A stretch of DNA of 64,000 bases. Source: an uncultured Prevotella sp. GTDB lineage: Bacteria; Bacteroidota; Bacteroidia; Bacteroidales; Bacteroidaceae. The notes below the pieces were generated by a model that saw nothing but the letters and a program-made list of their open reading frames with translations, searched no databases and had not been told where the DNA came from. Shown here piece after piece: positions 1 to 64,000 of this stretch. The position numbers and the translations under genes are program-made. The first letter of the stretch is position 1, and each line of letters begins with the position of its first letter. The stretch is from assembly GCA_900320905.1 (NCBI GenBank), contig ONTZ01000016.1, forward strand, positions 1 to 64,000, in the 5' to 3' direction.

Positions 1-16
1 TTCGATGACTGATCAG

Positions 17-92
17 GGGGACAGTTCTTGATCCCGTCAGCAATAAAAGGAAATAGCGCAGATAATTGGTCGTTAGAATCACGTTAGAATCA
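17..92. repeat. Degenerate repeat end and 11-bp tandem repeat at the window edge
   Basis: Bases 17-33 (GGGGACAGTTCTTGATC) resemble the outer end of the miniature element at 94-112 (GGGGTCGGTTCTTCTGATC). Bases 71-92 are two exact tandem copies of an 11-mer, CGTTAGAATCA. No gene is visible here. I read the stretch as remnants of the same repeat family as the neighbouring element; the rest lies outside the window. Confidence 0.4.
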
Positions 93-96
93 CGGG

Positions 97-261
97 GTCG
101 GTTCTTCTGATCATTTTTCTTGGTTAATATTTTGAAGTTTGAGAATAATTTAGTATCTTTGCCACAGAAAATCATCAATATCGAGATGGCACGACAAACA
201 AGAATGACAAACAGATTATTTGGCCAATTCCTCCGAACTAAAAATGATCACTGGAACCGAC
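97..261. mobile_element. Miniature inverted-repeat element (about 165 bp) carrying a promoter and a truncated ORF
   Basis: The ends, 97-118 and 240-261, are inverted copies of each other over 22 bp with three mismatches in one block (19/22 by my count). Inside are a promoter (131-161) and a start codon at 186 followed by codons for MARQTR; the frame then runs only to 302. MARQTR resembles the first residues of Y1/REP-associated tyrosine transposases as I remember them. The most economical reading is an internally deleted, non-autonomous derivative of such an element. The inverted ends are seen directly; the family is inferred. Confidence 0.5.
131..161 (+). promoter_or_regulatory. Bacteroidota-type promoter inside the miniature element
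   Basis: TTTG at 131-134 and TATCTTTG at 154-161 are separated by 19 bases, matching the Bacteroidota -33/-7 consensus. It would transcribe the truncated ORF starting at 186 and could read outward to the right, towards the 3' end of the opposing sigma-factor gene. Confidence 0.55.
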
Positions 262-356
262 TTTTATGCCTGAGATTTCGGACAAGCCATTCCAGAATAT
301 GAAAAACCTGCCCTAGATCCAGAGCGCGATCAATCCAGTGGGAGACTTCCTTGTAT

Positions 357-1037
357 TTATTTCCTAAGATCGCGGAGACGGGTCTTGTAGGCCTTGCGGA
401 GTTTGCGGACGGCCTTGTCACGTATCTGACGGACACGCTCGCGCTTCAGGTCCATGTCCTCAGCAATCTCTGCCATCGTCTCATGCTCCTGATTGATGCC
501 GAAGAAGGCATTCACCACCCTACTCTCTCGCTCATCCAATACACCCAAGGCATACTCGACGGCATCCTCGATGGCTTCAGAATGGACACGCTCATCGGCC
601 AAGGGGGCGTCCTGGTTCACCAAGACGGACAACAGGCTCATATTCGTGCGGTGACCCAGAGGGGCATCGACGGAGGTTGACTTCTGGTTCAGTTTACGAG
701 GAGGCTCCGTCTGTTGATCCAGCGCCTTTTCAATCTGCTGGCGCACATGCACCACCGCATAGTTCACAAAGCGGGTACCCTTCGAGGCATCGAAACGACC
801 TGCGGCCTTCAGCAGTCCGATATTACCCTCGCTCACAAGATCTTCCATCTGCAACCCCTTGCCTTTGTACTGGTTGGCGACAGACACCACAAAGCGGAGG
901 TTGGCCTCCACGAGTTTGTTAAGGGCACGCTCATCGCCCTTTTGGATGCGTTCCGACAAGGCTCGTTCCTCCTCAGCCGAAAGCAACGACTCACGGCCTA
1001 TCTCGTCCAAATATTTGTTTAATCCTGATTCTTCCAT
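357..1037 (-). CDS. Sigma-70 family factor lacking region 3 (paralogue of the primary sigma factor)
   Basis: A 227-residue protein; I chose the start MEESGLNKYL at 1037 because it aligns with region 1.2 of sigma factors and lies 22 bases below a TATCTTTG promoter element (1067-1060). Region 2 (DLVSEGNIGLLKAAGRFD) and region 4 (LKRERVRQIRDKAVRKLRK) are well kept. Compared with the primary sigma factor in this window (29013-29873, 287 residues) it is exactly 60 residues shorter: most of region 3 is absent, and the WWIRQ segment of regions 2.3/2.4 has become VHVRQQ, so the usual promoter-melting tryptophans are missing. It should bind core polymerase but probably recognises or melts promoters differently. 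The divergent neighbour is the patatin-like gene. The targets cannot be told from sequence. Confidence 0.9.
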   Translation of the reverse strand: MEESGLNKYLDEIGRESLLSAEEERALSERIQKGDERALNKLVEANLRFVVSVANQYKGKGLQMEDLVSEGNIGLLKAAGRFDASKGTRFVNYAVVHVRQQIEKALDQQTEPPRKLNQKSTSVDAPLGHRTNMSLLSVLVNQDAPLADERVHSEAIEDAVEYALGVLDERESRVVNAFFGINQEHETMAEIAEDMDLKRERVRQIRDKAVRKLRKAYKTRLRDLRK

Positions 1038-1059
1038 CTTAAAAATTGTTTCTTGCTTG

Positions 1060-1109
1060 CAAAGATAATGAAAAAGTTTCATATACAATCATTCTTTTTG
1101 TTATTTTTG
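1060..1109. promoter_or_regulatory. Divergent promoter region, sigma paralogue / patatin-like gene
   Basis: TATCTTTG on the minus strand (1067-1060) serves the sigma-factor gene; TATTTTTG on the plus strand (1102-1109) serves the patatin-like gene, whose ATG is only 10 bases further on. Clear -33 TTTG elements are not seen for either. The two -7 elements are about 35 bp apart, so the polymerase sites would overlap or compete. Confidence 0.5.
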
Positions 1110-1118
1110 CAACCGAAA

Positions 1119-2078
1119 ATGAAACTACAACGATTATTCACATTCCTAATAGCCGTTTTCATCACATCGTCGGCTATGGCTGCCAGGCCCAAGATCGGTT
1201 TGGTGCTGGGTGGTGGCGGAGCCAAAGGCGCCGCTGAGGTGGGTGTGCTGAAAGTGATAGAACAGGCAGGCATTCCCATCGACTATATCGCAGGCTCGTC
1301 CGTTGGTGCCATCGTGGGCGGACTCTATGCGGCAGGCTATACGGCGAGCGAACTCGAAACATTGTTCCAGACGCAGGAGTGGCTCTCGCTGCTGACAGAC
1401 AGGAAAGCGGCTTTCAGCAACGAGCCGTATAAGACTGAGGATGGTGTAACCTACGTCTTCGGCTTCCCCGTGATGGACAGGAACAGCCAAGGCTTCGGGA
1501 TGATGCGAGGTGGCCGGATTGAACAGGTGCTCGACTCGATGGTGTCTGTACGCGGATGCACGGAGTTTGAGAGTCTGCGGATTCCATTCCGCTGTGTCGC
1601 TGCCGATATACGAACCGCGCAGGAAGTGGTGCTCTCAAAGGGCATCGTCGCCTCTTCCATACGGGCCTCAATGGCAATCCCTGGCATTTTCAAGCCTGTG
1701 AGCAAAGGCGACTACCTGTTGGTGGACGGCGGCTTGCTGAACAATCTGCCTGTGGACGTCTGCAAGGCGATGGGTGCCGATATCATCATCGCCATCGACC
1801 TGCAACAAGAAGAGAAACAGCCCAAGCCGCTGGCGGACACATCGCTACTGACCAGTATCGGTGATTTCCTCGGACTGGGCGGCGTGATAGAATGGCTCAT
1901 CAACCGTCCTGACATCCGCAAACACGTGGAGAACAAAACAATGGCAGATATCTACATCCGTCCTGACATCCCAGACTACGACGTCACCAGTTTCGGCAAC
2001 AAGAACAGCGCCCGTATGATCAAGGCTGGCGAAGAAGCCGCCAAACAGCACTGGGAGAAACTGGCAAGGCTGAAATGA
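1119..2078 (+). CDS. Secreted patatin-like phospholipase
   Basis: A 319-residue protein starting at 1119 (MKLQRLFTFL). An earlier in-frame ATG at 1053 lies upstream of the -7 element and would spoil the signal peptide. Residues 1-21 form a signal peptide ending AMA. The patatin core follows: glycine-rich oxyanion loop GGGGAKG (31-37), nucleophile Ser61 in GSSVG, and catalytic Asp203 in VDGGLLNNLPV. This is the Ser-Asp dyad of RssA/patatin lipid acyl hydrolases, which release fatty acids from phospholipids. The protein should act in the periplasm or outer membrane. It lacks the long C-terminal barrel domain of larger Bacteroidota patatins. Expressed divergently from the sigma paralogue. Confidence 0.9.
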   Translation: MKLQRLFTFLIAVFITSSAMAARPKIGLVLGGGGAKGAAEVGVLKVIEQAGIPIDYIAGSSVGAIVGGLYAAGYTASELETLFQTQEWLSLLTDRKAAFSNEPYKTEDGVTYVFGFPVMDRNSQGFGMMRGGRIEQVLDSMVSVRGCTEFESLRIPFRCVAADIRTAQEVVLSKGIVASSIRASMAIPGIFKPVSKGDYLLVDGGLLNNLPVDVCKAMGADIIIAIDLQQEEKQPKPLADTSLLTSIGDFLGLGGVIEWLINRPDIRKHVENKTMADIYIRPDIPDYDVTSFGNKNSARMIKAGEEAAKQHWEKLARLK

Positions 2079-2431
2079 ACGTTTTTTTGAGAAAATGACA
2101 TCAAGCAAAGCCTGTGTTTAATCGCATTCATTAGTCAACATATCATCCCACACCGTGCAAAAATCAGCCATAAATCTCAGGAACGTATATGCACCCCGGG
2201 CAGAAATATGCCCCGAATCTGGGGCACGTTTCTGCACCCTGTGCATAAGTATGAACCAGATTTAGGGCAAGGTTTTACCCCCCTGGGGATGGCTTGTCCG
2301 AAATCTTCAGGTAGAAAAAAAGCGACTTTTGGGTAACCCATCAAAATCTCAGGACAATAATTTGAAACCAAATTTCTTATTCTTAAAGATGGTCGAAATC
2401 ATTTTGGCGTTGTAAGAAATTGCCGCATTTA
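2079..2431. repeat. Intergenic stretch with inverted copies of the 43-bp repeat family
   Basis: No gene is seen. Bases 2190-2217 are a forward copy and 2220-2250 an inverted copy of the unit that is tandemly repeated at 30336-30700; for example TGGGGCACGTTTCTGCACCC here is nearly the reverse complement of that unit. The motif CTTG(T/C)CCGAAATCT is also shared (here near 2293, there near 30661). The two copies meet head to head over a CCCCGAATCTGGGG palindrome. Confidence 0.65.
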
Positions 2432-2463
2432 TTTGGTAGTTTCAAATAAAACATTTATCTTTG
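2432..2463 (+). promoter_or_regulatory. Promoter of the CHASE2 operon
   Basis: TTTG at 2432-2435 and TATCTTTG at 2456-2463, spacing 20 bases, with the first start codon at 2501. No comparable element precedes the three downstream genes, so it probably drives all four. Confidence 0.65.
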
Positions 2464-2500
2464 TCCCCGAAACAGTATAAACTTTTTAAAATTGACAATT

Positions 2501-3100
2501 ATGAAGACAATGAGATTTATTGTAGCGATGCTGTTGCTCGGAATGACCATCAGCGTGGCAGCCCAGAGTGAGAAACAATGGATGAAAGATGCCAAGAAGG
2601 AAGAAAAGCGCCTGAAGAAGGAGGGATGGCAGATTACACCAGGTAGTATACCCATGCTCCAGCAAATCTATAACTCCTACAAACTGAGGAACGAGATTGG
2701 CATGGACCTTGCACCCAAATATGTGTTCGGTAATGCACAGAGTATCGGCACGTTTTTCGATGCAGCCAAGACAGCAGCCACAGAAGTGGCCAAGGCTGAC
2801 ATGGTAGGTCAGATTTCCACAGAGATTACCCGATTGGTGTCTGAACAGATCTCCGCCAAGCAGATGTCGAATGATCAGGCAGAAGCCGTGATGGGTGTCG
2901 TTGAGAAGAGCAAGTCGATCGTTACCCAGAGACTGGGTGTCACGACGCCTGTCGTTCAGTTCTACCGCAAACTGCCCAACGGCAATACGGAAGTGATGAT
3001 GAGCATCGCCTACGACTTGGAAAAGATCACCAAGCAGTCAAAGGGTGTCGTCAACGACATGATGCACGAGGCCAACCTTGATATAGAACTCGCTCAATGA
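2501..3100 (+). CDS. Secreted protein of unknown function, first gene of the CHASE2 operon
   Basis: 199 residues beginning MKTMRFIVAM, with a signal peptide ending near VAAQ (about residue 22). A basic, lysine-rich segment follows (KDAKKEEKRLKKEGW), then an alternating helix/strand domain containing ATEVAKADMVGQISTEI and a late strand-rich part (VVQFYRKLPNGNTEVMMSIAYD). The pattern resembles LPP20-type envelope proteins, which often have an amphipathic 'A.A.A..l' helix followed by a receptor-like sheet, but I would not assign it firmly. Its stop overlaps the next start (ATGA at 3097-3100), showing translational coupling to the CHASE2 protein. Probably periplasmic. Confidence 0.85.
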   Translation: MKTMRFIVAMLLLGMTISVAAQSEKQWMKDAKKEEKRLKKEGWQITPGSIPMLQQIYNSYKLRNEIGMDLAPKYVFGNAQSIGTFFDAAKTAATEVAKADMVGQISTEITRLVSEQISAKQMSNDQAEAVMGVVEKSKSIVTQRLGVTTPVVQFYRKLPNGNTEVMMSIAYDLEKITKQSKGVVNDMMHEANLDIELAQ

Positions 3101-4248
3101 AGAAAGACAGCGGCTGGTTTTGGCATCATGTGGTGTCCACTGCCTTTGCGTTCGGCATTGTGGCCATCTATGCATTGCTTGCGTTCAACCTGAAGATATT
3201 CAACCCCTTGGTTCAGGTGTTGAAGGAGTACTCCATCACCGAGTTCTACTATCAGGTGATTGACTCGAAGGCAGAGCGCGACACGAGCCGCATCGTCTCC
3301 ATCGTTGACATGACGGAACTGACAGACCGTCGTGACATCGCCTATGCTCTCAACGAGGTACTGGAACAGCATCCGAAGGTGTTAGGCGTCGATATTTTGT
3401 TTAGCGGTCTAAAACCAGATAATCCTTTGGGTGACAGCCTGATAGCAGCCGTTGCTGCCAGAGACACTTCCATCGTTTTCGCCTTACAGTATTTCGATGA
3501 CTCCTTCGACGGCGAGCAGTTCAACAAGGTAAAGCAATCGTTCTTTGCCGACTCTATTCCGCAACTGAAAGAAGGACTTGTCAATATGCAACTGGACAAG
3601 GTGAACGGCTCGAGAAAGAAGATCAGTCTCGGCAAGACCGTGAAGGGCAAGTTGCGCCCCTCGATGATCAAGCAACTCTCGGATCTGTATGCTGAACAGG
3701 AAATCATGCCGCTCCAGGACAAGGAAATCAACATTAACTGGGCTTCGGTGGATTTTATGGTGATACCTTACGACTCGATTGCTGACTACGGGGAATACCT
3801 GACCGACCATATCGTCCTATTCGGTGCCATTGGCGACGAGACAGATATGCACTACACCCCGCGGGGAAAGATGCCAGGCATCAAACTACTGGCCTACGGC
3901 ATTGAGTCGATGGTGAAACAGACCACCGTCACCATTGCGCCGTGGTGGGTGAACGCCATCTTGTCGTTTATTGCCGTGCTGCTCACCAGAATGTTGTTTG
4001 AGTGGGGCGACCAATATGCGAAAGGCCGTAAAAACATCTTTGCGCGCATCGGTCTGAAGGCTGCCCTCGCCATGGGTATCCTGAAATTCCTTTGGATAGC
4101 CTTCCTGATGTATCTCGGCTTTATCGTATTCGCCAAGTACAACGTCAGCATCAACATCGCGCTGGCACTGGCTGCCATCCCATTCATCGGGCCCGCTGAG
4201 GATCTGTACAAAGTAATAACCAATAGTTTTTCAAATAAAGAGAAATAA
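3097..4248 (+). CDS. CHASE2 domain membrane protein without output domain
   Basis: 383 residues. One N-terminal membrane helix (about 13-33) is followed by a large extracytoplasmic CHASE2 sensor domain (about 40-275): RIVSIVDMTELTDR, VLGVDILFSGL, DHIVLFGAIGDETDMHYTP and MPGIKLLAYGIE are characteristic. Three hydrophobic helices follow (about 279-298, 318-345, 350-366), and the protein ends with a short charged tail. CHASE2 normally feeds a cyclase, histidine kinase or Ser/Thr kinase; none is fused here, so any signal must pass to a partner or this is a structural receptor. It overlaps the preceding gene by 4 bases and is followed after 3 bases by the FecR/transglutaminase-like gene. Inner membrane. 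Confidence 0.88.
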   Translation: MKKDSGWFWHHVVSTAFAFGIVAIYALLAFNLKIFNPLVQVLKEYSITEFYYQVIDSKAERDTSRIVSIVDMTELTDRRDIAYALNEVLEQHPKVLGVDILFSGLKPDNPLGDSLIAAVAARDTSIVFALQYFDDSFDGEQFNKVKQSFFADSIPQLKEGLVNMQLDKVNGSRKKISLGKTVKGKLRPSMIKQLSDLYAEQEIMPLQDKEININWASVDFMVIPYDSIADYGEYLTDHIVLFGAIGDETDMHYTPRGKMPGIKLLAYGIESMVKQTTVTIAPWWVNAILSFIAVLLTRMLFEWGDQYAKGRKNIFARIGLKAALAMGILKFLWIAFLMYLGFIVFAKYNVSINIALALAAIPFIGPAEDLYKVITNSFSNKEK

Positions 4249-4251
4249 CAT

Positions 4252-6267
4252 ATGAAAAAGAGATCGTTTCTGATTCTGTCTCTGACAGTGACCTTCGTTG
4301 CCTTGGCACAGGCGGCTGACAATTTAAGAGTCACCAGCGTCAAAGGAAAAATCACATTCATGACCAATAATGGTCAGCGTTTGCCTCTGGAGGTAAACGA
4401 TATCGTAGATAAGTCGACCATTATCAATATGCCCTTCCACGGTATGCTTGAACTGCTAGATCAGAGCAGCAAAAAGCGATACACCATCAATGTGCCTGGT
4501 CGGGCTCCCATCTCTGCCCTGCTGAGGGACAACCGCAATTCACTTGAGAACCTGACCCAACAATATGTCAAGACCCTGGTGAACGAGGTGACAAACAATG
4601 GAAAAATCAAAGGCAACGTTGTTTCTGAACCAGCCGCCATCACAAGGAAACTGGCAAAGGTGAAAGAATCAGACGGTATGGAACTGGATCTGGACATGGA
4701 CATGGACATGGACATGAGCCTGAACATGAATTTCAGTCAGAAAGACCTGATCAATGAATACCGTCAGTTCAGACAGCAGTGTACCAATACATACACCAAC
4801 TGGATGCGCGAGGCATGGCAGTCGTATACCGGTGAGGCTCCTAAGAAGGTGCCACAGGTGAAAGACGCACCTCCCGTATTCATCCCCGTCGACGACAACG
4901 GTGAGGAGGGCGAGCCCATCACCTACGAAGAGGCTAAGGCAGAGATCCAGAAAGGAGAGGTCGTCACTGCCGAAGAAACTACTGCCTCGTTCTTCTCGTT
5001 CCTCGGAAAGATTATAAAGGGAAAGGGGAAGAAAGACAAGAAGATCAAGGAGAACAAGAATCAGAAACTGGCCGTAGAGAAGGTGTACGACGATGTGGTA
5101 AAGGAGAAGCCAAAGGAGTCGAAAGCACTTGTTCCCATTGCTGCTGCGCCCGTGCAGGAAGGCGGTGTTAACACGACATTCCCGTTCACCATCTTCGGCA
5201 CGAAATACCAAGTAAGACTCAGTGATGCCTGCCGTTTTAAGTTGAAAGGCGTCACAGAGAATGATGTGGCAGATGCCATAGAACTGCTGTCGGACATCAA
5301 GTATGACAACCTGCTTTTCGACTGTCTGAAAATCCGCAAGGAGAACAAACTCTCCGACTGGGCCTACTTCCAGACCTTAGAGGCCTTGACAAACGATTTC
5401 TGTGGCAAGGGCTCCAACGAGGCCACCCTGCTGATGGGTTATATCTTGTCGCAGTCAGGCTACAAGGTGCGCCTGGGGCGTGACAATAATAAACTCGTGC
5501 TGCTGACAGCCAGTCAGCATACTATCTACAATAAGGTGGCCTATCGTCTTGACGGCGAGACATTCTACCTGCTTGACGGCAGTGTACAAACCCTGAGCAT
5601 CTGCCGTGCATCGCTCCCCAACGAGACTAGTATCTCACTTTTCATCCGTTCTGCGCAGAACTTCGACATAGACCAGTCGGAGGTACGTACCATTAAGTCG
5701 AGAGACTATCCTGACTTCACGGTAACCATCCACACCAACAAGAACCTGTTGAAGTTCTATGATACCTATCTGCCATCCTGTATGAACGACGAAGTGATGA
5801 CACGATGGGCTATGTATGCCAACACGCCGCTGTCAGAGGATGTCAAAGCAGAACTTTATCCCCAGTTGCGCTCTAAGTTGCAGGGTCTTTCAAAACTAGA
5901 AGGCATGCGCAGGCTGCTGAACCTGATACAGACGGGACTGGTCTATGAGTATGATGAGAACATCTGGGGAACCGACCGTGCCTTCTTTGCAGAGGAGACG
6001 CTCTACTACCCCTATTGCGACTGCGAAGACCGTTCCATCCTGCTGTCGAGACTGGTGAGAGACCTCTTAGGGCTGAAAGCCATCCTTATCTATTATCCTG
6101 GACACTTGGCTATGGCCGTACACTTCCCCGAGGAAGTGTCGGGCGACTATATTCTCCTGGAAGGTGAGAAATACATTGTTTGTGACCCAACATATATCGC
6201 TGCCACAGTCGGCAGGACGATGCCCGGTATGAACAACAATGAGGCCCGTGTCATTCTGTTGCAATAA
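4252..6267 (+). CDS. Secreted FecR-like / transglutaminase-like protein
   Basis: 671 residues with a signal peptide (about 1-21). Residues 24-100 look like a FecR-type beta domain (VTSVKGKITFMTNNGQRLP, then TINVPGRAPISALLRDN). A central charged, Lys-rich region contains a Met/Asp run encoded by (GACATG)4 at 4693-4716. The C-terminal part (about 540-671) looks like a papain-fold transglutaminase-like domain: Cys591 in CDCEDRSILL, a His in GHLAMAVHF (likely His624) and Asp645 in CDPTY would form the triad. Such domains act as peptidases or crosslinkers. With the CHASE2 protein directly upstream, an envelope processing role is plausible, but the substrate is unknown. It follows the CHASE2 gene by 3 bases and precedes the last gene by 18. 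Confidence 0.82.
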   Translation: MKKRSFLILSLTVTFVALAQAADNLRVTSVKGKITFMTNNGQRLPLEVNDIVDKSTIINMPFHGMLELLDQSSKKRYTINVPGRAPISALLRDNRNSLENLTQQYVKTLVNEVTNNGKIKGNVVSEPAAITRKLAKVKESDGMELDLDMDMDMDMSLNMNFSQKDLINEYRQFRQQCTNTYTNWMREAWQSYTGEAPKKVPQVKDAPPVFIPVDDNGEEGEPITYEEAKAEIQKGEVVTAEETTASFFSFLGKIIKGKGKKDKKIKENKNQKLAVEKVYDDVVKEKPKESKALVPIAAAPVQEGGVNTTFPFTIFGTKYQVRLSDACRFKLKGVTENDVADAIELLSDIKYDNLLFDCLKIRKENKLSDWAYFQTLEALTNDFCGKGSNEATLLMGYILSQSGYKVRLGRDNNKLVLLTASQHTIYNKVAYRLDGETFYLLDGSVQTLSICRASLPNETSISLFIRSAQNFDIDQSEVRTIKSRDYPDFTVTIHTNKNLLKFYDTYLPSCMNDEVMTRWAMYANTPLSEDVKAELYPQLRSKLQGLSKLEGMRRLLNLIQTGLVYEYDENIWGTDRAFFAEETLYYPYCDCEDRSILLSRLVRDLLGLKAILIYYPGHLAMAVHFPEEVSGDYILLEGEKYIVCDPTYIAATVGRTMPGMNNNEARVILLQ

Positions 6268-6285
6268 AAAGAAGCAGACAAGATA

Positions 6286-8136
6286 ATGAAAAAGTGGATA
6301 ATCATTGTAGCCTGTCTGTTGCCGATGGCGGCCATGGCACAGGATGTAACGGAGGAAGTAAAACGCATCAAGGCTGATCGCGACACCTACCTCTATGGTG
6401 AGGGCTATGGCGAGACAGAAGCCAATGCCGACAAGGAGGCCATGGCCAACCTGATGAGTAAGATCTCAGTGCAGGTAAGTAGTGACATCGAGATCAACGA
6501 GCAACAGGTGAACACGGCAGAAGGTATTGATGCCACATCCGTGGTGGAGTCGGTGGTCAAGACCTACACCGCAGGAACGTTGAAGAACACCCAGAGCATC
6601 ATCGTCACACCGGCTCCTAAGGCCTACGTGGTACGTTACATCAAGAAGACGGAGATTGAGCGTGTGTTCAAGGCCCGTGAGGAATTGATCTATGACTATC
6701 TGCGTGGTGCCAAGGAGGCAGAGAAGGTCTATCGCATCGCCGATGCCTTGCGCTATTACTACTGGGCATCATGCCTGCTGATGAGTATGCAGCACCCGCA
6801 GGAGATCAGGTATATGATTGACGGGGAGATGCATCTGCTGGCCTCGTGGATTCCTGAACAGATACGTGGCATCCTCAGTCGGCTGAAGGCAGAGGTCACT
6901 AAGATTGAAGATCTGGAAGTGAGCCTTCTGTTCACCTATATGGGCCAGCCTGTGACCAACCTCGACTTCTGCTATTGGGACGGCATGAACTATAGTAACC
7001 TGTGCTCCGTGAACAACGGCGTGTCCCTGATAGAGATGCGCCCAGGGGCTGATACAGAAAAACTGAAACTGCAGTATGAGTACGCATTCGAAAGTCAGAT
7101 GCAGCAGGTTCCTGAACTGAAACAGTTGATGCAGATATTCAAGCGAATCCCCTACCGTGAATCGGACGTGACGGTTGTGGCTGGCAAGAAGGCCGAACAG
7201 AAAAGGGCTATGCAAGTCTATCAGGCATCGGTAGCCACGGCGGGTGCAGCCACTCACGCCGTGGTGGTAGAGCAACCGAAAGAGTATACAAAGACGATAG
7301 ACAAGATCATCACCGCCATCAAGGCCAAGAACTATGCCTCTGTAAAGGACGAGTTTACTGATGACGGCTACGAGATGTTCGACAAACTGCTGCATTACGG
7401 CAATGCCACAGTATTAGGTAATCCCCAACTGAACTTCTATAAGATGAACGACCGCGTTGTCTGCCGCAGCGTGCCGATGCGCTTCACCTTCAAGAACAAC
7501 AACCGTACCCTCATCGAAGATGTCACCTTCACTTTCAATGACGACGATGAAATCGAGTCGGTAGCCTTCGGACTGGACAAGGCTGCTCGTGACGATATCT
7601 TCAACCGCGATGCTTCCGCCTGGAACGACAGCGTGCGAATGGTCATCGCCACCTTCCTGGAAAACTACAAGACGGCCTTCGCCCTGAAGCGCCTCGACTA
7701 TATCCAGAGCATCTTCGACGATGATGCAATCATCATCGTGGGACATATGACCAAACAGGCCAAGAAGAATATGGAGAACGGGAAATACATCGATAACCAA
7801 CTAGTAAAATACACCCGTATGGACAAGAACACGTACATCAAGAACCTGGAGCGCAGTTTCAAGAGCAACCAGTTCATCAACATCCGCTTCACCGACAACG
7901 AGGTGAAGAAGATGGGCAAGGGCGGTCAGACATACGGTATTCTGATACATCAGGACTACTATTCCTCGACCTATGGCGATACTGGCTATCTATTTCTGAT
8001 GGTCGACCTGAACGATATGGACCAACCCATCATCAAGGTACGCACATGGCAACCCAACCGTGATCCGAATATCAACGGCAACTTCTCGAAGAACGACCCG
8101 TACTACGGTTTGATATATGGCGGCAATTTTGATTAA
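6286..8136 (+). CDS. Secreted LPP20-like / NTF2-like protein, last gene of the CHASE2 operon
   Basis: 616 residues with a signal peptide ending AMAQ (about residue 19). Residues 25-130 resemble an LPP20-type domain (YGEGYGETEANADKEAMANL, then AYVVRYIKKTEIERVFK). The middle region is helical (AEKVYRIADALRYYYWASC, TPR-like in feel) and runs into a beta-rich segment. The C-terminal third contains an NTF2/SnoaL-like unit (VIATFLENYKTAFALKRLDY, QSIFDDDAIIIVGHM) as often found in lipoprotein-like periplasmic proteins. No catalytic residues are evident. Possibly a scaffold or ligand-binding partner of the preceding membrane sensor. Domain assignments are from pattern recognition only; the operon membership is clear from spacing and strand. 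Confidence 0.78.
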   Translation: MKKWIIIVACLLPMAAMAQDVTEEVKRIKADRDTYLYGEGYGETEANADKEAMANLMSKISVQVSSDIEINEQQVNTAEGIDATSVVESVVKTYTAGTLKNTQSIIVTPAPKAYVVRYIKKTEIERVFKAREELIYDYLRGAKEAEKVYRIADALRYYYWASCLLMSMQHPQEIRYMIDGEMHLLASWIPEQIRGILSRLKAEVTKIEDLEVSLLFTYMGQPVTNLDFCYWDGMNYSNLCSVNNGVSLIEMRPGADTEKLKLQYEYAFESQMQQVPELKQLMQIFKRIPYRESDVTVVAGKKAEQKRAMQVYQASVATAGAATHAVVVEQPKEYTKTIDKIITAIKAKNYASVKDEFTDDGYEMFDKLLHYGNATVLGNPQLNFYKMNDRVVCRSVPMRFTFKNNNRTLIEDVTFTFNDDDEIESVAFGLDKAARDDIFNRDASAWNDSVRMVIATFLENYKTAFALKRLDYIQSIFDDDAIIIVGHMTKQAKKNMENGKYIDNQLVKYTRMDKNTYIKNLERSFKSNQFINIRFTDNEVKKMGKGGQTYGILIHQDYYSSTYGDTGYLFLMVDLNDMDQPIIKVRTWQPNRDPNINGNFSKNDPYYGLIYGGNFD

Positions 8137-8185
8137 ATGACCAAATATGCTGATACTGCATCCCCATTTATAGGTATTTAAATAG

Positions 8186-8234
8186 ACTTGCGGCTGATTG
8201 CAACTCGGTTGCAAGTTTATTTTTTGTACCTTTG
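8186..8234 (+). terminator. Hairpin and T-tract joined to the feoAB promoter
   Basis: Two alternative stems are possible: ACTTGC (8186-8191) with GCAAGT (8211-8216), or TTGCAA (8198-8203) with TTGCAA (8209-8214). A TTTATTTTTTG run follows and leads straight into TACCTTTG (8227-8234), the -7 element for feoAB, whose ATG is at 8254. The stems are short, so termination strength is uncertain. Confidence 0.45.
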
Positions 8235-8253
8235 CAGCAAAATCAGAAAAGGC

Positions 8254-10710
8254 ATGAAACTATCAGAGTTAAAGACAGGTGAGAAAGGCGTCATCGTCAA
8301 GGTGTTGGGCCACGGTGGATTCCGTAAACGTATCATCGAGATGGGATTCATCAAGGGCAAGGAAGTGGAGGTATTGCTCAATGCTCCACTTCAGGATCCC
8401 GTAAAATATAAACTGATGGGCTATGAGGTGAGCCTCAGACATCAGGAGGCCGAAAGCATCGAGGTCGTGAATAGTGAGGAGTTAAGAGTGAAGAGTGAAG
8501 AATATGCTGCCACCTCGGCTTCTTCAGACACGAAGGTTGGCGATTCTTCATTCTTCGCTCTTGACTCTGCACTCCATAAGGATGACTACCTGCAGCACGC
8601 TGCCTGGAAGGAACGCCGAACCATCAACGTGGCGCTCGTGGGCAATCCTAACTGCGGAAAGACCTCGCTTTTCAACTACGCCAGCGGCGCTCACGGACAC
8701 GTGGGCAACTACAGCGGTGTCACCGTCGATGCTACCGAGGCACACGCCTCCTTCTTCGGCTACGAGTTCAACCTCACCGACCTGCCCGGCACCTACTCTT
8801 TAAGTTGCTACTCCCCAGAGGAACTCTACGTGAGGGAACACCTAACGGAAAAGATGCCCGACGTAGTAATCAACGTTATCGACGCCTCGAACATCGAACG
8901 TAATCTCTACCTGACAACCCAACTGGTGGATATGAATATCCGTATGGTGTGCGCACTGAACATGTACGACGAGTTTGAGCGCCGCGGCGACCAGGTGAAC
9001 CTCGACACGCTCAGCAATCTGTTCGGCATCCCGATGATTCCCACCTCGTTCAAAAGCGGTGAAGGCGTGAAGGACCTGTTCCGCACCGTCATCCAAGTGT
9101 ATGAGGGCGCCAACAAATGGTCGCGCCACCTGCATATCAATTACGGACATGAGATAGAGGATGGTATCGCCCATATCCAGAAATACCTGAAGGCCGACGA
9201 GCATATCACCCAGCACTACTCTACCCGATACCTCGCCCTGAAACTGCTGGAGCACGACAGTCAGGTACTTGACTATCTGGGCAAGCACATGGCGGGCGAA
9301 CAGCGCATGCACGACTTCCACGAACTGACGCATGCCCGCGACCGTGCCTCGGCGCGCGTAAAAGAAGAGACTGGCAACGACTCCGAAACGGCCATCATGG
9401 ATGCAAAGTACGGTTTTATCAACGGCGCGCTGAAGGAGGCGGGCTTCAAGACGGGTACGAAGAAAGACACCTACCGCACCACACACATGATCGACGGTGT
9501 GCTGTCGCACAAGTACCTCGGCTTCCCCATCTTCTTCCTGCTGCTCTACGTGATGTTCGAGACGACATTCGCGCTGGGGCAGTATCCGATGGACTGGATT
9601 GAGGCGTTCGTGGCGTGGGCTGGCGATCGGGTGACAGCAACGATGGCCGAGGGTCCTTTGAAGGCTATGCTCGTGGATGGCGTCATCGGTGGCGTGGGAA
9701 GCGTCATTGTGTTCCTGCCACAGATCTTGATTCTTTATTTCTTCATCTCGCTGATGGAAGACAGCGGCTACATGGCTCGCGCGGCCTTCATCATGGATAA
9801 ACTGATGCACAAGATGGGTCTGCACGGCAAGTCGTTCATCCCCCTCATCATGGGCTTCGGCTGCAATGTGCCTGCAGTGATGGCTACACGTACCATCGAG
9901 AGCCGCCGCTCGCGCATCATCACAATGATGGTACTGCCGTTTATGTCGTGCTCTGCACGTCTCCCCATCTATATCATGATCACAGGCACGTTCTTCTCAC
10001 TGCAGTACCGCTCGTGGGTGATGCTGTCGCTCTACGCCATCGGCATTGTAATGGCGGTTGTAGTAAGCAAGGTCTTTTCCACGCTGGTCATCAAGGGCGA
10101 GGACACACCCTTCGTGATGGAACTGCCTCCCTACCGTTGGCCGACAGCGAAAGCCATCGGGCGCCACACGTGGGAGAAGGGCAAGGAGTACCTGAAGAAG
10201 ATGGGAGGCATCATCCTCGTGGCCTCCATCATCGTCTGGGCCCTGGGGTATTTCCCCCACAATGAGTCACTGCCTCGCGAGCAACAACAGGAACAGAGTT
10301 ATATCGGACGCATGGGCAAGGCCATCGAACCAATCTTTACTCCTCAGGGGTTCAACTGGAAACTGGATGTGTCGCTGTTGGCGGGTGTGGGTGCCAAGGA
10401 GATTGTGGCCTCAACTATCGGCGTGTTATACAGTGGGGATGACTCTTTCGCAGATGATGAGGAGTTCAGCGATGACAATGAAAAATATACGCACCTGAGG
10501 CAGATGATGCTTCAGGAAGGTATCACGCCATATGCCGCCTACGCGTACCTTATATTTATATTACTATATTTCCCTTGCATCGCCACCATTGCCGCCATCA
10601 AGAATGAAACAGGCTCGTGGCGATGGGCTACCTTTGCAGCCCTCTATACCACCACCGTGGCGTGGATCATGAGTGCAGTAGTCTATCAAATCGGAGGATT
10701 GTTTGTGTAA
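8254..10710 (+). CDS. feoB: Ferrous iron transporter, FeoA-FeoB fusion
   Basis: About 818 residues starting MKLSELKTGEKG at 8254; the upstream ATG at 8188 would start before the promoter element. Residues 1-75 are a FeoA SH3-like domain. A linker (about 72-112) is Ser/Glu-rich and is encoded by an inverted pair of a short repeat (see findings). Then comes the FeoB G domain (GNPNCGKTSLF, then DLPGTYSL), the helical GDI region and two Gate domains with Cys-containing NVPAVMATRTIESRRSR and multiple membrane helices. It imports Fe(II) across the inner membrane with the G domain as regulatory GTPase. FeoA-FeoB fusion is usual in Bacteroidota. The gene is monocistronic or reads into ruvC. Confidence 0.95.
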   Translation: MKLSELKTGEKGVIVKVLGHGGFRKRIIEMGFIKGKEVEVLLNAPLQDPVKYKLMGYEVSLRHQEAESIEVVNSEELRVKSEEYAATSASSDTKVGDSSFFALDSALHKDDYLQHAAWKERRTINVALVGNPNCGKTSLFNYASGAHGHVGNYSGVTVDATEAHASFFGYEFNLTDLPGTYSLSCYSPEELYVREHLTEKMPDVVINVIDASNIERNLYLTTQLVDMNIRMVCALNMYDEFERRGDQVNLDTLSNLFGIPMIPTSFKSGEGVKDLFRTVIQVYEGANKWSRHLHINYGHEIEDGIAHIQKYLKADEHITQHYSTRYLALKLLEHDSQVLDYLGKHMAGEQRMHDFHELTHARDRASARVKEETGNDSETAIMDAKYGFINGALKEAGFKTGTKKDTYRTTHMIDGVLSHKYLGFPIFFLLLYVMFETTFALGQYPMDWIEAFVAWAGDRVTATMAEGPLKAMLVDGVIGGVGSVIVFLPQILILYFFISLMEDSGYMARAAFIMDKLMHKMGLHGKSFIPLIMGFGCNVPAVMATRTIESRRSRIITMMVLPFMSCSARLPIYIMITGTFFSLQYRSWVMLSLYAIGIVMAVVVSKVFSTLVIKGEDTPFVMELPPYRWPTAKAIGRHTWEKGKEYLKKMGGIILVASIIVWALGYFPHNESLPREQQQEQSYIGRMGKAIEPIFTPQGFNWKLDVSLLAGVGAKEIVASTIGVLYSGDDSFADDEEFSDDNEKYTHLRQMMLQEGITPYAAYAYLIFILLYFPCIATIAAIKNETGSWRWATFAALYTTTVAWIMSAVVYQIGGLFV

Positions 10711-10733
10711 TTCAAATTAAATTCGTAATTTTG
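10702..10733 (+). promoter_or_regulatory. ruvC promoter embedded in the end of feoB
   Basis: TTTG at 10702-10705 lies in the last codons of feoB, with TAATTTTG at 10726-10733 after exactly 20 bases. The ruvC ATG at 10742 is only 8 bases further, so the transcript should have almost no leader. Confidence 0.65.
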
Positions 10734-10741
10734 CACCCAAT

Positions 10742-11341
10742 ATGGAAAAAATCATATTGGGAATCGACCCTGGCACGAACCTGATGGGATACGGCTTGCT
10801 GAAAGTGACTGACGGCAAGGCTAGCATGATTACAATGGGAGTTATCGACCTGCGTAAGTTCTCGGATGGCTACCTGAAACTCGGCCATATCTTCGAACGG
10901 GTGACAGGTATCATCGACGGGTATCTGCCTGACGAAATGGCCATCGAGGCACCGTTCTTCGGGAAGAACGTACAGTCGATGCTGAAACTCGGACGTGCCC
11001 AGGGAACGGCCATTGCTGCTGCTATTCATCATGGGGTGCCTATCCATGAGTATGCCCCGATGAAGATCAAGATGGCCATTACCGGTAATGGTAATGCAGC
11101 CAAGGAACAGGTGGCCGGGATGCTACAACGGCTGTTGAAGATCCCCAACGAGGAGATGTCTAAATTCATGGATGCCACCGATGCCTTGGCTGCAGCCTAT
11201 TGTCACTATATGCAGATGGGGCGACCCGAGAGTGAGGTCAAATATAGAGGTTGGAAGGACTTCGTCAATAAGAACAAAGAGAAGGTGTCAAAACGCCCTT
11301 CAATAAACTCAGAAATCACCAAGAAAGATGAAGACGATTGA
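10742..11341 (+). CDS. ruvC: Holliday junction endonuclease RuvC
   Basis: 199 residues, slightly longer than E. coli RuvC (173) because of a lysine-rich tail. The four acidic catalytic residues are visible: Asp9 in GIDPG, Glu69 in AIEAPF, and Asp144 and Asp147 in [13 protein letters not shown]. It resolves four-way junctions with RuvAB during recombination. ruvA and ruvB are not in the window. The last 14 bases overlap the start of the twin ATPase gene in another frame, so the two are translationally coupled although functionally unrelated. Confidence 0.96.
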
Positions 11342-12758
11342 GATGATCAATGCACGAACCAAGAAGCCGGACTGGTCGATGGCAGAGCCTGTGAACTTCT
11401 GTTTGGAGGAAGGCGAGCATATCGCCATCATTGGCAGGAACGGTGCAGGCAAGAGCATGTTCGTGGATATGCTCACCGGCCGTCATCCCGTCTTCCCCGA
11501 TATGGTGAAATACGTCTTCGACGAGCCGTACAACAACCTGAAGCACATCTCCTTCCGGGACACTTATGGTGGGGATAATGACCGTACTTATTTCCTCCAA
11601 CAGCGTTGGAACCAGATGGAGATTGATGAAGAGACACCCACTGTGGGCAGCAAACTCGAAGAAACGTATCAGTTGGCTGGTGAGGACTCGCCAGAACGCA
11701 GGGCTTTCCAAAAGCATCTTTACGAACTATTCCATTTGGAGACGTTGCTCGACAAATACATTATCCTGCTATCCAGCGGCGAACTCCGAAAGTTCAAGTT
11801 GGCTGCCTCGCTCTTCACCCATCCGAAAGTGTTGATTATGGAAAATCCTTTTATCGGATTGGATGCTGAAACGCGTGACCAACTGAAAGAGTTGTTGGGG
11901 ATGTTGGCCAAGGAGCATGGGTTGCAAATCATCCTTGTACTGGCAAAGACGGATGAGATTCCTGACTTCATCACACATATTGTGGAAGTTCGCGAGATGC
12001 GAGTGCTGCCAAAAGTCGAATGCCTACAACACAGCAGTGACTGTTCTTTTGTATCGAGGCTTCGTGAAACCCAAAAGAACCGTCCCTCTGTGTCACCCGA
12101 GGTCATTCGGTTCAACAACGTCAGTATCCGATATGGGAAACGCACGATATTGAAAGACCTGGACTGGACGGTGAGAAAAGGCGAACACTGGTCGCTATCC
12201 GGCCAGAACGGAAGTGGCAAGTCTACCCTACTCTCCCTCGTCTGTGCTGATAACCCCCAAAGTTATGCCTGCGACATTTCCCTCTTCGGACACAAACGAG
12301 GTTCCGGCGAGAGTATCTGGGATATCAAGCGTCATATCGGCTACGTCTCTCCTGAGATGCACCGCAGTTACCGCCAAAACATCCCCGCCATCGAAATTGT
12401 CGCCAGTGGTCTGAAAGACACCATCGGTCTCTACACCCGTCCCAACGAGGCAGAAAAGGAGCAATGCCGGAAATGGATGAAAGTTTTCGGCATCGGTCAT
12501 CTGGAAGAACGCAAATTCATGGAGATGTCGAGTGGTGAACAACGACTTGTCCTCGTGGCAAGGGCTTTCGTGAAAGAGCCCGACCTGCTGATTCTCGACG
12601 AACCGCTTCATGGACTGGATGATGAAAACCGCAGGATGGTCAAGGCTATTGTGGATGAGTATTGTCAGAATCCCGATGTCACACTCATCTATGTGACCCA
12701 TTATCAAAATGAGTTACCGACGTGTATCGATAACTCATTATATCTGAAAAAAAACTAA
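11328..12758 (+). CDS. ModF-like protein with two ABC ATPase domains
   Basis: 476 residues with two nucleotide-binding domains and no membrane segment. Domain 1 has Walker A GRNGAGKS (36-43) and signature LSSGE (148-152), but its Walker B reads VLIMENPF instead of LILDEP and the switch histidine position reads LAKTDE, so it is probably catalytically weak. Domain 2 is intact: GQNGSGKST (292-300), MSSGEQ (400-405), LLILDEP (420-426), His458. This layout matches the ModF/PhrA type linked to molybdate or metabolite uptake in other bacteria; no transporter gene is adjacent, so the function is unsettled. Overlaps ruvC by 14 bases and ends 2 bases from the convergent Crp/Fnr gene. Confidence 0.88.
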
Positions 12759-12760
12759 AC

Positions 12761-13360
12761 TTACTTCTCCATCAGCGCTGCTGTGCGTACTCGTGACAGC
12801 GTCTCTGGTGTCATCTGCAAATAACTGGCGATATAGACCAACGGCGCACGGAGCACCAACTGAGGTTGGTTCTTTACCAGTTTCTGATAACGGTCCTGCG
12901 CACTCTCAAAGCGCAACATATCGGCATGGTGCTGACTCAGTATGAGCGATTCTTCCAATATCTTACGATAGAGAATCTGGATGTTCACACTCTTCATGGC
13001 CACTGCCTCCAAATCAACCTTCGGCATAGCAATGATAATGGTCGGCTCCAAAGCCTTAATCTGCAACTGTGACGGTTTCTCACGGAACAGACTTTCGATA
13101 CACATGACAATCGAGTTCTCGGTGGCCATATATTCCGTCAATTCCTTTCCGTTTTTATAATAGAACTGACGGACGAGACCCTTCACCACCCAGTAGATGT
13201 TCGTACAGGTCTCTCCCTCGCGAAGAATCATATCGTTCTTCGCAAATTTCTTCGGCACGAGTATGCTTTCCAGCAAATCGAGTTCGTCATGTGTCATCGT
13301 ACTGTATCTGCGTGCCAACTCACGGGCTACGTCTCTTGTTGTGATACTGATGTTAGCCAT
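12761..13360 (-). CDS. Crp/Fnr family transcriptional regulator
   Basis: 199 residues. The N-terminal cyclic-nucleotide-binding fold is visible (ILREGETCTNIYWVVKGLVRQFYYKNGKE), followed by the dimerisation helix and a short C-terminal helix-turn-helix (APLVYIASYLQMTPETLSRVR). No cysteine cluster for an FeS sensor is seen, so it is not a classical FNR; the ligand is unknown. Bacteroidota Crp-like regulators of this size often respond to oxidative stress or metabolites. It lies 20 bases below lepA on the same strand and may share its transcript. Convergent with the twin ATPase gene. Confidence 0.92.
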   Translation of the reverse strand: MANISITTRDVARELARRYSTMTHDELDLLESILVPKKFAKNDMILREGETCTNIYWVVKGLVRQFYYKNGKELTEYMATENSIVMCIESLFREKPSQLQIKALEPTIIIAMPKVDLEAVAMKSVNIQILYRKILEESLILSQHHADMLRFESAQDRYQKLVKNQPQLVLRAPLVYIASYLQMTPETLSRVRTAALMEK

Positions 13361-13380
13361 AGGTCTTCTAAAATATGTTA

Positions 13381-15162
13381 TTAGTCCAATTTCAATACTG
13401 CAAGGAAGGCCTTCTGCGGCACTTCCACATTACCAATCTGTTTCATACGTTTCTTGCCACGCTTCTGCTTTTCCAATAGTTTACGCTTTCGCGAGACATC
13501 ACCGCCATAGCACTTGGCAGTCACATCCTTGCGCACCTGTTTCACCGTCTCGCGGGCGATGATCTTCGCGCCAATAGCCGCCTGAATGGCAATATCAAAC
13601 TGCTGGCGCGGAATCAGTTCCTTCAGTTTCTCACACATCCTGCGCCCGAAGGTCACGGCATTGTCCTGATGCGTCAATGTTGACAGGGCATCCACAGGCT
13701 CGCCATTCAGGAGGATATCCAACTTCGCCAACTTTGAGGGACGGAAGCCATCAATATGGTAGTCGAACGAGGCATAGCCTTTGGAGATAGACTTCAGTTT
13801 GTCGTAGAAGTCAATCACGATCTCACCCAACGGGAGCATGAAATGCAGTTCCACACGATTACCGCTGACGTATTGCTGGTCAATGAGTTCTCCACGCTTG
13901 TCCAGACAGAGCGTCATAATTGGCCCGATATAGTCTGCAGCCGTGATGATAGAGGCACGGATATAGGGTTCTTCGATATGATCAATCATCGTCTGGTCAG
14001 GCAGTCCGGAAGGATTATGTACCTCCTTCACCTCCCCTTGTTTAGTATAGCACATATACGATACGTTAGGCACCGTCGTGATGACATCCATATCAAACTC
14101 ACGATCCAATCGTTCCTGAATAATCTCCATGTGTAACAGTCCGAGGAAGCCACAACGGAAACCGAAGCCTAACGCCACCGAACTCTCTGGCGTGAATGTG
14201 AGCGAGGCATCGTTGAGTTGCAGTTTCTCCAAAGAGGCACGGAGATTCTCATAGTCCGTCGGATCAATGGGATATACACCGGCGAATACCATCGGCTTCA
14301 CTTCCTGAAAACCTTCGATGGCTGCATCGCAGGAGCGGGACACATGGGTAATGGTATCACCCACCTTGACTTCTTTCGAGTCTTTGATACCACTAATGAT
14401 ATAGCCCACATCGCCTGTACGCAGTTCCTTACGGGGAATCATATCCATTTTCAGCACACCAATCTCATCGGCATCATATTCCATGCCCGTATTAAAGAAC
14501 TTCACGAGGTCACCTTGACGGATTATACCGTTCACAATCTTGAAGTAGGCAATAATACCACGGAAAGAGTTAAACACCGAATCGAAGATCAGGGCCTGTA
14601 AGGGAGCCTGTTCATCACCCTCTGGGTGAGGAATACGCTCCACGATTGCATCAAGCACCTGCTCGATACCCTCGCCCGTCTTACCGGATGCACGCAGGAT
14701 ATCCTCGCGCTCGCAGCCAATCAGGTCGACAATCTCATCTTCCACCTCATCGGGCATGGCAGAGGGCATGTCAATCTTATTGATGACAGGGATAATCTCC
14801 AGATTATGGTCGATAGCCATATAAAGATTGGAGATGGTCTGTGCCTGCACGCCTTGAGTGGCATCGACCACAAGGAGGGCTCCTTCACATGCAGCAATGG
14901 AACGTGAAACCTCGTAAGAGAAGTCCACGTGTCCTGGGGTATCAATCAGATTGAGGATATATTTTTCGCCATTGTGCATATATTCCATCTGGATGGCGTG
15001 GCTCTTGATGGTGATGCCACGCTCACGCTCCAAGTCCATGTCGTCGAGCATCTGTCCCTCGGTAACCTGAATGGTCTTCGTGAACTCCAGCATACGGTCA
15101 GCCAAGGTCGACTTGCCATGATCGATATGCGCAATGATACAAAAGTTTCTTATATGATTCAT
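13381..15162 (-). CDS. lepA: Elongation factor 4 (LepA)
   Basis: 593 residues, the usual length for LepA. GTPase motifs are clear: AHIDHGKST (G1), DTPGHVDF (G3), NKIDMPSA (G4). EF-G-like domains II, III and V follow, and the LepA-specific C-terminal domain ends [20 protein letters not shown]. It binds ribosomes and is implicated in back-translocation or 30S biogenesis under stress. The start [16 protein letters not shown] at 15162 agrees with the family. A TACTTTTG element lies at 15195-15188. Confidence 0.97.
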
Positions 15163-15187
15163 TTATAGTAATCGTCTCTTTGAATTG

Positions 15188-15276
15188 CAAAAGTACAAAA
15201 AATCCCTCGTATTACCAATATTTTTGCTTTTTTTTGGAGTTTCCACGACGAAATTTAATATTTCTGAGTAACTTTG
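15188..15276. promoter_or_regulatory. Divergent promoter region, lepA / small lipoprotein
   Basis: TACTTTTG on the minus strand (15195-15188) with a near -33 match (ATTG, 20 bases upstream) serves lepA. TAACTTTG on the plus strand (15269-15276) serves the small lipoprotein gene at 15300. Nothing else is visible between them except AT-rich sequence. Confidence 0.5.
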
Positions 15277-15299
15277 CACCGAAAAAATAGCATTCATTA

Positions 15300-15685
15300 T
15301 GAAAAAGGTATTGGTATTTGCCTGTTTGGCATTGTTATTCGCCGCCTGTCAGGAGTCATTGGAAGACAGGTGCGCCCGTGAGTCCAAAGAGTATACAGCC
15401 AAGAACTGTCCTGCGAAAATGGGAGACAATATTATTCTGGACAGTCTGACATTCGAGAAGGGTTCCCACACCCTCCACTATTACTATCGTCTGACAGGCA
15501 TTGCTGACAAAGAGGGGGTGCTTGACTCTTTAGAGGCCATGAGAACCCTAAAAGACGGGCTGAGAAACACAACGGCCATGAAGACCTACAAAGACAATGG
15601 GTATAACTTCACATACACCTATCATTCCGAGAAAGACCCAAAGAAGGTGTTGTTTGAGGCAACATTTACAGAAAAAGACTATTGA
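15300..15685 (+). CDS. Small lipoprotein of unknown function
   Basis: 128 residues. A lipoprotein signal with lipobox LLFAAC places the mature protein at Cys17. Two further cysteines (RCARE and KNCPAK) could form a disulfide. The rest is a small alpha/beta domain (HTLHYYYRLTG, NFTYTYHSEKDPKKVLFEATF) that I do not recognise. Its own promoter and a strong terminator make it a single-gene unit. Confidence 0.8.
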
Positions 15686-15687
15686 CA

Positions 15688-15715
15688 AGAAAGCCCCCGG
15701 ACTTGGGGGCTTTCT
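15688..15715. terminator. Bidirectional terminator
   Basis: Perfect 11-bp stem AGAAAGCCCCC (15688-15698) / GGGGGCTTTCT (15705-15715) with a 6-base loop, between the convergent ends of the small lipoprotein gene and yebC. It begins 3 bases after one stop and ends 3 bases before the other. Confidence 0.85.
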
Positions 15716-15717
15716 GT

Positions 15718-16443
15718 TTATTCTGGTTGCATATTGGTGTAAACCGTCTGGACATCGTCGAAGTCCTCGAGTTTCTCCACCATCTTATCGATAGTCTCAC
15801 GCTGTTCTGGCGTGACATCCTTCAGGTCATTGGGGATACGGGTGAACTCAGCACCTGTCACCTCGAAACCATTCTCCTCCAAATGCTTCTGAATAGCACC
15901 AAATGAAGAAGGATCGCCATAGATGGTGATGCTGTTCTCTTCCTCATCCTCATCATATTCATCCTCCACGCCATAGTCAATCAGGTCGAGAATCATCTCG
16001 TCCATATCCAGACCGTCCTTCTTTTTGAAAGTGAACACGGCTTTGTGGTCGAAGAGGAAACTCAATGACCCCTGAGTACCCAGATTACCATTGAACTTGT
16101 TGAATACAGAACGAACATCACCCACGGTACGAGTAGTGTTGTCGGTCAGTGTTTCCACGAAGATGGCGATTCCATGAGGGCCATATCCCTCATAGGTCAC
16201 TTCCTTGTAATCGCTCTGATCCTTACCCATCGCGTTCTTAATGGCACGCTCGATGTTGTCCTTCGGCATGTTCTCACGCTTCGCATTGGCAATGATTGCA
16301 CGCAGTGTAGGATTGTTTTCCGGCTCTGGACCGCCAGCCTTCACGGCAATGGCAATCTGCTTACCAATCTTTGTAAATGTCTTGGCCATGTGGCCCCATC
16401 GCTTCAGTTTTGTAGCCTTGCGATATTCAAATGCTCTTCCCAT
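15718..16443 (-). CDS. yebC: YebC/PmpR family protein
   Basis: 241 residues with the family N-terminus MGRAFEYRKATKLKRWGHMAKTF and the GGPEPENNPTLRAIIANAKRENMP segment. An acidic insertion (EDEYDEDEEEN) lies in the middle domain. Members act as transcription regulators or, for the YebC type, as factors that relieve ribosome stalling. It follows pheT by 36 bases; the spacer is almost entirely a TTTACAATTT-type repeat. Confidence 0.95.
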   Translation of the reverse strand: MGRAFEYRKATKLKRWGHMAKTFTKIGKQIAIAVKAGGPEPENNPTLRAIIANAKRENMPKDNIERAIKNAMGKDQSDYKEVTYEGYGPHGIAIFVETLTDNTTRTVGDVRSVFNKFNGNLGTQGSLSFLFDHKAVFTFKKKDGLDMDEMILDLIDYGVEDEYDEDEEENSITIYGDPSSFGAIQKHLEENGFEVTGAEFTRIPNDLKDVTPEQRETIDKMVEKLEDFDDVQTVYTNMQPE

Positions 16444-16479
16444 ATTAATTTACAATTTTACGATTTACAATTTACATTT
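16444..16479 (-). repeat. TGTAAATTGTAAAT-type repeat upstream of yebC
   Basis: On the coding strand the spacer contains repeated TGTAAATTG / CGTAAAATTG units and runs to the yebC start codon. The same kind of sequence precedes start codons at 32023, 32625, 34262 and 41637. No Shine-Dalgarno sequence is seen. Confidence 0.7.
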
Positions 16480-18942
16480 TTATCTCAGTTCAGCATTGAG
16501 TTGTTTCTTGATGTTGGCAATGAGTTTCTGCATAATGGCATCAATCTGCTTGTCACCCATGGTTTTCTCTTCGTCTTGGAGAATGAAGTTCACTGCATAC
16601 GATTTCTTGCCGACAGGCAATTTGTCACCCTCGTAGACATCAAAGAGTTCCACCTTCTTCAGTAGTTTCTTCTCCGTCTGAAGGGCAATCTGCTCAATCT
16701 GTGCAAACTCTACGCTGTTGTCTACCAAGAGGGCGAGGTCACGGCTCACGGCCGGGAACTTAGGCACCTCAGTATAAACCACCTCGTTCTTCTTGACCAT
16801 CTTCATCAGTGCCGTCCAATTCAATTCTGCATAGAACACTGGATTGTCAAGTCCGAACTGCTTCAGGAGTTTCTTCGAGATGATACCCATTTCGTAGAGT
16901 TTCTTACCGCCACGATTTTCAACGGTCATACCTGACGAGAAGATATCATTCTCTGACTTCTTGAGAACAATCATACCCCGTTTCACTCCGATTCGACGGA
17001 GAATGTTGATAACACAGGATCGCAGTTCATAGAAACTTGAGTCCTCATCGGCATGAGCCCATGAACCCTCGACACGCTTACCCGTCACCCAGAGGCCACA
17101 GTGATACTGCTCCTTGTAGGCTTGCATCGGGTCATCGTCGTTCTGCTTCTCAGGATTGAAGGTGTATACATTTCCAAATTCGAAGAAACGCAGGTTCTGG
17201 CGCTTGCGGTTCACGTTATGCTGGATACTCTCCATACCACCGAAAAGCAATGTCTGGCGCATCACATTCAAGTCGGTAGAGAGTGGATTTAGAATCTTCA
17301 CGCAGTTCTCTGCAGGATAGGCATTACGACCTTCGTAGTAGGCTCCTTTTGTCAGGGAGTTGTTCAGGATCTCGTTGAAACCCTCGCCCACCAACTGCTC
17401 ACTGACCAGATTGGCCAGTTTGTGCTTGCGGTCTTCGTCACCCTTGATGACGAGTGATCCTTTCAACTGTGTCGGAATCTCCACATTATTATATCCATAG
17501 ATGCGCAAGATATCCTCCACCACGTCACAGGGACGCTGCACGTCCACACGATAGGCAGGAACCTCCAACGTCAATCCCTCTTCAGATTCATTGAGCACCT
17601 TCATTTCCAGACTCTCACAGATGGCCTTGATGGTCTCAACGGGAATGGTCTTACCCACGAGATTGTGCACATATTCATAACTCAGTTCCACCACTGGGTT
17701 CTTCATCGGCTCTGGATAAACATCGCACACCTCCATCGACACCTTACCGCCTGCTAATTCCTGACAGAGGATGGCAGCCTGTTTCAGGGCATAGATAGTA
17801 CCATTGGGATCGACACCACGTTCGAAACGGAACGAGGCATCCGTGCTCAGCCCATGACGGCGGGCACTCTTACGGATCCATGTGGGATGGAAGTAAGCAC
17901 TCTCAAGCACCACGTTCTTTGTGGTCTCGTAGGTACCACTACCCTTTCCACCAAACACACCTGCTATACACATCGGGTCTTCTGCATTGCAGATAGCCAG
18001 ATCGCGGTCGGAGAGTTTGTGTTCCTCACCGTCAAGCGTCTGGAAAGGTGTACCTTCTGGCATGGTCTTCACAACAATCTTGTGACCTTTCACCATGTCA
18101 GCATCAAACGTGTGCAGAGGCTGACCGTATGCCATCATCACATAGTTGGTGATATCCACTATATTATTAATAGGACGCAGGCCAACGGTAGTCAACCTAT
18201 TCTTCAACCAGTCTGGACTCTCCTTTACTTCGCAGTCGGTGACGCTCACACAGGCATAGCGTTTACATGCCTCCTGATTCTCGATAGTCACCTCGATGGG
18301 AAGGTCATGATTATCCACCTTAAATGCAGAGCAGTCAGGACGGTGCAACGAAGTCTCGTAGCCGTTCTGTTTCAGCCAGGCATAGAGATCACGTGCCACC
18401 CCCCAGTGACTCAGGGCGTCTGCACGGTTGGCTGTGATGTCCACCTCAATCAGCCAGTCGCTCTCTAGATGGTAGTACTCTGCTGCAGGCGTACCCACCA
18501 CAGCATCCTCAGGCAACACGATGATGCCAGAATGGTCGTTACCAACGCCTATCTCATCCTCAGCGCAGATCATACCACAGGACTCTACGCCACGCAACTT
18601 CGACTTCTTAATGACAAACTCCTTGTCGCCGTCATAGAGCACACAGCCCAAGTCGGCCACAATCACCTTCTGTCCGGCAGCCACATTGGGTGCACCACAC
18701 ACAATCTGAGAGGGCTCGTCCTTGCCCAAGTCTACCGTTGTCACATGCAGATGGTCGCTATCGGGATGAGCCTCGCAAGTGAGCACCTTACCCACATAGA
18801 GACCCTTCAGACCACCTTTAATACTCTGTACTTCTTCCAATGCGTCGACTTCGAGACCTGTTGACGTCAAGGCATCACACACCTGTTGGGCCGTCAGGTC
18901 GAAATCCACGTATTCCTTCAACCATTTGTAGGAAATATTCAT
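16480..18942 (-). CDS. pheT: Phenylalanyl-tRNA synthetase beta subunit
   Basis: 820 residues, normal for PheT. Domain order: start MNISYKWLKEYVDFDL, EMAP/OB-fold tRNA-binding domain (about 40-150, KVLTCEAHPDSDHLHV), B3/4 editing domain (DITANRADALSHWGVARD), B5 (EIPTQLKG), catalytic-like core and C-terminal ferredoxin-fold anticodon-binding domain (KFPAVSRDLALLVDNSVEF). With PheS (not in the window) it charges tRNA-Phe. First gene of a pheT-yebC transcript from the promoter at 18987-19018. Confidence 0.97.
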   Translation of the reverse strand: MNISYKWLKEYVDFDLTAQQVCDALTSTGLEVDALEEVQSIKGGLKGLYVGKVLTCEAHPDSDHLHVTTVDLGKDEPSQIVCGAPNVAAGQKVIVADLGCVLYDGDKEFVIKKSKLRGVESCGMICAEDEIGVGNDHSGIIVLPEDAVVGTPAAEYYHLESDWLIEVDITANRADALSHWGVARDLYAWLKQNGYETSLHRPDCSAFKVDNHDLPIEVTIENQEACKRYACVSVTDCEVKESPDWLKNRLTTVGLRPINNIVDITNYVMMAYGQPLHTFDADMVKGHKIVVKTMPEGTPFQTLDGEEHKLSDRDLAICNAEDPMCIAGVFGGKGSGTYETTKNVVLESAYFHPTWIRKSARRHGLSTDASFRFERGVDPNGTIYALKQAAILCQELAGGKVSMEVCDVYPEPMKNPVVELSYEYVHNLVGKTIPVETIKAICESLEMKVLNESEEGLTLEVPAYRVDVQRPCDVVEDILRIYGYNNVEIPTQLKGSLVIKGDEDRKHKLANLVSEQLVGEGFNEILNNSLTKGAYYEGRNAYPAENCVKILNPLSTDLNVMRQTLLFGGMESIQHNVNRKRQNLRFFEFGNVYTFNPEKQNDDDPMQAYKEQYHCGLWVTGKRVEGSWAHADEDSSFYELRSCVINILRRIGVKRGMIVLKKSENDIFSSGMTVENRGGKKLYEMGIISKKLLKQFGLDNPVFYAELNWTALMKMVKKNEVVYTEVPKFPAVSRDLALLVDNSVEFAQIEQIALQTEKKLLKKVELFDVYEGDKLPVGKKSYAVNFILQDEEKTMGDKQIDAIMQKLIANIKKQLNAELR

Positions 18943-18986
18943 TATACCGATTCTTTAGTAATTACTAACTTTGAAATTTCAGCGTG

Positions 18987-19018
18987 CAAAGGTACTAAAA
19001 AATCGGTACACTGACAAA
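18987..19018 (-). promoter_or_regulatory. pheT promoter
   Basis: On the minus strand TTTG (19018-19015) and TACCTTTG (18994-18987) are 20 bases apart, 45 bases above the pheT ATG. No T-box or phe leader peptide with a run of Phe codons was recognised. Confidence 0.65.
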
Positions 19019-19023
19019 TTTTT

Positions 19024-19051
19024 CCTGCGAAATCTGTGTAATCTGTGGCGA
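19024..19051. repeat. CCACAGATTACACAGATT repeat copy
   Basis: The minus-strand sequence contains GCCACAGATTACACAGATTT. Related copies lie at about 24068-24098 and 49735-49762. Here it sits between the end of the cytidylate-kinase-like gene and the pheT promoter. Confidence 0.55.
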
Positions 19052-19054
19052 AAA

Positions 19055-19675
19055 CTACTCGATACACTTCATTATGAAGTCTGCGGCCCCGTTTACTCCG
19101 AATGTCCGCACATCGAGCGAGATGTCATAATTGCGGGCGTCCGTCCAGTCTTTACCTGTAAAAGTCTTCGTGTAGAGTTCACGGCTGTAGTCATTATCCA
19201 CCACCATCGCAGCGGCATCCCGCAGATCCAAACCATACTTGTCTGCAATACGACGTTTCCTACAGTCCTCCGACGAATGGATGAAGATTTTCAGAGCATT
19301 AGGATGATTCTCAAAGATGTGGAATCCACAGCGACCCACGATGACACACGACTCCTCCTCCACAATCTGACGGATGGTCTCTGCCTGCGCCTCAAAGAGG
19401 TCGTGCGAGGTCTGATCGTGTTCCAGTCCGCTATACTCCGCCCGACTCATATAGTTACGATAGAAATCAGTGAAATCGTCACGCCACAAGGGATTACGGG
19501 CCTCGATCTTCTCCATGGCCTCCTCCACAATCCGGCTTTTCTTGGCCATCTCATTCAAGATCTGCTTGTCGAGCAACTTGACATTAAGGCGACGCGCCAA
19601 CTCTGCTCCAATCTCATGGCCGCCTGTTCCGAACTGGCGACTGATCGTTATAACGAATTGTTCTTCTCTGTTCAT
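19055..19675 (-). CDS. Cytidylate kinase-like protein
   Basis: 206 residues. The N-terminus VITISRQFGTGGHEIGAELARRL is the P-loop region of the cytidylate_kin2 family, where the usual GKS is replaced by a GGHE-type loop. A lid-like segment follows (FIHSSEDCRKRRIADKYGL). Substrate is unproven; these proteins are annotated as cytidylate kinase-like and differ from canonical Cmk. Single gene; a TATCTTTG element (19715-19708) lies 33 bases upstream. Confidence 0.88.
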   Translation of the reverse strand: MNREEQFVITISRQFGTGGHEIGAELARRLNVKLLDKQILNEMAKKSRIVEEAMEKIEARNPLWRDDFTDFYRNYMSRAEYSGLEHDQTSHDLFEAQAETIRQIVEEESCVIVGRCGFHIFENHPNALKIFIHSSEDCRKRRIADKYGLDLRDAAAMVVDNDYSRELYTKTFTGKDWTDARNYDISLDVRTFGVNGAADFIMKCIE

Positions 19676-19724
19676 AACGCAATGAATTTTTAGTTATTTT
19701 GATGCCACAAAGATACGAAAAAAC

Positions 19725-19758
19725 ATTGAACTATTGAACATTAAACTATGAACATTTT
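19725..19758. repeat. ATTGAAC/TATGAAC short repeat
   Basis: ACATTGAACTATTGAACATT and the adjoining bases form about four loose copies of an ATTGAAC-like heptamer, between the cytidylate-kinase-like gene and the FAD dehydrogenase gene. Low-complexity sequence of a kind common in this window; no function visible. Confidence 0.4.
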
Positions 19759-19775
19759 TCTGCTCTTGTATTTTT

Positions 19776-21356
19776 TTAACTATTCTGCGCCATATATTGT
19801 GCGCACATCTCAGCACAGCGTTCTCCATCAACACCTGCTGAGACGATTCCCCCAGCATAGCCGGCTCCCTCGCCACAAGGGAAAAGACCCTGAATACGAA
19901 TGTGTTGCAGCGTTTCACGATCTCTGACTATTCGCACCGGACTGCTGGTACGTGTCTCTACGGCAATCAGCACAGCCTCGTTGGTCAGGAAACCGTGTGC
20001 ATTCCGTCCGAAGGTCTTAAAGCCCTCTTGCAAACGGTGGGAGATCATCTTCGGTAACCAGAAATGCAGCGGACTTGAAATCAGACCTGGGGCATACGAC
20101 GACTTGGGCAGGTTATAACTCAACTTCCCGTTCACAAAGTCCGCCATCCGCTGGGCAGGTGCCGTCTGCCGCATATTCCCCTGCTGCCAGCACATCCGCT
20201 CAAGTTCTTCCTGAAACAGCATCACCCTCAACGAATCAGGAATGGGTTCCAAATTGTCAAATTGTGAAATCGACAAATCATCAAATGGCTGTACTTCCAC
20301 CACCATCCCCGAATTGCTCCATGACGTTCCTCGACTCGCAGGACTCATGCCGTTTACCACAATCTGCTCCTTATTCGTAGCCGCAGGAATCACGAAACCG
20401 CCAGGGCACATACAGAAGGAATACACACCCCGACCCTCCACCTGAGTCACCATCGCATACTCCGCAGCAGGCAGATACCTGCCTCTTCCTTGCTTCGAAT
20501 GGTACTGTATCTGGTCAATCAACTGAGAGGGATGTTCAAGTCGCACACCCACGGCAATACCCTTCGCCTCAATCTCAATCTTTGCTTCTGCCAGATATCT
20601 GTAAACGTCTCGTGCAGAGTGACCTGTGGCCAAAATTATCGGACCACGATATTCTTTGTCTGCAATACAACCAACGACCTTATCACCCTCCAAGATGAAC
20701 TGAGTCATCTTCGTCTGAAAATGTACTTCTCCACCACAATTAATAATGGTGTTACGCATAGCCTCGATCACTTTGGGTAATCTGTCTGTCCCAATATGTG
20801 GATGGGCATCAGCCAAGATTGCCGTCGAGGCTCCGTGCTGACAGAACACATTCAGGATCTTATCTGTATTACCGCGTTTCTTCGAACGAGTGTAGAGTTT
20901 GCCGTCAGAATAGGCACCTGCCCCACCCTCACCGAAACAATAATTACTCTCAGGATCCACCTTCTGCATCTTAGTGATGTTAGCCAGGTCTTTCTTGCGC
21001 TCATGCACGTTCTTACCCCTTTCTAATACGGTGGGCCTGTAACCAAGTTCTATCAGTCGCAGTGCAGCAAACAGTCCTCCTGGACCAGCACCAACGACGA
21101 TCACCTGAGGCTTTCCCTCCACATTCGGATAGTTCGTATACTGGTATTCATCATCATGAGGCTGTTCATTAATGTATACGCGCACTTTCAGATTGACGTA
21201 TATCTGTCGCTGACGGGCATCGATACTGCGCTTCAGAATGCGCACACCATAGATTGTCCTCACGTCAAAGCCATGCTCCTGAGCGAGATAGGCCTTCAAC
21301 CTATCCTCTTGCGCCGCTATCTCCGGCATCACCCGTATCTGATATTCGTTCGTCAT
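19776..21356 (-). CDS. FAD-dependent dehydrogenase, COG2509 type
   Basis: 526 residues from MTNEYQIRVMPEIAAQ at 21356; an earlier ATG at 21395 is upstream of the promoter. An N-terminal ferredoxin-like region (about 1-80) is followed by the dinucleotide-binding motif VVGAGPGGLFAALRLIELGYRP and the GGAGAYSDGKLYTR and CPGGFVIPA signatures of uncharacterised FAD dehydrogenases of this group. The C-terminus GLFPCGEGAGYAGGIVSAGVDG binds the flavin. Substrate unknown. An in-frame ISQFDNL-coding stretch at about 20252-20286 looks like an inserted TTTACAATTT-type repeat. Promoter at 21365-21396; the ATG is 8 bases below it. Confidence 0.9.
   Translation of the reverse strand: MTNEYQIRVMPEIAAQEDRLKAYLAQEHGFDVRTIYGVRILKRSIDARQRQIYVNLKVRVYINEQPHDDEYQYTNYPNVEGKPQVIVVGAGPGGLFAALRLIELGYRPTVLERGKNVHERKKDLANITKMQKVDPESNYCFGEGGAGAYSDGKLYTRSKKRGNTDKILNVFCQHGASTAILADAHPHIGTDRLPKVIEAMRNTIINCGGEVHFQTKMTQFILEGDKVVGCIADKEYRGPIILATGHSARDVYRYLAEAKIEIEAKGIAVGVRLEHPSQLIDQIQYHSKQGRGRYLPAAEYAMVTQVEGRGVYSFCMCPGGFVIPAATNKEQIVVNGMSPASRGTSWSNSGMVVEVQPFDDLSISQFDNLEPIPDSLRVMLFQEELERMCWQQGNMRQTAPAQRMADFVNGKLSYNLPKSSYAPGLISSPLHFWLPKMISHRLQEGFKTFGRNAHGFLTNEAVLIAVETRTSSPVRIVRDRETLQHIRIQGLFPCGEGAGYAGGIVSAGVDGERCAEMCAQYMAQNS
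20252..20286 (-). repeat. In-frame copy of the TTTGACAATTT-type repeat
   Basis: Within the COG2509-type gene the coding strand reads TTCACAATTTGACAATTTGG, the same low-complexity family that occupies intergenic spacers at 32024-32052 and 32626-32657. It encodes a short loop (ISQFDNLE) between conserved blocks. Confidence 0.5.
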
Positions 21357-21364
21357 ATTCTCTG

Positions 21365-21396
21365 CAAAGATAATAACTTTCTGGTAATTACACAAA
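21365..21396 (-). promoter_or_regulatory. Promoter of the COG2509-type gene
   Basis: Minus-strand TTTG (21396-21393) and TATCTTTG (21372-21365), spacing 20 bases; the start codon at 21356 is 8 bases downstream, giving a nearly leaderless transcript. Confidence 0.6.
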
Positions 21397-21529
21397 TATT
21401 TATATTAAAATACGCGAAAACAACCTCGATAACCTCGCACGACTACTGGATCAAATGAGAAACTGACCACTTTTTAGGGAAAAAGCAAAATAATTGATAG
21501 AAAATGATGGCGGAATAAAAAAAAGATAG

Positions 21530-21581
21530 TACCTTTGCAGCGCCAATGGAGGAAACCCCGCTTGTTGAGGGGTACCATTAG
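21530..21581 (+). promoter_or_regulatory. thr operon promoter element and structured leader
   Basis: TACCTTTG at 21530-21537 is followed by a two-part hairpin: AATGG (21545-21549) with CCATT (21575-21579), and ACCCC (21555-21559) with GGGGT (21569-21573). The hairpin coincides with a possible 11-codon reading frame, MEETPLVEGYH, at 21546-21581. There is no run of Thr codons and no T-tract, so classical attenuation is not demonstrated. Confidence 0.4.
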
Positions 21582-21603
21582 GCAAGATAAATTGCATAGG
21601 AAT

Positions 21604-24066
21604 ATGAAAGTAATGAAATTCGGCGGAACGTCCGTAGGTTCCGTAAAAAGCATTTTAAGCTTGAAAAACATTGTGGAGACAGAGGCTCGGACGCAACCTG
21701 TCATTGTAGTAGTAAGCGCACTCGACGGCATCACTGACAAACTGATTGCCACGTCGCAGATGGCCAAACAGGGCGACGAGCACTATCGCGAGGAATTCGA
21801 TGCGATGGTAAAGCGTCACCATCAGATGATAGACACCATCATCACTGACGACAAGAAGCGCGTAGACTTATTCAACAACGTGGATCAACTCTTCGACCAG
21901 TTGAAGAGCATCTACTATGGCGTGTACTTGATTCACGATCTGTCGAAGAAAACAGAAGACACCATCGTATCGTACGGCGAGCGCCTGAGTTCTAACATCG
22001 TGGCTGCCCTCGTGAAAAACGGTGTCCGTATGAATGCCCGTGACTTTATCCGCACGGAGAAAAAAATGGGCAAGCACGTAATTGATGCTGACTTGACCAC
22101 ACAGTTGGTAAAGGAGACCTTCAAGAATCTGAACGACAAGTGCATTTATGTGGTGCCAGGCTTCATTGCCAGAGACAGAGACTCGCACGAAACAACCAAT
22201 TTGGGTCGTGGAGGCTCTGACTATACGGCTTCTATCATTGCTGCCGTGCTGAATGCCGACGTGCTGGAGATATGGACGGATGTGGACGGTTTTATGACCG
22301 CCGACCCCAAGGTGATTAAGAGTGCCTATACCATCAATGAACTCTCATATGTGGAGGCGATGGAACTATGTAACTTCGGAGCGAAGGTGATTTACCCGCC
22401 GACCATCTATCCTGTCTGCATCAAGAATATACCTATTAAAGTAAAGAATACCTTTAATCCCGAACACCCGGGAACACTTATCAAGGAAACAATTGAGGAC
22501 GACAACAAACCCATCAAGGGCATCTCGAGTATCAAAGGTACCTCACTGATCACGGTGACGGGTCTCTCGATGGTAGGTGTGATTGGTGTGAACCGCCGTA
22601 TCTTCACCACACTGGCTAACAAGGGCATCTCGGTCTTCATGGTGTCACAGGCTTCATCAGAGAACTCCACCTCTATCGGTGTGCGTGACGAGGATGCGGA
22701 GGCTGCAGCAGAGGTACTGAACGCAGAGTTCGCCAAGGAGATTGAGACGGGTGCCATGTTCCCCATGCAGGTTGAGAGTGGTCTAGCCACCATCGCTATC
22801 GTGGGTGAGAACATGAAACAGACACCAGGTATCGCAGGTAAGTTGTTTGGAACACTGGGCCGTTCTGGTATCAGTGTGATTGCCTGTGCCCAGGGTGCCT
22901 CCGAGACAAACATCTCCTTCGTGGTGGATGGCCGTTTCCTGCGTAAGTCGCTGAATGTACTCCACGACTCGTTCTTCCTGTCGGAATACAAGGTGCTGAA
23001 TCTCTTTATCTGTGGCATCGGTACGGTGGGCGGTATGCTGCTCGAACAGATCCGTACTCAGCAGCAATTCTTGATGCAGTCTAGGCGTTTGAAACTGAAC
23101 GTGGTGGGTATCTCGGATGTGGACAACTTCGTATTGGATCGCGATGGCATTGACCTTGACAACTATGAGAAGATCCTGCGTGCAGGATTCCCTGCCAATA
23201 CGGAGCACATGCGCGATGAGATTGTGAAGATGAATATCTTCAATAGTGTCTTCGTCGACTGTACCGCCAGTCGGCAGATTGCCCAACTCTATCAAACGTT
23301 CTTAGAACATAATATCTCGGTAGTGGCCGCCAATAAGATTGCTGCTTCAAGCGACTACAACAGTTACCTGAGACTGCGCCAGACGGCACGCGACAAAGGT
23401 GTGTGGTTCCGCTACGAGACCAACGTAGGTGCAGGTCTGCCTATCATTGGTACCATCAACGACCTCTGCAACTCGGGAGACAAGATTCTGAAGATTGAGG
23501 CCATCCTGAGTGGCACGCTGAACTTCATCTTTAACGAGATTGCTGCTGACGTACCATTCTCAGAAACGGTTCGTCGTGCCAAGGAACAACGTTATTCTGA
23601 GCCCGACCCACGTATCGATCTCAGTGGTACGGATGTAATCCGTAAACTCGTGATTCTGACCCGTGAGGCTGGCTATAAAGTAGAACAGGACGATGTAGAA
23701 AAGCATCTCTTTGTGCCAGACAGTTACTTTGAAGGCTCGATAGACGACTTCTGGAAAAAGTTGCCTGAACTGGATGCCGACTTCGAGACCCGTCGTCAGA
23801 AGTTGGAGGCAGAGAACAAACGTTGGCGCTTCGTGGCTACGATGGAAGCCGACGAGAACGACCCGTCGTCATTCAAGACCAGCGTTGCCTTGAAAGAAGT
23901 ACCTTACGGCCATCCTTTCTACGGTCTCGAAGGTTCAAACAACATCGTATTGCTGACCACCGAGCGTTATAAGGAGTATCCGATGCTGATTCAGGGCTAC
24001 GGTGCAGGCGCTGCCGTTACCGCTGCCGGTGTATTTGCGAATATCATGTCAATTGCTAACATCTAA
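21604..24066 (+). CDS. thrA: Bifunctional aspartokinase / homoserine dehydrogenase
   Basis: 820 residues from MKVMKFGGTSVGS at 21604. The aspartokinase domain (about 1-290) includes FGGTSVGS and GRGGSDYTASI. Two ACT domains follow (about 310-460; MVGVIGVNRRIFTTLANKGI), the usual site of feedback inhibition. The homoserine dehydrogenase domain (about 465-820) has the Rossmann segment FICGIGTVGGMLLEQI and the NVGAGLPIIGTI and ILSGTLNFIFNE signatures. It catalyses the first and third steps of threonine synthesis from aspartate. First gene of thrA / apgM-type / thrC. Confidence 0.97.
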   Translation: MKVMKFGGTSVGSVKSILSLKNIVETEARTQPVIVVVSALDGITDKLIATSQMAKQGDEHYREEFDAMVKRHHQMIDTIITDDKKRVDLFNNVDQLFDQLKSIYYGVYLIHDLSKKTEDTIVSYGERLSSNIVAALVKNGVRMNARDFIRTEKKMGKHVIDADLTTQLVKETFKNLNDKCIYVVPGFIARDRDSHETTNLGRGGSDYTASIIAAVLNADVLEIWTDVDGFMTADPKVIKSAYTINELSYVEAMELCNFGAKVIYPPTIYPVCIKNIPIKVKNTFNPEHPGTLIKETIEDDNKPIKGISSIKGTSLITVTGLSMVGVIGVNRRIFTTLANKGISVFMVSQASSENSTSIGVRDEDAEAAAEVLNAEFAKEIETGAMFPMQVESGLATIAIVGENMKQTPGIAGKLFGTLGRSGISVIACAQGASETNISFVVDGRFLRKSLNVLHDSFFLSEYKVLNLFICGIGTVGGMLLEQIRTQQQFLMQSRRLKLNVVGISDVDNFVLDRDGIDLDNYEKILRAGFPANTEHMRDEIVKMNIFNSVFVDCTASRQIAQLYQTFLEHNISVVAANKIAASSDYNSYLRLRQTARDKGVWFRYETNVGAGLPIIGTINDLCNSGDKILKIEAILSGTLNFIFNEIAADVPFSETVRRAKEQRYSEPDPRIDLSGTDVIRKLVILTREAGYKVEQDDVEKHLFVPDSYFEGSIDDFWKKLPELDADFETRRQKLEAENKRWRFVATMEADENDPSSFKTSVALKEVPYGHPFYGLEGSNNIVLLTTERYKEYPMLIQGYGAGAAVTAAGVFANIMSIANI

Positions 24067-24067
24067 A

Positions 24068-24098
24068 GTCACAGGTTTCACAGATTAACACAGATTAT
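24068..24098. repeat. CACAGATT-type repeat between thrA and the homoserine kinase candidate
   Basis: CACAGGTTTCACAGATTAAC and following bases fill the spacer up to the next start codon. Same family as 19024-19051 and 49735-49762. Confidence 0.55.
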
Positions 24099-24099
24099 A

Positions 24100-25368
24100 A
24101 TGAAACATATTATAATATTAGGTGACGGTATGGCAGATCTTCCCGTTGAGCGACTCGGAGGGAAGACATTGCTGCAATATGCCCATAAGCCAGTGATGGA
24201 CTTGTTGGCTAAAGAAGGTCGCTGTGGCCGACTGATGACCGTGCCCGAAGGATTCCCTCCAGGCTCGGAGGTGGCCAATACATCCATCCTCGGCTACGAC
24301 CTCGCTCGTGTCTATGAGGGTCGTGGACCTCTTGAAGCCGCTAGCATCGGCTATGAGATGGGAAACGACGACTTGGCACTGCGCTGTAACATCATCACGG
24401 TGGAAAACGGACGGATAATCACCCATAACGGTGGGAACCTTGAAACCGCTGACGGTGATGTGCTAATAAAGTATCTAAACGAAAAACTTGCCAAACCCAT
24501 CAACGATCAGGCGGGTTTCGAACGTGTCAAGTTCATCACAGGCATCCAGTACCGACACCTGCTCATCATCAAAGGTGGCAACAAGCATATCGTCTGTGCC
24601 CCACCCCATGATCATCCCAATCAGGAATGGCTACCCCTGCTGGTAAAGGCCGAATCGACAAACACCTTCCAGCCCACTGCTTCTATACGGTTATCGTCTG
24701 AGGAAACTGCAAAACTGCTTAACGAACTCATCCTCAAATCGCAGGAACTCCTTGCTGCCCATCCCTTCAATATAGAACGTGCCAAGCGTGGTGAGCGACA
24801 GGCCAATAGTATCTGGCCCTGGAGCGGTGGTTATCGTCCCTCGATGGAGACGCTGATGCAGCGCTATCCGCAGATAAAGACAGGTGTGGTAATTTCTGCC
24901 GTCGACCTCATCCGAGGTATCGGTCATTATGCCGGTTTGGGAATCAAACATGTGAAGGGTGCCACCGGTCTTGCCAATACCAACTACGAAGGAAAGGCTG
25001 AGGCTGCCATCGAGGCGCTGCGTCACAATGACTTCGTGTTCGTCCATGTGGAGGCGAGCGACGAGGCTGGTCATGACGGCGACCTTGAACTGAAACTCAA
25101 AACCATTGAGTATCTGGATCAGCGGCTCATCGCGCCTATATATAAAGAGGTATGCACGTGGAAGGAACCCGTCTGCATCGCTGTGCTCCCAGACCATCTG
25201 ACACCAGTAGAACAGCGCATCCACGTAGGACAAGCAGTACCATTCCTTATCTGGCATCGTGGCATCAAGCCCGACGATGTACAACAGTACGATGAGGTGT
25301 CGTGTGTCAGCGGCTCCTATGGCCTTCTCATTCACGACCAATTCATGCAGGCCTTCATGAAATATTAA
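24100..25368 (+). CDS. Cofactor-independent phosphoglycerate mutase-like protein, probable homoserine kinase
   Basis: 422 residues of the ApgM branch of the alkaline phosphatase superfamily. Metal-site motifs are LGDGMADLP at the N-terminus, HVEASDEAGHDGD and LPDHLTPVEQR; NTSILGYDLARVYEGRGPLEA is family-typical. Proteins of this group placed between thrA and thrC, where no GHMP-type thrB is present, are proposed to phosphorylate homoserine. That context is exactly met here, and no other homoserine kinase is visible, so I favour that role over glycolytic mutase. The 33-base gap after thrA is mostly a CACAGATT-type repeat. Confidence 0.9.
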   Translation: MKHIIILGDGMADLPVERLGGKTLLQYAHKPVMDLLAKEGRCGRLMTVPEGFPPGSEVANTSILGYDLARVYEGRGPLEAASIGYEMGNDDLALRCNIITVENGRIITHNGGNLETADGDVLIKYLNEKLAKPINDQAGFERVKFITGIQYRHLLIIKGGNKHIVCAPPHDHPNQEWLPLLVKAESTNTFQPTASIRLSSEETAKLLNELILKSQELLAAHPFNIERAKRGERQANSIWPWSGGYRPSMETLMQRYPQIKTGVVISAVDLIRGIGHYAGLGIKHVKGATGLANTNYEGKAEAAIEALRHNDFVFVHVEASDEAGHDGDLELKLKTIEYLDQRLIAPIYKEVCTWKEPVCIAVLPDHLTPVEQRIHVGQAVPFLIWHRGIKPDDVQQYDEVSCVSGSYGLLIHDQFMQAFMKY

Positions 25369-25389
25369 CTCCCTATTAAGCCCACCAAT

Positions 25390-26694
25390 ATGAATTATTA
25401 TAGTACTAATGGGAACGCTCCTATCGCCAACCTGCACAAAGCAGTAGTAAAAGGCCTGGCAGAGGATCGTGGCCTTTATATGCCAGAACAGATCAAGAAG
25501 TTGCCAAAGGCATTCATCGACAATATCCAGGACATGAGGTTCCAAGACATTGCCTACAATGTGGCCAGTGCCTTTTTCGGAGAGGATGTAGACCTTGATG
25601 CCTTACAGGACATCGTCTACGACACGCTCTCCTTCGACTGTCCTGTTGTGAAAGTCAAGGATACAATCTTTTCGTTGGAACTCTTCCACGGCCCCACCCT
25701 CGCCTTTAAGGATGTGGGGGCGAGGTTTATGGCACGACTCCTGCAGTACTTCATCCGTCAGGAAGGTCAGCATGAGCAGGTAAATGTGTTAGTGGCTACT
25801 TCTGGTGATACGGGTTCTGCCGTAGCGAATGGTTTCCTCGGTGTGGAGGGTATCCATGTCTACGTGCTCTATCCGAAAGGAAAAGTGAGCCCTATTCAGG
25901 AATGCCAGTTTACCACACTGGGCAAGAACATTACTGCCATCGAGGTGGATGGTGTCTTTGACGACTGTCAGGCATTAGTCAAGAGTGCCTTTATGGACGA
26001 GGCTCTGAACCAGCACATGAAACTGACGTCAGCCAACTCCATCAATGTGGCACGCTTTCTCCCGCAGGCATTCTACTATTTCAATGCCTACGCCAGAATG
26101 AAGGCGCAGGACAAAGCCGATCAACTTGTCATGTGTGTACCAAGTGGCAATTTCGGCAATATCTGTGCTGCCCTCTTCGGTCACGCCATGGGACTGCCCA
26201 TCAAGCGCTTCATCGCTGCCAACAATGCCAACGACGTGTTCTATAACTACTTGCAGACAGGCAAGTATGAGCCGAAAGCCAGTGTACAGACGCTGGCCAA
26301 TGCAATGGACGTAGGTGATCCTTCGAACTTTGCCCGCATCTATGACTTATACGGTAAAAGCCATGAGCGCATCAGTTCACTCATCAGCGGAGCCACTTAT
26401 AGCGACGAGCAAATCAAGGAGGCCATGCGCCAATGCTACAAGGATACAAACTATATCCTTGATCCTCACGGTGCCTGTGGTTATCAGGCTCTCGTCGACG
26501 GACTTCAGGAAGGTGAAGTGGGTGTGTTCTGCGAAACCGCCCATCCCGCCAAATTCAAGGAGAAGGTAGACGATATCCTCGGCATCGACGTAGAGATTCC
26601 CGACCGTCTCGCTGCTTTTATGAAAGGTGAGAAACAGAGTGTCCCGATGACCAAGGATTTCAAGGATTTCAAAGCCTATCTGATGAAACAATAA
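25390..26694 (+). CDS. thrC: Threonine synthase
   Basis: 434 residues. The N-terminus MNYYSTNGNAPIANLHKAVVKG is typical of the longer threonine synthases. The PLP lysine lies in GPTLAFKDVGARF, and the phosphate-binding loop in TSGDTGSAVANGF. It converts O-phosphohomoserine to threonine with PLP. Last gene of the operon, 21 bases after the homoserine kinase candidate and directly followed by a terminator. Confidence 0.97.
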   Translation: MNYYSTNGNAPIANLHKAVVKGLAEDRGLYMPEQIKKLPKAFIDNIQDMRFQDIAYNVASAFFGEDVDLDALQDIVYDTLSFDCPVVKVKDTIFSLELFHGPTLAFKDVGARFMARLLQYFIRQEGQHEQVNVLVATSGDTGSAVANGFLGVEGIHVYVLYPKGKVSPIQECQFTTLGKNITAIEVDGVFDDCQALVKSAFMDEALNQHMKLTSANSINVARFLPQAFYYFNAYARMKAQDKADQLVMCVPSGNFGNICAALFGHAMGLPIKRFIAANNANDVFYNYLQTGKYEPKASVQTLANAMDVGDPSNFARIYDLYGKSHERISSLISGATYSDEQIKEAMRQCYKDTNYILDPHGACGYQALVDGLQEGEVGVFCETAHPAKFKEKVDDILGIDVEIPDRLAAFMKGEKQSVPMTKDFKDFKAYLMKQ

Positions 26695-26696
26695 GC

Positions 26697-26726
26697 AAGG
26701 CGCCCTCAAGGGGCGCTTTACTTTTT
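26697..26726 (+). terminator. Terminator of the thr operon
   Basis: Stem 26697-26705 / 26711-26719 with core GCGCCC/GGGCGC, 5-base loop, followed by ACTTTTT. It lies 2 bases after the thrC stop and just before the 3' end of the opposing RNase P RNA gene. Confidence 0.85.
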
Positions 26727-26751
26727 ATAATTAGAAAAATTAAAAGAAAAA

Positions 26752-27096
26752 CACTGCCTCCGTAAGCCGGGTTCTGTTTTAGCCTGTCATCTATCTAGTC
26801 CACGAGTCACCCCGTGGATCAAGCGTTCTACCCTCCATCGTAAATCGGGCGGGCAACCCTCAGACGATGGTATACGCGAACTTGCAGCCCCCAGTCGGCA
26901 CAGCCCGACGATCACCCGTCGGCTGGTGGTCTCTTACACCACCTTCTCACCCTTACTCTTTGCAGAGCGGTTATTTTCTTCTGCCGGCACTTGCTGTCAC
27001 CAACAACTTCCACTTTCAGAAGTGGGGTGCCCTATGCTGCCCGGACTTTCCTCTTGTGTCATACTGGCACCAGCGACAAGCCGAGGCAGTGTTTTC
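26752..27096 (-). ncRNA. rnpB: RNase P RNA, bacterial class A
   Basis: Read on the minus strand, the RNA begins near 27096 with ACACTGCCTCGGCTTG, has the universal GAGGAAAGTCCGGGC box (about 27055-27039) and ends with AGAACCCGGCTTACGGAGGCAGTGTT. The 5' ACACTGCCTC and 3' GAGGCAGTGT pair as helix P1. Length of about 345 bases fits class A. It is the catalytic subunit that matures tRNA 5' ends. A TACTTTTG element (27109-27102) lies at the right distance upstream, and a T-rich stretch follows the 3' end. Ends are accurate to a few bases only. Confidence 0.95.
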
Positions 27097-27101
27097 GAGG
27101 G

Positions 27102-27109
27102 CAAAAGTA
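27102..27109 (-). promoter_or_regulatory. rnpB promoter -7 element
   Basis: TACTTTTG on the minus strand, 6 bases or so before the expected RNA 5' end. The -33 position shows only TTTCG, a partial match. Confidence 0.5.
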
Positions 27110-27299
27110 CAAAATAATATTGAAATACGAAAGGATTACGAGAAAGAATAATGATAAAAATACGGATAGTTGCTATATATTAATTACAACCAGTTGCTAT
27201 TCTTAAATTTGTCAACCATTTAAGATTTGAAGTGTTAATAGCAAACAGCCGTTAAGTAGAATGTGAGAAGTGTTAAAATGGGACAAATATTCACGACAT

Positions 27300-27333
27300 T
27301 TTGTCAGTTTCACGAAAAATGCACCTATCTTTG
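27300..27333 (+). promoter_or_regulatory. htrA promoter
   Basis: TTTG (27300-27303) and TATCTTTG (27326-27333), spacing 22 bases, slightly longer than usual. The leader to the ATG at 27402 is about 65 bases. The 27110-27299 stretch upstream is AT-rich and holds nothing else I can name. Confidence 0.5.
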
Positions 27334-27401
27334 CAACCGAAAACAACGAGCCATCTGATGCTCAGAGTCAACAAGAGGTATAATTTAAAATCATAACAAA
27401 A

Positions 27402-28904
27402 ATGAATGCAAATATGAAAAAGATTGTAAACATCGCTACTCCAGCCGTATGCGCAGTAGCACTGGTACTGTCTGTTGTAGCATTCAACAAGACGAATGCT
27501 GCCAACACACCGACCCCCGTTGTGGCTTCCATGCCTGCAGGACAACCCGTAGACCTGACCTATGCTGCCGAGAAGGCATTGCCTTCAGTGGTCTACATCA
27601 AGAACACGCAAAACTCAAAAGTACAGACTGTCGAGTATTCGGATCCCTTCGAAGACTTCTTCTCCGATCCTTTTGGCGGATTCTTCGGACGTGGACAGGG
27701 ACAGGGCAATGGCGGACGCCGTCAGCGTCAGGTACAGACACCGAAGCGTGTAGCAGCAGGCTCTGGTGTCATCATCTCTGCCGACGGCTATATCGTCACC
27801 AACAACCATGTGGTGGATGGTGCTGATGAACTGTTGGTGACTCTCAATGACAATAAGGAGTTCTCCGCCCGCATTATTGGTGCCGACGCCACCACAGACC
27901 TGGCACTGATCAAGATTGATGGCAAGAATCTGCCTGCTATCCAGATTGCCAACTCCGACGATGTAAAGGTTGGTGAATGGGTGCTCGCTGTAGGTAATCC
28001 CCTCGGACTCAACAATACAGTCACTGCCGGTATCGTATCGGCAAAGGCCCGCAGTATGCAGGAGCCTGGCAAAGTGACTTCCATGATTCAGACGGATGCC
28101 GCCATCAACCAGGGCAACTCTGGTGGTGCGCTTGTCAACACCAACGGTGCCCTTATCGGCATCAATGCCATGATCTATTCCCAGACGGGTTCCAATATTG
28201 GTTATGGTTTCGCTATCCCGACATCTATCATGAACAAGGTCGTCGACGACATCAAGAAGTACGGTACCGTGCAGCGTGCCATGATTGGTATCCAAGGACA
28301 GGATGTCAGCGCCTATGTGGACGGTGAGAAGGAAAAAGGCAACGAGGTGGATCTCGGCACGATGGAGGGTATCTATATTGCCAAGGTTATCGAAGACGGT
28401 GCTGCCGCCGATGCCGGTCTGAAGGAAGGCGATGTCATCACACATATCGATGGACAGAAAGTGCCGAAGTTCGGCGACCTGACAGGCATCATCGCCCAGA
28501 AGCGTCCTGGTGACAAAGTCACCATCACTTATCTGCGCAACAAGTCGAAGAAGACCGCTACCCTCACCCTGAAAAACGAAAAGGGTAACACAAAGGTGGT
28601 GAAGGATGCCGACATTGATGTGCTTGGCGGACAATTCAAGGCCATCAGTGACTCCCAGAAGGAGCAATTGAATATCGGCTACGGCCTGCAGGTACTGAAA
28701 GTAAGTGGCGGCAAACTGAAGGATGCCGGTGTGCCTCAGGGGTTCATCATCCAGCGTATCAACGAGCAGAGTGTCAAGACCATCGAAGACCTGCAGAAGA
28801 TTGTGAAGGAAGCCAATAAGTCGAAGGAGCCCGTCCTCTATATGCAGGGCATCTACCCCACGGGTAAGAAAGGCTATTTCGCCGTGCCTCTGGAAGACGA
28901 ATAA
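27402..28904 (+). CDS. HtrA/DegP family periplasmic serine protease
   Basis: 500 residues (a start at 27414 is equally possible). A signal anchor or signal peptide covers about 1-33. The trypsin-like domain carries the triad His136 (TNNHVVDG), Asp166 (ATTDLALI) and Ser240 (GNSGGALVN). The loop before it is Gly/Arg/Gln-rich and Phe-rich (EDFFSDPFGGFFGR), as in the LA loop of Bacteroidota DegP. Two PDZ domains follow (about 285-385 and 410-500, IAKVIEDGAAADAGLKEGD and GFIIQRINEQSV). It degrades or refolds misfolded envelope proteins. Monocistronic, with a strong terminator immediately downstream. Confidence 0.95.
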   Translation: MNANMKKIVNIATPAVCAVALVLSVVAFNKTNAANTPTPVVASMPAGQPVDLTYAAEKALPSVVYIKNTQNSKVQTVEYSDPFEDFFSDPFGGFFGRGQGQGNGGRRQRQVQTPKRVAAGSGVIISADGYIVTNNHVVDGADELLVTLNDNKEFSARIIGADATTDLALIKIDGKNLPAIQIANSDDVKVGEWVLAVGNPLGLNNTVTAGIVSAKARSMQEPGKVTSMIQTDAAINQGNSGGALVNTNGALIGINAMIYSQTGSNIGYGFAIPTSIMNKVVDDIKKYGTVQRAMIGIQGQDVSAYVDGEKEKGNEVDLGTMEGIYIAKVIEDGAAADAGLKEGDVITHIDGQKVPKFGDLTGIIAQKRPGDKVTITYLRNKSKKTATLTLKNEKGNTKVVKDADIDVLGGQFKAISDSQKEQLNIGYGLQVLKVSGGKLKDAGVPQGFIIQRINEQSVKTIEDLQKIVKEANKSKEPVLYMQGIYPTGKKGYFAVPLEDE

Positions 28905-28926
28905 GCGCAAATCAACCCAAGAAAAG

Positions 28927-28958
28927 CCGCAAATGTAAAAAATTTGCGGTTTTTTTTT
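28927..28958 (+). terminator. htrA terminator overlapping the rpoD promoter
   Basis: Stem CCGCAAAT (28927-28934) / ATTTGCGG (28942-28949), 7-base loop, then nine T (28950-28958). The end of the T-tract is also the TTTG -33 element of the rpoD promoter. Confidence 0.88.
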
Positions 28959-28987
28959 GGTGATTCCGTTTTTTTGCCTTACCTTTG
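28956..28987 (+). promoter_or_regulatory. Promoter of the primary sigma factor gene
   Basis: TTTG (28956-28959) and TACCTTTG (28980-28987), spacing 20 bases, 25 bases above the ATG at 29013. Confidence 0.7.
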
Positions 28988-29012
28988 CACTTTGGCTAAG
29001 AACAACAATGCG

Positions 29013-29873
29013 ATGAGACAACTGAAAATCACGAAGTCAATCACAAACCGAGAGAGTGAAGCCCTTGACAAGTACCTACAGGAAATCGGCAAGGAGGAAA
29101 TGATTTCGGTGGAGGAAGAAGTGGAACTGGCACAGCGCATTCGCAAGGGTGACCGCAAAGCCTTAGAGCGCCTTACCAAGGCGAATCTCCGCTTTGTCGT
29201 CTCCGTGGCAAAACAGTACCAGAATCAAGGGCTTTCCTTGCCAGACCTCATCAACGAGGGAAATTTGGGACTTATCAAGGCCGCCGAGAAGTTCGACGAG
29301 ACACGTGGTTTCAAGTTCATCTCATACGCCGTGTGGTGGATTCGTCAGAGTATCCTTCAGGCCATTGCTGAGCAGAGTCGCATCGTGCGCCTGCCTCTGA
29401 ACCAGGTGGGTTCCGTCAATAAGATCAACAAGGTGCTCAGCAAGTTCGAACAGGAAAACGAGCGTCGCCCGTCGGTAGAGGAAATCTCCGAGAAACTCGA
29501 TCTCCCTGAAGAGAAGATTGATGAGGCCATGAGCGTCAATAGCCGCCATGTATCAGTGGACGCACCATTTGTAGATGGTGAGGACAATAGTTTGCTTGAC
29601 GTGCTGATTAACGACGATGCTCCCATGGCTGACAAGACACTTGTCATGGAGTCACTCAAGGCAGAGATTAACAATGCCCTGAAAATGCTGAACGAAAGAG
29701 AGCGCAATGTCATCGAAGCCTTCTATGGCATCAACCAGCCCGAACTGACGCTCGAAGAGATTGGTTCCAAATACAACCTCACCCGTGAGCGCGTCCGCCA
29801 GATCAAAGAGAAAGCCATCCGCCGCCTCCGCACTTGTACAAAAAACAAAGTATTAAAGACATTCTTAGGATAA
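29013..29873 (+). CDS. rpoD: Primary sigma factor (RpoD/SigA)
   Basis: 287 residues from [28 protein letters not shown] at 29013, the length and N-terminus typical for the housekeeping sigma factor of Bacteroidota, which lacks region 1.1. Region 2 with [20 protein letters not shown] and [10 protein letters not shown], region 3 ([14 protein letters not shown]) and region 4 ([18 protein letters not shown]) are all complete. It directs transcription from the TTTG-N20-TAnnTTTG promoters seen all over the window. The stop overlaps the next start by one base (TAATG). Confidence 0.95.
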
Positions 29874-30295
29874 TGAGATATTTAAGATACACATTTTTCG
29901 TTTTGATGATGGCCTTTGCTACCTCTACGGCTATTGCCAAGCCCGTCGTCACGCCCAAGGGATATATGTTCGGCTTTATCGCCAACTTCTCCGACTCTGT
30001 GGTTTATTTTACAGACATTCAGACCGTTGACAGCGTATGGTACGACAGCAAGTCAAAGTTCCTTCTTGGTCGCAGTTCCTATGCCAACCAGTTGCGCGAG
30101 TATTTCGCCAACAAACTCAATCAGCCGCACCGCACCTGTATCGTCATCTTCGCTCTCACCCGCAAGGAGATTGAAAAGAAATATCTGAAATTGAAGAAGC
30201 AATATACAGGTAAATACGCCAGCAGATACGACTTAAGGATGCTAAACGAAAACGAGTTTCATTTCTCCCCAGTCACCGTCTCAGAAAAAGAATAA
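29873..30295 (+). CDS. Small secreted protein downstream of rpoD
   Basis: 140 residues beginning [22 protein letters not shown], a clear signal peptide. The mature part (VTPKGYMFGFIANFSDSVVY, then QPHRTCIVIFALTRKEIEKKYLKLKK) is small and basic, with one Cys. I do not recognise the family, though such proteins occur in many Bacteroidales genomes. It starts in the last base of the rpoD stop, so it is translationally coupled. Terminator at 30303-30326. Confidence 0.82.
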   Translation: MRYLRYTFFVLMMAFATSTAIAKPVVTPKGYMFGFIANFSDSVVYFTDIQTVDSVWYDSKSKFLLGRSSYANQLREYFANKLNQPHRTCIVIFALTRKEIEKKYLKLKKQYTGKYASRYDLRMLNENEFHFSPVTVSEKE

Positions 30296-30302
30296 AGAGT
30301 AA

Positions 30303-30326
30303 AGGGCTCCCCAAAACGGGAGCCCT
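30303..30326 (+). terminator. Terminator after the rpoD unit
   Basis: Perfect 9-bp stem AGGGCTCCC (30303-30311) / GGGAGCCCT (30318-30326), 6-base loop, followed by AATTTCATTTT. Confidence 0.75.
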
Positions 30327-30335
30327 AATTTCATT

Positions 30336-30700
30336 TTCTCCATCCCCCGGGGGGTAAAACTCTGCCCCAAATCCGGGACAGACTTATGCACAGGGGGTAG
30401 AAACGTGCCCCAGATCCAGGGCAGACTTATGCACAGGGGGTAGAAACGTGCCCCAGATCCAGGGCAGACTTTTGCACGGGGGGCAGAGACATGCCCCAGA
30501 TTCAGGGCAGACTTTTGCACGGGGGGCAGAGACATGCCCCAGATTCAGGGCAGACTTTTGCACGGGGGGCAGAAACGTGCCCCAGATTCAGGGCAGACTT
30601 ATGCACAGGGGGCAGAGACGTGCCCCAGATTCAGGGCAGACTTTTGCACTGTAGGTTCACCTTGCCCGAAATCTCAGGCAGGGTATACCCCTGTGGGGGG
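30336..30700. repeat. Tandem array of a 43-bp GC-rich repeat
   Basis: CAGACTTNTGCAC occurs at 30379, 30422, 30465, 30508, 30551, 30594 and 30637, exactly 43 bp apart. Each unit contains GGGGGGCAGAAACGTGCCCC, which is partly self-complementary, followed by AGATTCAGGG. Outer units are degenerate. The array fills the space between two convergent genes. As 43 is not a multiple of 3, overlapping frames through it code for rotating versions of the same peptide and are not genes. Related units occur at 2190-2310. There are no unique spacers, so it is not CRISPR. Confidence 0.85.
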
Positions 30701-30706
30701 ATGGAA

Positions 30707-32023
30707 TTATCCTACAGGATTGTTTGCTTCAAAAATCTTCATCCGTTCTTCGAGGAGATCGTACTGATGATCCTCGATGAAGGAAGTACAGACGCGTAAG
30801 CCCTCTTGCTCAGAACCGCAGGTGATGAGGCAGATGGCAGAGACACCATAGTACATCAGTTCATGAGCCAACTGCCCGCTGGTCATACCAGGATAGCCAA
30901 TAGTGAAGTAGAAACCATCGGCTACGGGTTCGTCAAGATCCTTGTCGTAGACCACATAGAAGTTGTGACGACAGAATATCTCCTTTAACTTCTTAGCACG
31001 CTCGCCATAGACACTCACCTCTTTTCGGAAGTTGTACTGACCTTCATAGGCTGCCTTCAACATGGCAGCCATCGCATACTGCGCACTATGACTCGTACCC
31101 GACGAAAGGGCATAGAGCATACGGGTGGAGAACACAGGACCGAAGGGCAGGCCTTGATAACGCTCTGACAGATCGTCAAAATGACGATGGAACAACTTAT
31201 CACTGATACACGTCACACCGATTCGCTCGCCAGCATAACTGAATGCCTTCGAACCGCTGATGAGCAACATATAGTTGTCTGTATAACGGGCAACCGTAGC
31301 CTGATAAGGCGGCTGGAACGGCGTGGAGAGATCCTTGCGGAAGTCCATGGCAAAATAGGCCAGATCTTCCATCACGATGACATCATACTTCGTGGCCAGT
31401 TCACCAATAACCTGCAACTCCTCCTCACGCAGACAGATCCACGAGGGGTTGTTGGGGTTGGAATAGACGATGGCACAGACATTGCACTGCTTAAGATAAC
31501 CCTCGAGTTTCGGGCCAAGTTTCGAACCACGGTAATCATAGACATCAAAAGTCTCATACTTCACCCCCATCACCTGCAACTGCATCTTCTGCACAGGGAA
31601 ACCCGGGTCGATGAAGAGCACCGTATCCTTGTGCTTGTCACGTTGTGAGCAGGTGAGGAACGAAGCGAACGTGCCCTGCATGGAGCCACTGACGGGGATA
31701 CATCCCTCAGGAGCGATATCAATGCCAATGAATGCCTTCACAAACTGCGAGGCAGCCTCCTTCAGCACAGGGGCTCCCTGAATATCCGGATAACTATGGG
31801 CGATACCATCCTGCAAAGCCTTGATCTGTGCATCGACACCCACCTGGGCGGCAGGGAGTCCAGGGATACCCATCTCCATCTTGATAAACTCTACCCCACT
31901 CGCCTTCTCAGACTTGGCAGCAACTTGCTTCACCTCACGGATGGTAGCCTTGGCAAAGTCCTTAATACCAAGTTCGGCTACAAGACCGTCAACAATTTCT
32001 CTCTTAATTGGTGTCTCTAACAT
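30707..32023 (-). CDS. PLP-dependent class I/II aminotransferase
   Basis: 438 residues of fold type I. Key motifs: YSNPNNPSWICLREEEL (substrate and PLP contacts), MEDLAYFAMD and the Schiff-base lysine in LISGSKAFSYAGERIG. It is the third gene of the iorA-iorB-aminotransferase transcript, 29 bases after iorB. A role in converting aromatic or branched amino acids to 2-oxo acids for IorAB is inferred from this linkage. The C-terminus runs to the edge of the 43-bp array. Confidence 0.9.
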   Translation of the reverse strand: MLETPIKREIVDGLVAELGIKDFAKATIREVKQVAAKSEKASGVEFIKMEMGIPGLPAAQVGVDAQIKALQDGIAHSYPDIQGAPVLKEAASQFVKAFIGIDIAPEGCIPVSGSMQGTFASFLTCSQRDKHKDTVLFIDPGFPVQKMQLQVMGVKYETFDVYDYRGSKLGPKLEGYLKQCNVCAIVYSNPNNPSWICLREEELQVIGELATKYDVIVMEDLAYFAMDFRKDLSTPFQPPYQATVARYTDNYMLLISGSKAFSYAGERIGVTCISDKLFHRHFDDLSERYQGLPFGPVFSTRMLYALSSGTSHSAQYAMAAMLKAAYEGQYNFRKEVSVYGERAKKLKEIFCRHNFYVVYDKDLDEPVADGFYFTIGYPGMTSGQLAHELMYYGVSAICLITCGSEQEGLRVCTSFIEDHQYDLLEERMKIFEANNPVG

Positions 32024-32052
32024 TTACAATCTGACAATTTGCAATTTACCAT
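32024..32052 (-). repeat. TGTAAATTG-type repeat upstream of the aminotransferase
   Basis: On the coding strand the spacer reads as GCAAATTGTCAGATTGTAA units ending at the ATG. It is the complete intercistronic gap after iorB. Confidence 0.65.
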
Positions 32053-32625
32053 TTATTTCTGGGCCTCACGTCCGATGGCGAGTGCCTTGATATTTGCCTC
32101 GACGATAGCCTCACCCTTGCGTCCGAAGACACGACGGATGGCATCCTCCAGTTTGTCGTACTCTATGCCAAGTGCCTTCTGGGCGGCACCCAACAGAATG
32201 ACATTCGCAGAACGGGGCACACCATTATCTTTGGCAGCCTGTTCGATATCAAGCACAATCACATTCTTAACCTTATTAAGATCGGCCTTAATTGTTTCTA
32301 TATCAGGATAGTTCGGGATATTCACAAAGGGAGCACTTGAAGTGATTATCCAACCGTCTTTTGCCAGGAATGGCAGATAACGCAGGGCCTCCATCGGCTC
32401 CATCGAGATAATCACGTCTGCTCCACCGAGGGCAATCAAGTCGCTGTTGATGGGGTTGGAAGAGATGCGAAGATTCGACTGCACATCACCGCCACGCTGA
32501 CTCATACCATGTACCTCAGCCTGCTTGATATAGAGGTTCTCCTTCATGGCAGCCTCGCCGATGATGGTGGCAATAGAAAGGATACCCTGACCTCCTACTC
32601 CACAAAGAATGATATCTGTCTTCAT
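32053..32625 (-). CDS. iorB: Indolepyruvate oxidoreductase subunit beta
   Basis: 190 residues, the gamma-type domain of 2-oxoacid:ferredoxin oxidoreductases (IILCGVGGQGILSIATIIGEAA, then VHGMSQRGGDVQSNLRIS). It forms the heterodimer with IorA that oxidatively decarboxylates arylpyruvates to aryl-acetyl-CoA with ferredoxin as acceptor. 32 bases after iorA, with the spacer again made of the TGTAAATTG-type repeat. Confidence 0.95.
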   Translation of the reverse strand: MKTDIILCGVGGQGILSIATIIGEAAMKENLYIKQAEVHGMSQRGGDVQSNLRISSNPINSDLIALGGADVIISMEPMEALRYLPFLAKDGWIITSSAPFVNIPNYPDIETIKADLNKVKNVIVLDIEQAAKDNGVPRSANVILLGAAQKALGIEYDKLEDAIRRVFGRKGEAIVEANIKALAIGREAQK

Positions 32626-32657
32626 AATTTACAATTTGACAATTTACAATTTTCAGT
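32626..32657 (-). repeat. TGTAAATTG-type repeat upstream of iorB
   Basis: The coding strand reads GTAAATTGTCAAATTGTAAA up to the start codon; it fills the gap between iorA and iorB. Confidence 0.65.
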
Positions 32658-34262
32658 TTATTTACCAGCAGCCTTCTTCTGCTTGAGGTGACGCTGGAGG
32701 GTTTGCATGCATTCACGACGGGGAATGATGACGCTGACACCGTGGTAGTTGATCTCCTCGCGGATGGCAGCAGTAATCTCCGGCATGTTCTTAGGAATAG
32801 GATTCACCACTTTCAGGTGCTCCTCAGAGAGCCCAAGACCCTTACAGATGGCCTCAAACTTATTGGTACCTGCCGAATCCTGTCCGCCTGTCATAGCGGT
32901 GGTCAGGTTGTCAGAGATAATCACAGTGATGTCTGCATTCTCGTTGATGGCATCCAACAATCCCGTCATACCACTATGGGTAAAGGTTGAGTCGCCGATG
33001 ATTGCCACGGCGGGCCACTGACCGGCATCACTTGCACCCTTTGCCATCGTGATGGAAGCACCCATATCTACACACGAATGGATAGCCTTATACGGGGGCA
33101 AGAAACCTAAGGTATAACAACCAATATCACCGAACACACGGGCATTGGGATACTCACGCAGCACCTCGTTGAGGGCTGTATAGACATCACGGTGTCCGCA
33201 TCCCTGACAGAGTGCAGGGGGACGAGGCGTAACATCCTCGCAGGGAGCATAGTTCTCACCACTCTCAATACCTAATGCTTTCTTCAAGAAGTCGGGGTTG
33301 AGTTCACCCGTACGAGGCAGTTCACCCGTCAGACGACCCTTGATGACGGCATTGCCAGGCATCACACCACGCACCTGATCCTCGATGAAGGGCTGTCCCT
33401 CCTCAGCAATCAGCACAAATTCGCAATCGTCGGTCATACGGCGGATAAGTTTCTTCGGCAACGGATACTGACTAATTTTCAGCACAGGGTACGGACAACC
33501 GTCAGGATAGCATTCCATCAGGTAGTTGTAGGCGATACCGCTGGCGATAATGCCCAGTTTATGGTCCTTGCCATCAATATACTTGTTATAATTGCTGTCT
33601 ACGGCCATCTGCTCGAGGATGGGCTGCTGCCCCGTCACCACGATATTGCGCTTGCGGGCAAAGGCAGGGAGTAATACCCAATTGGAGGCCTGAGCCTCAT
33701 AATTCAATTCATTTTGAGGACGTGGCACGTCAACAACCTCAACGACGGCACGGCTGTGCGCCATACGGGTGGTGACACGCATCAGCACGGGCAGGTGCAT
33801 CTGCTCCGACAGTTCATAAGCCTCAGACATCATGTCGTAAGCCTCCTGCTGACTGCTGGGTTCCAGCGTGGGAATCATCGCGAACTTACCATAGAACCGA
33901 CTGTCCTGCTCGTCCTGCGAGGAGTGCATCGAGGGGTCGTCAGCCACCAAAACGATGATACCGCCGTTGGTACCTGTCATCGCCGAGTTCACAAAGGGGT
34001 CGGCGCAGACATTTAGGCCTACATGTTTCATACACACCAGAGCCCGTTTGCCCATGTACGACATACCGAGGGCAGCCTCCATCGCCGTCTTCTCGTTGGT
34101 ACTCCAACGGCTGTGGACACCACGCTCCTTAGCCAGGGGTGATTCCTGGATATACTCTGTAATTTCCGTGGAGGGAGTACCTGGATAGGCATACACACCG
34201 CTTAAACCAGCATCGAGTGCGCCTTGTGCAATGGCCTCGTCTCCTAATAAAAGCCTTTTCAT
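32658..34262 (-). CDS. iorA: Indolepyruvate oxidoreductase subunit alpha, without ferredoxin domain
   Basis: 534 residues. The N-terminal pyrimidine-binding domain (GDEAIAQGALDAGLSGVYAYPGTPSTE) and the TPP-binding domain (GDIGCYTLG, then IIGDSTFTHSGMTGLLDA) are complete, with ALCQGCGHRD between. Canonical archaeal IorA continues with about 60-100 residues binding two [4Fe-4S] clusters; here the chain stops at ECMQTLQRHLKQKKAAGK. Electron transfer may use a separate ferredoxin. First gene of the operon, promoter at 34303-34334. Confidence 0.92.
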   Translation of the reverse strand: MKRLLLGDEAIAQGALDAGLSGVYAYPGTPSTEITEYIQESPLAKERGVHSRWSTNEKTAMEAALGMSYMGKRALVCMKHVGLNVCADPFVNSAMTGTNGGIIVLVADDPSMHSSQDEQDSRFYGKFAMIPTLEPSSQQEAYDMMSEAYELSEQMHLPVLMRVTTRMAHSRAVVEVVDVPRPQNELNYEAQASNWVLLPAFARKRNIVVTGQQPILEQMAVDSNYNKYIDGKDHKLGIIASGIAYNYLMECYPDGCPYPVLKISQYPLPKKLIRRMTDDCEFVLIAEEGQPFIEDQVRGVMPGNAVIKGRLTGELPRTGELNPDFLKKALGIESGENYAPCEDVTPRPPALCQGCGHRDVYTALNEVLREYPNARVFGDIGCYTLGFLPPYKAIHSCVDMGASITMAKGASDAGQWPAVAIIGDSTFTHSGMTGLLDAINENADITVIISDNLTTAMTGGQDSAGTNKFEAICKGLGLSEEHLKVVNPIPKNMPEITAAIREEINYHGVSVIIPRRECMQTLQRHLKQKKAAGK

Positions 34263-34290
34263 TTACGATTTACAAATTTACAGTTTATTA
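34263..34290 (-). repeat. TGTAAATTT-type repeat upstream of iorA
   Basis: On the coding strand ACTGTAAATTTGTAAATCGT leads into the ATG. Same family as at 16444, 32024, 32626 and 41638. Confidence 0.6.
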
Positions 34291-34302
34291 TTTAATTGTC
34301 CG

Positions 34303-34334
34303 CAAAGGTACGACTTTTCAGCCGAATAAACAAA
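34303..34334 (-). promoter_or_regulatory. ior operon promoter
   Basis: Minus-strand TTTG (34334-34331) and TACCTTTG (34310-34303), spacing 20 bases. Confidence 0.65.
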
Positions 34335-34388
34335 AAAAAGCGACCTTATTTGCATAAAGCCGCATTTATATTGAATTATTATTTACTT

Positions 34389-35966
34389 TTAGAAGGAATA
34401 ACCGATTGTGAAGAGTAACTGATGACGCTTATTATTCACCTTGACGTTGTCACAGATATTGTCATCGGCAGCAAACTGGTTATCCTCATAACTCATAAAA
34501 GGTGAAAATTCTCCCTTTGTCGAACTGTACTGATAGGCAACGGAAAGGTTCAGACCGCCAATCTGATAGCCTAAGCCACAGGTGATACGGTTGGTGGCAT
34601 CCCAGTTGGTATAGTCGGTGGCCGAACTGAAATACGAACCGTCGCTCTGCAGAGTACCATCCTTGAAACCATCCTTGTTATACATCGGCGACACGTAGTT
34701 GTAACCCAGTCTGACAGCCAGTTCCGGCACGGGCTTGAACTCGGCACCCACCTTAAAGGTCGATACACCTTTCAAAGTCTGCTCCGTATGACGATTCATC
34801 ACCTCGTCGCTCTCACTTTTCTCATGATAGGTGCCATAATACCAGTCGTAATAGCCATTACCAGTATTGTAACGCGAATCAAGCGAGCCGTAGTCGGCAT
34901 ATTCATAGCCTGCACCGATGGCCAAGTTCTGACCGATGGTATGACCCAGGCTCACACCGAACTTCCACGGGGTATATAACTTGTAGTCGAGGCTCTCGAT
35001 ACTTCCTACACTATTACCGTCGATGTTCACATTGGTGGTGTTGGAAGTCGTCAGGTCATACATCGTAGGAGTAGCCACGGAGAGTCCGAAGCGAAAGGCA
35101 GACTCCTCAATAGGACGTACAATAATACCCGCCTTGATGTCGAAGCCATCACCCGAGATCTGACGATCGTCGCTGACGAGGATATTGTAATTAAAAGGAT
35201 CACCCTTTCCGTCATAACTAATGAGTCTCTCAGCATATTCGCCATAATGCTTATAATGCACCTTATGGTAGCCAACGGTAAAACCCCAGTAGAAACGGTC
35301 GCCTACATTGCCGCTCAGATTGAAGTCGTACTCACCGATATAGCCTTTGTGGTTACGGTCGAGCGTATAGGCTGTAGCCTCATCGTAATACCATGTACAA
35401 TCTTCGGTATCAAACAGCAGATTGCGGGCATAGATATCATCGAGTTGGTTGCACGAGGCATAGGATTTGTCGACGTTAGGCCAGCCCCTCTCGTCCGTAC
35501 CATTGTAAAGCAGCCCATTCTTAGCCTTGGCATAGGTCAGTTTGTTCTGCGAGGCACTATGCAACTGATCCTGTGCCGACAGGATATACCCGAAATTACG
35601 GCTCTTATGGTAGTTGAAGGCGAAGTTGACATACGTGTCACGCCCCCAACGATTGGAATAGACGAAACCTAACTGGTCGAAACTCATGCGGGTCTTGTTG
35701 GAACCAGCAAAGTCAACGGCATCCTGTTGGGTGTTCGTGCCAAAAGAGACACTGGCCACTGACCTGCGAAACAGACCGATACCTGCGGGATTGGTGCCGA
35801 TGGTCGAGATGTCGGCTCCCAAGGCATCCATAGCGCCACCCATACCCACGTAACGAGCCGTTCCGTTGAGGTCTTCTGTGGCAATCTTTGCATTCTCATA
35901 CGTCTCCTGAGCCATTACGGCGCATACCGAAGCCAGGGCGACCACTGAAATAATTATCTTTTTCAT
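34389..35966 (-). CDS. Outer membrane transport protein, OMPP1/FadL/TodX family
   Basis: 525 residues with a signal peptide (1-19, ending VMAQ). The start of the mature chain (NGTARYVGMGGAMDALGADISTIGTNPAGIGLFR) is the FadL-type hatch and first strand, and the chain ends in alternating aromatic strands (LSVAYQYSSTKGEFSP, HQLLFTIGYSF). A 14-strand barrel taking up hydrophobic compounds is expected; Bacteroidota copies are sometimes called hemin receptors without proof. It lies 39 bases downstream of the Tyr/Trp/Gly-rich protein and is probably co-transcribed. Confidence 0.88.
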   Translation of the reverse strand: MKKIIISVVALASVCAVMAQETYENAKIATEDLNGTARYVGMGGAMDALGADISTIGTNPAGIGLFRRSVASVSFGTNTQQDAVDFAGSNKTRMSFDQLGFVYSNRWGRDTYVNFAFNYHKSRNFGYILSAQDQLHSASQNKLTYAKAKNGLLYNGTDERGWPNVDKSYASCNQLDDIYARNLLFDTEDCTWYYDEATAYTLDRNHKGYIGEYDFNLSGNVGDRFYWGFTVGYHKVHYKHYGEYAERLISYDGKGDPFNYNILVSDDRQISGDGFDIKAGIIVRPIEESAFRFGLSVATPTMYDLTTSNTTNVNIDGNSVGSIESLDYKLYTPWKFGVSLGHTIGQNLAIGAGYEYADYGSLDSRYNTGNGYYDWYYGTYHEKSESDEVMNRHTEQTLKGVSTFKVGAEFKPVPELAVRLGYNYVSPMYNKDGFKDGTLQSDGSYFSSATDYTNWDATNRITCGLGYQIGGLNLSVAYQYSSTKGEFSPFMSYEDNQFAADDNICDNVKVNNKRHQLLFTIGYSF

Positions 35967-36005
35967 AACGCTATTATCTCTAAATTGTTAATTCTCAATA
36001 TTCAA

Positions 36006-37064
36006 TTACCTGCGTCGACCGCCGCCGAAACTGCCGCCGCCACCGCCGCTGCTACGGCTACCACCAATAGTGCTGCCTCCACCACGGCTACCACCGAACG
36101 AACCACCACCGGAGGAACTGCCCATCGAACTACTAGATGAAGAACTGACAGAACTTGTTGTACGAGTCGGGCTGTTAGTGAAACCACCAGACTGATTTCT
36201 GTTGCTTGAAGTATTCGAAGTAGAATAGGTTCTGTTGGCACGATTTCCACCGAAGTTACCTGAGGCGTTACGAACCGTCGTACGCTGTACAGAGCCTGAC
36301 GATGCTGCTGTCGTACGAGTACTGCTGGCACGGTTGCCGCCAAGTGCCGAACCTCCGAATGTGCCAGAACTATGGGTAGTAGTGCGCCCGTTGGATATGC
36401 CGCGTGGCCCAGTGTAGTCTATACGGCCGTGATTCTGCGTGCCTGTCGTACGATTAGCAGAATAGCGACGGGGAGCACCGCCGTAATAGACATCCACAAA
36501 ATAGGGATAGCCTACGCTATAGTAGCCATAGTAGCCATAGCGCCAAGGATCGTACCATCCATAGTATCCATAATAGAAGGGATCATAATAACCATAATAC
36601 CAAGGATCGCGCCATCCATAGTAGCCGTAGTACCAGGGATCGTAATAGCCATAGTACCAGGGATCATAGAAACCTCCGTACCAGCCGTAACGGCTGTAAT
36701 ACCAAGGCGAATGCCAACTCAATCCCCAGTTCCAGGTGTCACGTCCGAGGTGATAGCCTGCCCAGAAGGCTGCATTGTCGGAGAGATCGTAATCGTCGAA
36801 CCGTTGCATCCTCTTGGTCAGTTCAAAATCCTCAGTAACAATAGAATCTGGATATACACCTTTCTGACCATCAAACTCAATGATGTCGTTGGTAGAGTCG
36901 TTCTGAATCACCTCGTATTGGCTCTTCACACGATTATTGATTGGTGTCGTTACTTCCACCACCTCTGCTCTCTTCTTCTTGGGAACGAAGTAGAGGTCGT
37001 CCTGAGCCACCATCGAGAGTGGCAGGGCTCCCATCAGGACTGAGATCATGAAAAACTTCTTCAT
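36006..37064 (-). CDS. Secreted Tyr/Trp/Gly-rich low-complexity protein
   Basis: 352 residues from MKKFFMISVLMGALPLSMVAQ (signal peptide). Residues about 25-100 look ordinary. Then come repeated Tyr/Trp blocks of the type DPWYYGYY, GGFYDPWYYGYY, GWYDPWRYGYY (about 120-190), and a Ser/Thr/Asn/Gly/Arg-rich tail ending in glycine runs and RRR. The nucleotide sequence of the YYGYY part is a degenerate tandem repeat (about 36510-36690). The composition suggests an adhesive or matrix-forming secreted protein; no enzyme motif is seen. Two TAnnTTTG-like elements (37100-37093 and 37123-37116) lie upstream. Confidence 0.85.
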   Translation of the reverse strand: MKKFFMISVLMGALPLSMVAQDDLYFVPKKKRAEVVEVTTPINNRVKSQYEVIQNDSTNDIIEFDGQKGVYPDSIVTEDFELTKRMQRFDDYDLSDNAAFWAGYHLGRDTWNWGLSWHSPWYYSRYGWYGGFYDPWYYGYYDPWYYGYYGWRDPWYYGYYDPFYYGYYGWYDPWRYGYYGYYSVGYPYFVDVYYGGAPRRYSANRTTGTQNHGRIDYTGPRGISNGRTTTHSSGTFGGSALGGNRASSTRTTAASSGSVQRTTVRNASGNFGGNRANRTYSTSNTSSNRNQSGGFTNSPTRTTSSVSSSSSSSMGSSSGGGSFGGSRGGGSTIGGSRSSGGGGGSFGGGRRR

Positions 37065-37092
37065 ATTCGTCACATTTTAATGATTCACGCTG

Positions 37093-37173
37093 CAAAATTA
37101 GTTATAATTATACTGCAAATATAGGGAAAAACCCTAAACAACGATAGGTTTTTCCCTATTTTTTGTAAATTTG
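37093..37173. promoter_or_regulatory. Divergent promoter region with a 13-bp perfect inverted repeat
   Basis: TAATTTTG (37100-37093) and TATATTTG (37123-37116) face left; TAAATTTG (37166-37173) faces right towards prmA. ATAGGGAAAAACC (37121-37133) and GGTTTTTCCCTAT (37147-37159) are a perfect 13-bp inverted repeat with a 13-base centre. The right arm lies where a -33 region of the prmA promoter would be. Operator or hairpin; a terminator is unlikely because both flanking genes point away. Confidence 0.55.
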
Positions 37174-37194
37174 CACCAAATTTTAACATCCAAT

Positions 37195-38091
37195 ATGAAA
37201 TATTACGAGGTAGAATTCACCCTATCACCCATTAGTGCTGACGCCTGCGATCTGTTAGCATCCCTCGCCGGAGAGGCAGGTTTCGAGACTTTCGAAGAAA
37301 CGGAAACAGGACTCAAAGGCTATGTGCAGCAGTCATTCTTCAATGAAGCCGCCCTCAAGACAGCCCTCGACGATTTCCCCTTTGAAGGCATCACCATCAC
37401 TTACGACATCCGCGAAGCAGAAGATAAGGACTGGAACGAGCAATGGGAAAACGAAGGCTTCGAGCCCATCGTGGTGAAAAAAAAAGAAGTGAACAGCGGA
37501 AAGTGTATTGTAATCCACGACGGACGCCACCTGCCAGACCCTTCACTGTTCACTTCTCATTGTTCACTTCTCACTTCTATTGAGATCGATGCAAAATTGG
37601 CCTTCGGCACCGGCACCCACGAAACTACCCGTATGGTCTGTTCCACTCTCCTCGAACACATGGGGACAGTATGTTCGCCCCGAGTTTTGGACTGCGGCAC
37701 AGGTACCGGCATCCTCTCTATCTGCGCCCTGAAACTGGGAGCCGCCTCTGCCGTCGGCTACGACATTGACGAATGGAGCGTCGACAATGCCCATCACAAT
37801 GCCGTCATCAACCAGGTCGACGACCGCTTCACCGCCCTTCTCGGCGATGCCTCTATATTATATAATAAGGTGGAAGGACTTTTCGACCTGATTCTGGCAA
37901 ACATCAACCGCAACATCCTATTGGCTGATATACCCCTGTTCCGCCAGAAGATGGCCCCCGATGCCCGCCTCATCCTTAGCGGTTTCTACACCGATGACAT
38001 CCCCCTGCTCGTGGAACGCGCCGCCACCCTCGGTCTGACCCTCGAATCCCAGAAACAAGAAAATTCCTGGGCCTGTCTCACCTTCCGCTAA
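37195..38091 (+). CDS. prmA: Ribosomal protein L11 methyltransferase
   Basis: 298 residues from MKYYEVEFTLSP at 37195. The N-terminal ferredoxin-like substrate domain is followed by the SAM-binding methyltransferase: LAFGTGTHETTRM, LDCGTGTGILSICALKLGA (motif I), DIDEWSVDNAHHNAVIN (motif II) and ILANINRNILLADI (motif IV). It trimethylates L11. Between the two domains the chain contains SLFTSHCSLLTS, encoded by a TTCACTTCTCA-type repeat (37542-37578) that other members lack as far as I recall. Promoter element TAAATTTG at 37166-37173. Confidence 0.95.
   Translation: MKYYEVEFTLSPISADACDLLASLAGEAGFETFEETETGLKGYVQQSFFNEAALKTALDDFPFEGITITYDIREAEDKDWNEQWENEGFEPIVVKKKEVNSGKCIVIHDGRHLPDPSLFTSHCSLLTSIEIDAKLAFGTGTHETTRMVCSTLLEHMGTVCSPRVLDCGTGTGILSICALKLGAASAVGYDIDEWSVDNAHHNAVINQVDDRFTALLGDASILYNKVEGLFDLILANINRNILLADIPLFRQKMAPDARLILSGFYTDDIPLLVERAATLGLTLESQKQENSWACLTFR
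37542..37578 (+). repeat. In-frame TTCACTTCTCA-type repeat within prmA
   Basis: Three imperfect copies of a TTCACTTCTCA-like unit in the linker before the SAM-binding domain. The reverse complement (AGAAGTGAGAAGTGAA) resembles the GTGAAGAGTGAAGAAT repeats in the feoAB linker. Confidence 0.6.
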
Positions 38092-38134
38092 TGAAACCTA
38101 TGTCAGCGGCAATCTTTAGATTGACAAAAGAAAA

Positions 38135-38162
38135 AGAGATGAAATCTGTTGATTTCATCTCT
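38135..38162 (-). terminator. tRNA-Arg terminator
   Basis: Perfect 12-bp stem AGAGATGAAATC (38135-38146) / GATTTCATCTCT (38151-38162), TGTT loop. On the minus strand it starts 4 bases after the tRNA 3' end and is followed by TTTTTCTTTT. Confidence 0.85.
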
Positions 38163-38166
38163 CTCG

Positions 38167-38240
38167 TGATTCCGGCGGGATTCAAACCCACAACCTTCTG
38201 ATCCGTAGTCAGATGCTCTATTCAGTTGAGCTACGGAACC
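38167..38240 (-). tRNA. tRNA-Arg (anticodon ACG)
   Basis: 74 bases on the minus strand, from GGTTCCG (38240-38234) to CGGAATCA (38174-38167). Acceptor arms pair fully with one G-U. The anticodon loop CTACGGA is closed by TCTGA/TCAGA, giving ACG, which after A34 deamination reads CGU/CGC/CGA. The T arm contains GGGTTTGAATCCC. CCA is not encoded; the next bases are CGAG. Confidence 0.95.
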
Positions 38241-38338
38241 CTTTGTTCCTTTTTGCGGGTGCAAAGGTACACACTTTTTCTGAACTGACCAAATCTTTTA
38301 GGGACTTTTTTAGAAAAAAGTGCTATTTTGCACGATTA

Positions 38339-39223
38339 TTATACGATAATACGCGTTTTATGGTAGTTTTCACGGAATTCTGACGGACTGCACCCCTTCT
38401 TCTTCTTGAAAATACGATTGAAGTTGCTCAGATTATTGAAGCCGCAACCATAGCCTATCTCGGCAATGGAATGAGTACTGTCTACCAACATTCTACTGGC
38501 ATAGCCCAGACGCAGTTCGATAATATAGTCACTGAGGTTACGACCCGTATGCAGTTTGAAGAAACGACTGAAAGCGCTCGGGCTCATACCGGCAAGACTA
38601 GCAACATCGGCGAGACGGATTTCGTCGCGATAATGGGCATTGATATAGTTCTTGACTTTCAGTACCCGACGGCTGTCACTGGCTACCTCGACCTTGGCAT
38701 AACTGCTTGTAGCAAGCGTACGAGCCCCGGGGCAAAGCGAGAGTTCGTAGAGGATACTGAGGAATTGCTGAAACGCATAAAATCCGTCCTTGATCGTGCT
38801 GAGTTTGCAGAGCATCGGATAGACCTTCATAATAGCATCCATGGGAAAGCAGAGTCCTTTTTGGGCTTCGTTCATCATCCTCTGCAATGATCTAAAAGGG
38901 TTGCGCCCGAAGATGGAGTCATCGGAGAAGTCGATATCGAAGTGAACCGTTATCTCGTGAATATCCTCACTTTGACAAACATTCTGCTCCCACACATGCT
39001 CCAAGTCTGGACCAGTGATCAGCACCAGATCGTAATCACTAATCACCTCGTTTGAGTCGCCCACAATACGCCGCACACCAGGGGCATGCTCTACGAAGTT
39101 CAGTTCAAAAACCTTGTGGTTATGAATGGGATAAGTGAACTCCTTCTTGCGGCGTTCAGCGATATAAAGCACATCCTTACCCATCAGCGGGGTAATCTCG
39201 TGGATAACCTTGCTTTCAATCAT
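38339..39223 (-). CDS. AraC family transcriptional regulator coupled to dapA
   Basis: 294 residues. The N-terminal cupin-like sensor begins near residue 20 (KEFTYPIHNHKVFELNFVEH), and the C-terminal double helix-turn-helix is complete (RLADVASLAGMSPSAFSRFFKLHTGRNLSDYI, then SIAEIGYGCGFNNLSNFNRIFKKKKGCSPSEFR). Its start overlaps the dapA stop by 4 bases (ATGA), so it is translated together with a lysine-pathway enzyme. Ligand and targets are unknown. A short GTGC/GCAC hairpin plus T6 on the minus strand just downstream may end the transcript. Confidence 0.93.
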   Translation of the reverse strand: MIESKVIHEITPLMGKDVLYIAERRKKEFTYPIHNHKVFELNFVEHAPGVRRIVGDSNEVISDYDLVLITGPDLEHVWEQNVCQSEDIHEITVHFDIDFSDDSIFGRNPFRSLQRMMNEAQKGLCFPMDAIMKVYPMLCKLSTIKDGFYAFQQFLSILYELSLCPGARTLATSSYAKVEVASDSRRVLKVKNYINAHYRDEIRLADVASLAGMSPSAFSRFFKLHTGRNLSDYIIELRLGYASRMLVDSTHSIAEIGYGCGFNNLSNFNRIFKKKKGCSPSEFRENYHKTRIIV

Positions 39224-40107
39224 ATCTTCAATTCCTTGAGGATTTCCGACATGCGCTGCATATTCTTGATGCGCATGGGAACCAGCGGCAGACGGAGCAC
39301 GTTCTGAATAAAGCCCATCTCGCTGAGCATAGCCTTTACACCAGCGGGGTTACCATCGACGAAGAGCAGGGAGAAAAGATCAGTAAAACGGTGATGGATC
39401 TTGCGAGCAGGGTCATACTCACCACGCATCTGAAGGCGGATCATCTTGGAGAACTCCTTAGGCAGGGCATTGCCAATGACGCTGATAACGCCTACAGCAC
39501 CACAACTGACCATCGGGAAGGTCAAAGCATCATCGCCAGAGATAACATCAAAATCATTGGGCTTGTCCTTGATAATCTCATCGACCTGCTCCAGATTACC
39601 GCTCGCCTCCTTGATGGCCACGATATTCTGGCAGTCACGGGCCAAACGAACAGTGGTAGCAGCCTGCATGTTAACACCTGTACGGCCTGGGACATTATAC
39701 ATCACAACGGGGAGACTGGTAGCGGCAGAGATAGCCTTGAAATGCTGATAGAGTCCTTCCTGCGACGGTTTGTTATAGTACGGACAAATACTGAGTATGC
39801 CATCCACACCACGGAAATCACCCGTCTTCAATTCTTCCACGACAGCCGCCGTATTATAGCCGCCGCATCCCATCAGAATGGGAACCCGAGCCTGAACATA
39901 ATCGACAACCGTATCCTTGATTTTGAGTTTCTCGGCAGCCGTCAGCGTGGGAGTTTCTCCCGTCGTAGCAAGAATACAAAAGAAGTCGGCACCGTTGCTG
40001 AGTTGATAGTCCACCAGACGTATCAGAGCCGCATAGTCAACGGAGCCGTCTTCCTTGAATGGGGTTATAAGGGCGATGCCCAGTCCCTTGAATATATTGT
40101 GTACCAT
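39220..40107 (-). CDS. dapA: 4-hydroxy-tetrahydrodipicolinate synthase
   Basis: 295 residues from MVHNIFKGLGIALITPF at 40107; the ATG at 40167 would begin upstream of the -7 element. Schiff-base lysine in VAIKEASGN, catalytic Tyr in VVMYNVPGRTGVN, and GETPTLTA near the N-terminus. It condenses pyruvate with aspartate semialdehyde in lysine and meso-diaminopimelate synthesis. Promoter element TAAATTTG at 40162-40155. Four-base overlap with the AraC regulator downstream. Confidence 0.96.
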   Translation of the reverse strand: MVHNIFKGLGIALITPFKEDGSVDYAALIRLVDYQLSNGADFFCILATTGETPTLTAAEKLKIKDTVVDYVQARVPILMGCGGYNTAAVVEELKTGDFRGVDGILSICPYYNKPSQEGLYQHFKAISAATSLPVVMYNVPGRTGVNMQAATTVRLARDCQNIVAIKEASGNLEQVDEIIKDKPNDFDVISGDDALTFPMVSCGAVGVISVIGNALPKEFSKMIRLQMRGEYDPARKIHHRFTDLFSLLFVDGNPAGVKAMLSEMGFIQNVLRLPLVPMRIKNMQRMSEILKELKI

Positions 40108-40154
40108 ACAGTATGAATTTGCGTTACGATGCGGCAAAGTGCCGAAATCGGGTG

Positions 40155-40162
40155 CAAATTTA
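40155..40162 (-). promoter_or_regulatory. dapA promoter -7 element
   Basis: TAAATTTG on the minus strand; no good TTTG at -33. The dapA ATG is 47 bases downstream. No lysine riboswitch structure was recognised. Confidence 0.45.
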
Positions 40163-40215
40163 CACATTTTTATTCAGAAACACATCATTCTGCCCCTATT
40201 TTTTGCAAAAAAGTA

Positions 40216-41163
40216 TTATTCTGACTTAAACAGATCCTTTATGCCACCTATCGAGCCCAGCAGGTTCGTAGCCTCGTAAGGCAGGTAAACTGTCTTAGTC
40301 TTTTCACCCTCAGCCAGTTCCTGCATCATCTGGATATACTTCTGGGCCAACAGGTAGTTGGCAGGATTAGTGCTCTTGCCCACAGCCTCAGTGATAAGTT
40401 CTATAGCCTTTGCCTCGGCCTCAGCCTTACGAATACGAGCCTGAGCCTCACCTTCTGCTTCGAGGATAGCCTGATCCTTAGCAGCCTGGGCCTTATTCAC
40501 GATAGCTGTGCGCTCACCCTCAGATGCCAAGATCTCGGCAGCCTTCTGACCCTCGGAGGTCAGGATCTGAGCACGCTTGTTACGCTCAGCCTGCATCTGT
40601 TTCTCCATGGCGGTCAGTACGGAGTCGGGAGGTGTGATGTCCTGTAATTCCACACGGTTCACCTTGACGCCCCACTTGTCTGTAGCATCATCAAGCACGG
40701 CAGAGAGTTTTTTATTGATTGTATCGCGCGAGGTCAGCGTTTCATCGAGTTCAAGTTCACCAATAATGTTACGCAGGGTGGTCTGTGTCAGTTTCTCAAT
40801 GGCATTGGGCAGATTGTTGATCTCATAGGTAGCCTTGAAGGGATCGACAATCTGGAAATAGAGCAATGCATTGATCTCCGTCTGCACATTATCCTTCGTT
40901 ATCACGTTCTGCTTGGGGAAGTCGTAAACCTGTTCACGCAGATCGATGGTGGTAGAGTACTGGTAACGCCCGTGGTTGAGCACCACGATAGACTTAGCCC
41001 GATCGATGAAGGGAATGATGATGTTGATACCGGGTTTGAGAGTAGCGTAGTAACGACCAAGGCGCTCTACAATCTTCGTCTCTGACTGAGGAATAATCAC
41101 AAGTGCCATTTTGGCAAACAAAACTACCAAAACGACGATGGCAATAAATACGTAACTCATCAT
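40216..41163 (-). CDS. SPFH/band-7 protein, QmcA/paraslipin type
   Basis: 315 residues. One N-terminal membrane helix (about 3-22, YVFIAIVVLVVLFAKMAL), then a band-7 domain (SETKIVERLGRYYATLKPGINIIIPFID) and a long Ala/Glu-rich coiled coil (about 200-265). It probably oligomerises in membrane microdomains and modulates membrane proteases or stress responses. It is paired with an NfeD-family gene 12 bases upstream, the conserved arrangement for this class. Confidence 0.93.
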   Translation of the reverse strand: MMSYVFIAIVVLVVLFAKMALVIIPQSETKIVERLGRYYATLKPGINIIIPFIDRAKSIVVLNHGRYQYSTTIDLREQVYDFPKQNVITKDNVQTEINALLYFQIVDPFKATYEINNLPNAIEKLTQTTLRNIIGELELDETLTSRDTINKKLSAVLDDATDKWGVKVNRVELQDITPPDSVLTAMEKQMQAERNKRAQILTSEGQKAAEILASEGERTAIVNKAQAAKDQAILEAEGEAQARIRKAEAEAKAIELITEAVGKSTNPANYLLAQKYIQMMQELAEGEKTKTVYLPYEATNLLGSIGGIKDLFKSE

Positions 41164-41175
41164 AATAATAAATGT

Positions 41176-41637
41176 TTATTGGTTATTGTTTAATGTTTCT
41201 ACAGTAATGATAGTACTCTCACGTCCTACGACACGGACGTTGGTGTTCTCAGGGATGTCCTGGGCTTCGTTCGTAACGGCCTTCCAGATGTCGCCATCTA
41301 TCTGGACACGTCCGAAACCGTCGGCCTTGACACTCTCTACTACCCTGCCCTGACGACCCATCAAGGCATCGGCATTACTCACTCGGTTATCCTCACCTTT
41401 ATGCAGATAGCGCTGGGCAAAGGGCCGTACCCAGAAAAGGCTGATCAGTGTGAACACGGCGAATACGGCCAGTTGCACATAGAAGCCTAATCCGCAGGCT
41501 GCTGCTATGGCACCAAAAAAGGCACCAATGGAGAAACAGATGATGAAGAAATCACCCGCTGTGAGTTCCAGAATCAGACAGACGACGGCTATCACCGCCC
41601 ACATCTGCCATAAGTGCTGTGCTAAATACTCAATCAT
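41176..41637 (-). CDS. NfeD family membrane protein
   Basis: 153 residues: three or so membrane helices (about 12-75) and a C-terminal OB-fold (about 90-150, ADALMGRQGRVVESVKADGFGRVQIDGDIWKA). It is the short NfeD form without the ClpP-like protease domain, and is the usual partner of SPFH proteins such as the downstream gene. Start at 41637 lies next to a TGTAAATTGTAA-type repeat. Confidence 0.92.
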   Translation of the reverse strand: MIEYLAQHLWQMWAVIAVVCLILELTAGDFFIICFSIGAFFGAIAAACGLGFYVQLAVFAVFTLISLFWVRPFAQRYLHKGEDNRVSNADALMGRQGRVVESVKADGFGRVQIDGDIWKAVTNEAQDIPENTNVRVVGRESTIITVETLNNNQ

Positions 41638-41675
41638 ATCATTTACAATTTATAAAATTACAATTTACAACTTAT
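41638..41675 (-). repeat. TTGTAAATTGTAATTTTATA-type repeat upstream of the nfeD-like gene
   Basis: The coding strand has AAGTTGTAAATTGTAATTTT followed by ATAAATTGTAAATG before the ATG. Same family as the repeats at the other four start sites. Confidence 0.6.
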
Positions 41676-41699
41676 TGATCAATTTGTTTATTTCTCATT

Positions 41700-42347
41700 T
41701 TATAGTGAGAGGACAAAGTCATCCCAGTCCTTCGACGAGCCTTTTTGTCCGAAGACTTTCTGATAGAGACGGCTTCGGGTGGAGGCTACACTCTCCTTCG
41801 AATGTGCCGTCAACAGGGCAATGTCCTTCGGCTGTACCCTCACCTTAATGAGCAGACTGACGTGATAGTCCTGCTCCGTCATCCGATAGAGGCTATAGAG
41901 TTTCTCGGTAAAGCCTGTATAGACACCATTTACGATTTCCGACAATTCCGCCCAGTCCTCATGTCCCAGACTACGCCCGCTATTCAAGTATTTCTGAATC
42001 CGATGGTAGATACTGGAGGTAAAGATAATTGTCTCTGCCTGCTGGCGCTTCTCGTTCTCAATAATCGCCACCTTATTATTATAATCAAGCGTGGCTTTCT
42101 TCTCCTCCAATTCCAGACGGAGCAGGGAGTTCTCATCGCCAAGTTTTTGAAGCAGCGTCTCCAACTCACGGATCTTGGCCTCGTTCTGATCTATGTTCTG
42201 ACGGCTCTGGGCCTGTTGCAGTTCCTGAAGGGCGCGTACCTTATCAAGACGCTCCTGCAAGGCCAGCACCTTCCGCCGACTGCTCTGCACTGTCACGATG
42301 AACAGCACCGCATAAACCAGTATTCCTATCAGCATTTCGTAAATCAT
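41700..42347 (-). CDS. Membrane-anchored coiled-coil protein with C-terminal DNA-binding-like domain
   Basis: 215 residues from MIYEMLIGILVYAVLFIVTVQ at 42347. One membrane helix (about 5-23) is followed by a long coiled coil (about 28-100), then a domain whose end (DIALLTAHSKESVASTRSRLYQKVFGQKGSSKDWDDFVLSL) looks like the C-terminal helix-turn-helix common in Bacteroidota regulators that carry periplasmic TPR or sensor parts; here the sensor is missing. It could regulate the divergent TonB receptor, with the TTYGCAA repeats between the genes as possible sites. The promoter (42352-42383) is so close to the ATG that the transcript would be leaderless. Confidence 0.8.
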   Translation of the reverse strand: MIYEMLIGILVYAVLFIVTVQSSRRKVLALQERLDKVRALQELQQAQSRQNIDQNEAKIRELETLLQKLGDENSLLRLELEEKKATLDYNNKVAIIENEKRQQAETIIFTSSIYHRIQKYLNSGRSLGHEDWAELSEIVNGVYTGFTEKLYSLYRMTEQDYHVSLLIKVRVQPKDIALLTAHSKESVASTRSRLYQKVFGQKGSSKDWDDFVLSL

Positions 42348-42351
42348 AGCG

Positions 42352-42383
42352 CAAAGGTACGAATAAAAAACGAAACCTCCAAA
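42352..42383 (-). promoter_or_regulatory. Promoter of the membrane-anchored regulator
   Basis: Minus-strand TTTG (42383-42380) and TACCTTTG (42359-42352), spacing 20 bases. The start codon at 42347 lies only 4 bases downstream of the -7 element. Confidence 0.65.
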
Positions 42384-42384
42384 A

Positions 42385-42442
42385 TTTTCCGTTCGCAATA
42401 GTTTGCAATCGTATTTTCGGTTCGCAAAAGTTTGCAAAATGC
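42385..42442 (+). promoter_or_regulatory. 29-bp direct repeat with four TTYGCAA motifs
   Basis: Two tandem 29-bp units, each with TTCGCAA (42392 and 42421) and TTTGCAA (42402 and 42431). Steps are 10, 19 and 10 bp, so the motifs lie near one helical face. They stand between the -33 element of the regulator and the start of the TonB receptor, which has no clear TAnnTTTG of its own. Probable binding region for a regulator. Confidence 0.6.
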
Positions 42443-42475
42443 AATAAACAGCCGATTCTCACGTTATATAATCTG

Positions 42476-44836
42476 ATGAGACAATACATCACAAGACAAT
42501 TCCTACTGTTGGCGATGCTCCTGTTGAGTAGTGCCATAATGGCAGACGACTTTACCCTAAAAGGTAAAGTGGTAGACAATGAGGAAAATGCTTTGGAACT
42601 TGTGACGGTGTCTTGTCCTAAGCAGGGAAAGGTGGCAATGTCAAATCTGAAAGGTGAATTCGAGATCACCCTCCAATCAGCAGATTCCGTTGAGGTACGC
42701 TTTACGATGGTAGGCTATGCCTCACGTAAACGCGTGTTCAGAAACCCAAAGGGGAAGATAAATGTACAGATTGTGATGCAACCGATGGAGGCTTTGCAGG
42801 AAGTCACTATCACAGAACAGAGAAGACAGACCTCCGGCACGGAACAATTAAACATAGAGAATGCCAAACTCGGGCCTTCGACAACAGGCAATGCCGTTGA
42901 GGAACTGATTCAGCAACAGGCGGGTGTCTCTACACATAATGAAATGTCAAGTCAGTATAATGTGCGGGGCGGTAGTTTTGACGAGAACTCCGTATATATA
43001 AATAATGTGGAAATCTATCGTCCTTTGCTCATCAGCAGCGGGCAACAGGAAGGACTCTCTATTATCAACGCCAATATGGTAGATAAGATTGGTTTCTCTA
43101 CTGGTGGATTCGAAGCAAAATATGGCGACAAAATGTCGTCAGCCTTAGACATCACCTATCGCCGTCCTAAGAAATTTGAGGCCACAGCCACGGCTTCACT
43201 CCTTGGTTCCAGCGGATTCATAGGGTTTGGCAATAAGAAGTTCTCGATGAGTCATGGCCTACGATACAAGACCAACCGCTATCTGCTCGGTTCTTTAGAA
43301 ACCACAGGAGAGTACAGGCCAAACTTTATTGACTATCAGACGTATATCAGTTATACACCCAACAAGAGATGGGAAGTCGATTTCATCGGGAACATCTCAG
43401 AGAATCACTATAACTTCAAGCCTAAGGACCGAGAGACTTCATTTGGTACGATGGAGGATGTGAAGTCTTTTAAAGTCTATTTTGACGGACAGGAGAAGGA
43501 TGTGTTCCGCACACTCTTCGGCACTGCCAGTATCACACGTAACTTCGGTGACTCCACCAAGATAAAATTCCTGACATCCGCCTTCCATACAAAAGAAAAG
43601 GAAGCCTACGACATTCAAGGCCAATATTGGCTTGACGACACGCAGTCAAGCGAGAATCTTGGCGTTGGTACCTATATGGAACATGCCCGCAATTACCTGA
43701 CGGCAGATATGGTCAGTTTCAAGTTGATTGGCAGTCACAAGACCCTCCACCACAACATCGAGGCAGGACTGACATACAAAACAGAACATATCAAGGAACA
43801 GTCGAGGGAGTACGAGATGCGCGATTCCAGTGGTTATTCCGTGCCCCACACCGCCGACCGTCTCGACCTGATTTACACACTTGTAGCACAGAACGACATC
43901 AAGAGCCATCGCATAGAAGCCTATCTGCAAGACACATACAAGTTTGCCAAAGGAGAGAACTACTTTACCCTCAACTATGGTGTACGCTTAGCCAACTGGT
44001 CATTCAATAAGGAAACCATCGTATCGCCACGGGCCTCCATTGCTCTAGTACCAGTTTTCAATCACAATTACACATTCCGCTTTGCGACAGGCCTCTACTA
44101 CCAGGCTCCCTTCTATAAAGAAATGAGGGATACCGTAACTCAGAATGGTATGACTACGGCGATACTCAATGAAAAGATTAAAAGCCAGCGAAGTTTGCAA
44201 TTTGTTGCAGCAATGGACTATCGCTTCAAGATGCTTGACCGCCCCTTCCGTTTTACGGCAGAAGCCTATTTCAAGGCACTTTCCAATCTGATTCCCTATA
44301 ATGTCCAGAATGTCAAAGTGACCTATTACGGCGAAAATCTCGCCAGTGGCTATACGGCAGGAATAGACTTGAAACTCTTCGGCGAATTCGTGCCCGGCAC
44401 AGACTCCTGGCTAACCTTCTCCGTGATGAAAGCACAGATGAAGATGGGAGGCATTTCTTTCCCACAGCCCAATGACCAACGATATGCCATTAATCTCCAT
44501 TTCACCGACTATTTCCCTGGTACAGACCGATGGAAGATGACCCTGCGCCTGGCCTTTGCCGACGGACTGCCTTTCGGAGCCCCCCACAGAGGCATTGAAC
44601 ATCAGAATTTCCGTGCGCCGGCCTATAAACGAGCCGATATCGGTATGAGTTGGCTGGCCATCAAACAGGAAAAGGGTATCAAACGTGTGTGGATAGGTCT
44701 TGACTGCCTGAACCTCTTCGGCATCAGCAATGTCAACAGTTATTACTGGGTCACCGATGTTACGAATCGCCAGTGGGCAGTACCCAACTACCTGACAGGT
44801 CGCCAAATCAATGGAAAAATAACAATAGAATTATAA
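42476..44836 (+). CDS. TonB-dependent outer membrane receptor
   Basis: 786 residues with signal peptide MRQYITRQFLLLAMLLLSSAIMA. A carboxypeptidase-like beta-sandwich (DFTLKGKVVDNEENALELVTVSC) precedes the plug domain (GNAVEELIQQQAGVSTHNEMSSQYNVRGGSFDENSVYINNVEIYRP) and a beta-barrel ending near KITIEL. No SusD-like partner is adjacent. The substrate is unknown. The gene starts on ATG at 42476 within 35 bases of the TTYGCAA repeats, suggesting control by them. Confidence 0.92.
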   Translation: MRQYITRQFLLLAMLLLSSAIMADDFTLKGKVVDNEENALELVTVSCPKQGKVAMSNLKGEFEITLQSADSVEVRFTMVGYASRKRVFRNPKGKINVQIVMQPMEALQEVTITEQRRQTSGTEQLNIENAKLGPSTTGNAVEELIQQQAGVSTHNEMSSQYNVRGGSFDENSVYINNVEIYRPLLISSGQQEGLSIINANMVDKIGFSTGGFEAKYGDKMSSALDITYRRPKKFEATATASLLGSSGFIGFGNKKFSMSHGLRYKTNRYLLGSLETTGEYRPNFIDYQTYISYTPNKRWEVDFIGNISENHYNFKPKDRETSFGTMEDVKSFKVYFDGQEKDVFRTLFGTASITRNFGDSTKIKFLTSAFHTKEKEAYDIQGQYWLDDTQSSENLGVGTYMEHARNYLTADMVSFKLIGSHKTLHHNIEAGLTYKTEHIKEQSREYEMRDSSGYSVPHTADRLDLIYTLVAQNDIKSHRIEAYLQDTYKFAKGENYFTLNYGVRLANWSFNKETIVSPRASIALVPVFNHNYTFRFATGLYYQAPFYKEMRDTVTQNGMTTAILNEKIKSQRSLQFVAAMDYRFKMLDRPFRFTAEAYFKALSNLIPYNVQNVKVTYYGENLASGYTAGIDLKLFGEFVPGTDSWLTFSVMKAQMKMGGISFPQPNDQRYAINLHFTDYFPGTDRWKMTLRLAFADGLPFGAPHRGIEHQNFRAPAYKRADIGMSWLAIKQEKGIKRVWIGLDCLNLFGISNVNSYYWVTDVTNRQWAVPNYLTGRQINGKITIEL

Positions 44837-44895
44837 ATTTTGTTAAATCACGGGCTTTGACGACGGAAAAATGCCCATTTGTCGATAAAATCCAC

Positions 44896-44903
44896 TATTT
44901 TTG
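44896..44903 (+). promoter_or_regulatory. Promoter -7 element of the LruC lipoprotein gene
   Basis: TATTTTTG, about 43 bases before the ATG at 44947. A TTTG lies only 14 bases upstream, so the -33 element is not convincing. Confidence 0.4.
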
Positions 44904-44946
44904 CACAAATTTATAAGTTTATTTAAAGTTGCAAAATTACAATCTT

Positions 44947-47556
44947 ATGAAAAAAGTATTATATTTAACCGTAAGTTGTGTTCTGGCTCTCACTAGTTGC
45001 ACAGAATTTGACTTTGATGCCAATAATTCCGCCCTTGCCAAAGAGAATGCAGAAAACATCTTTGGCATGATAGACCCAAAGCAGGATTGGAGTAATGTCA
45101 CCTCTGGTAATGTGACGGTTACTGCCAATGCCAATCTAAACAACATCACTAAAGTAATGATTTTAACGGAGTCTCCTTTCTTCAATAATCAGGCAAAGGT
45201 GTTAGCCGAAGCCAATGTAACAAAGGGAGAAACTAAGACATTGTTCTTCGATGCTCCACGCGGGCAGGAACGCCTTATCGCTGCCTGCGCCGACGACAAG
45301 GGTCATTTCTTCATCAAAGGCTTCAATCTCGGAGACAGCAAGGTTAGTTTCGTCAGTTCTGTATTAAATGCCAGGACGAGAGGTGTTGCCAAGGCAGAAA
45401 CGGAATCTCCAAATCTGTCCGGAATATCCGCTAACTATAAGCAGTCGTATAATGCATCCCGTACGATAAGCGCCAACAGTTCATCGAATTTCCCTGCTTG
45501 GAAGAATACGAATTGGGACTATGACCGTCTATGGGAGCCCACGGGCTCACTGAGTGGTTCTTGGACTCTCAATGCCGGAACGATCTATACAAATGCCGAG
45601 CCTATAACAGAAGAAGAGAAGGCTGAGTTGACGGATATCTTTAATTCTTCTCTCTTCCGTGATTCAAAAAACAACAAGAAAAGAGATAATCTGCAACTTA
45701 TCCGTAACGGTAATGCTGTAAAGTTCTTCGATAACCATATTGTGAGTGACGGAACCAACCCCATCACCATCATTCCTGTTCAACTTGCTTCTATGGAGGC
45801 ATATATGTGCGACCTCTACTATTATTATTATAATCCAGATGACGTTCCCTCAGATATGTCTTTGACTGACTACATTAAGCGCCTGCCCAAATTCAAGGCT
45901 GCAGATTTTGATGTAGAAAGAGCTGCATTCGGAGGAATTACAGGTATTGCAAAAGATAAGAACGATCTTGAATTCATGAAGGTTCATGAGTATCTTCTGC
46001 CATACTATGGTGATCCTTCAATTTTCATGCAGAAAGAAACCCCTCTCAGCACTTTGGGCTATAATACTGACGGCAAAGTATACAAAATCAAGAACGCAGA
46101 GGTGGGCAAGTGTATGACTTATATCAAAAATACCGAAATTAGCATGGAGGATTCCTATGCCGATAATGCAAGTAACATCAATAACCAGTTATGGCAGATC
46201 TATCGCCATAATAATGGAACTATTATATTCTATAATGTTGGAATTGGCAAGTTCATGAAATTCATTACTAACAATAGACCAAATTTTAACACACCTACCT
46301 CAGAAGAGGATTTAAAAAATTACCTATACATTACAACTGATAAGAATAACAATCCAACTAATGACACAGAGAATATTCATATTTTCCAATATCTTAAGAG
46401 TCATGTCTTGAAGTCTGATGCTCAAATTAGGGTAGCAACAGACGCCAAGAACTGGACTGACCGCGCCACCATTCAGTGGACATTTGTTGAATATGGCTCA
46501 GCATCTACAGGTGAGGCCACTGTACCGTTCTGGTCTCTTCCTACCCTCAATCCATCACCAGTAATTGCCAAAGGCTACAGAATCGGCTTTATGCTGAGAA
46601 AGAGTAAAAATGAGAACAATATTGGTGACAACACGAATGGATGTATGTATTCATACGGAGAGTTGAACACCGAAATCAACACCTTCGGCTCCTTCAATCA
46701 AGCAGTACAGAATTATTCTATGCAGTTAAACGATCCCCGTATCGCCATGTTCAATGCCAACTGTAAGACATACCTTACCTTCGAGGACGGAACAGACTGT
46801 AACTTCAGCGATGTCATTATTGAGATTAGCGGTTATAGCGAAAAAGGACTTTCCTTCAGGTCGGAAGATCCAAACATAAAGTTGGCATCCGAAGAGAGAG
46901 TATTTGCTGAGATGGCTAACGTGAAGAGCAGTGGTGTATATATGTTCGACGAAGTAAAGGAAGAGGATTATGGCGACTTACCTTTTACCATGTGCTTCGA
47001 AGACCGTCCACGAGAGGCCGATTACGACTTGAACGACGTAGTTCTCCGTGCCATACGCATAGGCAGTACAAATCATATTCAACTGTCCCTCATTGCAACA
47101 GGTGCTAACGACAGGGTACTTGTCTGTGGTATTCCTGGTAAGTTTGTAAGTGGTACAGAACTTAACAATAAGGAAGTTCATGAGGTATTCGGCATGGGTA
47201 ATGCAACGGGTAAGGACAGATTCATCAACACCCTTCCTGATCAGGCATATGATTTGACCGGTATGGCTGGAATCTATGAGGTTGACGAGTCAATGACCAT
47301 TCCACAGTTCCTTAGCCAGATCTACATCAAGAATATGTCTCTTGGCGGCAGTGAGGTTCATGTACCTCTGATGGGTGAGCCTCCATATGCTCTCATTGTC
47401 CCGGGCGATTTCAACTACCCCAGAGAAGGTATAAGTATGACGGAAGCCTATGAGAGTTTCCGCAACTGGGCAAATAATGCCAATCAATATAAAGAATGGA
47501 TGGATTATAGTGTAGATGGCAAAATCTTCAATAATCCAAGCAAATCAAACAAGTAA
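44947..47556 (+). CDS. Large LruC-domain lipoprotein
   Basis: 869 residues with signal sequence and lipobox LTSC (Cys17). The N-terminal region (about 20-140, IFGMIDPKQDWSNVTSGNVTVTANANL) resembles the conserved opening of Bacteroidales LruC/DUF4842 proteins. The middle is rich in Asn and Tyr, and contains a ricin-like segment (YKIKNAEVGKCMTYIKN, then LWQIYRHNNGTIIFYN). The C-terminal part has FEDRPREADYDLNDVVL, the calcium-site-like signature of LruC. Cell-surface location is likely; function unknown. It follows the TonB receptor by 110 bases under its own promoter. Confidence 0.85.
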   Translation: MKKVLYLTVSCVLALTSCTEFDFDANNSALAKENAENIFGMIDPKQDWSNVTSGNVTVTANANLNNITKVMILTESPFFNNQAKVLAEANVTKGETKTLFFDAPRGQERLIAACADDKGHFFIKGFNLGDSKVSFVSSVLNARTRGVAKAETESPNLSGISANYKQSYNASRTISANSSSNFPAWKNTNWDYDRLWEPTGSLSGSWTLNAGTIYTNAEPITEEEKAELTDIFNSSLFRDSKNNKKRDNLQLIRNGNAVKFFDNHIVSDGTNPITIIPVQLASMEAYMCDLYYYYYNPDDVPSDMSLTDYIKRLPKFKAADFDVERAAFGGITGIAKDKNDLEFMKVHEYLLPYYGDPSIFMQKETPLSTLGYNTDGKVYKIKNAEVGKCMTYIKNTEISMEDSYADNASNINNQLWQIYRHNNGTIIFYNVGIGKFMKFITNNRPNFNTPTSEEDLKNYLYITTDKNNNPTNDTENIHIFQYLKSHVLKSDAQIRVATDAKNWTDRATIQWTFVEYGSASTGEATVPFWSLPTLNPSPVIAKGYRIGFMLRKSKNENNIGDNTNGCMYSYGELNTEINTFGSFNQAVQNYSMQLNDPRIAMFNANCKTYLTFEDGTDCNFSDVIIEISGYSEKGLSFRSEDPNIKLASEERVFAEMANVKSSGVYMFDEVKEEDYGDLPFTMCFEDRPREADYDLNDVVLRAIRIGSTNHIQLSLIATGANDRVLVCGIPGKFVSGTELNNKEVHEVFGMGNATGKDRFINTLPDQAYDLTGMAGIYEVDESMTIPQFLSQIYIKNMSLGGSEVHVPLMGEPPYALIVPGDFNYPREGISMTEAYESFRNWANNANQYKEWMDYSVDGKIFNNPSKSNK

Positions 47557-47575
47557 CCTAGTTTTATCTATAATG

Positions 47576-47612
47576 AATTGCCGCACGTGTAAAAATGTAC
47601 GGCAATTTTTTT
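47576..47612 (+). terminator. Terminator of the LruC lipoprotein gene
   Basis: Stem 47576-47586 / 47597-47607 (AATTGCCG/CGGCAATT core, one mismatch), then a T-tract to 47612. Confidence 0.82.
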
Positions 47613-47667
47613 GTATAAGAAATACTAAAAAAGCACATTATTTCTTCTTTATGTCGGATGAAATGAG

Positions 47668-47675
47668 TACCTTTG
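47668..47675 (+). promoter_or_regulatory. Promoter -7 element of the methylmalonyl-CoA operon
   Basis: TACCTTTG, 42 bases before the first ATG (47717). No clean TTTG at the expected distance upstream. Confidence 0.5.
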
Positions 47676-47716
47676 CACACATTATTTATATATAAATACA
47701 TTTTAATTCTAACGAT

Positions 47717-48127
47717 ATGAAGATTTCCCACATTGAACATCTGGGCATCGCCGTCCAGAGCATTGAGGAAAGCCTGCCGTACTTCACTGACGTGCTGGGC
47801 TTAGAGTGTTATGCAACAGAAGTAGTAGAGGACCAGAAAGTAAAGACCGCCTTCCTGCGCTGCGGTGAGGTGAAACTGGAACTGCTGGAACCGACATCAC
47901 CTGAGAGCACCATCCAGAAGTGGCTCGACAAGGGCAACAAGGGTGTGCACCACGTGGCCTTCTGCGTAGAGGACGGTGTGGCCAATGGCCTCGCCGAAGT
48001 ATCTGAGAAGGGCGTACGTCTGATTGATGAGAAGCCTCGCAAAGGTGCCGAGGGTCTGAATATTGCCTTCCTGCATCCGAAGTCAACCTGCGGTATCCTC
48101 ACAGAACTCTGCGAACACCCGGAGTGA
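47717..48127 (+). CDS. mce: Methylmalonyl-CoA epimerase
   Basis: 136 residues of the glyoxalase/bleomycin resistance fold. The N-terminal IEHLGIAVQSIEESLPYF and the mid-chain GNKGVHHVAFCVED provide the metal-binding histidines; the C-terminal glutamate lies in GILTELCEH. It interconverts R- and S-methylmalonyl-CoA, linking the B12 mutase to the carboxyltransferase encoded 40 bases downstream. Confidence 0.95.
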   Translation: MKISHIEHLGIAVQSIEESLPYFTDVLGLECYATEVVEDQKVKTAFLRCGEVKLELLEPTSPESTIQKWLDKGNKGVHHVAFCVEDGVANGLAEVSEKGVRLIDEKPRKGAEGLNIAFLHPKSTCGILTELCEHPE

Positions 48128-48167
48128 TTTTTAACAACGATTTTAACGTATTACACGAATTATAACT

Positions 48168-49733
48168 ATGTCAAAGCAATTAGACAAAATCAAACAACTG
48201 ATTGAGAAGCGTGAGCAAGCACGCCTCGGTGGTGGCGAGAAAGCCATTCAGAAACAGCACGAACGTGGTAAGTATACCGCCCGCGAGCGCATCGAGATGC
48301 TGCTCGACGAGGGTTCGTTCGAGGAGTACGACATGTTCAAGGAGCACCGTTGCCACAACTTCGGCATGGAGAAGAAGCAGTTCCTTGGCGACGGTGTTGT
48401 AGCCGGTAGCGGTACCATCGACGGACGTCTCGTGTTCATTTTTGCACAGGACTTCACCGTGCATGCCGGTTCTCTGTCCGAGACCATGAGCCAGAAGATC
48501 TGCAAGGTGATGGATATGGCCATGAAGATGGGAGCCCCCGTGATTGGCATCAACGACTCTGGTGGTGCGCGTATCCAGGAGGGTATCAACGCACTGGCAG
48601 GCTACGCTGAGATCTTCGAGCGCAACATCCTTGCATCGGGTGTGATTCCCCAGATTTCCGGTATCTTCGGCCCCTGCGCCGGCGGTGCCGTCTACTCCCC
48701 TGCCCTCACCGACTTCACGCTGATGATGGAAGGCACATCGTATATGTTCCTCACCGGCCCGAAGGTGGTGAAGACCGTGACTGGCGAGGACATCGACCAG
48801 GAGCACCTCGGCGGTGCATCGGTACACGCCACGAAGTCGGGTGTGACCCACTTCACCGCTAAGACCGAGGAAGAAGGTCTGCAGATGCTCAAGACGCTGC
48901 TGAGTTATATTCCTTCGAACAATATGGAGACGGCTCCGCGCCGCAAGTGCGACGACCCCATCAACCGCATGGAGGACAGCCTGAACGAGATCATCCCCGA
49001 GAACCCCAACGAGGCCTACGACATGTACAAGGTCATCGCCGCCGTCACCGACAATGGCGAGTTCTTCGAGGTGCAGCCCAAGTTCGCCAAGAACATCATC
49101 GTGGGCTTTGCCCGTTTCAACGGTCAGAGCGTGGGCATCGTGGCCAACCAGCCCTCATGCTACGCCGGTGTGCTCGACGTGAACGCCTCGCGTAAGGGTG
49201 CCCGCTTCGTACGCTTCTGCGACGCCTTCAATATTCCTATCGTGTCGCTCGTGGATGTGCCGGGATTCCTGCCGGGTACTGGTCAGGAGTACAACGCCGT
49301 TATTCTGCATGGCGCTCAGTTGCTGTATGCCTACGGCGAGGCCACAGTGCCAAAGATCACAGTTACCCTGCGTAAGTCGTATGGCGGCTCGCACATCGTG
49401 ATGGGCTCGAAGCAACTCCACACCGACCTTAACTACGCATGGCCTTCGGCTGAGATTGCCGTGATGGGTGCCTCTGGTGCTGCCGCTGTGCTCTACGCCA
49501 AGGAGGCCAAGGCCAAGAAGGAGGCTGGTGAGGATGTGAAGGCCTTCATCGCTGAGAAGGAGGACGAGTACAACGAACTCTTCGCCAACCCGTATCAGGC
49601 TGCGAAGTATGGCTATATCGACGACGTGATTGAGCCGCGCAACACGCGCTTCCGCATCTGCCGCGGACTGGCACAACTGGCCACCAAGCGCGATGCCCTG
49701 CCTGCCAAGAAGCATGGCAACATCCCGATGTAA
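48168..49733 (+). CDS. mmdA: Methylmalonyl-CoA decarboxylase / propionyl-CoA carboxylase carboxyltransferase subunit
   Basis: 521 residues, the usual length of MmdA/PccB. Two crotonase-like halves: the first with [19 protein letters not shown] and [15 protein letters not shown], the second with [34 protein letters not shown] and [21 protein letters not shown]. It transfers the carboxyl group between methylmalonyl-CoA and biotin. Second gene of the operon. The biotin carrier is encoded two genes further on. Confidence 0.95.
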
Positions 49734-49734
49734 A

Positions 49735-49762
49735 GCCACAGTTTTTCACAGATTACACAGAG
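49735..49762. repeat. CACAGATT-type repeat between mmdA and the small subunit-like gene
   Basis: GCCACAGTTTTTCACAGATT and following bases lie directly after the mmdA stop. Same family as 19024-19051 and 24068-24098. Confidence 0.55.
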
Positions 49763-49765
49763 AAT

Positions 49766-49915
49766 ATGAACAACGAAGTATATGCAGCCATTGCTCTTGC
49801 CCTGCATGAGCATTTAGGCAACAACGTCCACGACGCGGAGCCTGGCATTATTACCATCAATGCCTACCCCACACAGTGGAACGGCTATGCGCAGACATTC
49901 ACACCACGACCCTAA
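49766..49915 (+). CDS. 49-residue OadG/MmdD-like C-terminal protein
   Basis: A short gene beginning ATG at 49766 and ending TAA at 49915. The product (MNNEVYAAIALALHEHLGN, then HDAEPGIITI, then TQWNGYAQTFTPRP) resembles the cytoplasmic C-terminal tail of the small OadG/MmdD membrane subunit in this type of cluster, but has no membrane helix. Its place between mmdA and the biotin carrier supports the assignment. It may be a shortened subunit or a remnant; the upstream CACAGATT-type repeat occupies the place where the missing part would be. Confidence 0.65.
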   Translation: MNNEVYAAIALALHEHLGNNVHDAEPGIITINAYPTQWNGYAQTFTPRP

Positions 49916-49928
49916 ATGAACTAAGAGC

Positions 49929-50360
49929 ATGAAAGAATATAAGTATACAATCAATGGCAACAAGTACGAGGTCGTGATCAGCGACATCACTGAGAACATT
50001 GCCACGCTGACCGTGAACGGTCAGGAATATACTGTAGAGATGGAGAAGCAGGCGGAGCCTGAGAAGCCGAAGCCGGTGGTTCGCAAGGCCGCCGAGACTG
50101 CCGAGAGCAGCGAGGGCGGTTCTTCTTCCGCCGCTGCTTCCGGTGCCGGCACCGCCATCAAGGCCCCACTTCCCGGCGTCATCACTGACATCCCCGTCGA
50201 GGTGGGTCAGGAGGTGCAGGCCGGCGAGACCGTCATCGTGCTCGAAGCCATGAAGATGGCCAATGCCCTACAGGCGGAGAAGGCTGGCAAGGTCAGTGCC
50301 ATCGTGGTGAAAGTAGGTCAGAGCGTGATGGAGGACGAGCCCCTGGTATATATTGAGTAG
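49929..50360 (+). CDS. Biotin carboxyl carrier subunit
   Basis: 143 residues. A small N-terminal beta domain (EYKYTINGNKYEVVISDI), an Ala/Ser/Glu-Pro linker (about 45-80), and the biotinyl domain with lysine in EAMKM (VIVLEAMKMANALQAEK). It shuttles the carboxyl group between the MmdA subunit and the partner that removes or adds it. No OadB/GcdB-like membrane decarboxylase subunit follows; the operon ends at the terminator. Confidence 0.94.
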   Translation: MKEYKYTINGNKYEVVISDITENIATLTVNGQEYTVEMEKQAEPEKPKPVVRKAAETAESSEGGSSSAAASGAGTAIKAPLPGVITDIPVEVGQEVQAGETVIVLEAMKMANALQAEKAGKVSAIVVKVGQSVMEDEPLVYIE

Positions 50361-50403
50361 TCGCGATTAGAGACTAGAGATTTGCAAACCAATTACAACC
50401 AAC

Positions 50404-50437
50404 GAGAAGCCCCGCTCGTTTGTGAGCGGGGCTTCTC
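50404..50437. terminator. Bidirectional terminator
   Basis: Perfect 14-bp stem GAGAAGCCCCGCTC (50404-50417) / GAGCGGGGCTTCTC (50424-50437), 6-base loop, between the convergent biotin-carrier and esterase genes. Confidence 0.88.
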
Positions 50438-50454
50438 TATTGTTTGCCGATTCC

Positions 50455-52116
50455 TTACATCTTGCTTCGATAGAATTTCTCGAGCGTACGGTAGGCCTTT
50501 TCCTTTTCAGGCGAAGCGTCCTCCTTCGAGTCCACGTCGATGATCATCACTGGCGCGCTATCCAGGTTGTCGCTGGTGATGGCGCTCCACTGCGGGAGAC
50601 CCTCGCCATTAGGATTGCCTGTCTTGCAGAAGTTGGCATAGTATGAAAGGAACAGTTTCGAGATGGCATAGTCGTCATCCTGCCAGTCGTAGTATTCGTT
50701 GGTGTCGAGTGTGCCCATGGCATACTCGATATCGGCAGAATGTACGGCTCCAGGTGCGATGGCGGGCTGTTGTGCTGCGGCCTTCTTCTCTTCTTCAGTC
50801 TTCTCACGTACGCCACCGGCGAGTGCTGCGGTCTTGTCACCCATCTTTTCCGACACCTGCGGGCGCGGGTGCATGTAGTGATAGCGGTAGACGGGCAGTC
50901 CCGACTTGGCATGGTAGTCGCACACCTTCCATGTGGGGAATCCTGTGAAGAGGTCTGAGACGAGATCAAACCCCTTCTGGCTCAGCACGTCGTCGTCGGA
51001 TACCAACCCATAAGCAGTGAATATCTCGTCGGTCATGTCGCCGAACTGCGCCTTCAGGGCGTTCTTGAAATTCTTGATGGTGGGTGCCTGTGCCTGTAAC
51101 ACCTGCATGGGGTGCGCCTCGAGCGAGTTCCAGCCTGCCAGCAATGGCACGTGTGCCTGCTCGCCCTTCTCGAATACAGCATCGGCGCTCTCGGTCATGA
51201 AGTGGCCGTCGAGCACAAGCCGCGACATGCCCCTCGGTGGGAGCACCTTCTGCAGCGAGTCGGCGCTCAGGGCCATCGCGTCGGCGAGGCTTGCGATGCC
51301 GGCAGCCTTGAGGGCTGCAACGCCTGCAGCCTCTGCCTCGGCCTGTGTGGCAGGCTTATTGGGCAGCACCTCAGCACCCGATGAGAGCAGGGCACCGGCG
51401 ATGAGGTTCTTGGAGAGCGGAGAGCACATGAGCAGTGAGACGGAGAAGGAGCCAGCCGACTCGCCGACGATGTTGATGCGTGCGGGGTCGCCACCGAAGG
51501 CGGCGATATTCTCCTTGACCCACTGGATGGCGGCCACCTGGTCGAGGAAGCCGTAGTTGCCACTACCCTTATAGTCGGAGGCAGCCGTGAGATCGGGATG
51601 GGCGAAGAAGCCGAATACGCCCTCGCGGTAATTGGCCGTCACGCCGATAACGCCCTCCTTGGCAATCGAGGAACCGTCGTATCGCGGCTCACTGCCGGAG
51701 CCAGCCATCAGTCCGCCGCCGTTGAAGTAGATGAGCACCGGCAGCGCGTCGGCAGTCGATGTGGCGGTAGTCCAGATGTTGAGGTAGAGGCAGTCCTCGC
51801 TGCGTCCGGAGCCGCGGAAACTCATGTCGCCGAACAAGTCGAGTTGCATGGGGTCGTCGCCGAAGGCCTTGGCCTCGCGCACGCCCTCCCATGGCTGGAG
51901 GGGCTGCGGGGCTTTCCAGCGCAGTTCGCCCACGGGGGCCTGTGCGAATGGCACGCCCAGGAATTTCTTCACGCCGTCTTCCTCGAATCCCTCGAGGATG
52001 CCGTACTGTGTTTTCACCTGAAGTGTCACTGCCTCGCCCTTCTTCTGGGTGCAGGCAGTAAGGATGGCAAGGCCGGCAATGGCCAGCGTTGCAAATGTTC
52101 TGATAGTCTTATTCAT
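50455..52116 (-). CDS. Lipoprotein carboxylesterase, type B family
   Basis: 553 residues. Lipobox ILTAC gives Cys22. The type B core includes FLGVPFAQAPVGELRWKAPQP, SEDCLYLNIW, nucleophile Ser220 in GESAG, and an oxyanion segment FNGGGL where most members have HGGG. The catalytic histidine is probably in GAVHSADIEYAMG. It hydrolyses ester bonds of unknown substrates, possibly acyl or feruloyl esters on plant polymers, in the periplasm or on the surface. The promoter lies in a duplicated cassette (52151-52217). Confidence 0.93.
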   Translation of the reverse strand: MNKTIRTFATLAIAGLAILTACTQKKGEAVTLQVKTQYGILEGFEEDGVKKFLGVPFAQAPVGELRWKAPQPLQPWEGVREAKAFGDDPMQLDLFGDMSFRGSGRSEDCLYLNIWTTATSTADALPVLIYFNGGGLMAGSGSEPRYDGSSIAKEGVIGVTANYREGVFGFFAHPDLTAASDYKGSGNYGFLDQVAAIQWVKENIAAFGGDPARINIVGESAGSFSVSLLMCSPLSKNLIAGALLSSGAEVLPNKPATQAEAEAAGVAALKAAGIASLADAMALSADSLQKVLPPRGMSRLVLDGHFMTESADAVFEKGEQAHVPLLAGWNSLEAHPMQVLQAQAPTIKNFKNALKAQFGDMTDEIFTAYGLVSDDDVLSQKGFDLVSDLFTGFPTWKVCDYHAKSGLPVYRYHYMHPRPQVSEKMGDKTAALAGGVREKTEEEKKAAAQQPAIAPGAVHSADIEYAMGTLDTNEYYDWQDDDYAISKLFLSYYANFCKTGNPNGEGLPQWSAITSDNLDSAPVMIIDVDSKEDASPEKEKAYRTLEKFYRSKM

Positions 52117-52150
52117 AAATGTTTGGAGTTAAAAAAGTAACTTTATGGCG

Positions 52151-52217
52151 ACAAAGGTACAAAAAATCCCCGAAAAGCCAAGCGCCTTTCGGAGATTTTT
52201 CCAGTGCGGAGCAGTAA
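52151..52217 (-). repeat. Duplicated promoter cassette, copy 1
   Basis: 67 bp identical except for one base to 54291-54357. On the minus strand it carries TACCTTTG (52159-52152), with the esterase start 36 bases on. The segment CCAGTGCGGAGCAGTAAA is repeated once more 44 bp to the right (from about 52245). Confidence 0.85.
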
Positions 52218-52420
52218 ATTCTCCTCTGCACAGCAATATTTTTTCCAGTGCGGAGCAGTAAACTCCCGTTAACATACCCCTATTTCCTGCATCCTCGCAG
52301 CAGCAACGTTGAGGACTCTGAGGCACCTTCCTGTCCTCAAAGTAGCAGCGCTGAGCCCTCAGAGGCATCGTCATGTCCTCAAAGCAAAGCCTCCGGGCGC
52401 GCGGAGGCACTCATAAAAGT
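52218..52420 (-). repeat. Tandem repeats between the esterase and leucine-rich repeat genes
   Basis: Two imperfect 44-bp copies around CAGTGCGGAGCAGTAAA are followed by imperfect 42-bp copies built on GTCCTCAAAG and GAGGCA (about 52300-52400). On the minus strand the 42-bp units keep one open frame that would code for repeats of the type CFEDxxxPxxxQRC. No start, signal or conserved domain supports a gene; I treat it as repetitive intergenic DNA. Confidence 0.55.
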
Positions 52421-52425
52421 ATAAT

Positions 52426-54246
52426 TTATTGTCCTGTTATAATGTTCACAAGCATTACCACGTCAGCAACGTCCACCTTCCCATCGCCGTTCAGGTCGCC
52501 AACAGCAGAGGCATCACCAGCGGCAATCATCTTCACCAGCGCCACTACATCATCGGCATCCACCACGTCGTCATCGTTCAAGTTGCCATCTATAGCGTCC
52601 TCCTCTAATGCCACGATTTTCTTGAACTGGTTCCAAGGCTCAGCGGCCTTATATGCCTCTATCGACCCCGCCGGCACATGCAGCGTGGCATTATTGTAAT
52701 TAGAGTTGCTGAATGCATCCTCTGTTGTCGTCACGTTCTTTGCATAGCAATATACATCCATCAATTCCGTACAATAAGTGAATGCCATACTTGCTATGGT
52801 TTGAATTCCACTACCGATGGTTATGGAAGTCAGGTTTCTGCAATAACCGAAAGCATAATCGCCAATGGTGGCCATGCCGTCAGGGATGATAATCGAAGTC
52901 AGGCCGCCGCAGTACCAGAAAGTATAATCGCCAATGGAGGTCACGCCGACAGGGATGGTAATCGAAGTCAGGCCGCCGCACTGATAGAAAGCCTTCTCAC
53001 CAATGGAGGCCACACCGTTAGGGATGGTAATCGAAGTCAGGAGACCGCAAGAATAGAAAGCACAATCGCCGATAGTGGTCACGCTGTTGGGGATGGTATA
53101 TGCAGTTTCAGTCTTGCCTGTAGGATAGGTGATGAGTGTAGTTCCGTTCTTGCTAAACAGCACGCCGTCCTCGCTTTTGTAATTCGGATTAGATTCATCC
53201 ACCGTAATGGATGCCAGACTGCCGCACCACTGGAAAACATAACCGCCGATGAAGATTACACTACCCGGTATGGTAATCGAAGTCATGCCATTGCAATTAC
53301 GGAAAGCACCCCCTGCGATTCCTTTTGTACCATCGGCTATTGTTATTGCTCCTATTGGTGCTTTTCCTTTATAGCCCAAAAGCCAATTGTCAAGATACAA
53401 TAACCCATCATTCTGATTTTTATACCATTTTGTTCCCACAAAGACATCTGAGCCTATGGAGGTCGCGCCATCAGGGATGGTAACCGAAGTCAGGTTGTAG
53501 CAACCGGAAAAAGCAGCAAAGCCAATGGAGGTCACACTGTTAGGGATAGTAGCCGAAGACAGGTGGCTGCATTGATAGAAAGCATAATCGCTGATGGAGG
53601 TCACACTGTTAGGGATGGTGACGGAGGTCAGGCCATTGCAGTTTGAGAAAGCCATTATGCCGATGGAGGTCACGCCGTCGGGGATGGTATAAACAGTTGC
53701 AGCCTTGGCGATGGGATAAACTATAAGTTCAGTTCCGTCCTTGCTCAACAGCACGCCGTCCTCGCTCATGTAAGATGTATTGGATTCGTCTACCGTAATA
53801 GATGTCATCCTTGAGTTACCAATAAAAGCGCCCTCGCCTATTGTGGTCACGCTGCCAGGGATAGTAACCGAAGTCAGACTGGTCCCCCAGAAAGTATACT
53901 GGCCGATGGAAACGACACTGTTACCGATGGTAACGGAAGTCAATTCCCTGCAGCTACGGAAAGCCTCATCTCCAATGTTGGTTACACTATTGGGGATGAT
54001 AATAGATGTCACCCCGGTAGCATAGAAAGCCTTCTCACCGATTGAGATCACGCTGTACGTCATTCCGCCGTACTCGAAAGATTCTGGGATGGTGACATCA
54101 CCCTGATAGTTGTCCGGGTTACTTGTCACTTCGGCAGTCATTGCCTCTGTGTCTAAGTTGTAATAGATGCCATCGATCTCCACAGCATCAGCACTTGCCA
54201 GCATCGGCAAAAGCATCAATGCGATTGTAAACAATACCTTTTTCAT
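52426..54246 (-). CDS. BspA-like leucine-rich repeat protein with dockerin-like C-terminus
   Basis: 606 residues from MKKVLFTIALMLLPMLASA (signal peptide). About a dozen LRR_5/BspA repeats of the type SITIPNSVTSIGDYAF cover about 60-500. The C-terminus (about 545-606) has two EF-hand-like units, LNDDDVVDADDVVALVKMI and LNGDGKVDVADVVMLVNII, resembling type I dockerin repeats. Probably a surface-displayed or secreted adhesin or binding protein. Its promoter lies in cassette copy 2 (54291-54357). A truncated paralogue follows at 54790-55368. Confidence 0.9.
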   Translation of the reverse strand: MKKVLFTIALMLLPMLASADAVEIDGIYYNLDTEAMTAEVTSNPDNYQGDVTIPESFEYGGMTYSVISIGEKAFYATGVTSIIIPNSVTNIGDEAFRSCRELTSVTIGNSVVSIGQYTFWGTSLTSVTIPGSVTTIGEGAFIGNSRMTSITVDESNTSYMSEDGVLLSKDGTELIVYPIAKAATVYTIPDGVTSIGIMAFSNCNGLTSVTIPNSVTSISDYAFYQCSHLSSATIPNSVTSIGFAAFSGCYNLTSVTIPDGATSIGSDVFVGTKWYKNQNDGLLYLDNWLLGYKGKAPIGAITIADGTKGIAGGAFRNCNGMTSITIPGSVIFIGGYVFQWCGSLASITVDESNPNYKSEDGVLFSKNGTTLITYPTGKTETAYTIPNSVTTIGDCAFYSCGLLTSITIPNGVASIGEKAFYQCGGLTSITIPVGVTSIGDYTFWYCGGLTSIIIPDGMATIGDYAFGYCRNLTSITIGSGIQTIASMAFTYCTELMDVYCYAKNVTTTEDAFSNSNYNNATLHVPAGSIEAYKAAEPWNQFKKIVALEEDAIDGNLNDDDVVDADDVVALVKMIAAGDASAVGDLNGDGKVDVADVVMLVNIITGQ

Positions 54247-54290
54247 TATTCTTTCGGTTTTAATTATCAATTAGGTTTGCTGTTTCGGTT

Positions 54291-54357
54291 ACAAAGGTAC
54301 AAAAAATCCCCGAAAAGCCAAGCGCCTTTCAGAGATTTTTCCAGTGCGGAGCAGTAA
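54291..54357 (-). repeat. Duplicated promoter cassette, copy 2
   Basis: Same as 52151-52217 except one base (54331). It places TACCTTTG (54299-54292) 46 bases above the leucine-rich repeat gene. Confidence 0.85.
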
Positions 54358-54789
54358 TGTCAAGAAAGATTGCCTAAAAAAGTGCTTCCCTGATTGTGCA
54401 TTCTGGGAGAAGAAAGAGGCTGGAAAAAGGGACTTGGACGTTTGGAGGCTTCAAACGGGTGGTTTGGATGCTTCAAAGGAGGTGTTTAGATTATCCAAAC
54501 AACTCGTTCGGATAATCCCTATCCCCCCATAGAGATTATCCGAATGAGTCGTAAGTGCCATCTAAACGGATGAAAAAGCCTATTTGAATGACCCAAAGAA
54601 GCCCCTAAGTGTATCGTTGAGGTTGGCAAAATCGTAACTTGCAATATTTCAGCAACTTGGCATGGCAGCCCAAAACTAGCGTATTTGTGGGCAGTTAACC
54701 GTTTGCTGACTACAGCGCGATTCTCGCAAGCCACTTTGTCAAGAGATTTCTTCTGAAGCAGGACGATGTATGATGTAATGCTATTCCGT
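54358..54789. repeat. Non-coding stretch with 22-bp tandem repeats and a hairpin
   Basis: Four imperfect 22-bp units begin at 54441, 54463, 54485 and 54507 (pattern TTTGGATGCTTCAAAGGAGG). The last two overlap a 16-bp inverted repeat, ACTCGTTCGGATAATC (54502-54517) / GATTATCCGAATGAGT (54534-54549), with one mismatch that would be a G-U pair. The rest holds no gene that I can support. Confidence 0.6.
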
Positions 54790-55368
54790 TTATTTCCCCG
54801 CTATGATGTTCAAGAGCATCACCACGTCAGCCACATCCACCTTCCCGTCGCCGTTCAGGTCGCCAGCAGCAGATACATCACCCGCGGCAATCATCTTCAC
54901 GATTTCCACCACGTCGTTGGCATCCACCACGTCATCGCCATTCAAGTCGCCATCCATGGTTTCCTCCTCCAGTGCCACGATTTTCTTGAACCCGTTCCAC
55001 GGACTGGCGGTCTGATATGCACCAACCGATCCCGCCGGTACATGCAGCGTGGCGTTTGCGATATTTGACTTATTGAATGCATCATTCCCTAAATTCGGGA
55101 CATTTTCTGCATAGCAAAACATATCCAAAAGACTTATGCAACCATAGAATATATCATCACCGATGGAGGTCACGCCGCTGCCAATAGTGACGGAAGTCAG
55201 GCCTGTGCAAAAAACGAAAGCAGCAAAGCCGATTTCGGTCACGCCATTACCGATAGTGACGGAAGTCAGGCCCTCGCAAAGTTGGAAAGCATGTGTGCCA
55301 ATGGTTGTCACACTGTTAGGAATGGTGATGGAGGTCAGATTACCACATTGGTCGAATATTTTAAATAT
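54790..55368 (-). pseudogene. 5'-truncated BspA-like leucine-rich repeat gene
   Basis: The frame encodes LRR_5 repeats (LTSITIPNSVTTIGTHAF, LTSVTIGSGVTSIGDDIF) and a dockerin-like C-terminus almost identical to that of the gene at 52426-54246. It has no ATG and no signal peptide: upstream of residue F (about 55356) the frame meets an in-frame TGA at 55377-55375 in AT-rich DNA. A GTG at 55311 is possible but would start inside a repeat. The abrupt start suggests deletion or recombination between paralogues. Confidence 0.75.
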
Positions 55369-55492
55369 TGATAATCAATAACTTACATGTTAAACGGTAG
55401 AAAAGTGACGTTGGGGATTCTTTGGTGTCCCAAAAGCATGAAGATTTAACGTATTTAACGTTCTTAAACCCTGGTTACCATCATCTCATTGC

Positions 55493-57178
55493 TCATAATT
55501 TGATACACATCATGGTCAGGTCGTCGTTGGGTTCGGCTCCGTCGCGGTGCTTTTCCACTTCGGCCTCTATGGCCTCAATGACCTGGCGGGCATTTTCGTA
55601 ATGGATGGCACGTAGAATCTCCAACAGGCGGTCGTCACCGAACTGCTCCTGCTGCCGGTTCTCGGCTTCGTTCAGACCGTCGGTATAGATAAACAGCTGC
55701 CGTCCCTTGATGCTGTCCAGTTCCTCGCCCTCATACTCCAGTCCTGGCCAGAGTCCTATGGGCGCATTGGGCAGCATGTCGAGAAACTCGCCACCCAGTT
55801 CACCGCCGCCGAGGACAGGCGCATTATGTCCTGCGTTGCAGAAGTCGAGATGGCCCGTTTTCAAGTCGAGAAGACCAATAAACATAGTTACGAACATGGC
55901 GTTCACGTTATCTTCACCGGCAAGGGCTTTGTTGATGCTCGTGCAGATCTCTGCCGGCATCATGCCCTGTGTGGCATGGGTGAGGAACAGTCGTGTGGCC
56001 TGTGCCATGAACAGCGAGGCGGGCACGCCTTTGCCGCTGACATCCCCAAGGGCAAAATAGAGCTTGTCGCCCTCCAGATGATAGCCGTAGAGGTCGCCAC
56101 CCACCTCCTTGGCTGGTGTCATTGACGCATACATGTCTAGGCCTTCATAGTCGGGAAAAGTGCTGGGCACCATCGACATCTGGATGTCGCAGGCAATGCG
56201 CAGTTCACTCTCCATACGCTCTTTGGCGGTGGTGGTCTCTTCGAGTTGGTCGTAGGCAGTCTTCAGCTCGTTGTGAGCTTTCTCAAGACGGGCTCCCATG
56301 CGGTGGCGCACAATGATGTAGATGATAAGGAGAACGACAATCGCCGTCATGGCAATGAGTTGGGTGATGTGGCGCTGGCGTATGTTTCGCTCGTTTTCGG
56401 CGGTCATCTCCAGTTCCTTCTGGTGTACAGCCGCCTCTTCACGGGCTTCGGCGCTGCGCGAAAGAGTAATGGCCGAGTCAAGTCGTTCGGTGATACTTAT
56501 ACTCACGGCACGGGCTGTGTCGATACGACCGGCCTTCTTATTGACTTCATACTTCTTTAGGAGCATTTTTTGTATGTTCTCCAACGAATAGCTGGTGCCG
56601 AACTCTTTCATCATTTCATCCAGGCTTCCGAAGTTGTCGGCAGCATCCTGCCAACGTCCTGCCAGCCGCAGATAGTCGCTGGCCAGTATCTTGCCTTCTG
56701 CCGTCTGGAAGAAATCAGTCTGGCAAAACAGCCTGTAGGCCTCGGCGGCTTCGTCCTTGCGCCCCATACCCTCTAAAGCTCTGGCTAAATAGATGTTGTA
56801 GCGTGCCCGCTGTTTGTTGCTATAGTCAGGTCGCGCGTCAGCCTGCTTTTCATATCCGTCGATCAGCTGGTTCAGGCGCTCAAGCCATAATACAGCCTTC
56901 TTATAGTCGGCTATTTCCAAGTAGTTGTAGCTGATGTTGATCACGCCCACGATGGCATCGCGGAAACTGATGGCATTCGGGTGTTTATGGATATTGTAGA
57001 TGTGAGCGCTATAGGCTTCTTCCAGACGATTGTCGGTCTTGTCATCACTCAATCCCAGACGGCTCTGACTACAGCCGATATAGATGAGCATGTTGGTGTA
57101 TTCGCTGGTCGTGTCGCGTCCCAGGCTTTTTAGCCTTTCTGTAGCGGGTATGGCCGGCATACACCCGCACGTCCTCAT
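55493..57178 (-). CDS. SpoIIE-type PP2C phosphatase with TPR region (downstream part of a frame-split gene)
   Basis: Up to 561 residues in this frame. TPR-like helices (about 40-230) are followed by a membrane helix (about 272-292, ITQLIAMTAIVVLLIIYIIV), a coiled coil and a PP2C SpoIIE/RsbU domain (about 335-561) with metal-binding GGDLYGY and LGDVSGKGVPASLFMAQ, and IYTDGLNEAEN. The start of this frame overlaps the lipoprotein frame (57069-57494) by 110 bases. Continuity of the TPR region suggests one ancestral protein whose frame changes near 57120-57170. It would dephosphorylate an anti-sigma antagonist or similar target. Confidence 0.85.
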   Translation of the reverse strand: MRTCGCMPAIPATERLKSLGRDTTSEYTNMLIYIGCSQSRLGLSDDKTDNRLEEAYSAHIYNIHKHPNAISFRDAIVGVINISYNYLEIADYKKAVLWLERLNQLIDGYEKQADARPDYSNKQRARYNIYLARALEGMGRKDEAAEAYRLFCQTDFFQTAEGKILASDYLRLAGRWQDAADNFGSLDEMMKEFGTSYSLENIQKMLLKKYEVNKKAGRIDTARAVSISITERLDSAITLSRSAEAREEAAVHQKELEMTAENERNIRQRHITQLIAMTAIVVLLIIYIIVRHRMGARLEKAHNELKTAYDQLEETTTAKERMESELRIACDIQMSMVPSTFPDYEGLDMYASMTPAKEVGGDLYGYHLEGDKLYFALGDVSGKGVPASLFMAQATRLFLTHATQGMMPAEICTSINKALAGEDNVNAMFVTMFIGLLDLKTGHLDFCNAGHNAPVLGGGELGGEFLDMLPNAPIGLWPGLEYEGEELDSIKGRQLFIYTDGLNEAENRQQEQFGDDRLLEILRAIHYENARQVIEAIEAEVEKHRDGAEPNDDLTMMCIKL

Positions 57179-57494
57179 CGTCGGTAGAGTTCTCCACTGC
57201 GGCGATACCCGTCTTCCAGTACAGCTCGGCCATGCGCTTCTGCATCATCCTGTCGTAGGCGTAGCCCAGCCAGTAGCAAGCCTTGCCCTCGGAGAAATTT
57301 CCCAGCGGTTTGATACTGTCCACAAGCTCTATGATGCGCGGGTAGTCCTTGGCCATATAGGCCTCGTACACCATGTCTTCTGCTTCTCTGCACAGCCTTT
57401 CCTGTTCTTTGGAGTTGCCTCCACATCCTAACAGGAATAAGGCAGCGGTAACGGTCACCACCAGAGTCAAACAGCGAAGTGTTTTTTTGCTCAT
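57069..57494 (-). CDS. N-terminal lipoprotein/TPR part of the SpoIIE-type protein
   Basis: 141 residues from MSKKTLRCLTLVVTVTAALFLLGCGG at 57494 (lipobox LLGC). The helical stretch YWLGYAYDRMMQKRMAELYWKTG looks like a TPR motif that would normally lead into the phosphatase frame. After DEDVRVYAG the frame continues into a short unrelated Lys/Arg-rich tail and stops at 57069. A plus-one shift there would join it to the next frame. Either a sequencing or true frameshift mutation or, less likely, a programmed event. Confidence 0.7.
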   Translation of the reverse strand: MSKKTLRCLTLVVTVTAALFLLGCGGNSKEQERLCREAEDMVYEAYMAKDYPRIIELVDSIKPLGNFSEGKACYWLGYAYDRMMQKRMAELYWKTGIAAVENSTDDEDVRVYAGHTRYRKAKKPGTRHDQRIHQHAHLYRL

Positions 57495-57501
57495 ATATTC
57501 T

Positions 57502-58380
57502 TTATTTCCTAACAACCTTTTGACTGCCCTCGATGACGATGCCGCGGGTGCTGGCCGTGGCGGGTGTGCCTTGCAGGGTGTAGGCAGAACCCTCCGTGAT
57601 GGGCACGATGCGGGCTGAGTTTACGGGCGTGGACTCGCCCGTCTTCTCCTTGAACTCAGCACGTGCCTTGGCCAACTGCCCGATGAAGCGCTCATGGCTG
57701 CGAATCAGTTGATAGAGCACCGAGCCAGCCATGCGACCAGCATCGACGTCGCTCTGCCAGTGGTAGCCGGCGATGACGCGGCTCTGGCCGAACTCATAGC
57801 CACGGGCCAGCAATGCCTCCATAGCCTCATTGGTCTGGTTGATGTCTGACAACAGCAGCGCAGAAGTCCAGAAGAACACGGTATGGCCCGAGGGATAGGA
57901 ACCCTCGTTGCGGTGCTTCTCCTCCTTCTCGGGAATCAGCGTACCCTCGTTGTAATAGGCGTAGGGGCGCTGGCGGTTGAACGTGGCCTTGGCATCGTGA
58001 TAGATGCTGTCGCACGAGGCGCAGACGTCCTGCAGGATGCTGTATATCTCGGGTGTGCCCTCCTTCGTGATTTCCAGCCCGAAGAGCGGTCCCATCTCGT
58101 CGATGACGGTCTGCATGCTGTACACGGCATCGCGCTGTGCCTGGGCAGCACGCGCCTCGTCCTGGCGCATCAGCTTGCCCCAGAGGTGTTGTGACTGGTC
58201 GGCTACGAAGCGGGCCGACTCGAAAGCGGGGAATGGCGGCAGGATCTTGGTCATATCGGGCAGTTCTGCTTTGGTGAAATACGCATGTCCGTTGACCTCA
58301 TCGCCAGCGGCAAAAACGGTGGAGGCAGCCATCATGGCGGCTGCGGCCATCAGTAAATACTTCTTCATTTTTTTATTCAT
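57502..58380 (-). CDS. Class A acid phosphatase (PAP2 superfamily)
   Basis: 292 residues from MNKKMKKYLLMAAAAMMAAS at 58380 (or 4 codons later at 58368), with a signal peptide. The signature is complete: KATFNRQRP (K-x6-RP), PSGH in SYPSGHTVFFW, and SRVIAGYHWQSD (SR-x5-H-x3-D). It is a periplasmic non-specific phosphomonoesterase like PhoN. Overlaps the end of the S37 peptidase gene and precedes the lipoprotein/phosphatase pair by 7 bases. The C-terminus has an added Thr/Ser-rich extension of about 45 residues. Confidence 0.92.
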   Translation of the reverse strand: MNKKMKKYLLMAAAAMMAASTVFAAGDEVNGHAYFTKAELPDMTKILPPFPAFESARFVADQSQHLWGKLMRQDEARAAQAQRDAVYSMQTVIDEMGPLFGLEITKEGTPEIYSILQDVCASCDSIYHDAKATFNRQRPYAYYNEGTLIPEKEEKHRNEGSYPSGHTVFFWTSALLLSDINQTNEAMEALLARGYEFGQSRVIAGYHWQSDVDAGRMAGSVLYQLIRSHERFIGQLAKARAEFKEKTGESTPVNSARIVPITEGSAYTLQGTPATASTRGIVIEGSQKVVRK

Positions 58381-59977
58381 TAGGGAGGAAACCAAGTTGG
58401 TTGAGCCACTGGAAGAGGTGGTTGCGCTCGGAGAAGTTCCATGTGTCGATGGCGTCGTTATGACGGCCGTTCTCGATATAGAGTATTTGGCAGTTCTTGC
58501 CCAGTTTGTCGTCTGGGATGCGGTTGCCGGTCCAGGGGTCCTGCATGCCATAGACGAACATGATGTTGCAGCTGGACTGCTTGATGCCGTCGAGCACCTG
58601 GCGCATATAGGCACCATTGTCGTAATTGAAGCCCCATTGGGCAGGGTCGTTCGCCCCACTGATGGCTGCCTTCTCGGCTACCGTGAGCAGGTCGTCCACC
58701 CAGTCTGTTGTATAGATAATCGTGCCTAACTCTATAAATGTTTGAACATCGAACGGACCCCAACGCCGTATCTCCTCATCTGCTGCGCGGGTCATGCCTC
58801 TCGTCAGGATGTCATCACCCGACTGGCTTGGCTCCAGGTCGTCCACATAGTCTAAGCGGCGCTGGTAGTCAATGTTGTCCTCTCCTTCATAACTTCTTCT
58901 TTCATTAGCTAATATAAAGGTCAGGAACTTTTCGGCACTGTCGCCTTCCTGGGGTATCAGAGGCTCCCAGAGGCTATAGTGAACATACGACATCCTGCCC
59001 CAATGGCTATCGAACAGCATTCTCAATACTTTCTTCCGCACACTCTCTTCAGAATCAGAACTAAGATTGGGGTTGGCCTTGATATAGAGCTTTACGACCT
59101 CCTGCTGCAGCGTCTTGTTGCCACAGTATGCGCGGAAGGCTGCCTTCACCTTCTCTAAGCGACTGCCCAGAGCGTCGGCCGACAGAATATGGTTGTAGGA
59201 TCCCGTCTCTGTCATTGAGAGCATAAAGGGTGCACAGAAGGGCACATAGGCATCCATCTCGCCCGGGTATTCGTAGGCGTAGAGGGTTGAGGTCACACCG
59301 GGCTTGCTGACACCTGTGGCGAGCCACTTGCCCTGACCCACGATGCCGCTCTGCTTGATGGCAGTCACGATGGTGTGCAGGTCGGCAGACTGCTGTTTGG
59401 CACGCAGGTAGTTCCACTTGTTGGTATAGCCCTCAGGCAGCGACCACCCAAAGTAGCGGTGCTCCACCTGGAGGCAGTTGGCTCCGAGCACACCGACCAG
59501 CGTCGGCTCGGTGCAGTAGTCTAAACGGTTATTGTAGTCCTCGGTACTGCCTAAGCCGTAACCCTCGGTCAGCAGCACAGTGGGACGGTCCTTGCCAGCC
59601 ACAGTGAGTATGCACTGCTGCTTGAACCAGCCCTTCGAGGGGTCGTTGTGGTCGATGACCTGCTTGTAGTTGAAGAAGTAGGCCGTCTTGGTAAAGAACT
59701 GCCTCGTGTTGGGGTTATACGCGTGAGTCAACGTGAAGGGCTTCACATCCATCACACCGTCGATGGCCTTCAGGGCGTCAACGATGCTCTGGTCATACTC
59801 GGTAGCAGCAGGTACTTTGGTCAAGAACTCGTTCTCAGGCAACTTCATGCCTTCGCCCACTTCAATCACGTATTCCTTTTCAGGAGTTTCGGGAGTACCC
59901 GTGCCATTGTCATCATTGTCACTACACGATACCATTACCATGCTCATGGCTGCTATTGCAACACAGCGCATCATCAT
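58373..59977 (-). CDS. Lipoprotein of the S37 (PS-10) tripeptidyl aminopeptidase family
   Basis: 534 residues from MMMRCVAIAAMSMVMVSC at 59977 (lipobox MVSC). S37 markers are VEHRYFGWSLPEG, WLATGVSKPGVTSTLYAYEYPGEMDAYVPFCAPF with the likely nucleophile serine in GVSKPG, and a late MFVYGMQDPWTGN containing the probable Asp and a His in ENGRHNDAIDTW. It would remove tripeptides from protein or proline-rich substrates. 8-base overlap with the acid phosphatase gene downstream; 69 bases after the M13 gene. Confidence 0.88.
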   Translation of the reverse strand: MMMRCVAIAAMSMVMVSCSDNDDNGTGTPETPEKEYVIEVGEGMKLPENEFLTKVPAATEYDQSIVDALKAIDGVMDVKPFTLTHAYNPNTRQFFTKTAYFFNYKQVIDHNDPSKGWFKQQCILTVAGKDRPTVLLTEGYGLGSTEDYNNRLDYCTEPTLVGVLGANCLQVEHRYFGWSLPEGYTNKWNYLRAKQQSADLHTIVTAIKQSGIVGQGKWLATGVSKPGVTSTLYAYEYPGEMDAYVPFCAPFMLSMTETGSYNHILSADALGSRLEKVKAAFRAYCGNKTLQQEVVKLYIKANPNLSSDSEESVRKKVLRMLFDSHWGRMSYVHYSLWEPLIPQEGDSAEKFLTFILANERRSYEGEDNIDYQRRLDYVDDLEPSQSGDDILTRGMTRAADEEIRRWGPFDVQTFIELGTIIYTTDWVDDLLTVAEKAAISGANDPAQWGFNYDNGAYMRQVLDGIKQSSCNIMFVYGMQDPWTGNRIPDDKLGKNCQILYIENGRHNDAIDTWNFSERNHLFQWLNQLGFLPNE

Positions 59978-60045
59978 CTTCTTTTCAATTATTCCTAACA
60001 TATGATTATAATATAATTAATTAAACTATTATTAATTACACTTCA

Positions 60046-61998
60046 TTACCAGATTGCGATGCGCTTGGCAGGTTCCAGATAGAGGGTACCGCTCTTGACG
60101 TCGTAGGCATCGTACCACGCATTGATGTTACGCACCACACCATTTGTGCGTTCACGAGCCTGTGAGTGTTCATCAACACTGTAAGCCCACTGTGCATATT
60201 CAAGGGTGTATTTGCTACACCATGCGATAGCCCATCCTTGGAAGTAGCGCTTGGTGAGTTGCTTGATTTCCTCCGGATTAGCATTGGTGTACTTGCCCAG
60301 CAGCAGGTCGAGACCCAGGCAACAGCCACCTATATCAGCAATATTTTCGCCCAGCGTGTTAGAACCATTATTATACAGCGTCTGATTCGCCCAAGGCATC
60401 ATCAGCAATGCAGAGTAGTTTTCAACGAGTTGATCGCTGAACGTATTGAACTTAGTGGCGTCTGCAGGTGCCCACCATTCTTTCATGGCACCGTATTTGT
60501 CGAACATACGCCCCTTGTTGTCGAAACCATGAGTCAGCTCATGACCGATGGTCGAGCCTAAGACGGCCAGCGTCAGCGGCTCCTCGTCACCATCCTGTAT
60601 ATAGGGTGGCAGCAGGTTGGAAGGATTGATGAATACCGCATTGGTAGATGGCTGATAGAATGCATTGTCTTCCAAGTAGTCAGTATTAAACTCAAATGCG
60701 CTCATCAGCATGATTACTTCCCGACGGCTACGCCCAATCATCCATTTATAGGTATCTATGCGAACCTGTCGCAGTTGGCGTACCAATGCTATGATGCCTT
60801 CATTCTTCAGCTTCGGTGTTGCCACGTCAGGCATGATGTCGGGCTCTGTGGCCACAAAGAACTCCACGTTTTTCAGTTTGTCGAACGCATTGGTGCGCGT
60901 CTCTTCCGACAGCCATGAGTTGTTTTCCAGTCGCTTCTGGAAAGCCGAACGGAAATCCTCGCAATAGGCTGCATACTTGTGCTTCATGTCAGCCGTGATA
61001 TACTTTTTGTTGAAGGCTCTTATCCGATAGAGGCCGCCCCACATGGTCTTGATGTTATTCATCAGTTTCGTTCTGGAGAGCGGAAGGGTCACTTTTTTGC
61101 CTGAAGCCGACGTGCGAGAGACATTGGAATATGAAGTGAGCATGTCATCAGAAATCAGAAGACCATCATAGAGATACACATTGGCCATTATTTCATTCTT
61201 GACACCCTCTACAGTAGCAAAATGCTTCACTGCATTCTCAAAGGAGCTTTTAGCTTCGTCCTCCCAAATAATCTCATCGGCAGAAACACCCAAGCCCATG
61301 CCCTTGACGAATGCTGTCATGTTGACGTCAACCTGCGCAGCAGCCCTGGTGCGCGCCATCTGTCCACCACGATAAGCGCGATGTCTCTCTAATCCCTGTT
61401 TACTCCAAAGATCCGACAAGGCATTAAGATCATAATAGAAAGGCAGGCATTCATCCAGCACCCAGACAGCCTTGCCATTCACGATTTTCACTACAGGAGC
61501 AAAAAGATCGTTATAGCCAGCTACGGTGGCACGTCCCCATGCTTCCATGGCCTCTTCCATCGTGGTAGCATTCTGCCACAGCTCGTCAACTCGTGGATTC
61601 AGTATTTCCAGAAATTTCTGCTCGGTGACAGTGCCTTCCACTGAGGCTTCATCGCACACATCCTTTAGTATTTTCATATCAGCATCGGTGTTAGCTGATT
61701 CCATATTTGCTACGCGGTCTATCTGAAGGCTTCTTGCATATTGAATCATTCCGTCAGGGTAGATATCTATAGGATTCCGCCAGAAATTGTGCAGCAAGTG
61801 CATGTAGAAGTCGTCGCCTACCGTACAGCTGTCGGTCTGCCACTTGTCGAACTTGCTCCAGAACTGAGCCTGCTGTGCCGTCTCTACAGGTTCTGGGACA
61901 GGCGTCACTGGATTGTCTTCGTTGTCGACACATGAGGAGAACATTGTCGCAGAGGTCAGGATGGCGGCAAGCATCCAAAGTTTCGAAATCTTTTTCAT
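60046..61998 (-). CDS. M13 family zinc metallopeptidase (neprilysin/PepO type), lipoprotein
   Basis: 650 residues from MKKISKLWMLAAILTSAT with lipobox MFSSC. The zinc site is HELTH in STIGHELTHGFDNKGRMF with the third ligand in GENIADIGG, and INPSNLLPPYIQDG lies before it. The chain ends MYLEPAKRIAIW. Compared with PepO (about 630) it is of normal size. It cuts peptides up to about 30 residues. It is separated from the upstream discoidin gene by 71 bases that contain a strong hairpin. Confidence 0.94.
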   Translation of the reverse strand: MKKISKLWMLAAILTSATMFSSCVDNEDNPVTPVPEPVETAQQAQFWSKFDKWQTDSCTVGDDFYMHLLHNFWRNPIDIYPDGMIQYARSLQIDRVANMESANTDADMKILKDVCDEASVEGTVTEQKFLEILNPRVDELWQNATTMEEAMEAWGRATVAGYNDLFAPVVKIVNGKAVWVLDECLPFYYDLNALSDLWSKQGLERHRAYRGGQMARTRAAAQVDVNMTAFVKGMGLGVSADEIIWEDEAKSSFENAVKHFATVEGVKNEIMANVYLYDGLLISDDMLTSYSNVSRTSASGKKVTLPLSRTKLMNNIKTMWGGLYRIRAFNKKYITADMKHKYAAYCEDFRSAFQKRLENNSWLSEETRTNAFDKLKNVEFFVATEPDIMPDVATPKLKNEGIIALVRQLRQVRIDTYKWMIGRSRREVIMLMSAFEFNTDYLEDNAFYQPSTNAVFINPSNLLPPYIQDGDEEPLTLAVLGSTIGHELTHGFDNKGRMFDKYGAMKEWWAPADATKFNTFSDQLVENYSALLMMPWANQTLYNNGSNTLGENIADIGGCCLGLDLLLGKYTNANPEEIKQLTKRYFQGWAIAWCSKYTLEYAQWAYSVDEHSQARERTNGVVRNINAWYDAYDVKSGTLYLEPAKRIAIW

Positions 61999-62029
61999 AT
62001 TACACACATTAAATATGTTAAAGTCGTAA

Positions 62030-62052
62030 TCGCGGGGACTCTATCCCCGCGA
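62030..62052 (-). other. Intercistronic hairpin
   Basis: Perfect 9-bp stem TCGCGGGGA (62030-62038) / TCCCCGCGA (62044-62052), 5-base loop, in the 71-base gap before the M13 gene. There is no T-tract on either side, so it may be an RNA-processing, stabilising or attenuating element. Confidence 0.6.
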
Positions 62053-62069
62053 CCACAACAAATTCTATA

Positions 62070-64000
62070 TTAATAGTTGAAGATCAACTCGTTGAGTTGC
62101 ACGGCAGTAGAGCCGAAGTTTTTGGTGATCTCCAGACGGAAGTATTGCATGTCCTGCGGCTGCTGCTTGTTGAACTTGAACACATTAGACTTCTGTATGC
62201 TTTCGCCAGGCACGTGAGCATCATCGCCTCGGTCCATGTCAAGGTCGGAGAGCAGCGTCCACTCGTCGCCGGCATTCTTCTTGCCATACATCTTCCATGC
62301 TTTAGGCGTGCGATCCCAGTATGTACCGGAATCCCAGCTCGAGAGGAAGTAGTAGGTCTTTGGAGAGATGGGGCGGCTGGCCTTGAACTCAATGAACCAC
62401 TTGCCGTCGACGCGCTCGCCAGCGAGCCATCTGGTGTAGTGGTTGTCGTCAATCAGGTTGCTGGCTTGAGTGTCCGACGTCGCACCGCCTGAGCTCTTTT
62501 CACAAGTGAAGGTTACGGGCTCTTCCTCAAACAACTTCAGTTCAGCCAGAGACAAACCGCCAGAGGTGCTAGAAACAAGTGATGACCAAACACCACCAAA
62601 GAACGAATAGACGCGCAGCTGGAATTTCAGATATTTACCGGCATTCTCCCTAATGGCGTAAATCTTACCTACCCCGTTGGCAGGAGCCAGCTTCTCATAT
62701 TCTACGTATTCTGCGTCACGTTTGTCTAAACGAACCCACGAGCCATCACTCTTCTGGCCCAACAGTTCCCATGTCCTTGGGTTGTTCGTTCCTTTACATT
62801 CTTTCGTTTCTGATGATGTTACCAGCTGATAACTCTTTGGAGTGATAGAACGACTGGCCTGGAAAGTCACGACAAATGCGCCATTATCTTTACTACCAGG
62901 AGCGCACCAATAATGGGTCGACAGATTATTGTCAAAGAGCTTTGCCCCCTCTTGGAGTGCCCAGCCTAATTCTCTACATGATACAGGATAGATAGCCTTG
63001 AACCATAGCGTCTCTTGCTCTTCAAAACTCGGCTGTAGTTGCTCGAACATGAGCTTTGCGCGGTTCAGCTGTTGCTCTAATACCGGCACACTTGTACTCA
63101 TCTTCGCATTATTCTTGATAGTCTGGAATCTTGACTTCATGCCTTCATACACCATTCTGACATCGCGGGTCTCAGACGTCCTGATTTCCGGAATGTAGGT
63201 GCGTTTATAGACGAAAGGCTCCTGAACGCCTGCCATCTTGACGCTCACCACAACGGCAATCTCGAAACAAGGCATATAAAGATCGTTTAGCACAGGCAGA
63301 TAATTCTCCATTCCAAACACCTTGTTTTTACCGAAGGCGAATGTAAGCGGTTCGATGAGATAGTCATCATTACCACGACCTACGAGCTTATATTCGATAG
63401 TCCTCGAATTCTTGTCGTCTATTCTGCTGTCGTAATCTCTGTATACGGTTGGGAATTTCAATTCGCTGTTGTCCTTGTCATTATAAGCGGCAAGATAGTC
63501 GTAGAAAGAGGAATAAACATCTGGCGTAAAGTAAGGATAAGTATAGTGAAAAAGGTTATAATCCCATTCATACCATTTGTTTTCATTCATTCCGAAGGCC
63601 TTGCGGTAGTCGTTGCTCGACGACGCCTTGGAGTCCTTACGCACGACGCACAGGCTTGACACGTAGACTGACTCCACCTCTTTGGGATCGAACACGTTGG
63701 GGTTCAGTTTCACCTCCACACTGGTCGGGTCGAAGACATACACCACTGCTTCGGCAGGTGGCATATCTTTGAAGAACGAACTTTTACCACGGTCATCTAT
63801 AACAGTGGTGAACTGATATACGACAGGCTTGGTCGTCAGGTTCCACACACCCTGTCCAAGTGTTGAATTCTTGGTTTCAAATTGGTTCATATTGTATGTA
63901 GGCGCATACATATTGGTGATGGCAGTTGAACTTGAGATAAGGCCCTTGGTGTCGATGGTGCCTTCGATATACTGCTTGGTAACGAAGTAAGGCTGCGGAG
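62070..64000 (-). CDS. Surface protein with two discoidin (F5/8 type C) domains, 5' part outside the window
   Basis: At least 643 residues; the frame is open to the window edge, so an ATG at 63911 is not the start. The N-terminal part (about 1-250 of what is visible) has a beta-sandwich look (VVYVFDPTSVEVKLNPNVFDP, YKLVGRGNDDYLIEPLTFAF). Two discoidin-like modules follow: LFDNNLSTHYWCAPGSKDNG, ITPKSYQLVTS, TWELLGQKSDGSW; and NLIDDNHYTRWLAGERVDGK, ISPKTYYFLSS, AWKMYGKKNAGDEW. Such proteins bind glycans or the cell surface. Co-directional with the peptidase genes downstream. Confidence 0.82.
   Translation of the reverse strand, partial: PQPYFVTKQYIEGTIDTKGLISSSTAITNMYAPTYNMNQFETKNSTLGQGVWNLTTKPVVYQFTTVIDDRGKSSFFKDMPPAEAVVYVFDPTSVEVKLNPNVFDPKEVESVYVSSLCVVRKDSKASSSNDYRKAFGMNENKWYEWDYNLFHYTYPYFTPDVYSSFYDYLAAYNDKDNSELKFPTVYRDYDSRIDDKNSRTIEYKLVGRGNDDYLIEPLTFAFGKNKVFGMENYLPVLNDLYMPCFEIAVVVSVKMAGVQEPFVYKRTYIPEIRTSETRDVRMVYEGMKSRFQTIKNNAKMSTSVPVLEQQLNRAKLMFEQLQPSFEEQETLWFKAIYPVSCRELGWALQEGAKLFDNNLSTHYWCAPGSKDNGAFVVTFQASRSITPKSYQLVTSSETKECKGTNNPRTWELLGQKSDGSWVRLDKRDAEYVEYEKLAPANGVGKIYAIRENAGKYLKFQLRVYSFFGGVWSSLVSSTSGGLSLAELKLFEEEPVTFTCEKSSGGATSDTQASNLIDDNHYTRWLAGERVDGKWFIEFKASRPISPKTYYFLSSWDSGTYWDRTPKAWKMYGKKNAGDEWTLLSDLDMDRGDDAHVPGESIQKSNVFKFNKQQPQDMQYFRLEITKNFGSTAVQLNELIFNY

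Follow-up and report, generated by a model that had tools for sequence, protein, structure and literature searches.

The four-gene operon described here joins a solo CHASE2 membrane protein to a likely secreted protein in which a FecR/retention-like domain is fused to a transglutaminase-like (TGL) enzyme domain, and the explanation that we favor, with evenly balanced confidence, is that the two act as a receptor that would switch envelope proteolysis on and off, as LapD does with LapG. Judged from gene neighborhoods across related genomes, the core of the operon is the CHASE2/FecR-like pair, and the cysteine-peptidase-fold protein encoded nearby is exchangeable.

The window, a stretch of 64,000 bases, comprises the first part of a 72,939-base contig, and the closest named loci among the matches listed are from Prevotella MAGs from ruminants. 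The four genes are closely packed on the (+) strand from 2501 to 8136 (Table 1); genes 1 and 2 overlap by 4 bases, and the following junctions have gaps of 3 and 18 bases, which bears out the positions and spacings given in the first-pass annotation. The single promoter proposed there was also recovered, as one copy of the sequence TTTG-N20-TATCTTTG, which we take to be the Bacteroidetes-type promoter motif and which occurs nine times in the window versus 0.44 times expected from shuffles. Terminator-like sites number seven in the window, which is not above the 5.5 (sd 2.7) found in shuffles. Three products had been proposed to carry signal peptides, and the same three were called here by a loose ad hoc rule as having signal-peptide-like starts. 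The operon is flanked by a patatin gene (Pfam) and a FeoB-like gene (recognized by eye). Apart from L242 and L243, no FeoB locus of the 28 relatives has a match to the window's patatin or operon genes in its flank (about 1.5 kb or less); some of these FeoB genes are paralogues, and no empty insertion site could be recognized. A plasmid search gave one partial match among 72,556 records.

Table 1. Features of the operon, with positions in the window. Residue counts are rows of the TGL alignment, in which some genomes are duplicated.
Feature	Position	Strand	Remarks
Promoter motif, Bacteroidetes-type, TTTG-N20-TATCTTTG	2432-2463	+	exact match
Gene 1, 199 aa	2501-3100	+	signal-peptide-like start; predicted LPP20 fold
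Gene 2, 383 aa	3097-4248	+	solo CHASE2 membrane protein; no cytoplasmic output domain
Gene 3, 671 aa	4252-6267	+	FecR/retention-like and TGL fusion; signal-peptide-like start
FecR/retention-like domain, gene 3 residues 22-92	4315-4527	+	
TGL domain, gene 3 residues 510-671	5779-6264	+	
Cys591 codon, predicted nucleophile	6022-6024	+	Cys in 112/115 rows, Ser in the other 3
His618 codon, predicted catalytic His	6103-6105	+	His in 115/115 rows
Asp645 codon	6184-6186	+	Asp in 115/115 rows
Gene 4, 616 aa	6286-8136	+	signal-peptide-like start; LPP20-like N-terminus; possible NTF2-like C-terminus
Terminator-like hairpin and T run, 3' of the operon	8198-8214	+	

The CHASE2 domain (PF05226) covers residues 76–295 of the gene 2 product at 54.2 bits (cut-off 26.3; E 2e-14) and is its sole Pfam domain at E ≤ 10. 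By hydropathy only, hydrophobic segments lie near residues 12–30, 278–301, 314–346, and 343–367, with one peak before CHASE2 and overlapping peaks after it that are compatible with three. Because CHASE2 stands alone and the C-terminal tail is about 16 residues long, the protein has no recognizable kinase, cyclase, or other cytoplasmic output, in agreement with the first-pass annotation. We know of no ligand of a CHASE2 sensor, and the outputs known to us for CHASE2 comprise kinases and cyclases plus a small number of fused caspases.

The genomic context of CHASE2 was then counted within the genus, where its presence is patchy (48 of 249 genomes, 47 of them over the cut-off). Neighbors were required to share the strand of CHASE2 and to lie no more than three closely spaced genes away. 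With profiles that were partly trained on these same loci (seeds: Pfam-confirmed caspases and CHATs) and with the window itself tallied by hand, a FecR-like domain is found at 50 of the 52 CHASE2 places and a peptidase-fold gene at 45. The peptidase partner is a TGL protein at 24 places (nine of which also have a caspase), a caspase at 14, a CHAT protein at six, and a caspase together with a CHAT protein at one. A rough chance estimate, which takes a genome of 2.9 Mb and the matches counted across the 249 genomes (155 caspase, 117 CHAT, 66 TGL), predicts a same-strand peptidase-fold gene at a distance of up to 5 kb for 0.29 places, a yardstick that differs from the three-gene criterion of the observed count. 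Per genome, the search tables alone place CHASE2 and a FecR-like domain together in 42 genomes, CHASE2 only in six, a FecR-like domain only in one, and neither in 200; four of the six CHASE2-only genomes (G406, G461, G475, and G503) were found on later inspection to carry a FecR-like domain. Co-occurrence of the four families, which the first-pass annotation had named as a check of its proposed complex, was seen for CHASE2, the FecR-like domain, and the peptidase fold, but a fixed four-gene system had to be rejected, as gene 4 lies within three genes of CHASE2 at 11 of the 52 places and gene 1 at 19.

Across the order, few genomes have CHASE2 (13 of 295), and at the 12 CHASE2 places in the order beyond the genus a FecR-like domain is present at ten and a caspase at eight (one with CHAT in addition). 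In a sample of the phylum, CHASE2 was detected in 137 of 395 genomes, mostly in long frames among the matches listed. Seventeen of these genomes were examined more closely, and 14 hand-picked solo CHASE2 places outside the order were fetched, among which nine have a FecR-like domain, three have a caspase (two of them with no FecR-like match), and three have neither (L225, L234, and L235). L238, which comes from outside the class, encodes a single 750-aa protein that contains both CHASE2 (E 4.8e-23) and a FecR-like domain; the FecR-like half was found by a custom profile (72 bits) and has no Pfam FecR match. This fusion, together with the gene context in the genus, supports the earlier suggestion that CHASE2 acts through secreted partner proteins.

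Counting was repeated from the enzyme, using the best 80 of 519 confirmed TGL loci and neighbors within 4 kb. CHASE2 and a FecR-like domain are both present at 46 of these loci, a FecR-like domain only at four, CHASE2 only at none, and neither at 30, in genomes that are related, so that the counts are not independent events. In two of the four loci with a FecR-like domain only (L032 and L036), a diverged CHASE2 is encoded further along the operon. Prevotella sp. P5-50 carries a CHASE2-TGL pair at L041. The 30 loci that have neither nearby suggest that the enzyme is not bound to one control, and a sigma-factor-like gene adjoins four of them (L044, L056, L072, and L081). Other clusters recur near the set, namely two of PEGA type (11 and 5 of 84 loci), one of barrel type (5 of 84), and one of DUF285 (3 of 84), each called from one scanned representative; these proteins are candidate substrates or partners only.

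In gene 3, the part that corresponds to the FecR-like domain of the first-pass annotation is described here as a FecR/retention-like domain; its profile support as FecR is weak and a Pfam FecR match is absent. No Pfam model matched gene 3 at E ≤ 10, and FecR (PF04773) is not among the 25 families listed for 32 FecR-like rows, nine further families having one member each. The FecR-like profile aligned weakly over 47 columns (hhalign probability 79.6, P 1.5e-5) with a set of four proteins encoded near CHASE2, two of which have a Pfam FecR match. The aligned stretch corresponds to residues 39–86 of the L239 protein and for the most part immediately precedes the Pfam FecR match of that protein (71–167), and the kinship of the domain with FecR is for this reason unsure. 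The NCBIfam model matched by most FecR-like members is NF033682 retention_LapA (4 of 32, best E 0.00039), and the best fold match of this part in a predicted model, at a modest score, is 5ix9. The domain occurs alone (about 165 aa), ahead of other sequence (about 300 aa), or fused to TGL, and at TGL loci it is a separate gene in some cases and fused in others.

The enzyme region of gene 3 has a TGL fold in the predicted model, where Cys591 opens a helix, and C591, H618, and D645 form a C-H-D triad in TGL order. A triad of Cys591, His624, and Asp645 had been proposed; its first and last members are conserved, but position 624 is His in only 39 of 116 rows and H618 takes its place. D568 and D575, N-terminal of the catalytic Cys, are conserved as well. 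The closest fold of the domain is LapG, at modest scores and with a margin that is not clear. By sequence, the window protein matched neither Transglut_core (PF01841) nor the LapG family (Peptidase_C93) in Pfam at E ≤ 10; among 28 relatives, 14 matched Transglut_core at E ≤ 1, with a best E of 0.0049. A search against solved structures returned three weak matches (best E 0.34), with no peptidase among them. A second, degenerate TGL domain in tandem at residues 310–480, an idea that came from a similar order of helices and strands, found no support in a profile comparison (hhalign probability 0.4).

LPP20-type proteins had been mentioned in the first-pass annotation as envelope components. In gene 4, LPP20 (PF02169) reaches 23.9 bits over residues 31–98, just below the cut-off of 25.9, so that the N-terminus is similar but sub-threshold, and Cds6_C was seen at E 0.51 only. 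A 331-aa relative of gene 4 sits one gene further downstream in nine caspase-type loci, and the one that was scanned matched Cds6_C at E 0.0069. Gene 1 is unannotated by sequence, with no LPP20 match in Pfam, and has an LPP20-like predicted fold at a modest score; five of 40 members of its family match LPP20 weakly (best 0.0026). The Helicobacter Lpp20 family is the described family closest to the predicted fold of gene 1 and the sub-threshold match in gene 4, although here two such proteins are encoded in one operon together with a CHASE2-peptidase set.

Most of the alternative partners retain their catalytic residues. The catalytic His and Cys are kept in 48 of 51 caspase rows from CHASE2-anchored loci and the catalytic residues in nine of nine CHAT rows, and the examples scanned bear Sel1, TPR, or WG repeats. 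A CHASE2 tree was built from 73 rows by a quick method, with long branches flagged, no established root, and five of the 14 outside rows omitted. In this tree the rows that use TGL group in a single branch of 25 (24 with TGL and one broken by a contig end), caspase and CHAT partners are spread over several branches, and the partner type changes at least five times. The TGL version may be a later exchange of the enzyme inside an older set. Caspase and CHAT were unmatched in the window genome, the completeness of which is 82%.

Among described systems, the closest in arrangement is LapD-LapG-LapA of Pseudomonas (DvhD-DvhG in Desulfovibrio), which likewise has an inner-membrane receptor, a periplasmic TGL-fold cysteine protease with a C-H-D triad, and a retention-module-like domain (PMC3032545, PMC4359373, PMC13090378). 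LapD retains LapG in the periplasm, and once LapD lets it go, LapG cleaves an adhesin (PMC3032545, PMC4359373); in Desulfovibrio the retention domain itself reportedly takes part in protease binding (PMC13090378). Unlike LapD, the sensor of gene 2 is CHASE2, with neither HAMP nor cytoplasmic c-di-GMP-binding domains in Pfam at E ≤ 10. In contrast to LapA, the retention-like domain is fused to the protease or encoded beside it, and no giant adhesin was identified; the protease, in contrast to LapG, is replaceable by a caspase or CHAT protein. Since there is no Peptidase_C93 match and there are no cytoplasmic receptor domains, we do not place the CHASE2 set as a member of the LapD-LapG system. 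Our best reading is that the set would be analogous to it in its working and built from unrelated sensor parts.

Other systems share the pairing with CHASE2 and differ in the output. The BiofilmReg operon of Burkholderia (response regulator, LysM-FecR, CHASE2 histidine kinase, and DUF4136) also has a FecR gene adjoining a CHASE2 membrane protein, but its CHASE2 is part of a histidine kinase fusion with signaling into the cytoplasm, and none of the four genes encodes a peptidase (PMC5192318). In other Bacteroidota, CHASE2-guanylate cyclases have a FecR one gene away (L239 and L240), the cyclase output being fused to CHASE2. A metacaspase-CHASE2 fusion of Trichodesmium combines the caspase fold with CHASE2 and has one transmembrane segment before it and three after; its caspase is predicted to be cytoplasmic, whereas the enzymes here look secreted, are encoded by separate genes, and have a FecR-like partner (PMC3501461).

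In the LapD-like receptor that we favor, the FecR-like domain would bind CHASE2 and thereby place the enzyme at the inner membrane. CHASE2 would sense an extracytoplasmic cue that alters the docking contact, so that the enzyme is held or released. The TGL domain would be a protease rather than a cross-linker, with envelope or surface proteins as probable substrates, and the products of genes 1 and 4 may serve as periplasmic accessory or docking parts.

The same proteins could instead form a constitutive machine, in which CHASE2 is a mere anchor and the FecR-like domain a mere clamp, and secreted proteins are processed steadily with no sensing. We consider this unlikely, if less so than the other alternatives. 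It would account for a CHASE2 without an output domain, and PEGA-type, barrel-type, or DUF285 proteins beside some operons would fit a role in maturation. The FecR genes next to the CHASE2-guanylate cyclases of L239 and L240, where CHASE2 is the signaling part, and next to the CHASE2-histidine kinase of Burkholderia (PMC5192318) argue against it, an argument that is weakened by the unsure kinship of the FecR-like domain with FecR.

An envelope cell-death or defense module, in which the sensor would set off interchangeable secreted effectors (caspase, CHAT, or TGL) upon attack, is improbable. Signal-peptide-like starts are carried by 34 of 38 caspases and six of seven CHAT proteins near CHASE2 (loose rule; background 91 of 204), so that these partners would act outside the cytoplasm; none of the four window proteins matches a PADLOC family (E ≤ 0.01), and the flanking patatin and FeoB-like genes are not defense genes. 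The exchange of effectors and the patchy presence of CHASE2 in the genus would suit such a module, as would the PADLOC caspase model matched by both caspase partners tested, and a swapping of effectors in which TGL peptidases take part has been reported for other predicted systems (PMC8195603). We assign a similarly low probability to cross-linking in place of cutting, with TGL as a genuine transglutaminase or amidase whose targets are envelope proteins or peptidoglycan. TGL occupies the place held by caspases or CHAT in related CHASE2 loci, and its nearest fold match is a protease, LapG, both of which speak for cutting; nine of the 24 TGL places also have a caspase, however, so TGL and caspase need not be equivalent. 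That the four genes are mere neighbors with no joint function is very improbable, despite the minority status of the full set (gene 4 near 11 of 52 CHASE2 places), given a peptidase fold at 45 of 52 places versus a rough 0.29 expected, the absence of CHASE2 without a FecR-like domain in the best 80 of 519 TGL loci, and the natural CHASE2-FecR-like fusion.

A literature search that covered a minority of subscription papers and no bioRxiv preprints found no description of this set, nor any of CHASE2 with a CHAT domain, FecR with a CHAT domain, or a CHASE2 domain with a periplasmic protease. One survey counts 23 metacaspase operons with signaling, sensor, and regulatory domains that are unnamed in its operon section, and its supplementary tables may list single cases of this set (PMC3501461).

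Beyond the window, we tentatively propose, with the balance tipped slightly against it, a widespread and unnamed class of one-membrane receptors composed of a CHASE2 sensor, a FecR/retention-like docking plug, and a swappable secreted caspase, CHAT, or TGL protease, in which a signal would be converted into cutting without entering the cell. The FecR-like domain is thereby named as a candidate binding partner of CHASE2. If this domain and FecR are kin, the CHASE2-FecR pair would be old and general, and the difference here would be an output outside the cytoplasm. Should the proposal prove true, Bacteroidales would possess receptors that work entirely in the envelope and use interchangeable proteases as their outputs, which would give the secreted caspase and CHAT proteins of these bacteria a testable role.

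Downstream, the gene encoding a FeoA-FeoB-like fused iron transporter stays adjacent to the operon in the close relatives L005–L007 and L243 (L-numbers denote loci from other genomes). The patatin gene upstream is about 420 bases from gene 1 in the window, versus about 6.6 kb of extra sequence in L005. Large surface-type proteins adjoin the operon at L007 and L054 and are possible substrates.

Features at and around the operon and related loci
Feature	Location	Annotation
Short second transglutaminase-like (TGL) gene	L032:16417-17115	Ser replaces catalytic Cys
Short second TGL gene	L036:10282-10986	Ser replaces catalytic Cys
Short second TGL gene	L043:11920-12642	Ser replaces catalytic Cys
FeoA-FeoB-like fused iron transporter	window 8254-10707	immediately downstream of operon; by eye
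Extra sequence, patatin gene to gene 1	L005:1612-8250	~6.6 kb
Gene 3 residues 310-480	window 5179-5691	
Large surface-type protein	L007:4179-8165	leucine-rich-repeat-like by eye
Large surface-type protein	L054:14247-17245	DUF285 (scan)

Within gene 3, the helix and strand order of residues 310-480 resembles that of the TGL domain. A profile comparison, with an hhalign probability of 0.4, gave no support for this region as a degenerate first TGL copy. The Ser-type short TGL genes each adjoin a diverged CHASE2 gene and one whose product is FecR-like by eye, a combination that may represent an enzyme-dead second module.

Five of the ten caspase-domain matches in one genome (G428) surround the CHASE2-TGL operon of locus L195. 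Four TGL operons without CHASE2 (L044, L056, L072, and L081) each have a caspase gene, a sigma-70-region-4-like protein (one was scanned and scored slightly below the cut-off), and a further protein in which a TPR-like tail is combined with a hydrophobic segment, ahead of gene 1 and the TGL gene. The sigma-70-region-4-like and TPR-like-tail proteins, together with the caspase, hint at a second type of control at TGL operons that lack CHASE2.
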